The position numbers and the translations under genes are program-made. 28,895 bases of DNA from a virus. Of the stretch, positions 1-28,895 are shown in pieces. Each line of letters starts with the position of its first letter. Within the stretch, counting starts at the first letter, position 1. Location: the IMG/VR virus record IMGVR_UViG_3300031977_002709, positions 1 through 28,895 of that record; one strand, given 5' to 3'. A model generated the notes under the pieces. That model searched no databases. It was not told the origin of the DNA and was given only the letters and a program-made list of their open reading frames with translations.

Positions 1-2
1 TT

Positions 3-236
3 GGAAACATAGTTTTAGAAGCTGGAGAGTATGATGAAGATGGAGAAGAAACTAAAGCACCTGTACTATCAGAAAAATATCATGTAGATGTACTTTGGAA
101 AGATTTAGAAGAGACTGACGAAGACGGAAACGTAACTGTAGACCACCCTTATGGATGGAAGAGTTATGCTATTGACATTGACACAGAAGGTATGCATGGA
201 TTTATGGGAGTATCATATTTAGCAAACAAATTATAA
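3..236 (+). CDS. Conserved phage protein, 5' end missing
   Basis: This reading frame is already open at the window edge and ends at TAA 234-236, giving the last 77 residues. The product is acidic, with several Asp/Glu-rich stretches, then a Trp-containing segment (HPYGWKSYAIDID) and a hydrophobic end. No catalytic motif or membrane segment is visible. The stop overlaps the next start (TAATG), so it belongs to the same operon as the lysis genes that follow. From memory, similar small proteins occur just upstream of lysis genes in flavobacterial phages, but their function is unknown. I am sure it is coding because of the in-frame overlap and uninterrupted frame, and unsure of its role. Confidence 0.7.
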   Translation, partial: GNIVLEAGEYDEDGEETKAPVLSEKYHVDVLWKDLEETDEDGNVTVDHPYGWKSYAIDIDTEGMHGFMGVSYLANKL

Positions 237-370
237 TGCCTTTACCAAAACCAAAAAAGGAAGAAAAACAAAGTGAGTTCATGACGCGTTGTTTAAACAA
301 GGCTTTAACTGAATTTCCTAAAAATCAAGCCATAGCTGTTTGCTATGATATATATAGAAAAGAAAAATGA
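236..370 (+). CDS. Small conserved phage protein (44 aa)
   Basis: A 44-residue product begins with a Pro/Lys-rich segment, MPLPKPKKEEKQSEFMTRC, followed by LNKALTEFPKNQAIAVCYDIYR. The N-terminal PLPKPKK followed by FM(T/S)RC is a pattern I recognise from short phage proteins lying near portal, protease or lysis genes; their function is not established. Two Cys residues (19 and 36) are present, with no membrane segment. The start overlaps the preceding stop, and the stop overlaps the ATG of the next gene at 367. This dense coupling supports translation. Confidence 0.7.
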   Translation: MPLPKPKKEEKQSEFMTRCLNKALTEFPKNQAIAVCYDIYRKEK

Positions 371-642
371 ATAAGATTAGTGATCAAACAGAAATAACTT
401 TAGATATAAAAACAATATCAACAATTATAGGTTTTGTTATTGCTTTGGCAAGTATGTATTTTGCATTAAAATCAGATATTGCTACAGCTATGGAAAAGCC
501 TGATCCTGTAATTAGTAGACAAGAATACGATTTAAAGGATAACGCTATAAGAAGTGAAATAAAAACCAATAGGGACTTAATAGAAAAAAACTTTGAAAAG
601 TTAGAAACAATTGAGCAAAGGTTGTACGAAATAAAAAAATAA
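367..642 (+). CDS. Membrane-anchored coiled-coil protein, lysis region
   Basis: A 91-residue product has one clear transmembrane segment at about residues 17-34 (ISTIIGFVIALASMYFAL). A polar C-terminal half (about 50-91) is rich in Glu, Lys and Leu and has heptad-like spacing. The N-terminal anchor plus periplasm-length helix is the topology of an inner-membrane spanin or an accessory holin. No sequence family is recognised, so this is inference from topology and from its place four genes ahead of the endolysin. Its stop overlaps the next ATG at 642. An ordinary small membrane protein of unknown role is the alternative. Confidence 0.75.
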   Translation: MNKISDQTEITLDIKTISTIIGFVIALASMYFALKSDIATAMEKPDPVISRQEYDLKDNAIRSEIKTNRDLIEKNFEKLETIEQRLYEIKK

Positions 643-959
643 TGAGATTAATTTTATTCATATTACTATTTTTAATACCAGTAAAAGCAGATACAGATGC
701 AAAAGTAATTAAGGTGTTACAAATAAATAGTAAGTGGAACAGAGCTAATAACGTAGATTTATCTAAGTTAAAAAATTGTAAAGTAGATTTTGGTTGGTAT
801 GAAGACCAATCACCTGAAGCCAGGTCAGTAATTAAAAAAGTTCCTGTAATAATACTTTACAGCAATAAAAAACCAGTACATAAATGGGAAGCTGATATAA
901 CTTTTAAATTAAACGTAGCTATAGAAGAAGTACAACAAAAAGTAAATAATTTAAAATAA
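642..959 (+). CDS. Secreted thioredoxin-fold-like protein without redox cysteines
   Basis: A 105-residue product has a strong signal peptide (MRLILFILLFLIPVKA) with likely cleavage after residue 16, so the mature protein should be periplasmic or exported. The mature part alternates strand-like and helix-like segments. It contains KKVPVIILY at about 65-73, resembling the cis-proline strand of thioredoxin (VPT-hydrophobic run). Where a CxxC would sit, after the first strand (VLQINSKWN), there is no Cys pair; only one Cys remains (about residue 47). A redox reaction is therefore unlikely. I recall similar secreted proteins in flavobacterial phages next to lysis genes. The fold assignment is tentative and the role unknown. 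Confidence 0.7.
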   Translation: MRLILFILLFLIPVKADTDAKVIKVLQINSKWNRANNVDLSKLKNCKVDFGWYEDQSPEARSVIKKVPVIILYSNKKPVHKWEADITFKLNVAIEEVQQKVNNLK

Positions 960-961
960 AT

Positions 962-1087
962 ATGGAATTTATAAAACACTTACTAGGAACATGCGGCGAG
1001 CACCACATAAACCTACAAACAGTTATATTTTTAATTATATTAATAAAAATTTGCTATGACAAAAAACTTTTCAAAAAAAGAATTTAA
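962..1087 (+). CDS. Small membrane protein (41 aa), lysis region
   Basis: A 41-residue product reads MEFIKHLLGTCGEHHINLQT, then a hydrophobic segment of about 12 residues (VIFLIILIKI), then a basic tail ending KKLFKKRI. The single membrane span with a positive C-terminus suggests an N-out or hairpin-type small membrane protein. The N-terminal pattern F(I/L)K-x-LLG-x-CGExH is one I have seen in small proteins beside phage endolysins. The gene begins 2 nt after the previous stop and overlaps the endolysin start by 32 nt in another frame. Function unknown; a lysis accessory role is inferred from position only. Confidence 0.6.
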   Translation: MEFIKHLLGTCGEHHINLQTVIFLIILIKICYDKKLFKKRI

Positions 1088-1427
1088 TTGTAAATGTGGT
1101 TGCCAAATGCCTGATGATGTTTATGTTAACATTACTAAAGTAGCTAACCAATTACAATACCTAAGAGATTACTTAAACAAACCAATAAAAATAAATAGCG
1201 GTTACCGTTGCCCAGAACATAATTTAAAAATTGGTGGGGTAACCAATAGCCAACATCAATTTGGTAAAGCTGCTGATATTGTTATAAAAGCATTACCTAC
1301 AAATATAGTACATCAATACATAGATGACTTTATTAGCAATGGTGAAATGTTACAGGGTGGTTTAGGTTTGTACGATACATTTGTACACTACGATATAAGA
1401 GGTAAAAAAGCAAGATGGAAATCATAA
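1056..1427 (+). CDS. Endolysin, peptidase M15 family (D,D- or L,D-carboxy/endopeptidase type)
   Basis: A 123-residue single-domain Zn peptidase of the M15 (VanY/M15A) type, predicted to cut the peptide cross-links of peptidoglycan at the end of infection. Visible hallmarks are SGYRCPEHN at 48-56, the zinc motif SQHQFGKAAD (H67, D74), and FVHYDIR with H111 as third zinc ligand and D113 nearby. An N-terminal FNCKCGCQMP segment is typical of phage members. It has no signal peptide, so export should depend on the holin encoded just downstream. Length fits the phage M15A family. The start overlaps the upstream 41-aa gene. Confidence 0.92.
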   Translation: MTKNFSKKEFNCKCGCQMPDDVYVNITKVANQLQYLRDYLNKPIKINSGYRCPEHNLKIGGVTNSQHQFGKAADIVIKALPTNIVHQYIDDFISNGEMLQGGLGLYDTFVHYDIRGKKARWKS

Positions 1428-1564
1428 TAATAGACCGTAGCCGTATTGGTGTTTTATTAGGTTTTAGTTATTTACCACCAGATGAAGAAAACAATTTCAC
1501 TGAACTAAATATATATTTATTAATAATTTGTATAAGTTTTATTTGGCATGAAAAAGAAATTTAA
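1415..1564 (+). CDS. Small membrane-associated phage protein (49 aa)
   Basis: A 49-residue product starts within the endolysin's last codons. It has MEIIIIDRSRIGVLLGF, then SYLPPDEENNFTELNIYL, then a hydrophobic LLIICISFIW, ending in a charged tail. The GFSYLPPDEE-x-x-F-x-ELNI pattern recalls short conserved proteins seen between endolysin and holin genes in Bacteroidota phages, whose function is unknown. The last 17 nt overlap the holin start in another frame. Such tight nesting on both sides argues for real translation; I cannot say more about its job. Confidence 0.6.
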   Translation: MEIIIIDRSRIGVLLGFSYLPPDEENNFTELNIYLLIICISFIWHEKEI

Positions 1565-1964
1565 AGATACAAAAGTTGGCCAGTTCCTTATAGGCCAAAA
1601 AGGCTTACTTAACAGCCTAGGTAATAATTTAACTGACTCTGGCATATTAGGAGTTGTAAAGGATTTAATTATAGCCGATAAACAAATTACCCCACAAGAC
1701 AAAGAACATGCCTTAAAACTACTTGAAATGGACTCTATAGAGCTACAAGAAGTTAGTAAAAGGTGGGCTAGCGACATGACAAGCGATAGTTGGTTAAGTA
1801 AAAACGTAAGACCGTTAACCTTAATATTTTTTAGTTTAAGTTATGTTACAGGTTGGTTTTTAGAATATTCATTAGAAGATATATCAGGGGTAATTAGTAT
1901 TATAATAGCTGCTTACTTTGGTTCAAGAGGTGTAGAAAAATTTTCAAAAATTAAAAATGGATAA
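1548..1964 (+). CDS. Holin, GTA-type 3-TM family
   Basis: A 138-residue protein ends in a hydrophobic region and carries the segment RWASDMTSDSWLSKNVRPLTL (about 72-92). This closely matches the signature of the GTA_holin_3TM family (holin of 3 TMs). Membrane spans are visible at about 90-107 (TLIFFSLSYVTGWFLEYS) and 111-127 (ISGVISIIIAAYFG), with a weaker hydrophobic helix near residues 33-43. It should form the inner-membrane lesion that releases the M15 endolysin encoded 120 nt upstream. The start lies inside the 49-aa gene and the stop overlaps the next gene. Confidence 0.85.
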   Translation: MKKKFKDTKVGQFLIGQKGLLNSLGNNLTDSGILGVVKDLIIADKQITPQDKEHALKLLEMDSIELQEVSKRWASDMTSDSWLSKNVRPLTLIFFSLSYVTGWFLEYSLEDISGVISIIIAAYFGSRGVEKFSKIKNG

Positions 1965-2319
1965 ATTAGAAGACTTATTATTATTATTAGAGTTAGAGGA
2001 CATAATAGAAACTGATCTTGAAACTTATAACGATTATCCTAAGGGTGCAAGAAACAATGCTAAAAGAGCTCTTAAATGGAAAAAAGAAAATGGTAGTAGT
2101 TGTGGAACACCAGTTGGTTGGAAAAGAGCAAACCAATTAGCTAATGGAGAAAACATAAGTAGATCAACTATTGCTAGAATGGCTAGCTTCAAAAGACATC
2201 AACAACATAAAGACGTACCCTACTCTGAAGGATGTGGAGGAATTATGTGGGATGCTTGGGGTGGAAGTGCAGGAATTAATTGGGCTATTAACAAACTAAA
2301 AAAAATAGATAATGGCTAG
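1957..2319 (+). CDS. Conserved phage protein with NNA(K/Q)RAL...SRxTIARMASFKRH domain
   Basis: A 120-residue soluble protein has a Leu/Glu-rich start and then a compact domain at about 28-115. This includes YPKGARNNAKRALKWK, CGTPVGWKRANQLANGE, SRSTIARMASFKRHQ and MWDAWGGSAGINWA. I recognise this domain from many phages, where it occurs alone or attached to prohead-protease or portal-type proteins; its biochemical role is not established. The helix-rich, conserved polar layout suggests a structural or nucleic-acid-contacting role, which is inference. It overlaps both the holin and the next small gene. Confidence 0.75.
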   Translation: MDKLEDLLLLLELEDIIETDLETYNDYPKGARNNAKRALKWKKENGSSCGTPVGWKRANQLANGENISRSTIARMASFKRHQQHKDVPYSEGCGGIMWDAWGGSAGINWAINKLKKIDNG

Positions 2320-2440
2320 AAAAATACAAGTAGCAATTTATAGAAAACCTAAAAGAAAGAGTCATCCACATACAAAAAACCAATCAAGATTAAAAAGTTC
2401 AAAAGGTTACAAAAAAACTTACAGGGGTCAAGGAAGATAA
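2312..2440 (+). CDS. Very basic small protein (42 aa)
   Basis: A 42-residue, strongly basic product (more than one third Lys/Arg/His) reads MARKIQVAIYRKPKRKSHPH, then TKNQSRLKSS, then KGYKKTYRGQGR. The ending YKKxYRGQGR and the start MARKxQVAIYRKPK are ones I associate with short conserved proteins of flavobacterial phages. The composition suggests nucleic-acid or membrane-surface binding, but no function is known. It is the last gene before the A/T-only region, so the lysis operon appears to end here. Confidence 0.65.
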   Translation: MARKIQVAIYRKPKRKSHPHTKNQSRLKSSKGYKKTYRGQGR

Positions 2441-2446
2441 ATATTG

Positions 2447-2570
2447 AATTATTTATATATATATTTATATTATTATATATTAATTTATATATTTATTTAT
2501 TATATAAATTTATTATATAAAATATTATATAATATATTATATTAATTATTATATATATAAATGCGCGCGC
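2447..2570. other. A/T-only tract followed by (GC)4; candidate origin or DNA-unwinding region
   Basis: Positions 2447-2562 contain 116 consecutive bases with no G or C. They are followed at once by GCGCGCGC (2563-2570), then more A/T DNA. The (GC)4 core is flanked by imperfectly palindromic TATATATA arms (2550-2580), so a cruciform or hairpin could form there. It is the clearest gene-free break between the lysis operon and the replication genes. Such a region could be a DNA-unwinding element, a replication origin or a promoter region. The gap 2571-2661 holds only weak -7-like sequences (TATATTTT at 2604, TAACTTTA at 2639). Function is inference. Confidence 0.45.
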
Positions 2571-2661
2571 TTAATATATAATATAAGTTATTAACATTTA
2601 GTTTATATTTTAGTTTTACTATTTAAAAAAATTTGTTATAACTTTATGTACAGCCCAATAA

Positions 2662-3051
2662 ATGAAAAAACCTAGCCGTAAAACCCTGATAAAAAAACTA
2701 GATACTATATTTAGTAAATACATTAGATTACGTAAAGCCAAAAATGAATATTCACAATGCGTAACATGTGGCAAGGTAGATCATTGGACTAAATTACAAG
2801 CTGGTCATTTTATCAGCCGTAAAAATTATGCAACGCGTTGGGATGCTACCAATGTACAGGTGCAATGCAGTGGTTGTAATGTTTTTAAATACGGCGAACA
2901 ATATAAATTTAGCCTATGGCTAGACAAAAACATAGGTACTGGTACTAGTGAAAAACTTTTATTAAAAAGCCAAAACATTGTAAAATACACAGATGACCAG
3001 TTACAACAAAAAATAGGTTATTATAAATTTTTAGTAGATAAACTGCTATAA
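2662..3051 (+). CDS. ninG: NinG/Rap-type recombination nuclease
   Basis: A 129-residue protein of the lambda NinG (Rap) family, structure-directed endonucleases that cut branched recombination intermediates such as Holliday junctions and D-loops. Visible hallmarks are the zinc-binding CVTCGK (C33, C36), LQAGHFISRKNYATRWD with H49 in an HNH-like position, and VQCSGCNVFKYG (C69, C72). Length is shorter than lambda NinG (about 200 aa), as is common in Bacteroidota phages. It follows the A/T-rich gap and precedes a terminator, so it may be expressed on its own. Its neighbours SSB, ATPase and annealing-like protein fit a recombination module. Confidence 0.88.
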   Translation: MKKPSRKTLIKKLDTIFSKYIRLRKAKNEYSQCVTCGKVDHWTKLQAGHFISRKNYATRWDATNVQVQCSGCNVFKYGEQYKFSLWLDKNIGTGTSEKLLLKSQNIVKYTDDQLQQKIGYYKFLVDKLL

Positions 3052-3074
3052 TTCTTGTTTATTTTGTTTTTATT

Positions 3075-3098
3075 AAGGGTGTTAACAGCACCCTTTTT
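3075..3098 (+). terminator. Rho-independent terminator after ninG
   Basis: AAGGGTG (3075-3081) pairs with CACCCTT (3089-3095) around a seven-base loop and is followed by a T run (3094-3098). It lies 24 nt after the ninG stop, just before a repeated 18-bp motif and the start of the next operon. Confidence 0.75.
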
Positions 3099-3101
3099 AA
3101 C

Positions 3102-3119
3102 TGTTAAAATTTTGTTAAA
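3102..3119 (+). promoter_or_regulatory. 18-bp intergenic motif, copy 1 (TGTTAAAATTTTGTTAAA)
   Basis: This 18-mer is identical to the copy at 13579-13596 and differs at two positions from 7141-7158. All three lie in the longer gaps ahead of a gene cluster. Here it sits just after a terminator and 56 nt before the ATG at 3175. Its TTG (3112-3114) could be a -33 element with a weak -7 near 3135-3142. It is a promoter element or operator by position only. Confidence 0.45.
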
Positions 3120-3174
3120 CTTATATAACACTATAAGTATTGTTAGTTATTTAATTAATTTTAAATAAAAAAAC

Positions 3175-3330
3175 ATGAGCAAAACACAAGAATACATTTT
3201 ATACAAAAATGGTAAAATTTACGCTAGAATAACAGACCCTTTACAAGCGCAAATAGTAGCGCACAACCAAAAGGCATCAGTTTATTTTACTTACAATAAC
3301 CATGAAACATTTATAAGTAGTTATGAGTAG
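3175..3330 (+). CDS. Small hypothetical protein (51 aa), first gene of replication operon
   Basis: A 51-residue soluble product reads MSKTQEYILYKNGKIYARI, then TDPLQAQIVAHNQKASVYFT, with a short polar end. It is rich in beta-type residues and has no recognised motif. It is the first start codon after the terminator/motif region, and its TAG overlaps the next ATG at 3323. It is not recognised. The coding call rests on the in-frame leader position and the overlap. Confidence 0.55.
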   Translation: MSKTQEYILYKNGKIYARITDPLQAQIVAHNQKASVYFTYNNHETFISSYE

Positions 3331-3544
3331 AGAAGAACCAACAGCAAGGAGAACAATGTTTGAGTTTCAAGAACATCAAATAAATTCTTTAAGAAAACAA
3401 AACAGAGAATTCTATGATTTAATTATAGATTTAAAACAAAACAATAGCGAACTTAAAAAAATAGTTATTGATTTGTTAGATAAAAATTGCAAAAAAAGTT
3501 TTAAAGAAGCTGCAAGAAAATTTGTATTAGAAAATGCAGACTAA
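3323..3544 (+). CDS. Small coiled-coil protein (73 aa)
   Basis: A 73-residue, mostly helical product has a long Leu/Ile/Lys/Glu stretch from about 12 to 55 with heptad-like spacing (INSLRKQNREFYDLIIDLKQ and following). It ends in a basic-aromatic helix (FKEAARKFVLEN). It is not recognised. It overlaps the genes on both sides (8 nt and 11 nt). The next gene is also a short coiled coil, so the two might form a hetero-oligomer, which is speculation. Confidence 0.6.
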   Translation: MSREEPTARRTMFEFQEHQINSLRKQNREFYDLIIDLKQNNSELKKIVIDLLDKNCKKSFKEAARKFVLENAD

Positions 3545-3773
3545 AGAAGAAGTATTACAACAAATATATTTTAACAATTGTTTTGAGCAATTAAGTAAAA
3601 GCATGCAGAGTTTAATAAAAGCAAACCCTAATAACAGAAAGTTAAAAGAACTAGCTAGTAAACTTAGGGAAATGTTTTTCCACTTCAATAATGTGCATTT
3701 AAGCAACAAACTTTTAAAAAGCGAACTTAACAAAGTACAAACAGAATTATTAAATTTAAAAAAACAAACATGA
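3534..3773 (+). CDS. Small helical/coiled-coil protein (79 aa)
   Basis: A 79-residue helical product has two Leu-rich segments: FNNCFEQLSKSMQSLIKA near the start, and LSNKLLKSELNKVQTELLNL at the end, which looks like a coiled coil. It is not recognised as a known family. It starts inside the preceding coiled-coil gene and its stop overlaps the start of the putative annealing protein by 4 nt. This places it in the early replication operon. Confidence 0.6.
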   Translation: MQTKEEVLQQIYFNNCFEQLSKSMQSLIKANPNNRKLKELASKLREMFFHFNNVHLSNKLLKSELNKVQTELLNLKKQT

Positions 3774-4201
3774 ACAGAGAAACACTAAAAGATTTATATG
3801 TAAAATATGAATTAACAAAAGATGATGTTTACAAGCATCAGCATTATGTTATTATAACCAGGTCAGGTATTGAAAAAATACAAGCCGTAGCTAATATACA
3901 AGTACAATTTGAAGCTAAAGTATTACAAAAAGATTTTGCAGTTATTAAAGCTACTGGTTATGTAGATGCTAAACAAGTTATGGAAACTTATGGTAGTGCC
4001 TTAAAAGGCAGTACATTTAAAGATGGCAATACTAATACATGGTATGTAGCTGAAATGGCAGAAAAAAGAGCATTATCAAGAGCAGTTTTAAAAGTTACAG
4101 GCTTTTATCAATTAGGAGTATTTGGTGAAGACGAGTCTGAGGATTTTAAAAAATCAAAATACAATACAAAAGAAAAATTACAAACCTTAACAAATAAATA
4201 A
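3770..4201 (+). CDS. Putative ssDNA-annealing/recombination protein
   Basis: A 143-residue protein has a beta-rich N-terminal half (YVIITRSGIEKIQAVANIQVQFEA, with alternating hydrophobics) and a conserved helix WYVAEMAEKRALSRAVLKVTG (91-111). Helices of the form AExxAxxRAL are typical of phage ssDNA-binding and annealing proteins (for example ERF-like and related phage proteins), and the next gene is an SSB. I cannot assign a named family. It may be a single-strand annealing protein or a recombination mediator that works with SSB and the RecA-fold ATPase downstream. The acidic GEDESEDF tract follows the helix. Confidence 0.55.
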   Translation: MNRETLKDLYVKYELTKDDVYKHQHYVIITRSGIEKIQAVANIQVQFEAKVLQKDFAVIKATGYVDAKQVMETYGSALKGSTFKDGNTNTWYVAEMAEKRALSRAVLKVTGFYQLGVFGEDESEDFKKSKYNTKEKLQTLTNK

Positions 4202-4202
4202 T

Positions 4203-4529
4203 ATGGCACACTTAATTACAGCAAGAATAAACGTAAAAAAAATACCTTTAGATAAATACGTAAAAGGTGAAAAAGGAACATACGTTGATATTACTATTGG
4301 CATAGCTGATGAACCAAACGAATACAACCAAACAACTAGCGCGTGGTTGTCGCAATCGCAAGAGGAAAGACAAGGCAAGCAACAACGTACATACGTTGGT
4401 AACGGTATTGTTTTATACAGTGATGAAAAACCTCTACCAGTTTTTAAAAAACAACAGGAAGACAAACAGGAAGCCCCAAAAGTACAAGAACCAATTAAAA
4501 CAGATGACGATATAGATTTACCTTTTTAA
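4203..4529 (+). CDS. ssb: Single-stranded DNA-binding protein
   Basis: A 108-residue protein has a beta-rich N-terminal domain (about 1-80), compatible with an OB fold, and a disordered linker. The acidic tail DDDIDLPF at 101-108 matches the conserved SSB C-terminal peptide (DDDIPF type) that recruits replication and repair partners. It should coat phage ssDNA and recruit host proteins. The N-terminal domain is shorter and diverged from bacterial SSB, so the tail is the main evidence. It begins 1 nt after the preceding stop and lies just before the RecA-fold ATPase, as in many phage recombination operons. Confidence 0.75.
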   Translation: MAHLITARINVKKIPLDKYVKGEKGTYVDITIGIADEPNEYNQTTSAWLSQSQEERQGKQQRTYVGNGIVLYSDEKPLPVFKKQQEDKQEAPKVQEPIKTDDDIDLPF

Positions 4530-4532
4530 TAA

Positions 4533-5372
4533 ATGCAAAAACTAACCAAAAAGCAACTAGAAGTAATTGAAAAAAATTGCGTTATAAATACGCAAGAAAA
4601 AATTAAATACCCACCAGTTGCATTATCTATAGGAACTAATAAAATAAAAACCATAAACGGTGAAATAGAATTACCAATACCTATAGGTACGTATGGAAAT
4701 TTTAGTTTTGTACAAGCCCCACCAAAAACCCACAAGACATACTTTATAAGTTTATTAGCTAGTGTTTATTTAAGTGGAAATAATAAATACGGCTGCAATA
4801 TAAAAGGGCATAGAGATAACCGTTGCCTAATTCACATAGATACTGAACAAGGTAAATACCATGCGCAGCGTGTGTTTAGGCGCGTTATTGATATGAATGA
4901 TGGTAATGATGTTGGTTGTTACCATACCTTTGGTTTGCGTACTATTGGCTATAAAGAGCGTTTACAATTTATAGAATATTACTTACAAAATAAAATACAA
5001 AAAGGCCAAGTTGGCTTAGTTATTATAGATGGCGTTGCTGATTTATGTGGTGATGTAAATAATATAGAACAAAGCAATGAAGTTGTACAGAAAATTATGG
5101 AATGGTCGCAAGTTTATAATTGCCACATAATAACTGTAATACATACAAACCCTGGCAATGTAGATAAACCTACTGGGCATTTAGGTAGTTTTTTAGAAAA
5201 GAAAACTGAAACGCAAATACAACTTAGTAAAAACAGTTCTAACAAAGGTTGGATATCTGTTGCATGTAAACGTAGTAGAGGGTATGGTTTCCAGCAATTT
5301 AGTTTTAAAATAAACGACTACGGCTTACCCCAAGTTATAGATAATTTATACAACCCTTTAAAACAATTTTAA
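4533..5372 (+). CDS. RecA-fold ATPase (RepA/Sak4/AAA_25-like) with unusual Walker A
   Basis: A 279-residue P-loop ATPase. The Walker A position holds QAPPKTHKTYF (61-71), with K68-T69 kept but the usual glycines replaced. CLIHIDTEQGKYHAQR (98-113) corresponds to the second strand with its acidic residue. VGLVIIDGVADL (160-171) is Walker B, and VIHTNP (202-207) resembles the sensor strand. The layout matches RepA-like helicases and Sak4-type recombinases. With SSB and an annealing-like protein immediately upstream, a role in strand exchange or helicase loading is likely. Its stop overlaps the sigma-factor start (TAATG). The altered P-loop is discussed under findings. Confidence 0.75.
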   Translation: MQKLTKKQLEVIEKNCVINTQEKIKYPPVALSIGTNKIKTINGEIELPIPIGTYGNFSFVQAPPKTHKTYFISLLASVYLSGNNKYGCNIKGHRDNRCLIHIDTEQGKYHAQRVFRRVIDMNDGNDVGCYHTFGLRTIGYKERLQFIEYYLQNKIQKGQVGLVIIDGVADLCGDVNNIEQSNEVVQKIMEWSQVYNCHIITVIHTNPGNVDKPTGHLGSFLEKKTETQIQLSKNSSNKGWISVACKRSRGYGFQQFSFKINDYGLPQVIDNLYNPLKQF

Positions 5373-5941
5373 TGAAGTGGCTTAAACAAGTAGCAAAATA
5401 CCATGATGACTGGGTTTTAATAGCAAAAAAATTTGGTGCTGGTAGTTATGCTGAAGACATTGTACAAGAAGCCTATATAAAATTACACAAATACACCAAC
5501 CCTAACAAGCTATTTAAAAACGGTAAACTTAGCAAAGGTTATATGTTTTTTGTTTTGCGTAGTATATACCTTGACTACGTAATTAATAAAAATAAAATAC
5601 ATAAAATTAACATTGATGATTTTTACAAAGACGATGGCTTTAAAGAAATTACACAACAAAACTTACATAAGTTTACAGCTAACAATAACTTAGAACAAGA
5701 AATTGCATTTGGCAAACTTATAAATAAAATGGATAAAGAACTTACCAACTGGGATTGGTACAGTAAACGCATATTTGAAATTTACCGCGATACACCTTTA
5801 AGCATTAGGGGTATGGCCAAAGAAACTGGAATAAGTTTTGTAAATATATTTCATACATTAAAAAAAGGTAAACAATTAATGCGTGATAAATTCGCTGAAG
5901 ATTACCAGGATTATAAAAACCAAGATTACAATAAATTATGA
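5372..5941 (+). CDS. Phage RNA polymerase sigma factor, sigma-70-like
   Basis: A 189-residue protein begins with a sigma region-2-like segment (about 10-75): FGAGSYAEDIVQEAYIKLHK, then a basic stretch, GYMFFVLRSIYLDYV. The C-terminal part (about 125-180) includes SIRGMAKETGISFVNIFHTL, which reads as a region-4 helix-turn-helix. It probably redirects host RNA polymerase to phage promoters, such as those of the structural genes. It is diverged and short, similar to ECF-type factors. The start overlaps the ATPase stop. A DNA-binding regulator not acting as a sigma factor is the alternative. Confidence 0.72.
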   Translation: MKWLKQVAKYHDDWVLIAKKFGAGSYAEDIVQEAYIKLHKYTNPNKLFKNGKLSKGYMFFVLRSIYLDYVINKNKIHKINIDDFYKDDGFKEITQQNLHKFTANNNLEQEIAFGKLINKMDKELTNWDWYSKRIFEIYRDTPLSIRGMAKETGISFVNIFHTLKKGKQLMRDKFAEDYQDYKNQDYNKL

Positions 5942-6027
5942 AAAAATATGAAGACAAATTAAAAGCAACAGCCATAAGTTATATAGGCTTAATATTAACA
6001 CTAATAATAATATTTTTAATCAATTAA
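5938..6027 (+). CDS. Tiny membrane protein (29 aa)
   Basis: A 29-residue product has a charged start (MKKYEDKLKAT) and one membrane span (AISYIGLILTLIIIFLIN). It overlaps the sigma-factor stop by 4 nt and ends 1 nt before the next start, matching the packing of neighbouring genes. Function unknown; such single-span peptides are common in phage operons. Confidence 0.5.
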   Translation: MKKYEDKLKATAISYIGLILTLIIIFLIN

Positions 6028-6028
6028 A

Positions 6029-6439
6029 ATGAAACCACCAAAAGACAAACGCACAAAAGCATACAAAGATTGGAAACAAAACTTTGATGCACAAAGCCAA
6101 GGTTTAGGCGATACTGTTGAAAAAATAACAAAAGCAACAGGTATTAAAAAACTAGTTAAATGGGTTGCTGGGGAAGATTGCGGTTGTGATGCTAGAAAAC
6201 AAAAACTAAACACTTTATTTAAATACAATAAACCTTTATGCCTTGCAGAACATGAATACTATTATTTAAATACTTTTTTTAATAACCCAAAGGGTGTAAT
6301 TAGTTCACAAACGCAAGGCGAATTACTAAAAATATATAATAGAATATTTCAAACTAAAAAACAAAAATCATCATGCAGCAGTTGTGTACGTACTATGATA
6401 AGTGAGTTGCAAAAAATATACAAAACTTATGGAAATTAG
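6029..6439 (+). CDS. Conserved phage protein with two Cys clusters
   Basis: A 136-residue soluble protein carries GLGDTVEKITKATGIKKLVKW (26-46), then GEDCGCDARKQKLN with C51/C53, and near the C-terminus SSCSSCVRTM (C116 and C119). The two Cys pairs could together hold a zinc ion or an Fe-S cluster. I recall proteins with the GLGDxVxxxTxxTGIKxxV...DCGCxxRK layout widely in Bacteroidota phages, where their function is unknown. It sits between the sigma factor and the phosphoesterase and overlaps the latter. Confidence 0.7.
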   Translation: MKPPKDKRTKAYKDWKQNFDAQSQGLGDTVEKITKATGIKKLVKWVAGEDCGCDARKQKLNTLFKYNKPLCLAEHEYYYLNTFFNNPKGVISSQTQGELLKIYNRIFQTKKQKSSCSSCVRTMISELQKIYKTYGN

Positions 6440-7139
6440 ACCACGTTTAAAAGGCAACAAGCTAAAGGCTTTTAAAAACATTACAAGCAAAGCTAATAGA
6501 GTTTTAGTCATAGGCGATTTACACGAACCATTTTGCCTTGACCAATACCTTGACCACTGTACAGAAACCTATGCTAAATACAATTGCAACAAAGTAGTTT
6601 TTATTGGTGATGTAATAGACAACCACTACAGTAGTTACCATGAAACCGATACCGAAGCACTAGGCGGTGCTGATGAACTTGAACTAGCAATAAAGCGTAT
6701 AAGCCGTTGGTATAAGGCTTTTCCAAAAGCTATAGTTACAATTGGTAACCACGACCGTATAATAATGCGTAAAGCACAAACAAGCCAAGTACCTAAAAAA
6801 TGGATAAAAGCATACAAAGAAGTACTAGAAGTGCCTGGCTGGAAGTTTGTTGACCGCCATGTAATTGATGGTGTACAATACATACATGGTGAAGCCGGAA
6901 CGGCACGTACTAAATGCAAAGCAGACATGCAAAGTACAGTACAAGGCCATTTACATACACAATGTTATACAGAGTTTTTTGTAGGCCAAAACTTTAAAGT
7001 ATTTGGTATGCAAGTTGGTTGCGGTATTGACTTTGAAAGTTACGCAATGGCTTATGCAAAGCGTGGTAAAAAACCAGCAATAGCATGTGGCGTTGTTATA
7101 GATGGCCGTATTGCTATAAACGAGTTAATGAATTTATAA
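6429..7139 (+). CDS. Calcineurin-like metallophosphoesterase
   Basis: A 236-residue metallophosphoesterase with the full metal-binding set: GDLH (29-32), GDVID (60-64), GNHD (106-109), H153 and GHLH (173-176). The family hydrolyses phosphomono- or diesters (nucleotides, cyclic nucleotides, DNA ends) using two metal ions; the substrate here is unknown. I chose the ATG at 6429 (11-nt overlap, as elsewhere in the operon). An in-frame ATG at 6402 would add nine residues and overlap by 38 nt. It is the last gene before the second copy of the 18-bp motif. In this phage it could act on nucleotides or on host signalling molecules. Confidence 0.85.
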   Translation: MEIRPRLKGNKLKAFKNITSKANRVLVIGDLHEPFCLDQYLDHCTETYAKYNCNKVVFIGDVIDNHYSSYHETDTEALGGADELELAIKRISRWYKAFPKAIVTIGNHDRIIMRKAQTSQVPKKWIKAYKEVLEVPGWKFVDRHVIDGVQYIHGEAGTARTKCKADMQSTVQGHLHTQCYTEFFVGQNFKVFGMQVGCGIDFESYAMAYAKRGKKPAIACGVVIDGRIAINELMNL

Positions 7140-7140
7140 A

Positions 7141-7158
7141 TGTTAAAACATTGTTAAA
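7141..7158 (+). promoter_or_regulatory. 18-bp intergenic motif, copy 2 (TGTTAAAACATTGTTAAA)
   Basis: It matches the copies at 3102 and 13579 in 16 of 18 positions and begins 1 nt after the phosphoesterase stop, 38 nt before the next ATG. It is part of a palindrome, AATGTT-AA-AACATT (7139-7152). No good TAnnTTTG box follows, so an operator or a phage-sigma promoter is possible. Confidence 0.42.
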
Positions 7159-7195
7159 CATTATTTAATTAACAAAATGTTTATTATATTACAAT

Positions 7196-7351
7196 ATGAA
7201 AAAACCTAAAAAATACACACACCAACAACGCATGGCTAAAATGGAAAAAGTACTCACCAGTTTATATGTAGCTGTAATGTCAATGCGTACACGAATAGAT
7301 AAAATAGAAGACATATTAAACATTAAAAAAGATGAAGAACAAAAAGCATAA
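7196..7351 (+). CDS. Small basic protein (51 aa)
   Basis: A 51-residue product has a Lys-rich start (MKKPKKYTHQQRMAKMEK) followed by an amphipathic helix containing RTRIDKIEDILNI. It has no recognised motif. It is the first gene after the second motif copy and overlaps the next gene by 20 nt. Function unknown. Confidence 0.5.
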   Translation: MKKPKKYTHQQRMAKMEKVLTSLYVAVMSMRTRIDKIEDILNIKKDEEQKA

Positions 7352-7583
7352 ATTTACCACTGAATACATACTTTACCAAACTACTTTGTTTATTACAGGT
7401 ACTTATGAAGAAGCCGAGCCTGGCGACCATTTCCACCCAGGTTTTCCAGCGCAATTAAATATTGAAAAAATATATTTAAACGACCACCCAGAAGCAGAAG
7501 TCAGTAACATTATTAGCGACATAGATTACGAACAAATAGAAGAAGATTTATACGCTGATTTATTAGACGGTACTTTATGCTAG
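7332..7583 (+). CDS. Conserved small acidic phage protein (83 aa)
   Basis: An 83-residue acidic protein has an N-terminal beta-like segment, then EAEPGDHFHPGFPAQLNIEKIYLN, then an Asp/Glu-rich tail with IDYEQIEEDLYADLLDG. The arrangement (polar strand, EPGD, Pro-containing loop, a beta strand with an I-x-x-I-x-L pattern, and an acidic helix) recalls short phage proteins of unknown function. It overlaps the exonuclease start by 7 nt. No catalytic residues can be named. Confidence 0.6.
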   Translation: MKNKKHKFTTEYILYQTTLFITGTYEEAEPGDHFHPGFPAQLNIEKIYLNDHPEAEVSNIISDIDYEQIEEDLYADLLDGTLC

Positions 7584-8272
7584 TTCTTTTTGATGCAGAC
7601 AGTTTATTGTGGTCAAGTTGTATAAACGTAAACGATGACTTAATAGAAGCACAAGGCAAGTTTGATGAAGTATTTATGTCTATTGTAAACTACATAGATG
7701 AAACCTGGCCAGTTGAACAAGTTTTAGTATTTGCTGGGTCAAGAGGCAATTACCGTAAAAAAATAGATAACACTTATAAATTAAACCGCAAAAAAAAACA
7801 ATTACCAAAACAACTACCAAACCTACAAGAATATTTAAACCAACAGTGGCAATGTAAAAATGCATGCGGTATGGAAACCGATGACTTAATTAGTATTTAT
7901 TGGCATAAGTTAGCAAAACAATATGGGCGTGATAATCTTATTATTGTTAGCCTTGATAAAGATTACAAACAACTACCAGCATTAATATACAACTACCATT
8001 ACAAGCATAAAGAAATATATGACATAACACCACAACAAGCCTTAAACAATTTTTATACACAAATGATAGTAGGCGATAGTGCTGACAATGTTAACTTTTG
8101 TAAAGGCTACGGTAAAAAGTATGCACAAAAAATATTTGCAAATTGTACTACTAAATACCAATATATAAAACAAACTTTTATGTTATATAAAAAAATATAC
8201 AAACAAAAAGCGCGTGAAAAATACATACAATGCCACAAACTTTTAAAACTATTAAACAATGAAACTATTTGA
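7577..8272 (+). CDS. 5'-3' exonuclease, FEN1/T7 gp6-like PIN-fold nuclease
   Basis: A 231-residue nuclease with the acidic metal-binding positions of the 5'-3' exonuclease family: FDADS (D6, D8), METDDLIS (E100, D102, D103), SLDKDYKQLP (D127, D129) and GDSADNV (D167, D170). The basic RKKIDNTYKLNRKKK segment (60-74) would lie near the DNA arch. The helix-hairpin-helix region is short and weak (CKGYGKKYAQKIF). It should degrade RNA primers, flaps or host DNA from 5' ends. It opens the operon segment that contains the predicted DNA-modification genes. Confidence 0.85.
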   Translation: MLVLFDADSLLWSSCINVNDDLIEAQGKFDEVFMSIVNYIDETWPVEQVLVFAGSRGNYRKKIDNTYKLNRKKKQLPKQLPNLQEYLNQQWQCKNACGMETDDLISIYWHKLAKQYGRDNLIIVSLDKDYKQLPALIYNYHYKHKEIYDITPQQALNNFYTQMIVGDSADNVNFCKGYGKKYAQKIFANCTTKYQYIKQTFMLYKKIYKQKAREKYIQCHKLLKLLNNETI

Positions 8273-8477
8273 AGACAATTGGGGTACTGACAACAGCCCT
8301 ATAGAAGACGTAGAAATAACTACAACACTTTTATATTTTAGCAAACAAGAACTAAAACAATTTAAACATTTATGTAAAATAGGTATGAAAAAAGTTTACG
8401 GTGAAGCTGCGCAAACAAAAGGCAACCTAAGCGATTATTTACTACTAATACTAAAACAAGCAAATGAAAACAATTAA
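8259..8477 (+). CDS. Small conserved phage protein (72 aa)
   Basis: A 72-residue product has an acidic start and a helical C-terminal half, YFSKQELKQFKHLCKIGMKK followed by GNLSDYLLLILKQ. The pattern of one charged helix, a short link and a second Leu-rich helix is reminiscent of small DNA-binding or dimerisation domains, but no family can be named. It overlaps the exonuclease by 14 nt and the TET/JBP-like gene by 14 nt. Confidence 0.55.
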   Translation: MKLFEDNWGTDNSPIEDVEITTTLLYFSKQELKQFKHLCKIGMKKVYGEAAQTKGNLSDYLLLILKQANENN

Positions 8478-9330
8478 ACTAGCAAACCATTACAAAGGCA
8501 AACAAGCTGATAAATTTAAAGGCACGTTTTTAACTGACAAACATTATAACACACTTATAACAGAAGATACTGACGGTTACGATTTAAACGGTCAACTATT
8601 ATTTAGATACCGTAAAAATGCAATACCTGACAATATACTAAAGCTAGGTTACAACAGTTTTAAAGACAGCATAGAATATACTGATGGGCGTGGCATAGCT
8701 AGTGGTAGCAGTCATAAACGCATACGTAAAGATGGTAGTGTAAGTAACATTACTGTTGGCAATAAAGTTTATAGCGGTAACGTAGGTTATATGGATAGTA
8801 GTGCAATGGTAAAGTATTGCCGTAAAACTGCATTTGCACGTAAGTATTTTGATAAGTTTAAACAGGGTATTCCGTTTGTTGAATACATTGATTACCTATA
8901 TAGTAATTTATGCCCAACACATTACCAAAAACAAAAAGCAATTGCAGACGGAACAAACCGTAATTATGTTATTGGTGATACAAGTTTTACAACTGTAACA
9001 GTAAATAAAAACTTTCGTACAGCTGTACATAAAGATAGCGGTGACTTCCCTGAGGGGTTTGGCAATTTGGTTACTTATCGCCAGGGGTCTTACGATGGGG
9101 GTTACTTTTGTTTACCTGAATACAAAGTAGCTATAGACATGCAAAACAATGATGTACTATTTGTTGATGTACACAAATGGCATGGTAATACTGAAATAAC
9201 AAACAAAAGCGATGATTGGTTGCGTATAAGTTTTGTTTTATACTACAGGGAATACATGTATAAATGCAACCAGCCTAGCCAAGAGCTACAAAACATAAAA
9301 CAAGATAAAACAGGGTATTTAACATTATGA
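8464..9330 (+). CDS. TET/JBP-family 2-oxoglutarate/Fe(II) DNA base dioxygenase
   Basis: A 288-residue protein whose C-terminal half (about 170-262) has the double-stranded beta-helix dioxygenase pattern. It contains FRTAVHKDSGD with the iron ligands H189-x-D191, then GFGNLVTYRQG, GGYFCLPEY, and NNDVLFVDVHKWHGNT with H240 as distal ligand (H237 nearby). The RISFVLYYR strand supplies R254 for 2-oxoglutarate. This order and spacing match TET/JBP enzymes, which hydroxylate the methyl group of thymine or 5-methylcytosine in DNA. The N-terminal half (1-165) is unassigned. The following nuclease, glycosylase-like and kinase genes support a role in DNA hypermodification. I see no cytosine methyltransferase here, so thymine is the likelier substrate. 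Confidence 0.75.
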   Translation: MKTIKLANHYKGKQADKFKGTFLTDKHYNTLITEDTDGYDLNGQLLFRYRKNAIPDNILKLGYNSFKDSIEYTDGRGIASGSSHKRIRKDGSVSNITVGNKVYSGNVGYMDSSAMVKYCRKTAFARKYFDKFKQGIPFVEYIDYLYSNLCPTHYQKQKAIADGTNRNYVIGDTSFTTVTVNKNFRTAVHKDSGDFPEGFGNLVTYRQGSYDGGYFCLPEYKVAIDMQNNDVLFVDVHKWHGNTEITNKSDDWLRISFVLYYREYMYKCNQPSQELQNIKQDKTGYLTL

Positions 9331-9800
9331 TTACAAAACAACAAAAGGGTTTACAATTTGAAGCCTATGTTTACCAGAACCTAAAAAAATACTGGGGCAT
9401 TACTTTAACGCATTGTAAAACAAAACAAGAACAATACACCATAGGTGAAAACTACGAGGGTTGGGAAATAAAAAACGACCAAACGTTTAAAAAAACTGGC
9501 AACCTTTACATTAGTGTTGAACGTCGCTATGAACATGCTACATACCCTAGTGGTATATTTAAAGACCAAAAAGTAAAACAACGCTTTTATGTAATTGGTG
9601 ACCACAACAAATGTTATGTATTTAGCACAAAATTACTACAACAGTATTATTATAAAAACAAACCAAAGTTAAAGCCAGGCTTTACTACTAAAAACCAAGG
9701 AACTGAATACGGTTTTTTATTAAACACACAACAAGCTGAGCGTTTAACATTAGGTTATTTATGTAACGAAATTAATTTATTTTGCAAACAACAGGATTAG
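9327..9800 (+). CDS. PD-(D/E)XK-type nuclease-like protein
   Basis: A 157-residue protein has GLQFEAYVYQNL (8-19, with E12), an acidic strand, YEGWEIKND (E47-I-K49), then NLYISVERRY (59-68). E12, the ExK pair and the following strand fit the restriction-endonuclease-like fold. C-terminal to this come PSGIF and a FYVIGDHNKCYVFS strand pair. It could cut DNA that lacks, or carries, the modification made by its neighbours, or process DNA ends. That is inference. It overlaps the dioxygenase stop by 4 nt and the next gene by 19 nt. Confidence 0.6.
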   Translation: MITKQQKGLQFEAYVYQNLKKYWGITLTHCKTKQEQYTIGENYEGWEIKNDQTFKKTGNLYISVERRYEHATYPSGIFKDQKVKQRFYVIGDHNKCYVFSTKLLQQYYYKNKPKLKPGFTTKNQGTEYGFLLNTQQAERLTLGYLCNEINLFCKQQD

Positions 9801-10873
9801 TACAAGTACAACCTATTTACAATTTACAACCAGGTTTAGATTTTAGGTTACCACAATACAGGCGCAAAGTATTTTTGGACTTTTACAAATTCCATACTAA
9901 ATACAGAGGCCATGCCGGTGCGGTGTATTATGCAATACCACATATAATTGATGAACTTAAATTAAATAAAGAACAAGCCTACTGGTTATGTTTTATAAAC
10001 GGTTGCAGCCAAAACATAGTAACTAGTTATATAATATTTAAAAAGTTTAACAATATACACAAACTGAATTTATATAAATTAAAAGAATGGTTTTACCAAA
10101 ACTATAAACTATTTGGTTGGGATACCGACAGACGTTATTTTAAAAACTCTTTTATACAATGCATAGAAAATTACTTAAACCTTTTAAATGGTAAAACACA
10201 AACCGAGTTCTTTAGCAATATATGCAACACAAGCAATGCGCATACAAATTTTAAAAAACTATGGCAAGTAGTTAATAATGACTTTTTATACTTTGGGCGT
10301 TTAAGTGCTTTTAGTTATATTGAATACCTAAACATTATAGGTTTAAACGTAGAATGCAATGAATTATTTTTAGATGATTTAAAAGGTAGTAAAAGCCACC
10401 GTAATGGTTTATGTAAGGTTTTAGGCAGAGATGACTTAGATTGGACTAAAAACAACCCTGTAGCTTACACAGATAACATTATTGATGAATTAAAAACGCA
10501 AGGCCAATTACTATTGCAAGAAGCCAAACAATACATTAACATGCCTTTTGTAAATTACTTTACGCTTGAAACTACCTTATGTTGTTACAAGGGTTGGCAT
10601 AGAGTAAACAGACGTTACCCTAATGTTTACAACGATATGTTTTACGACCGCATAACACATGCAGAACAAAAATGGCAAACTAAATTTAATATATTTCATG
10701 CAGCGCGTAAAAAATATTTACCTGAATACTTGCGTTGCGAACATAATCCTAGTAAATTAAAACTTTGTAAAGAAAAACAAAACCACTACCGTTTAACTGG
10801 CCAAGTAATAATGATGGAACACGAATACCCATACTATAAAAATAACTTTAGAACAAATACACTATGGCAATAA
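9782..10873 (+). CDS. aGPT-Pplase/ADDT-like protein, predicted thymine hypermodification enzyme
   Basis: A 363-residue, mostly helical protein. Conserved-looking blocks are YRGHAGAVYYAIPHI (41-55), FGRLSAFSYIEYL (171-183), SKSHRNGLCKVLGRDDLDW (203-221) and TLETTLCCYKGWHRVNRRYP (261-280), followed by YNDMFYDRI. These resemble my memory of the alpha-glutamyl/putrescinyl-thymine pyrophosphorylase family (aGPT-Pplase; DNA-glycosylase-like). Members of that family attach amines or amino acids to a pyrophosphorylated or phosphorylated 5-hydroxymethyl-uracil in phage DNA. The kinase immediately downstream, overlapping by 10 nt, and the TET/JBP gene upstream strengthen the case. The family assignment is from pattern memory and could be wrong. 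Confidence 0.5.
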   Translation: MQTTGLVQVQPIYNLQPGLDFRLPQYRRKVFLDFYKFHTKYRGHAGAVYYAIPHIIDELKLNKEQAYWLCFINGCSQNIVTSYIIFKKFNNIHKLNLYKLKEWFYQNYKLFGWDTDRRYFKNSFIQCIENYLNLLNGKTQTEFFSNICNTSNAHTNFKKLWQVVNNDFLYFGRLSAFSYIEYLNIIGLNVECNELFLDDLKGSKSHRNGLCKVLGRDDLDWTKNNPVAYTDNIIDELKTQGQLLLQEAKQYINMPFVNYFTLETTLCCYKGWHRVNRRYPNVYNDMFYDRITHAEQKWQTKFNIFHAARKKYLPEYLRCEHNPSKLKLCKEKQNHYRLTGQVIMMEHEYPYYKNNFRTNTLWQ

Positions 10874-11415
10874 ATATATTAATAACTGGTAATTGTGGCG
10901 TTGGTAAAACCTATGTAATAAAAAAACTTATAAATAGTTTACAAGTTGCTCATGCAAACAATGTAGGTTTGTTACGTTATTTACATAATGACCAATATAT
11001 AATTACAGGTACTTACGTAGGTGATATGTTTGATGGCAGCGATAAACTTGCCATGAATGTAATGTCTAGCTTAGATGAATTCTTACAAAAAAACAATAAC
11101 CACATAATATTTTACGAGGGTGACCGCTTTACTAACAGTACATTTATAAAAAAAGCAAAACCATTTATAATTAAAATACTTGGCGATGGTAAACAAGGGC
11201 GCAAGCAACGCAACAGCCAACAAACACAACGCCATTTAAAAAGCATACAAACAAGAGTAAACAATATAAACGCAGATTTAGAATTAAAAAACAGCAATGT
11301 TTGTTTAAGTGTTATATTGCATTGTTTAATGCATAGTAGTACACACCAAGAACTACAAATGCAATTAGGCAAGCAACAACAAATACACACTAAACAACAA
11401 ACTAGCTTATTTTAA
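10864..11415 (+). CDS. P-loop kinase, predicted 5-hydroxymethylpyrimidine DNA kinase
   Basis: A 183-residue P-loop protein with a perfect Walker A, GNCGVGKT (9-16), a second acidic motif HIIFYEGDRFTN (80-91) and an Arg-rich lid GRKQRNSQQTQRHLKSIQTR (112-131). The GDxFxGSDKLAM segment (53-64) may contact substrate. The size and lid fit a small-molecule or nucleic-acid kinase rather than an ATPase. In thymidine-hypermodifying phages a kinase phosphorylates 5-hydroxymethyl-dU in DNA to make the acceptor for aGPT-Pplase-type enzymes, and such an enzyme lies just upstream here. The specific substrate is inferred from that context. The Gln-rich C-terminal tail looks disordered. Confidence 0.65.
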   Translation: MAINILITGNCGVGKTYVIKKLINSLQVAHANNVGLLRYLHNDQYIITGTYVGDMFDGSDKLAMNVMSSLDEFLQKNNNHIIFYEGDRFTNSTFIKKAKPFIIKILGDGKQGRKQRNSQQTQRHLKSIQTRVNNINADLELKNSNVCLSVILHCLMHSSTHQELQMQLGKQQQIHTKQQTSLF

Positions 11416-11661
11416 ATGCACCAAACAATTTATGAATATTATGCCTTAACATTATACGAACTAGAAAATGGGGTAACAATTACAGAGTTACAACAAATGC
11501 TAAACGAATACATACAGCTAGAACAATACTTAGCATGCGCAGGAATACACCGCGCAATAGAACATTACAAATTTTATATACTATATCATTTAATAACTTA
11601 TTATACATTTGAAGACGATTTAAAACAAATAACATGGAAACAAAAAGAATACAACAATTAG
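11416..11661 (+). CDS. Hypothetical helical protein (81 aa)
   Basis: An 81-residue product rich in Tyr, Leu, Ile and Glu reads as three or four helices (ITELQQMLNEYIQLEQYL, GIHRAIEHYKFYILYHLITY). It starts immediately after the kinase stop and overlaps the DnaA-like gene by 28 nt. No family is recognised. Position suggests expression with the modification cassette, but there is no evidence it takes part in it. Confidence 0.6.
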   Translation: MHQTIYEYYALTLYELENGVTITELQQMLNEYIQLEQYLACAGIHRAIEHYKFYILYHLITYYTFEDDLKQITWKQKEYNN

Positions 11662-12089
11662 TAACACAATACACAAAAACAGAAATAACAACCAATAGCC
11701 GTAAACGCGAACACGTATATGCCAGGGCAATTTACTTTAAACTATGTAAAGATTTAACACAACTTACATTAAAAGAAATAGGCCAAACACTAAACAAAAC
11801 CCATGCTACCGTAATACATAGCATTAATAATATATTTCCTGCAATAAAACTGTACGACAAAAAACTATATAACGTTTATGCAGAACTAACCAACAATGAT
11901 GAAATGCCTATTGAGCAACGCTACATGCACTTAAAAGAAAAATACAATAAACTAAAACAACAAAAACTACCAATACAATACACAAACTTAATAAACATAA
12001 TAGGCCAAATACCTAATAACGAAATACAAAACGCTGAGCTACGTTTTAACACAATTAAAAACATGCTAGTTAACAAAAACAAACAATAA
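11634..12089 (+). CDS. DnaA domain IV-like DNA-binding protein
   Basis: A 151-residue protein. Residues 20-68 read like DnaA domain IV, the DnaA-box-binding helix-turn-helix: SRKREHVYARAIYFKLCKDL, then LTLKEIGQTLN, then KTHATVIHSINNI. This parallels the bacterial pattern RxxVxxRxxAMYLxRxLT...IGxxFGxRDHxTVxxAxxxI. No AAA+ ATPase part is present. The rest (80-151) is helical with Lys/Gln-rich stretches. It could bind DnaA boxes at the phage origin or on the host chromosome and compete with host DnaA. That is inference; the domain match is clear by eye. It is the last gene before the terminase genes. Confidence 0.7.
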   Translation: METKRIQQLVTQYTKTEITTNSRKREHVYARAIYFKLCKDLTQLTLKEIGQTLNKTHATVIHSINNIFPAIKLYDKKLYNVYAELTNNDEMPIEQRYMHLKEKYNKLKQQKLPIQYTNLINIIGQIPNNEIQNAELRFNTIKNMLVNKNKQ

Positions 12090-12131
12090 AGGTTATTAAA
12101 AAAATAATTACTAACAATTTTTTTCAATCTT

Positions 12132-12380
12132 ATGGACGGTAGAAAAAACAACGGTGGGCATGCTAACAGTGGGCGTAAGTCAAAAGCTGAGGAAGTAAAG
12201 CTAATTGAACGTTTAACGCCACTTGAACCACAAGCGTTTGCAGCACTTAAAGCTGGCATTGAAAGCGGTGAGTTTAAATTTGTACAATTGTTTTACCACT
12301 ACTATGCCGGTAAACCACGTGAAACCAAAGACATTACCTTAAACGCAGAACAACCATTATTTAACATTACTGACTTATAG
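12132..12380 (+). CDS. terS: Terminase small subunit
   Basis: An 82-residue protein starts with GRKNNGGHANSGRKSKAEEV, then VKLIERLTPLEPQAFAALKA, and ends near FVQLFYHYYAGKPRETKDIT. The GRxSKAxEVKLIExLxPLEPxAxxAL pattern is typical of short terminase small subunits in Bacteroidota phages. It recognises the packaging site and loads the large subunit. It is shorter than the usual TerS (120-180 aa) and lacks an obvious separate HTH. The last base of its stop is the first base of the large-subunit GTG start (12380), which supports co-translation. Confidence 0.8.
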   Translation: MDGRKNNGGHANSGRKSKAEEVKLIERLTPLEPQAFAALKAGIESGEFKFVQLFYHYYAGKPRETKDITLNAEQPLFNITDL

Positions 12381-13546
12381 TGGACTTTATTGTAACAACT
12401 GCAATAAAAAAATTAGCTAAGTTAAAAAGCCGTAAACGCATAGTACAAGGTGGTACTAGTGCTGGCAAAACATTTGGCATAATACCTTTGCTTGTAGATA
12501 CAGCAATAAGAAACCCACAAACTGAAATAAGCATAGTAAGCGAGTCAATACCACATTTACGTAGAGGTGCATTAAAAGACTTCTTAAAAATAATGATAAT
12601 GACCAAACGCTATAGCGATGCACAATTTAACAAGTCAATATTAAAATATACATTTACCAATGGTAGTTATATAGAGTTTTTTAGTATTGAAAGTGCGGAT
12701 AAACTACGTGGGGCAAGGCGTAACATACTATATGTAAACGAAGCCAACAACATACCCTTTGATGCTTACAACCAATTAGCAATACGTACAAGCGGTACTA
12801 TATGGCTTGACTTTAACCCTACATCAAGTTTTTGGGCGCATACTGAATTACAAAACAATACTGATACTGACTTTATTAAATTAACCTACCAAGACAACGA
12901 AGCACTAAGCCCTGAAATAATAAAAGACATTGAACAAGCTAAACTAAAAGCGCACACCAGCACTTACTGGAAAAACTGGTGGCAAGTATATGGCCTTGGT
13001 GAAATAGGAACACTTGAGGGTGCTTGCATACCTGACTGGCAAGCCATTGATTTACCAGCTGAAGCACGTTTACTTTGTTACGGCATGGACTTTGGTTACA
13101 GTGCAGATCCAACAACTTTAATTGCATTATACAAATACAATGATGCTTATATATTTGATGAGGTTGTTTACCAAAAGGGTTTACTTAATAGCGACATAAA
13201 CAAATTACTTAAAAACTATAATGTAGCAGATATCATATATGCAGATAGTGCTGAACCTAAAAGTATTGCTGAATTAAACAACTATGGTAATACAGTGCTA
13301 CCATGCCAAAAAGGTAAAGACAGCATTGTATATGGCCTTAACTTAATAAACCAAAACAAAATATACGTTACTAATAAAAGTGTTAATTTAATAAAGGAAT
13401 TACAAAACTACATTTGGTTAAAAGACAAAGAGGGCAATACACTAAACAAACCAATAGATGCATTTAACCATTGCATAGATGCTGCTAGGTATGCTTTAAC
13501 TAGCCAATTACAAAACCCACATAAAGGCAAATACTTTGTATTTTAA
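12380..13546 (+). CDS. terL: Terminase large subunit
   Basis: A 388-residue packaging motor/nuclease. The ATPase domain has Walker A QGGTSAGKTFG (23-33), Walker B ILYVNE (116-121) and WLDFNP (142-147). The RNase-H-like nuclease domain has CYGMDFGYSADP (D237), IIYADSAEP (D289) and AFNHCIDAARYAL with D367. It packages phage DNA into the prohead and cuts it. It resembles the PBSX/COG1783 large terminases in size and layout. The start is GTG at 12380, overlapping the TerS stop by one base. It uses mainly CGN arginine codons (8 CGN to 4 AGR), unlike the fibre gene at the right end. Confidence 0.95.
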   Translation: MDFIVTTAIKKLAKLKSRKRIVQGGTSAGKTFGIIPLLVDTAIRNPQTEISIVSESIPHLRRGALKDFLKIMIMTKRYSDAQFNKSILKYTFTNGSYIEFFSIESADKLRGARRNILYVNEANNIPFDAYNQLAIRTSGTIWLDFNPTSSFWAHTELQNNTDTDFIKLTYQDNEALSPEIIKDIEQAKLKAHTSTYWKNWWQVYGLGEIGTLEGACIPDWQAIDLPAEARLLCYGMDFGYSADPTTLIALYKYNDAYIFDEVVYQKGLLNSDINKLLKNYNVADIIYADSAEPKSIAELNNYGNTVLPCQKGKDSIVYGLNLINQNKIYVTNKSVNLIKELQNYIWLKDKEGNTLNKPIDAFNHCIDAARYALTSQLQNPHKGKYFVF

Positions 13547-13578
13547 ATTATACTTACCCTGTAAAAGTGTTAATGAAA

Positions 13579-13596
13579 TGTTAAAATTTTGTTAAA
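13579..13596 (+). promoter_or_regulatory. 18-bp intergenic motif, copy 3 (TGTTAAAATTTTGTTAAA)
   Basis: It is identical to the copy at 3102-3119 and lies 33 nt after the TerL stop. It ends 14 nt upstream of the -33 TTG of the promoter at 13611-13640. Its place just ahead of a well-formed promoter suggests an activator/repressor site or a phage-sigma promoter. Confidence 0.5.
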
Positions 13597-13610
13597 ATCA
13601 GCCAAAGTGC

Positions 13611-13640
13611 TTGTTTTATTAACATTTGTGTTTATATTTG
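13611..13640 (+). promoter_or_regulatory. Bacteroidota-type promoter (TTG-N19-TATATTTG)
   Basis: TTG at 13611-13613, a 19-nt spacer, and TATATTTG at 13633-13640 match the primary-sigma consensus of Bacteroidota (TTG/TTTG at -33 and TAnnTTTG at -7). Transcription should start at about 13647-13649, at the head of a structured non-coding region. This is the clearest promoter in the window. Confidence 0.65.
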
Positions 13641-13647
13641 TTGTGTA

Positions 13648-14000
13648 GTTAATTCTACAATGTTCATTAAAATACTGAAAACAAACTTGAGGACAATTGT
13701 TTCTTGCATAGAGTCAGACTTATAAACAGCATTTATGTAAGATGAGAAGCGATGTACTTACTAAGGTGTGAAAATATAAAAGGTGTAGGGTTAACCGCCT
13801 ACTTCCACAACAGGAATAGTCAAAAAAGGTACGATAGTTATATAGCAGCAAGTAGGTAAGAGAAGAACAAAGGACTGTTGAACAAAACATTAAAGACTCT
13901 GACAAAGTAACCGGCAACTGGTAGAGCTGGGAGGTAAGAAAAGTACATACCGGACTTAATTACCTAAGGGAGCACCTCACTCAAGTTAAAGTATTAAACT
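13648..14000 (+). ncRNA. Candidate structured non-coding RNA or long structured leader
   Basis: The TerL stop (13546) to the next ATG (14013) is a 466-bp gap with no supportable ORF. By eye it is less A/T-rich than other gaps. From about 13648 it can fold into several hairpins: 13719-13741 (8 bp with a 2-nt bulge, loop CAGCA), GTAGG/CCTAC (13785-13802), TTCC/GGAA (13803-13816) and ACCGG-CAA-CTGGT (13910-13922). An exact 8-bp long-range pair, ATGTACTT (13752-13759) with AAGTACAT (13941-13948), could close the structure. The sequence AGGTAAGA(G/A)AAG occurs twice. I recognise no known RNA family. With no terminator before 14013, it may be a leader for the genes at 14013-14316. A packaging site beside terminase is another option. 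Confidence 0.45.
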
Positions 14001-14012
14001 AATAATAAAAAC

Positions 14013-14204
14013 ATGTACACTAGGGAAAAACAAGCAATACACGAATTACTGGTAGAAAACCAGCTTCTTAAATCTAAGGTATCATCTTTAACCAGGCAAG
14101 TTGATGATGAAAAACTAATTAACACAAATACAGTTAATATGTTTAGAAGCGAAATAAGTAAATTGCAAAAAGAAATAATAAAATTAAAATTAAACAATGA
14201 ATAA
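14013..14204 (+). CDS. Small coiled-coil protein (63 aa)
   Basis: A 63-residue product is almost entirely a Leu/Val/Ile heptad helix (IHELLVENQLLKSKVSSL, then MFRSEISKLQKEIIKLKL). It is not recognised. It is the first ORF after the structured non-coding region, and its stop overlaps the next ATG by 8 nt. It shares a likely transcript with the promoter at 13611 and the terminator at 14337. It may dimerise or bind the membrane peptide encoded next, which is speculation. Confidence 0.6.
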   Translation: MYTREKQAIHELLVENQLLKSKVSSLTRQVDDEKLINTNTVNMFRSEISKLQKEIIKLKLNNE

Positions 14205-14316
14205 ATATTACGACAAATTAGTACGAACAGCTGCTTTAAGTTTATTTAGTATTGCATTACTAATAGCTAGCATAGCATTACTATCACTTGAAGCACTTAT
14301 AAACTACATTTTTTAA
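14197..14316 (+). CDS. Small single-span membrane protein (39 aa)
   Basis: A 39-residue product has a basic N-terminus (MNKYYDKLVRTA) and one long hydrophobic helix (ALSLFSIALLIASIALLSL), ending ALINYIF. It follows the coiled-coil gene with an 8-nt overlap and precedes the strong terminator. Its size and topology resemble small membrane toxins, superinfection-exclusion peptides and minor holins, but there is no sequence evidence for any of these. Function unknown. Confidence 0.55.
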   Translation: MNKYYDKLVRTAALSLFSIALLIASIALLSLEALINYIF

Positions 14317-14336
14317 TTAGTTAGTTAGTTTAGTCC

Positions 14337-14372
14337 AAAGGGGGTTGCATTATACATGTAGCCCCTTTTTTT
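14337..14372 (+). terminator. Strong rho-independent terminator
   Basis: AAAGGGGG (14337-14344) pairs with CCCCTTTT (14362-14369) with the loop end extended by TTGCAT/ATGTAG pairing around TATAC, followed by a T run to 14372. It closes the unit of promoter, structured RNA and two small genes before the tail operon. Confidence 0.85.
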
Positions 14373-14390
14373 GTTATATAAAAAACAAAG

Positions 14391-14603
14391 TTGATAAACA
14401 CTAAAGCTATTAGTTATTGTTTTGCAAAAGGTATAAAAGTAATTGTAGTGCCACAAAGGCCAGGTAAAAACCCAGACGTTAAACTGCAAATACATACACC
14501 AAATAAAATTATACATGGTAACCAAGTATATAAGCAAGACAAAACACTATGGGATAAAGTAAATCAACTTTACAATTATTATTATGAAGTTAAAAAAAAT
14601 TAG
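14391..14603 (+). CDS. Hypothetical small protein (about 70 aa), possible TTG start
   Basis: The frame opens after TAA 14379-14381 and contains no ATG near its start, so TTG at 14391 is the best start. The product has KAISYCFAKGIKVIVVPQRP (beta-like), then KIIHGNQVYKQDKTLWDKVNQLYNYYYE. It overlaps the tail-chaperone start by 20 nt. The pattern KxIxxGxxxYKQDxxxWDKVNxLY looks conserved-protein-like, but I cannot name a family. Its place at the head of the tail operon suggests a role in tail assembly or its control. Confidence 0.6.
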   Translation: MINTKAISYCFAKGIKVIVVPQRPGKNPDVKLQIHTPNKIIHGNQVYKQDKTLWDKVNQLYNYYYEVKKN

Positions 14604-15213
14604 TTTAAGCAATGTTCCTTTACATAGTTATCAAAAGTACATGCAAATAGAAGACCCTACTGAACAGGACTTGCTAAAATGCTTTTTAGGTTTAACACAA
14701 CCAGAGTTAAATAAACTACCAGCAAAACACGTTGATATTTATTTAATGCAAATACAAGCCATTTTAAAACAAGAACATGAATTAATACGTACTTTTAAAT
14801 TAAATGGCATAGAGTATGGTTTTATTCCTAAATTAGATGACATTACCTATGGTGAAAACCTAGATGTTACAAAATACATGAACCAATACGGTAGCATGCA
14901 TAAAGCAATGGCTGTATTATTTAGGCCAATTAAACAAAAAATACGTGAGCAATATTTAATTGAGGAATACACTGGTAGTTATGCTTATGCTGAAAAACTA
15001 AAACAAATGCCACTTGATGTTGTATTAGGTGCTATTGTTTTTTTTTACAGTTTAACCAACGCCTTAATGAACTCTACCCTGAACTATTTGCAACAGCAGA
15101 TACAAGAGGACTCAACGCTGCAAGCCAGTTTGCAAAAAAATGGAGTGGATATTCAGAGCTCTATACGCTCGCTCAGGGAGATGTTACAAGGTTTAATGCC
15201 GTTAGCAAGTTAA
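14584..15213 (+). CDS. Tail assembly chaperone, short (gpG-like) product
   Basis: A 209-residue protein includes YGFIPKLDDITYGENLD (78-94), MHKAMAVLFRPIKQKIREQY and a hydrophobic VVLGAIVFFYSLTNALM. From memory this resembles Bacteroidota tail-assembly chaperones, which bind the tape measure protein and recruit tail-tube subunits. The zero frame passes through a T9 run at 15038-15046 and continues for about 55 codons to TAG-free TAA at 15211-15213. A -1 shift at the run gives a longer product, listed separately. Position, just ahead of tail terminator, neck and tape measure genes, fits a gpG role. Confidence 0.68.
   Translation: MKLKKISLSNVPLHSYQKYMQIEDPTEQDLLKCFLGLTQPELNKLPAKHVDIYLMQIQAILKQEHELIRTFKLNGIEYGFIPKLDDITYGENLDVTKYMNQYGSMHKAMAVLFRPIKQKIREQYLIEEYTGSYAYAEKLKQMPLDVVLGAIVFFYSLTNALMNSTLNYLQQQIQEDSTLQASLQKNGVDIQSSIRSLREMLQGLMPLAS
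15038..15046 (+). promoter_or_regulatory. T9 slippery site for -1 frameshift
   Basis: Nine T residues lie in the zero frame as GTT TTT TTT TAC. Tandem TTT codons allow a -1 slip. The -1 frame opens only just upstream (stop TGA at 15015-15017), has no start codon before the run, and stays open to 15302. An apparent insertion/deletion error in a homopolymer is the alternative. Confidence 0.62.
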
Positions 15214-15302
15214 ATTTACATAAATGTTATATGTACTTAGCTTTTGAAAAAGAAAAAATAGAATTAGAAAACTTAATGATTAAACAAAAATTTAAACAAT
15301 AA
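15045..15302 (+). CDS. Tail assembly chaperone, -1 frameshift extension (gpT-like)
   Basis: The -1 frame after the T9 run encodes 85 residues: LQFNQRLNELYPELFATAD, then SQFAKKWSGYSELYTLAQGD, then KLNLHKCYMYLAFEKEKIEL, ending at TAA 15300-15302. Joined to residues 1-154 it gives a 239-aa fusion. The sequence looks protein-like (balanced hydrophobic/charged, WSGYSELYTLAQGD reminiscent of chaperone T domains). Its stop overlaps the next ATG (TAATG at 15300-15304), exactly the coupling seen at other genes here. The zero-frame stop leaves an 88-nt gap. No separate start codon exists in this frame before 15231, so translation must come from frameshifting. Confidence 0.65.
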   Translation, partial: LQFNQRLNELYPELFATADTRGLNAASQFAKKWSGYSELYTLAQGDVTRFNAVSKLNLHKCYMYLAFEKEKIELENLMIKQKFKQ

Positions 15303-15772
15303 TGCAAGGTTTTTATAACATTACAGAAAAAATAAGACAACAATTACAACAAGATGACTTTGTTAATACAGTAACCTATGGTGATATATTTGAAGTTGAC
15401 TTAGCTAAACAAACAATATTCCCGTTAAGCCACTTTCAGGTCAATAACGCAACGTTACAAGGCAATGTTTGGAATTTTTCAATTAGCCTATTAGTTATGG
15501 ACATAGTAAACGAAAGCAAAGAATACGCTGATGGTGTTCCTGCTGAATTTAGAGGCAACAACAACGAGCAAGATGTTTGGAATACACAATTAGCCGTAGC
15601 TAACCGTTTACTAGAATTACTTTACAGAGGTGATTTATATACAGACAAATACCAACTTGATGGGCAACCTGTTTGCGAGCCCTTTACCGATAGGTTTGAA
15701 AACAAACTAGCCGGTTGGACTGTTACCTTTAATATATTAATACCAAATGACATGACAATATGCGCAACTTAA
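15302..15772 (+). CDS. Tail terminator/completion-like protein
   Basis: A 156-residue protein reads MQGFYNITEKIRQQL, then FVNTVTYGDIFEVDLAKQTI, then FPLSHFQVNN. Further on come VWNTQLAVANRLLELLYRGD and ENKLAGWTVTFNILIPN. The compact alpha/beta layout and the HFQ-VWNTQL-VNRL-YRGDLYTD pattern match tail-completion proteins I recall from Bacteroidota phages. It should cap the tail tube and join it to the neck. It overlaps the frameshift product's stop and the following neck gene, so its translation is coupled to the longer chaperone. Confidence 0.65.
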   Translation: MQGFYNITEKIRQQLQQDDFVNTVTYGDIFEVDLAKQTIFPLSHFQVNNATLQGNVWNFSISLLVMDIVNESKEYADGVPAEFRGNNNEQDVWNTQLAVANRLLELLYRGDLYTDKYQLDGQPVCEPFTDRFENKLAGWTVTFNILIPNDMTICAT

Positions 15773-16302
15773 AACCCATATTAGAACAATTTGGTGAATA
15801 CGTTGTAAGCCAATCTAGGTTAAATTTAACTAAAGGTGGTTACAAAAACAAAGGCCAAAATGCATCTGGTTCATTAAGTAAATCATTAGCGTTTGAAGTA
15901 ATGCCAAATGGTAAAAACTGGGTTGTTGAATTTATAATGCAATACTATGGTCAATTTATTGATAAAGGTGTAAGCGGTACTAAAGTAAGGCGCAACACAC
16001 CATATAGGTTCAGAAGCAAAGGTGGCAAACAAGGTTTAAAAGGTATGCCGCCCCCAAGTGCTTTTGACCAATGGAGAATAAGGAAAGGCATTGCACCAAG
16101 AGATGATAAAGGTAGGTTTTTACCACGTAAAGCTGCTAATTTTGCTATAGCACGTAGCATATTTGAAAAAGGCATAAAGCCTAGCTTATTTTTTACCACC
16201 CCATTTAACAAAGCCTTTGAAGATTTAAACCAAACAATACTAGATGACTTTAACGTACAAATAACAAAAACATTTAAAAAACTAGAAAATGGCAAAAATT
16301 AA
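15760..16302 (+). CDS. HK97 gp10-like neck/head-tail connector protein
   Basis: A 180-residue basic protein has an N-terminal helix region and YKNKGQNASGSLSKSLAFEV, followed by QYYGQFIDKGVSGTKVRRNT. It continues with a glycine/lysine/proline-rich segment and AIARSIFEKGIKPSLFFTTPF. The FIDKGVxGxK and RxIxxKGIxPxxFF patterns are those of gp10-like (HK97-type) minor tail/neck proteins that link connector and tail. Length is usual for the family. It starts 13 nt before the preceding stop and overlaps the next gene by 14 nt. Confidence 0.72.
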   Translation: MRNLKPILEQFGEYVVSQSRLNLTKGGYKNKGQNASGSLSKSLAFEVMPNGKNWVVEFIMQYYGQFIDKGVSGTKVRRNTPYRFRSKGGKQGLKGMPPPSAFDQWRIRKGIAPRDDKGRFLPRKAANFAIARSIFEKGIKPSLFFTTPFNKAFEDLNQTILDDFNVQITKTFKKLENGKN

Positions 16303-17431
16303 TGTATTAAGCCCATATTTTATAAACGTATCAAATGCTAATTTAGTTAGCGTTCAATTAGAAATAGAAATATATGATGGTCTTGCTAATACAAGTTGGC
16401 AAAGTAGTCCACAATACACATTACAATCTACAGCTATAAATAACAAGGTAACATTTGAAATAAGTGAATTAATTAAAGATTACATAAAGGCGCAATTTAC
16501 TGGTGACTATCCTGAATTAATTACTACTTTAGATGAAGCTACTACACGTTATGTAGATTATAGAATAACTGAAACACATACTAGTGGAGTACAAACACCT
16601 GTTGATAACTTAGCAAATAGAGCATTTTATGGTTATGGTTATTTTGAAGATGGTGCAAATCCTCAACTTAATCAAGGTTACTTACAAAGTAATACAAAAA
16701 TATTAAAATCTGATGACGCCCCAGTGCGTGTAGCTATAGATCCTGTTAACACTAATAGTGTAGCTTTTTTTTATAAAAATCAACAAACATATAGTTTTAC
16801 ACCTACATTACCTTATAGAATACAAGACCATGTACAATATATAAGTAATGAAGCGAGTGGTGTTGATAGTTATGAAGACAGAGTATTACTTGATGGTGGT
16901 ACTTTTGAAGGTAGCAGTTGTTTAACAGATTTTTTACAAGACACTACTATTTATCCTGTTGACACTATTTATGTAGATGATAACAATGGTGTAACAGTTA
17001 TTGATGTAGATAACATACAGGAATGTAAATACATTCCATATAAACTAACTTTTATAAATAAATTTGGTGCATATCAAAATTTATGGTTCTTCAAAAACTC
17101 ACAACTTAGTATGACCACGCGAAAGGAAATGTATAAAGCTAATATAGTAGAAGATGGTAGTTACAATATATATAACGCTCAAAATAGAATACTTACTAAA
17201 AATGGTGATCAAAAACTAACATTAAATAGTGGTTACTATCCTGAAAGCAATAATGAGTTATTTAAACAACTATTTTTAAGCGAAAAGGTATGGATAGAAT
17301 ATAATAACCAAACATTAGGTGTAAATATATCAAGTAGCAATATTACATATAAAACATCATTAACAGATAAATTAATTAATTATACAATAGAATTAGATTT
17401 TGCTTTTAACACTATCAACAATATAAGATAA
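16289..17431 (+). CDS. Conserved tail/baseplate structural protein
   Basis: A 380-residue beta-rich protein. After an N-terminal domain with alternating strands it has DDAPVRVAIDP, then (240-275) DNIQECKYIPYKLTFINKFG followed by AYQNLWFFKNSQLSM. Near the C-terminus lies LFLSEKVWIEYNNQTLGVNI. The Cys-x-Tyr...TFxNxFGAxQxLWFFK pattern is one I recall in tail proteins of Bacteroidota phages just ahead of a large baseplate protein. No enzymatic motif is visible. The last base of its stop is the first base of the following ATG. Confidence 0.65.
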   Translation: MAKINVLSPYFINVSNANLVSVQLEIEIYDGLANTSWQSSPQYTLQSTAINNKVTFEISELIKDYIKAQFTGDYPELITTLDEATTRYVDYRITETHTSGVQTPVDNLANRAFYGYGYFEDGANPQLNQGYLQSNTKILKSDDAPVRVAIDPVNTNSVAFFYKNQQTYSFTPTLPYRIQDHVQYISNEASGVDSYEDRVLLDGGTFEGSSCLTDFLQDTTIYPVDTIYVDDNNGVTVIDVDNIQECKYIPYKLTFINKFGAYQNLWFFKNSQLSMTTRKEMYKANIVEDGSYNIYNAQNRILTKNGDQKLTLNSGYYPESNNELFKQLFLSEKVWIEYNNQTLGVNISSSNITYKTSLTDKLINYTIELDFAFNTINNIR

Positions 17432-19710
17432 TGCAAACAATACAATTATTTATTGAAAACACTAGGGTTGATTTATTTAAAGATGAGTCGGTAACAATTA
17501 CTGACACTATAAAAAACATAAAAGATATAAGTAAAGTATTTACAACTTTTAGCCAACAGTTTAGTTTACCGGCCTCGTCTACTAATAATTTAATATTCAG
17601 ACACTACTATAATTATGATATTGTAAATGGTTTTGATGCCAGAGCACGTGTTAATGCTACTATAAAATTAAATGGTGTTGATTTTAAACAAGGTAAAATA
17701 AAACTAAATAATGTAGCCTTAAAAAATAATAAACCACATGCTTATAAAATAGTGTTTTATGGTAAAGCGGTTGATTTAAAAGATATTGTTGGCGAAGATA
17801 AACTAAACAACTTACAATTTATAGAGGTAAAAGATTCAGGCACTTGTACATTAACTGCAACTAATAAATTAACAGATTTTGGTGGTAGTTTTACCACAAC
17901 AACATCAGAGGGTGATAGAGTACACAATGTAGATGATGGAACATACGCAACAGTACTTAGTGTTGATAGCAACCAACAATTAACCTTAAACGCAGATATA
18001 TTTGCAGCTAATGATGATTATAGAGTTTTATTATCACCAATATGGGAAAATGACTCAATAGAAGAAAAACTACAATTACAACCATCAACAGCTAAAAACA
18101 CTTTAGTTGCTCCTTTAATTACTCATGGTTTACAATTATATTATAAAGATGGAGAGCATATAGCGGATACTGGTAATTTATGGGTTGATAGTGGTGGTGG
18201 GGGCACACATAATCACGGCGTAAGTTATACAGATCTTAAATTCGCGCTTAGAGTACATAGTATCATAGAAGCTATAGAAAATACATATAGTGATATTGAG
18301 TTTACTACTGATTTTTTTAACACTACTAATTATAACTATTATAATTTATATATGTGGTTAAACCGTAAATCAGGTGAGGTTAGCACAAGCACAAGTGTAA
18401 ATAGTTTTCAGTTTACTATAGATAGTTGGTCTGGTGGAGATTTAAATGAAGGTGGTGCTGGTTTGGGTTCTACTTATGGTATAACATCTGATTTTGCTGA
18501 TTTTGGAACTAGTTTTAGTATGAGCATAGCGGATTCAACTACAGCGTATACAATAGAGTTTTTTAAAAATCAAAGTTTAGTTTACACAACTTCAAGAACG
18601 GCTTCACAAGGTGCTTATACTTTAGGCACTGCTGAACTAGGGGCAATTAGTACAATGGCTGGAACATGGCACGTAGTTATAAGTGCTAATGCTAATGTAA
18701 TTATAAGTAACATATCAATAACATTACAGGGTATTATATATGATGAATTTGGTGGCACTAGTAGTTATACAAACACAATAACTTCTGGTAATATAAATAC
18801 ACCAGCTGTAGCCACGTTTGATATTGCAGACCAAATGCCAGAAATAAAAGTAATTGATTTTATTAATGGTTTATTTAAAATGTTTAACCTTATTGCTTTT
18901 GTAAATGATGATGATAAAATAGAAGTAAGAACTTTAGATAACGCTAGTAGCGAGAGTTATTATAATTTATCAAATGTAAATACTTATGACATTACAGAGT
19001 ATGTAGATGTTAAAGAATCACAGGTTGATGTAGCTTTACCTTTTAAAGAAGTAAACTTTACTTACGAAGATTTAAAAACATTTTTAGCAGTAAACCACGA
19101 ACAATTATTTAACCAAAGCTGGGGCACAGAACAATGGAACGAAGATAGCGATACATTAAGAATTGATGGAGCTACCTACAATGTTAAATTACCTTTTTCA
19201 CATATGAAATATGAAAGACTAATTGACTTAAATTCAGGTAATAATACAACAATACAATGGGGTTGGAGTGTTAATGAAAACCAAGATAGTTATAAAGGTA
19301 AACCATTATTATTTTATCCATTAAGAAATTCAGGCACCAACATACAATATAGAGATACACCATCTACCCATAAAAGTATTAGTAATTATATAGTTCCAAG
19401 TAATAGTAGATATTTAAACAATACTAGTGGGGAAGATAATATAAACTTTGGTCCAGAAATAAATGAATACGACAGGCCATTAACTAGTTTTAGTGGTACG
19501 TTATTCCAAAACTATTATTACAATTATATAACTAATGTTTTTAGGTTTAATGCTAGAATAATTAAACTAACAGCTTATTTACCGTTACGTATAATATTAA
19601 ATTATAAGTTAAATGATTATATAGTAGTTAGTGGTAAAAAATACAGAATAAATAGCATAAAAGTAAATTTATTAACCAATAAATCAGAATTAGAATTAAT
19701 TACAACATGA
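17431..19710 (+). CDS. Large tail/baseplate hub-like protein
   Basis: A 759-residue protein opens IQLFIENTRVDLFKDESVTI and continues through DISKVFTTFSQQFSLPAS, then VDFKQGKIKLNNVALKNNKP and YKIVFYGKAVDLKDIVGEDK. This is a recognisable N-terminal module of large Bacteroidota-phage tail proteins. The centre is Gly/Ser/Thr-rich and probably a beta-sandwich or host-contact domain (about 230-470). The C-terminal third again looks structural and ends LNDYIVVSGKKYRINSIKVN. It likely forms the baseplate or tail tip. Arg is mainly AGA and Asn/Tyr lean to AAT/TAT, differing from the replication genes. Confidence 0.65.
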   Translation: MQTIQLFIENTRVDLFKDESVTITDTIKNIKDISKVFTTFSQQFSLPASSTNNLIFRHYYNYDIVNGFDARARVNATIKLNGVDFKQGKIKLNNVALKNNKPHAYKIVFYGKAVDLKDIVGEDKLNNLQFIEVKDSGTCTLTATNKLTDFGGSFTTTTSEGDRVHNVDDGTYATVLSVDSNQQLTLNADIFAANDDYRVLLSPIWENDSIEEKLQLQPSTAKNTLVAPLITHGLQLYYKDGEHIADTGNLWVDSGGGGTHNHGVSYTDLKFALRVHSIIEAIENTYSDIEFTTDFFNTTNYNYYNLYMWLNRKSGEVSTSTSVNSFQFTIDSWSGGDLNEGGAGLGSTYGITSDFADFGTSFSMSIADSTTAYTIEFFKNQSLVYTTSRTASQGAYTLGTAELGAISTMAGTWHVVISANANVIISNISITLQGIIYDEFGGTSSYTNTITSGNINTPAVATFDIADQMPEIKVIDFINGLFKMFNLIAFVNDDDKIEVRTLDNASSESYYNLSNVNTYDITEYVDVKESQVDVALPFKEVNFTYEDLKTFLAVNHEQLFNQSWGTEQWNEDSDTLRIDGATYNVKLPFSHMKYERLIDLNSGNNTTIQWGWSVNENQDSYKGKPLLFYPLRNSGTNIQYRDTPSTHKSISNYIVPSNSRYLNNTSGEDNINFGPEINEYDRPLTSFSGTLFQNYYYNYITNVFRFNARIIKLTAYLPLRIILNYKLNDYIVVSGKKYRINSIKVNLLTNKSELELITT

Positions 19711-19862
19711 TAATTTTTAAATTTTTAAATATTGATAATTTTTATGGTAAACATAACACTATAGAAATAGCAAAAGGTAAGTACAAATTACCTGAAACTT
19801 TAAAAGAAGGATTTCAACAAATTAAACGCAAATACAAATGGCAACAGAGCAAGCAAATATAA
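19707..19862 (+). CDS. Small protein ahead of tape measure (51 aa)
   Basis: A 51-residue product, MIIFKFLNIDNFYGKHNTIEI, then a Lys-rich helix (FQQIKRKYKWQQSKQI). It overlaps the baseplate stop by 4 nt and the tape measure start by 25 nt. The overlap pattern supports coding. Nothing similar is recognised. Given its location it might assist tape measure or baseplate assembly. Confidence 0.5.
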   Translation: MIIFKFLNIDNFYGKHNTIEIAKGKYKLPETLKEGFQQIKRKYKWQQSKQI

Positions 19863-21766
19863 AAGTTAATGTTAACTTACAACAAGCAATAAAGGACTTT
19901 GAACTTTTAGACAAAAGAGTTGAAGAAACTGTTGATTCTATTAATAAGCTAGAAGCTGAAATAATACAACTTGAAAAAGAACAAAAAGAACTAGGTCCAA
20001 AGCAATTAGGCCGCCAACGCGACTACCAACAAGCTATTGATAAAACTAAACAACGTTTAAAAGAAGAAAAACAAGATTTAAAACAATTAAACACAGAGCG
20101 TAAAAAGGCTGACAAACAAGTTAAGGAATTAAAAAAGTCACAAGGTGATTTAAACGAAGCAACCAGTATTGCTGACCGCGCAACTGGCGGTTTAATTAGC
20201 AGTTTTAAAAGCATGAAGCTAGCTATTGGTGGCTCTATAAAATCATTAGGTAAATTTAAAGTGGCTTTAATTGCTACAGGTATTGGTGCTTTTGTAGTAT
20301 TATTAGGTAGTTTACAACAAGCATTTACTAGATCAGAAGAAGGCCAAAACAAATTCATTAAGTTAATGTCACAAATAGGCAATGTGGTTAACAACACGTT
20401 AGATATATTTGCTGACTTTGGTATGTCTGTTATAAATGCTGGTAAAGCGTTATTTAAACTAGCTAAGGGTGACTTAGGGGGTGCTGCAAGGGCTTTTGGT
20501 GAAGCCAAAAACAATATAAATGATGCAACCGATGCTATAGTTAATTTTACAGATACAATTAAAAAAGAGGGTGCAATAGTTGATGACATAGCAAACAAAC
20601 GCGCTAAAGCTGACAAAGTAGACAGGCAATTAATATTAGATAGAGCTGAAGCAAACAGAAAATTCAATGAATTACGTGAAAAAGCAGCTGATAAAGAAAA
20701 CATTAGCATTGAAGAACGTATTACAGCCTTAAAAGAAGCCGGTAAAATTGAAGAAGAAATAACTAAAAAAGAAATTGAAGCTGCAAAACTTAGATTTGAA
20801 GCCAAAAAAGCTGAAAATGAACTAGGTAAAAGCACAAAAGAAGATCTAGATGAACAAGCTAGGCTACAAGCAGCCGTTACTGACTTAGAAACTAAACGTT
20901 TACGTAGGCAAAAACTTTTAACAGCAGAAATTACCACTGCCTTACGTGAAGAAAAAGCAGAACGTAAAGCTGCATCTGCTCAATTAGCATCTGAGTATGT
21001 ATTTTTGCCAGGCGTTGGTTTTGTTACTAAAGAGCAATTTGATAAAATAAAAGCAAATGGTGAAGCCATACAAACAACTTTAGATGACTTCAAAAAAAGA
21101 AAAGAAGATGAAGAAGCTGAAACCGAGTTACAAAAACTACAACTTGAGGAGCAACGCACACTAGCAGAACTTGATAGGCTTAATGCTACTGAAGAGCAAA
21201 AAATGCAGATTAAAAAGTTCTACAGTGATAAATATTTAGAGTTAGAAACCAATAATAAAAAGAAAGAGGAAAATGTAGATAAAATGGTGGCTCAAGCTAA
21301 AATAGCTCAAGCTGGCCAGGTATTTGCTTTAGTAGGGCAAATAGCTAAAAAAGGTAGCAAGGTAGGTAAAATAGCTGCAATAGGCCAAACAGTTATTAGC
21401 GGAATACAGTCAGTACAGAATGCATATACAACAGCGCAATCATCTCCAATAACAGCAGTGAACCCTGGTTATCCTTTACAACAAGCAATTATTGCTGGGG
21501 CATTTAGTGCTGCACAATTAGCTAAAATAATAGCAACAAACCCAGAATCACCAGCTGCGGCCGGAGGTTTACGCCCTACAGGTGGTGGTGCAGAACCAGC
21601 AGTGCCACAATTTAATGTAGTTGGTGCAACTGCTACAAGCCAATTAGCTACAGCTATTGGTGAACAAGAACAACAACCTGTACAAGCATATGTGGTTAGC
21701 CAAGATGTTACAACAGCACAAAGCCTAGAAAACAACATAATTACAGGTGCAACTTTAGGCGGATAA
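19838..21766 (+). CDS. Tape measure protein
   Basis: A 642-residue protein with long coiled-coil regions: about 18-105 (Lys/Glu/Gln-rich heptads) and about 245-490. Between them is a membrane-active hydrophobic segment at 141-160 (KVALIATGIGAFVVLLGSLQ). The C-terminal part is Ala/Gly-rich (AAAGGLRPTGGGAEPA) and more ordered. This is the classic tape measure layout: it sets tail length and helps DNA cross the envelope. At about 0.15 nm per residue the tail would be roughly 95-100 nm, a rule of thumb only. It lies after the chaperone, terminator and neck genes as expected. Confidence 0.88.
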   Translation: MATEQANIKVNVNLQQAIKDFELLDKRVEETVDSINKLEAEIIQLEKEQKELGPKQLGRQRDYQQAIDKTKQRLKEEKQDLKQLNTERKKADKQVKELKKSQGDLNEATSIADRATGGLISSFKSMKLAIGGSIKSLGKFKVALIATGIGAFVVLLGSLQQAFTRSEEGQNKFIKLMSQIGNVVNNTLDIFADFGMSVINAGKALFKLAKGDLGGAARAFGEAKNNINDATDAIVNFTDTIKKEGAIVDDIANKRAKADKVDRQLILDRAEANRKFNELREKAADKENISIEERITALKEAGKIEEEITKKEIEAAKLRFEAKKAENELGKSTKEDLDEQARLQAAVTDLETKRLRRQKLLTAEITTALREEKAERKAASAQLASEYVFLPGVGFVTKEQFDKIKANGEAIQTTLDDFKKRKEDEEAETELQKLQLEEQRTLAELDRLNATEEQKMQIKKFYSDKYLELETNNKKKEENVDKMVAQAKIAQAGQVFALVGQIAKKGSKVGKIAAIGQTVISGIQSVQNAYTTAQSSPITAVNPGYPLQQAIIAGAFSAAQLAKIIATNPESPAAAGGLRPTGGGAEPAVPQFNVVGATATSQLATAIGEQEQQPVQAYVVSQDVTTAQSLENNIITGATLGG

Positions 21767-21809
21767 TTATAACAAAGTAAAATTAACAATGTTTTTAAAA
21801 AAATGAGCA

Positions 21810-22406
21810 ATGAACATAATAGAACTAGTAATCAACGAGGACGAGGAGCTGAGCGGTGTGGATGCGATCAGTGTAGTAGAACAACCTGCGATAGAGGAGG
21901 ACTTTGTTGCCTTAAAAAACCAGCAACAGGAAATCAAACTTGCAGAAGTATCTGCAGAGAAACGAATACTGATGGGGGCTGCACTTGTTCCAGAGAAACC
22001 CATATATAGAAGCAACGGTGAAGAAGAATTTTATATTTTCTTCAGCAAAGATACAGTAGTTAAAGCTAGCCAAATGTTTTTAAAACGTGGCAACCAAAGT
22101 AAAGCAACCCTAGAGCATGCAGAAGCCATAGGCGGTATGACTGTAGTTGAATCTTGGTTAGTTGAAGACGATGTACACGATAAAAGCCGTAAATACGGTT
22201 TAAACGTACCTGTTGGTACTTGGATGGTTAGCATGAAAGTAGACAACGATGAAGTATGGAACGACTACGTAAAAACAGGCAAAGTTAAAGGTTTTAGCAT
22301 AGAGGGCTATTTTGCAGACAAATTACAACGCCCACAAGATAAACAAAAAGACCAATTAAGCGAAGAAGAACTTCTTATAAAAAAATTAATAGATGCCTTA
22401 CAATAA
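21810..22406 (+). CDS. Prohead protease, XkdF-like (peptidase S78 group 2)
   Basis: A 198-residue protein. An N-terminal segment has VDAISVVEQPAIEEDFVALK. Then come LMGAALVPEKPIYR (54-67), ATLEHAEAIGG with H103, TVVESWLVEDDVHDKSRKYG and VPVGTWMVSMKVD. VKGFSIEGYF contains the likely nucleophile S163. These match the XkdF-like putative serine protease family that processes scaffold and capsid. It sits just upstream of scaffold and capsid. The 43-nt gap before it (21767-21809) holds no obvious signal. Start at 21810 gives the expected N-terminus. Confidence 0.85.
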   Translation: MNIIELVINEDEELSGVDAISVVEQPAIEEDFVALKNQQQEIKLAEVSAEKRILMGAALVPEKPIYRSNGEEEFYIFFSKDTVVKASQMFLKRGNQSKATLEHAEAIGGMTVVESWLVEDDVHDKSRKYGLNVPVGTWMVSMKVDNDEVWNDYVKTGKVKGFSIEGYFADKLQRPQDKQKDQLSEEELLIKKLIDALQ

Positions 22407-22548
22407 AATACAAGCAACACCAAGTAAAACAAGCCCTACTAGTGGCCGTAGAGGCTGTTTGTGTAAAAATGGTACTTATAGCACTAAATGCTGTAACGGT
22501 GATTTACAAAACCAAGGCATAGGCGCATTAACAGGCCAAAACGGTTGA
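22393..22548 (+). CDS. Small Cys-rich phage protein (51 aa)
   Basis: A 51-residue product has RRGCLCKNGTYSTKCCNGDL (19-38), a CxC...CC layout suited to binding a metal or to disulfides, followed by QNQGIGALTGQNG. From memory this GCLCxxGTYxxxCCxGxxxxQGIG motif is common in small proteins of Bacteroidota phages close to capsid genes; its function is unknown. It overlaps the protease by 14 nt. The gap from 22549 to 22612 is A-rich and holds only leader sequence. Confidence 0.65.
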   Translation: MPYNKIQATPSKTSPTSGRRGCLCKNGTYSTKCCNGDLQNQGIGALTGQNG

Positions 22549-22612
22549 ATTTACAACAACAATTAAATTAACCTGTTTTACAAAAAAAAATAACCAAATA
22601 ATATATATTAAA

Positions 22613-23260
22613 ATGGATGCTAAAGAAACTTTAAATAAAGTAAGAACTATTTTAGGTTTAGATGTTAAACTTGAAGAGAAATTACTTGAAAACGGTACGC
22701 GTTTAGTAGCTGATCAATTTGCTGCTGGCAACGAGGTTTTTATCATGTCAGAAAATGACGAAAAAATACCAGTTCCTGCTGGTGAATACCTAATGGAAGA
22801 TGGTAAACTTTTATACGTAAAAGAAGACGGTGTTATTGAATCTTTAAAAGATGAAAAAGAAGAAGAGGAAGAAGAAGACAAAGAAATGAAATACGAAGAC
22901 AAAGAGGAAATGGCACAGGAAACTGAACTTGAAGATGACGGCAAAGAAGCTGACGTACAAGATTGGGCTGGTATGGAAAAAAGAATAAAAAACCTTGAAG
23001 ATGCAATTGCTGACTTAAAAAGAGAGCATGAAGCATTAATGCAAAAAGAGGAATTAAGCCAAGAAGCTGAAAACCTTGAAGAAGTTAACGAAGAAGTTAC
23101 AGAGGAAAACCAAGAAGTTAACGAGCAAAAAGAAGAGCTTTCTGCAGCACCAAAACAAATAAAACATAACCCTGAGGCTAACCAACAAATTGAATTAACA
23201 AAAATTGGTAAGGTTTCAGATTTAAGACAAAGAGTATTTAATCAAATTTTTTCAAAATAA
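22613..23260 (+). CDS. Scaffold-like acidic coiled-coil protein
   Basis: A 215-residue, strongly acidic protein. Residues 1-80 form a folded-looking domain (ENGTRLVADQFAAGNEVFIM, then VPAGEYLMEDGKLLYVKEDG). Next comes an Asp/Glu run with eight or more consecutive acidic residues, and a coiled coil (120-175, MEKRIKNLEDAIADLKREHE). A basic C-terminus includes KIGKVSDLRQRVFNQIF, which could bind capsid protein. Location between the protease and the major capsid, high charge and helical content fit a scaffold that is removed by the protease. The N-terminal domain resembles one sometimes fused to proteases. Confidence 0.75.
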   Translation: MDAKETLNKVRTILGLDVKLEEKLLENGTRLVADQFAAGNEVFIMSENDEKIPVPAGEYLMEDGKLLYVKEDGVIESLKDEKEEEEEEDKEMKYEDKEEMAQETELEDDGKEADVQDWAGMEKRIKNLEDAIADLKREHEALMQKEELSQEAENLEEVNEEVTEENQEVNEQKEELSAAPKQIKHNPEANQQIELTKIGKVSDLRQRVFNQIFSK

Positions 23261-23283
23261 TAATCAATAATTAATTTTTAACA

Positions 23284-24210
23284 ATGGCAACAACAGTAAA
23301 CATTACATCAACTTATGCTGGGGAATTTAGTCAGAAGTACATTTCTGCGGCATTATTATCGTCATCAACTATTGCTGACGGAGGAGTTGAAGTTATGCCA
23401 AACGTAAAATTTAAAGAAGTAATTCAACGTGTTGAAACTGGTTCTTTAATTGCGGATGGTTCATGTGACTTCGACGCTAGTTCTTCGGTAACTTTAAGCG
23501 AAGTAATTTTGCAACCAGAAGAATTTCAGGTAAACTTACAATTATGTAAATCAGACTTTATTAACACGTGGGATGCTATCCAGATGGGATATAGCGCATT
23601 TGACCAACTTCCTACTTCTTTTGCGGACTATTTAATTGCTCACGTAGCAGCTAAAGTAGCAGCTCAAAACGAAATTAACATCTGGCAGGGTGCTACAGCT
23701 ACAGCTGGTCAATATAATGGTTTTGAAGCATTAGCAGCAGCAGGTGGTTCAGGAGTAGTACCAGTAACAGGAACAACTTTAACTTCAGGTAACATTTTAG
23801 CTGAAATGCAAAAGGTTGTAGATGCTATTCCTAACTCTTTATATGGTAAAGAAGATTTAAAACTTTATATTAGCCCTAAAGCAGCTAAATTATATGTACA
23901 AGTTCTTGGCGGTTTCGCAGCTACTATCGGTGCAAACGGTGTAGATAACAAAGGAACAATGTGGTATAACAACGGTTCTTTAAGCTATAATGGAGTTCCA
24001 ATTTTTGTAGCAAGAGGATTAACTGCAGACCACATGTTTGCAGCAGAATCTAGCAACTTATTCTTTGGTACTGGTCTCATGAATGACTGGAACGAGGTAC
24101 GTGTAATTGACATGGCTGACATTGACGGATCAAAAAACGTTAGAATCGTTATGAGGTTTACAGCTGGATGTGCAATTGGCGTTGGTGCTGACGTAGTATA
24201 TTATTCATAA
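23284..24210 (+). CDS. Major capsid protein, HK97 fold
   Basis: A 308-residue protein with the N-terminal region ITSTYAGEFSQKYISAALLS, an E-loop-type segment (50-90), and FADYLIAHVAAKVAAQNEINIWQG (spine-helix-like). The C-terminal half contains LYISPKAAKLYVQ and GVPIFVARGLTADHMFAAESSNL, ending in a beta-rich tail. Length, location after protease and scaffold, and codon use favouring abundant codons (AAC, GGT, TTC) indicate the main shell protein. A 24-nt leader with TAATTTTTAACA before the ATG (23284) resembles strong Bacteroidota translation leaders. A terminator follows at 24227. Confidence 0.85.
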   Translation: MATTVNITSTYAGEFSQKYISAALLSSSTIADGGVEVMPNVKFKEVIQRVETGSLIADGSCDFDASSSVTLSEVILQPEEFQVNLQLCKSDFINTWDAIQMGYSAFDQLPTSFADYLIAHVAAKVAAQNEINIWQGATATAGQYNGFEALAAAGGSGVVPVTGTTLTSGNILAEMQKVVDAIPNSLYGKEDLKLYISPKAAKLYVQVLGGFAATIGANGVDNKGTMWYNNGSLSYNGVPIFVARGLTADHMFAAESSNLFFGTGLMNDWNEVRVIDMADIDGSKNVRIVMRFTAGCAIGVGADVVYYS

Positions 24211-24226
24211 ATATTAACCTATATAT

Positions 24227-24250
24227 GGGGCATTAATTTGCCCCTTATAT
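24227..24250 (+). terminator. Terminator after major capsid gene
   Basis: GGGGCA (24227-24232) pairs with TGCCCC (24239-24244) around TTAATT, followed by TTATATT. It starts 17 nt after the capsid stop and could make capsid transcripts end early, raising capsid over downstream genes. Confidence 0.7.
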
Positions 24251-24266
24251 TAAAAAACTTTAAATT

Positions 24267-24815
24267 ATGTCTTGTGATATTTCTTTAGGTAGATTAGAAC
24301 CATGTAAAGATTCCGTTGGAGGAATTAGAGCAATTTATTTTATAAACTACACAAATGGTTTATTAGATACTGCTACTTTTGACTCAGACGAAATTATTAC
24401 AGGTTTTGCTTCTGCTTTAACATTGTACAAATATGATTTAAAAGGTGCTAATTCGTTTGATGAAACAAATGAAAACTCTAGAGAAAATGGAACTAGCTTT
24501 TTTACACAAACAGGAACAATTGTTCTTAAAAAGCAAGATGCAACTACTAGAAAGCAAATGAAACTACTTAGCTGGGGTAGACCCCAAGTTGTGGTTGAAT
24601 TTTATAACTACGGTGCTAGCGACGAAACTAGATACGTTTTAGCGGGAATAGAAAACGGTTGTGAGGTAGCTCCTTCTACGGCTTCAGGAGCTGCAATGGG
24701 AGATTTAAATGGGTATAACATTACCTTTACTGGAACTGAAAAAGAACCAGCTTTCTTTATTGACCCTACAATTATTAACGATACAACAAACACAACTGTT
24801 GTTAGCGGTACGTAA
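24267..24815 (+). CDS. Major tail tube protein-like
   Basis: A 182-residue beta-rich protein: MSCDISLGRLEPCKDSVGGI, then RAIYFINYTNGLLD. The central YKYDLKGANSFDETNENSRENG is followed by TSFFTQTGTIVLKKQD. Then come LLSWGRPQVVVEFYN and GAAMGDLNGYNITFTGTEKE. The LGRLxPCKDxVGGIxAIYFxNY start and AMGDLxGYxxTFTGxE end are those of Bacteroidota phage major tail proteins as I recall them. It is placed right after capsid. It ends before a strong terminator. Confidence 0.7.
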   Translation: MSCDISLGRLEPCKDSVGGIRAIYFINYTNGLLDTATFDSDEIITGFASALTLYKYDLKGANSFDETNENSRENGTSFFTQTGTIVLKKQDATTRKQMKLLSWGRPQVVVEFYNYGASDETRYVLAGIENGCEVAPSTASGAAMGDLNGYNITFTGTEKEPAFFIDPTIINDTTNTTVVSGT

Positions 24816-24837
24816 TAACTTTTTAATTTCATATTAT

Positions 24838-24869
24838 AAAGCCACTTTTTTTAAGGTGGCTTTTTTTTT
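24838..24869 (+). terminator. Strong terminator after tail tube gene
   Basis: AAAGCCAC (24838-24845) pairs with GTGGCTTT (24856-24863) around a ten-base loop, followed by a T run to 24869. The flanking A and T runs make it potentially bidirectional. Confidence 0.82.
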
Positions 24870-24874
24870 ACATA

Positions 24875-24892
24875 ACATTTAACAATAAATGT
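24875..24892. repeat. Perfect inverted repeat ACATTTA-ACAA-TAAATGT
   Basis: A seven-base perfect inverted repeat with a 4-nt spacer lies right after the terminator and 27 nt before the ATG at 24919. It could be an operator or part of a promoter for the portal operon. The opposite strand contains TTGTTAAATGT, loosely like the 18-bp motif. Confidence 0.4.
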
Positions 24893-24918
24893 ATTTTTAT
24901 GTTTTATAAAAAACAACA

Positions 24919-25254
24919 ATGATAATATTAACAACTAGCAGTTCTGCGCAAGAAATTAAATTTATTCCACGTGAATACGCAGCTACTAGTATTGTAATAC
25001 ACAACGAAGACACCAATACAAGCACAACTTATACTGGTTTAACATTTACAACTGAAGCATACTATTTAAAAACAGATGTTACATTTAACCCAGTGCTTAA
25101 AGAGGGTACTTTTTATAACATAAGTGTATTAAACAACAGTGATGTTATTTATAAAGATAACATATTCTGTACAGACCAAAACATTTCGGTTTACAGTATA
25201 AACAACAATGAATATACTGAGCATGAAACCACAAACGAATACATTGTATTATGA
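24919..25254 (+). CDS. Small beta-rich structural protein (111 aa)
   Basis: A 111-residue protein is nearly all alternating Thr/Ile/Val/Tyr strands (AATSIVIHNEDTNTSTTYTG, then FYNISVLNNSDVIYKD), suggesting an Ig-like or beta-sandwich domain. It is the first gene after a terminator and inverted repeat. It overlaps the portal start by 4 nt. It may be a head decoration or neck protein, or a fibre subunit; there is no specific family match. Confidence 0.62.
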   Translation: MIILTTSSSAQEIKFIPREYAATSIVIHNEDTNTSTTYTGLTFTTEAYYLKTDVTFNPVLKEGTFYNISVLNNSDVIYKDNIFCTDQNISVYSINNNEYTEHETTNEYIVL

Positions 25255-27077
25255 CAAATGATTTATTCATAACAAATTTAGCAGCTTATACTGCACCTAA
25301 AATAGTTGAACTTAAAAACAAAGAATGGGTTTATTACGGTGATGATAACCAATACTTTAATTATCTAATAGAACTTTATTTAAATTCAACAACAAATCAT
25401 AGTATTATAAACGGTGTTGCTAACCAAATTTATGGGCGTGGCATTGCAGCATTAGATGCAGATAAAAAGCCAGAGCAATACGCACAAATGATGACTATAT
25501 TTAAAAAAGAATGTTTGCGTAAATACATAAAAGATTTTAAAATATTTGGCATGGCTGCTTTACAAATAACATACCAAAATGGTAAAGTTGTAAGTGCAAC
25601 GCATTTTCCAATGGAAACGTTAAGATCAGAAAAATGTAACGAAGAAGGAGAAATAGAAGCATGGTACTACAGTAACGATTGGTCAACTATAAAACCATCA
25701 GACAAACCTTTACGCATACCGGCATTTGGTTTTGGTAACAACACTGAAAATGAAATGTACGTATTACGCCCTTACGTGCCTGGGCATTATTATTACAGCC
25801 CATGCGATTACACTGGTGGTTTGCCTTATGCAAAGTTAGAAGATGAAATTGGTGATTACCTAATTAACGATACAATAAATAACTTTAGCGGAACTAAAGT
25901 GGTGAACTTTAATAATGGTGTTCCTGAGCCTGATAAAATGCAACAAATAAAAAGCGATGTAATGAACAAACTTACAGGTAGTCGCGGTGAAAAAGTAATT
26001 GTAGCATTTAACAATAACTCAGAAAGCAAAACAACTGTTGATGATATACCATTAAACGATGCCCCAGCGCATTACCAATATTTAAGTGATGAATGTTTTA
26101 AAAAACTAATAGTAGCGCATAGAGTTACTTCGCCTATGTTATTAGGTATTAGAGAGGGCAATAATGGCTTAGGCAACAACGCTGATGAAATAGAAACTGC
26201 TACATTACTAATGGATAACATTGTAATTAAAAGTTACCAAGACCAGATAATTGACTCTATGGACGAAATACTTACAGTTAATGAAATAGCATTAGGTTTA
26301 TATTTTAAAACCTTAAAACCACTTGCATTTAACGATATAGACGAGTTACAAGGTGTTGACGAGGAAGTAGCTGAAGAAGAAACTGGTGTTGAACTAAGCG
26401 ACCAACGCCCAAAACTAAGTGATGAACAAGCTGACGCTATATTTACAGCATTACAAGGTGAAGAAATAAATGATGAATGGGAACTAGTTGATGAACGCGA
26501 GGTAGATGATGAAAACCTTAGCATACAGGAATGGGCTAATGCAAGCATAGTAGACATACCAGAAACAACTTTAAGTAAAATTAAAAAGGTTTTATTTAAC
26601 AACCCAAGCCCAATAGCATACAGCGAGGGTAAATGGTCTGACTTAGATAGCAAAAATTACAAAATACGTTACCAGTATTTTAAAAAGTCAAACGCTGGAA
26701 CAATACAAAAAGATAAAAGCAGTTACAAATCTAGGCCATTTTGTGATAACATGATGCAGCTTGCAAGCAAAGGTATTGTTTACAGAATAGAAGATATTGA
26801 TAAAGCAAGTAGAGATGGCATAAATGGTGGCTTTGCAAAAGAGGGCTCAACAACCTATGATCTCTTTAAATACAAAGGTGGTTGTTACTGCAGACATGCT
26901 TGGAAAGAAATATTGTATCGTAGAAAAAAAGGAGCAGAGGTTTCACCTGATTTGGCTAATTACCGCAGAACTGGTGAAATACCAAAAACATATAAACGTA
27001 ACCCCTGGGGTAGTAAACAAGCTAAACAAGCGACATTTGATTTACCAAACCATGGAAGTTTAAAATATAAATACTAA
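25251..27077 (+). CDS. Portal protein with C-terminal fusion domain
   Basis: A 608-residue protein. Residues 1-360 read as a portal of the HK97/SPP1-like group: TNHSIINGVANQIYGRG, FGMAALQITYQNGKVVSATH, and INDTINNFSGTKVVNFNNGV. Then ITYxx-type clip/wing segments lead into VTSPMLLGIREGNNGLGNNA (near 298). A linker of acidic residues (363-400) follows. Residues 470-555 form an extra domain, YQYFKKSNAGTIQKDKSSYK through GGCYCRHAWKEILYR (C545 and H548 region), resembling Mu-gpF-like minor head proteins. The fusion suggests portal and minor head functions on one chain. The portal ring would be the entry point for DNA. Confidence 0.8.
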   Translation: MTNDLFITNLAAYTAPKIVELKNKEWVYYGDDNQYFNYLIELYLNSTTNHSIINGVANQIYGRGIAALDADKKPEQYAQMMTIFKKECLRKYIKDFKIFGMAALQITYQNGKVVSATHFPMETLRSEKCNEEGEIEAWYYSNDWSTIKPSDKPLRIPAFGFGNNTENEMYVLRPYVPGHYYYSPCDYTGGLPYAKLEDEIGDYLINDTINNFSGTKVVNFNNGVPEPDKMQQIKSDVMNKLTGSRGEKVIVAFNNNSESKTTVDDIPLNDAPAHYQYLSDECFKKLIVAHRVTSPMLLGIREGNNGLGNNADEIETATLLMDNIVIKSYQDQIIDSMDEILTVNEIALGLYFKTLKPLAFNDIDELQGVDEEVAEEETGVELSDQRPKLSDEQADAIFTALQGEEINDEWELVDEREVDDENLSIQEWANASIVDIPETTLSKIKKVLFNNPSPIAYSEGKWSDLDSKNYKIRYQYFKKSNAGTIQKDKSSYKSRPFCDNMMQLASKGIVYRIEDIDKASRDGINGGFAKEGSTTYDLFKYKGGCYCRHAWKEILYRRKKGAEVSPDLANYRRTGEIPKTYKRNPWGSKQAKQATFDLPNHGSLKYKY

Positions 27078-27589
27078 TGGCAACAGCATTATTTGTAACA
27101 ACAAAAGATATTAAACGCTACTCGGTGTTAAGTGGGAATGTAGACCCTGATAAATTTATTTACATGGTGGAAATTGCTATGGACACACAAATACAAAATT
27201 ATACAGGTACTAAGTTGTATGAAAAAATACAAAACCTTATAGTTGCTGGAACAATTAATGATCCTGCTAATGCTGATTATAAAACGCTATTAGAAACTTA
27301 TTTAAAGCCTATGACTATTTACTGGGCTTTAACTACATATATGCCATTTGCTGCGTATACAGTGGCTAATGGCGGAGTATATAAGCATACTAGTGAAAGT
27401 GCTGTAACTGTAGAGAAAAATGAAGTAGATTATTTACAAGAAAAATATAGAGATATTGCACAATATTACACTAATAATTTTATAAATTTTATGGTGTATA
27501 ATCAGTCAACTTATCCTGAATATAATCAGAACACAGAAGACGATACATACCCAAGTAGTAATGCAGATTTTGGTGGATGGGTATTATAA
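27077..27589 (+). CDS. Head-tail connector-like protein
   Basis: A 170-residue mostly helical protein: LFVTTKDIKRYSVLSGNVDP, then FIYMVEIAMDTQIQNYTGTK, then ALTTYMPFAAYTVANGGVYK. The layout (DIxxxxxLxGNVDPDxF, LxxxIQNYxGTxLYE, TVANGGVxxHxSE) matches connector/adaptor proteins (DUF6712-like) that I recall following portals in Bacteroidota phages. It would seal the portal and link to neck proteins. It starts with the last base of the portal stop. Confidence 0.72.
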   Translation: MATALFVTTKDIKRYSVLSGNVDPDKFIYMVEIAMDTQIQNYTGTKLYEKIQNLIVAGTINDPANADYKTLLETYLKPMTIYWALTTYMPFAAYTVANGGVYKHTSESAVTVEKNEVDYLQEKYRDIAQYYTNNFINFMVYNQSTYPEYNQNTEDDTYPSSNADFGGWVL

Positions 27590-27690
27590 AATACAAAACA
27601 AAACAAGAAAATATTGTTAAGTTACAACAATTTTTAAATGAAAAATATGTGGATACAAACAAACACGTTAAACCTAAAAATAAAATATGA
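27577..27690 (+). CDS. Tiny basic protein (37 aa)
   Basis: A 37-residue Lys-rich product (MGIIKYKTKQENIVKLQQFL, then NEKYVDTNKHVKPKNKI). It overlaps the connector by 13 nt and the next start by 4 nt. It has no motif. The coding call rests on packing alone. Confidence 0.4.
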   Translation: MGIIKYKTKQENIVKLQQFLNEKYVDTNKHVKPKNKI

Positions 27691-27887
27691 GTATTGTAGC
27701 TAATACAGGCAACTGGGGAAAAATATATAGTTATAGTTGGTGGGGTTCAACTACTAATGATGTTAACTTTGGTGATGATTACTATGTAAGTTATTTGCTT
27801 AGTGATCTGGAACGTAGAGTACAAATTTTCGAAAATAACACTATGTCAATTCAATTGTTAAATAACTTAAAACAATGTTATGAGTAA
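27687..27887 (+). CDS. Small hypothetical protein (66 aa)
   Basis: A 66-residue product begins MSIVANTGNWGKIYSYSWWG, with a Trp/Tyr/Gly-rich N-terminus, then a helical tail (LLSDLERRVQIFENNTMSIQ). It overlaps the preceding 37-aa gene by 4 nt and the fibre-like gene by 8 nt. The aromatic start and helical end are compatible with a structural adaptor for the fibre, but it is not recognised. Confidence 0.6.
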   Translation: MSIVANTGNWGKIYSYSWWGSTTNDVNFGDDYYVSYLLSDLERRVQIFENNTMSIQLLNNLKQCYE

Positions 27888-28895
27888 CCTATTACGTAAA
27901 GCATCAATAATAACCACACCTACAGCTTATGCTGAGGACTACTTATATTCTATAAAACCTGCTTATGCTTTAGGTAGTAATTTGCTTACTGCAAGTTGGA
28001 CTACTACAGGAGATTGGACTTTTACTAATAATGGAACTATAAATGCAACTTTAAATAAATCTACTACTACAACAACAGATTGTAGACAATCAAATATAGG
28101 TGTAGTACAAAATAGAAAATATAGATTGGAGTTTGTTATTTCTGTATATACATCAGGAAACCTTACTGTAAAGTTTGGAGGAGGTACAACAATATCAATT
28201 GACAATGAAGCTGTTGGTAGATTTTCTGTAGATTTAGATAATGATGGTAGTTTAGATAATTTTCAATTTGGTAATACCTTTCAAGGAACAATAGAACAAA
28301 TATCATTAAGAGAAATAACAGATGCCGACTTTGACTTTGACAGAAACTCAACAGGAACAAGAGTTAACGAAGATTATCTTATAGAAGATGTGCCTTATAA
28401 TTTATTAACTTATAGCGAAGATTTTAATTCTTGGGCGCAAATACAAAATGTTACTTTAACAGAAAATGCTACACTTTCTCCAATAGGTACAGGAAACGCT
28501 ACAAAAGTATTAGCAACATCTACAAGTGCAAAAGTTAGAAATAATTTTACTTGTCAAAATGGTGTTACATATACATTTAGTATATTCTGTAAAAACATAG
28601 ATGCGACTACAATGACTTTGCTAATATATGATGGCAGTGCATCTTATTCAGTAGATAAAATTAGTGAGGTTAGTACAGATGCTTGGAGTCGTATATCTAT
28701 AAGTTTTACAGCAACACAAAATTCAACATTAGGTCAAATACAATTTGCAAGAGATTTACCAAATGGAGAATCAGCATTTTTTTGGGGCGCACAATTAGTA
28801 AAAGGCGACCAACCAAAAGAATATCTAAAAACAACAGACAGATTAGACATACCAAGAATAGATTACACAAACGGAGAGCCGAGTATCTTGCTTGA
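27880..28895 (+). CDS. Tail fibre/receptor-binding-like protein, 3' end missing
   Basis: An open frame from ATG 27880 runs 338 codons to the window end. The sequence has two beta-sandwich-like, CBM-type modules (about 30-145, then about 175-320). Between them lies FDFDRNSTGTRVNEDYLIED, then VPYNLLTYSEDFNSW, a repeat type I know from phage fibre and appendage proteins. Near the end is FFWGAQLVKGDQPKEYLKTT. These modules probably bind cell-surface glycans. Arg codons are 11 AGA to 2 CGT, unlike terminase (4 AGR to 8 CGN), which may reflect separate origin. Confidence 0.8.
   Translation, partial: MSNLLRKASIITTPTAYAEDYLYSIKPAYALGSNLLTASWTTTGDWTFTNNGTINATLNKSTTTTTDCRQSNIGVVQNRKYRLEFVISVYTSGNLTVKFGGGTTISIDNEAVGRFSVDLDNDGSLDNFQFGNTFQGTIEQISLREITDADFDFDRNSTGTRVNEDYLIEDVPYNLLTYSEDFNSWAQIQNVTLTENATLSPIGTGNATKVLATSTSAKVRNNFTCQNGVTYTFSIFCKNIDATTMTLLIYDGSASYSVDKISEVSTDAWSRISISFTATQNSTLGQIQFARDLPNGESAFFWGAQLVKGDQPKEYLKTTDRLDIPRIDYTNGEPSILL

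Follow-up and report, generated by a model that had tools for sequence, protein, structure and literature searches.

A predicted TET-initiated thymidine hypermodification cassette in a marine phage related to Nonlabens phage P12024L

We found that a marine phage related to the Nonlabens (Flavobacteriia) phage P12024L probably carries a three-enzyme cassette for post-replicative thymidine hypermodification. The window analyzed (28,895 nucleotides) is the entire IMG/VR record IMGVR_UViG_3300031977_002709 and is a linear fragment; the features of interest are collected in Table 1. In the proposed pathway, a TET/JBP enzyme would hydroxylate the methyl group of thymine in phage DNA to give 5-hydroxymethyl-dU (5-hmdU). 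A P-loop kinase would then phosphorylate the hydroxymethyl group to give 5-phosphomethyl-dU (5-PmdU), and a protein of the aGPT-Pplase2/ADDT family would replace the phosphate by an amino acid (glycine or another) or a polyamine, attached through its amine. The modified base may shield the phage genome from host nucleases.

Table 1. Genes of the predicted hypermodification cassette, in window coordinates
Position	Strand	Length (aa)	Feature	Basis
8464..9330	+	288	TET/JBP-type 2OG-Fe(II) dioxygenase, predicted thymine to 5-hydroxymethyluracil in DNA	PF12851
9327..9800	+	157	Protein with PD-(D/E)XK-like GWEIKND motif	Weak phrog_13596 match
9782..10873	+	363	aGPT-Pplase2/amino acid:DNA transferase family, TTG start	Homology and fold
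10864..11415	+	183	P-loop kinase, predicted 5-hmdU DNA kinase	HMM, profile, model

The kinase ORF overlaps the transferase ORF upstream of it, and the gene order of the cassette is repeated in tens of contigs. All three cassette proteins are under purifying selection, with dN/dS values of 0.02 to 0.23. The dioxygenase matches PF12851 (Tet_JBP) at an E value of 2e-28 (99 bits; curated cut-off, 34.9), and the cassette contains a match to phrog_3271 at 5e-76. These matches, together with the repeated gene order and the dN/dS values, indicate that the cassette is not a chance arrangement. A search of NCBIfam gave no informative name. An earlier note, made from the sequence alone, had placed the ORFs of the dioxygenase, the helical protein, and the P-loop protein, and all of its coordinates are correct.

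That note had read the first protein as a 2OG/Fe(II) dioxygenase with H189-x-D191, H240, and R254. Consistently with this, and in addition to the Tet_JBP match, we found no variation across 25 homologues at H189, D191, H240, or R254, which form the HxD...H iron triad and the 2OG-binding arginine. A profile of the window TET family matches human TET2 (E, 6e-7), and gp26 of P12024L is 79% identical to the window TET. A phmmer search of the PDB with the TET gave no useful match. The TET also weakly matches PHROG 6059, which is labeled queuine tRNA-ribosyltransferase. We predict that the window TET acts on thymine in phage DNA.

In the kinase, GNCGVGKT occupies residues 9 to 16, and G9, G14, K15, D60, E85-G86-D87-R88, R113, and R116 are invariant across 30 kinases. 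Its structural model (pLDDT, 89) has a uridine-cytidine/guanylate kinase fold (Z, 11). The relevant kinase group comprises PF18748 (HMUDK_HMUD1) and PF18751 (Ploopntkinase3), and PF18751 itself scores the window kinase at 11.8 bits, under its curated cut-off of 27. An HMM built from three PF18751-family kinases matched it at 1.8e-6, and profile comparison (hhalign) with the ViI/M6 5-hmdU kinases gave a probability of 95% and an E value of 2.5e-8. The homology reaches past the P-loop, through G-x-Y ... G-x-D and then EG. A first iterated profile drew in clamp-loader ATPases and was discarded, and the family claim therefore uses only the three-sequence HMM and hhalign. With the kinase as query, tblastn found no match in a phage collection and phmmer no useful one in the PDB. 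The proposal of a P-loop kinase of the 5-hmdU type is sustained by the HMM and the profile match; its predicted reaction is the phosphorylation of 5-hmdU in DNA.

A Pfam search with the 363-aa protein alone returned no family at E values up to 1. Direct hhalign comparison with a two-sequence ADDT profile (M6 and CloverMinnie) was weak (probability, 2%; E, 0.024), and comparison with an HMUDK_hel pair was weaker (E, 0.13). Because the direct comparison is weak, ADDT membership rests on intermediates and fold. The window transferase-family HMM matches ViI Vi01_199 (aGPT-Pplase2) at 5e-51, and Vi01_199 matches PF18724 (ADDT) at 3e-58. Two members of the window transferase family (L066 and L067) match ADDT at 6e-15 and 8e-24. 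The 363-aa protein is also homologous to Ackermannviridae proteins, and Zemanar gp3 is 39% identical to it. Searches of the PDB by phmmer with the transferase and by profile with its family gave nothing useful; the transferase was settled by fold search. We found that the best PDB match of its model (pLDDT, 91) is 8z2m/8z2n, the 5-phosphomethyl-dU glycinyltransferase PUGT, with a Z score of 16.6 over 252 aligned residues (rmsd, 3.5 to 3.6); the next protein has a Z score of 9.6. Residues W68, G172, E263, C267, Y279, and R309 also occur in M6 gp51, a full-length homologue of PUGT. The second-best fold match of the model is a queuine salvage enzyme. The HMM and structure checks thus place the 363-aa protein with ADDT/aGPT-Pplase2, in agreement with the likeness suggested earlier. 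It is predicted to swap the phosphate of 5-PmdU for an amino acid or amine in DNA.

We counted TET and ThyA (a thymidylate synthase homologue) in the 29 relatives with enough flank. TET was present without ThyA in 26 and ThyA without TET in 3; none had both and none had neither. In 27 of the 29, a kinase is encoded close to the transferase. Transferase-kinase fusion ORFs with TET next to them, seen in four relatives (named below), also fit the proposed cassette. This strict alternation argues for a TET entry route rather than a nucleotide-level hydroxymethylase and supports the view that TET would substitute for nucleotide-level hydroxymethylation. Among the window ORFs scanned, we found no ThyA and no match to PF18723 (aGPT-Pplase1), and no PLP, radical SAM, or acetyltransferase tailoring enzyme was found in the window. 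The ORF scans also agree with the earlier statement that the window has no cytosine methyltransferase, deoxypyrimidine hydroxymethylase, or glycosyltransferase. A search of 37 related records for PF00145 C5-methyltransferases found none, whereas it matched 10 of 14 control genomes; the window and most of the other records are fragments, but the set includes the deposited genomes of P12024L, CloverMinnie, Zemanar, and HTVC112P. ThyA and C5-methyltransferase are likewise absent from a 33.3-kb relative with 95% DNA identity to the window in two blocks, one of about 13.4 kb and the other of about 14 kb. The earlier note had given the product as 5-hydroxymethyl-U (or -C). We infer that thymine is the favored base, since C5-methyltransferase is absent from the 37 records and the closest solved relative of the transferase is 5-PmdU specific.

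The same cassette could instead modify cytosine, with 5mC made by the host or by an unseen enzyme, oxidized by TET to 5hmC, and then acted on by the kinase and transferase. As far as the account of Burke et al. (2021) in PMC12730594 goes, the characterized phage TETs oxidize 5mC and come from phages with a C5-methyltransferase of their own, and TAGT glycosyltransferases modify cytosine derivatives in T6-like phages (PMC13390438). The lack of PF00145 in the 37 records and the 5-PmdU specificity of the structural match argue against a cytosine target, as do the ThyA-bearing transferase homologues, which sit in thymidine pathways; we consider it unlikely. Rather less probable is that the 363-aa protein is a DNA-binding helical partner of the kinase, like HMUDK_hel, and that the pathway ends at 5-phosphomethyl-dU or a pyrophosphate. 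Four relatives (L033, L049, L054, and L075) have transferase-kinase fusion ORFs with TET adjoining, two others (L019 and L020) have TET and kinase without a 363-aa-type protein between them, and the Pfam name of the aGPT-Pplase1 relative is "5-hmdU DNA kinase, helical domain," all of which would fit such a partner. Homology to the ADDT/aGPT-Pplase2 clade and a glycinyltransferase as the best fold match point instead to a transferase, and the HMUDK_hel comparison was the weaker of two weak ones. It is very improbable that the target of the cassette is not phage DNA but RNA, free nucleotides, or host DNA, or that 5-hmdU is placed at only a few regulatory sites. The PHROG 6059 and queuine salvage matches that would favor such a reading are generic, whereas sequenced phages link all three families to the modification of DNA bases (PMC11955845) and the transferase model fits a DNA-acting enzyme much more strongly. 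Taken together, the gene identities, the TET/ThyA alternation, and the absence of C5-methyltransferase suggest that the likely pathway runs from T through 5-hmdU and 5-PmdU to an aminoacyl-type thymidine.

The 157-aa gene between the dioxygenase and the helical protein was overlooked in the earlier note. Its match to phrog_13596 is weak (E, 2e-4), and its PD-(D/E)XK-like motif suggests that it may encode a nuclease. An N6_N4_Mtase identity for ORF 9327-9797 was rejected (E, 0.054, below the cut-off). In metagenomic members of the phage clade, this gene is constant between TET and an exchangeable slot, beside either decorator.

We found that, among phages whose DNA is 92% identical and whose TETs are practically the same, this slot is filled either by the transferase and kinase or by a glycosyltransferase of the TAGT family. 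The transferase and kinase are exchanged jointly, as a block. P12024L and the IMG/VR TET-TAGT relatives have the phage backbone of the window and an orthologous TET (70 to 84% identical), and the metagenomic ones share its 157-aa gene; in contrast to the window, their slot holds a PF20691 glycosyltransferase. Near-identical TETs beside glycosyltransferases in sister phages suggest that the hydroxylated base is a shared intermediate. We put at about even the chance that one flavophage-group TET makes 5-hmU and that the cap is an exchangeable module, swapped by recombination in one slot: transferase plus kinase would give an aminoacyl-type T, and the TAGT glycosyltransferase would give a glycosyl-hmU like eukaryotic base J. 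We found no earlier description of this cassette swap in the literature.

Such TET-initiated systems were reportedly predicted by Iyer et al. in 2013 (NAR). Rhodococcus phage Tonitrus has a five-gene thymidine hypermodification system that includes TET, transferase, and kinase genes (PMC11955845). In Tonitrus, Gordonia phage CloverMinnie (gp1-5), and Mycobacterium phage Zemanar (gp1-4), TET-like, aGPT-Pplase2/ADDT, and 5-hmU/P-loop kinase genes are adjacent in the order seen in the window. These phages have actinobacterial hosts and a ParB-like gene first, and Tonitrus and CloverMinnie have an additional fifth gene, whereas the window lacks both genes and has the 157-aa gene after TET. The Zemanar and CloverMinnie TETs are only 26 to 27% identical to the window TET over the aligned part. 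In Pseudomonas phage M6/PaMx11 and Salmonella phage ViI, according to Lee et al. (2018, 2022) as relayed in PMC6449724 and PMC9476957, a DNA kinase and aGPT-Pplase2/ADDT act after replication. Both enzymes are homologous to those of the window. In these phages, 5-hmdU is made at the nucleotide level by a thymidylate synthase homologue, in place of which the window has TET. These phages also have aGPT-Pplase1 and a PLP enzyme, M6 has a radical-SAM enzyme as well (in the account in PMC9476957), and ViI encodes a pair of 5-hmdU kinases besides its second aGPT-Pplase. The window lacks these extra enzymes, and this absence weighs against the proposed pathway. Thus, the "different entry route" claimed earlier holds relative to ViI and M6 but is not new, given Tonitrus (PMC11955845), Zemanar, and CloverMinnie. 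In kinetoplastids, too, TET/JBP converts T to 5-hmU and the hydroxyl is then capped, yielding base J (PMC12730594). The base J cap is glucose, whereas for the window we predict an amino acid or amine, added via a phosphate.

With this cassette, TET-initiated thymidine hypermodification would reach beyond actinophages into marine phages related to a Flavobacteriia-host isolate, in a compact three-enzyme form that should be easily reconstituted. A swap behind a nearly constant TET indicates that oxidation and decoration evolve independently of each other, and the matched phage groups are available for asking which host defenses each cap defeats. If the exchangeable-cap model is true, bacterial viruses would use chemistry resembling that of base J and would have a natural way of mixing and matching caps to evade host nucleases.

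We found that the cassette's open reading frames and motifs, as claimed by the earlier note, agree with a re-check of the sequence, and that its dioxygenase is indeed of the TET/JBP type (Tet_JBP match, 2e-28). The 363-aa helical protein had no Pfam match; it belongs to PHROG 3271 (5e-76). A tblastn search gave matches in 376 phage records, and the protein shares 39% identity with gp3 of Mycobacterium phage Zemanar. An HMM of its family matched ViI Vi01_199 at 5e-51. Vi01_199 is PF18724, "Amino acid:DNA transferase" (3e-58), and, judging from its gene position, it corresponds to the aGPT-Pplase2 of ViI in PMC10458263. Two members of the window protein's own family, loci L066 and L067, match PF18724 directly. 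The best fold match of the AlphaFold model (pLDDT 91) was 8z2m/8z2n (Z 16.6; 252 residues, rmsd 3.5-3.6), crystal structures of PUGT, the 5-phosphomethyl-dU (5-PmdU) glycinyltransferase of Pseudomonas phage PaMx11. Helical models can score a high Z by chance, but this match lies 7 Z units over the next and is consistent with the homology evidence; queuine salvage enzymes (Z 9.6) and DNA glycosylases (Z 8.7 and below) ranked lower. M6 gp51 is homologous to PUGT along its full length (E 1e-90), and W68, G172, E263, C267, Y279 and R309 of the window transferase are common to the whole compared set, M6 gp51 included.

The P-loop protein alone gave only generic NTPase matches. Using the PF18751 kinases of Zemanar, CloverMinnie and Montesquieu, we built an HMM that found the window protein at 1.8e-6; against 3,206 ORFs, nearly all its matches adjoined a transferase or TET gene. 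Profile comparison with the ViI and M6 5-hmdU DNA kinases (PF18748) gave a probability of 95% (E 2.5e-8), in an alignment extending past the P-loop through a G-x-Y...G-x-D stretch and an EG motif. The predicted structure of the kinase shows the uridine-cytidine/guanylate kinase fold (Z ~11). The public label of the M6 and ViI kinases is a misannotation (see table), as is "SNF2 DNA repair protein" for several phage TETs.

We searched for the transferase blind to neighboring genes and obtained 63 loci (62 plus the window), 29 of them with at least 2 kb upstream and at least 1.5 kb downstream. Among these 29, a kinase was close to the transferase in 27, TET occurred without a ThyA homologue in 26 and a ThyA homologue without TET in 3; none had both or neither. 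We give no p-value for this alternation because the loci are phylogenetically non-independent. In one ThyA locus (L061), the gene is cut by the contig end and was recognized by a local HMM but missed by the PF00303 search. The transferase and kinase form a single ORF in L033, L049, L054 and L075, with TET starting at or just before its end. The reference phages fit this pattern: M6 and ViI have ThyA, with no TET match within the parts scanned; Montesquieu has ThyA but lacks TET; and TET without ThyA is seen in Zemanar and CloverMinnie. The last two carry the same core as the window, some of it under the labels oxidoreductase, adenylate kinase and hypothetical protein. Thus, this kind of cassette is already known, and the window adds another example. 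Between the window and its relatives, dN/dS was 0.02-0.09 for TET, 0.09-0.11 for the transferase and 0.07-0.23 for the kinase, so all three genes are maintained.

PF00145 C5-methyltransferases were found in 0 of 37 records, including the deposited P12024L, CloverMinnie, Zemanar and HTVC112P genomes; the same search matched 10 of 14 control genomes. As fragments make up the window and many of its relatives, absence calls are based mainly on the genomes deposited for isolates, together with the 33-kb contig. Given the lack of C5-methyltransferase matches and the 5-PmdU substrate of PUGT, the transferase's closest solved relative, we favor thymine as the target base, but PMC12730594, citing Burke et al. 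2021, ascribes activity on 5mC to the phage TETs characterized so far. Since PUGT uses a monophosphate, one kinase would in principle suffice; since a pyrophosphoryl intermediate is documented in phage phiW-14 (PMC5977210), a diphosphate is also possible. We infer the side chain, reaction order and role of the modification.

Several loci vary this arrangement. In the fragments L019 and L020, the pathway would either stop at 5-phosphomethyl-dU or draw on a transferase encoded elsewhere. L059 and L078 possibly represent a two-acceptor version, and the product in Pelagibacter phage HTVC112P is possibly an O-methylated hydroxymethyl base. The ThyA-type cassette of L061 has more genes than the TET versions.

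Coordinates of cassette genes, variants and other features
Record	Positions	Strand	Feature
Window	8464-9330	+	TET
Window	9327-9800	+	157-aa gene, PD-(D/E)XK-like motif
Window	9782-10873	+	Transferase
Window	10864-11415	+	Kinase
Window	20023-20937	minus	304-aa open frame, antisense to 642-aa gene
Window	19838-21766		642-aa gene
G003	23791-24927		378-aa counterpart of 304-aa frame
M6 (L089)	21686-22249		5-hmdU DNA kinase, labeled terminase small subunit
ViI (L090)	38203-38865		5-hmdU DNA kinase, labeled terminase small subunit
L019	10001-11427		TET directly overlapping kinase; no transferase between or beside
L020	5035-6461		As L019
L059	469-4490		TET, two transferase-like genes (divergent 346-aa and 381-aa), kinase
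L078	7645-11666		As L059
HTVC112P (L087)	5375-7597		ParB-like gene, TET, annotated FkbM-family methyltransferase in decorator position
L061	9959-14749		Transferase, 350-aa PLP-enzyme-like ORF (by eye), kinase, truncated ThyA homologue

The window, a complete IMG/VR record (28,895 bases) and a linear phage fragment, has as its closest isolate Nonlabens (Persicivirga) phage P12024L (35.65 kb), on the basis of TET (79% identity), a metallophosphoesterase and numerous shorter matches to its proteins spread over the window. Metagenomic contig G003 (also L005; 33.3 kb) is 95% identical to the window in DNA over two blocks of ~13.4 and ~14 kb, with the cassette within; its extra DNA includes ~4.1 kb with three ORFs of ~390-410 aa. 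Parts of its two ends (139 and 143 bp) resemble each other in register, a hint, though no proof, that the contig is nearly complete. The 304-aa antisense frame is probably a codon-bias shadow.

In the flavophage clade, we found a recurrent order of exonuclease, 72-aa ORF, TET and 157-aa gene, followed by varying genes. The 157-aa gene adjoins TET whichever decorator is present in the metagenomic clade members read, and its product could be a nuclease sparing modified DNA. The slot holds transferase and kinase in the window, L003-L006, L008, L010 and L013, and a TAGT-family glycosyltransferase in L011, L012, L014-L016, L018 and L021 (only L011 was tested for PF20691; by sequence, the rest are close or clear look-alikes). 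P12024L has a TAGT-family glycosyltransferase immediately after TET. L009 carries a divergent TAGT (PF20691, E 5e-8) and is 92.1% identical to L008 over 3.67 kb, reaching 12 bases into the exchanged gene; the TETs of these two loci hardly differ (100% identity after rounding). The L011 and L010 TETs are 94% identical, and similarity between these loci breaks off close to where the 157-aa gene ends, resuming directly after the exchanged block. A literature search reaching few primary papers of the field found no description of the swap or of transferase-kinase fusions. The simplest reading of these sequences is that TET supplies both blocks with one and the same substrate, a hydroxymethylated base.
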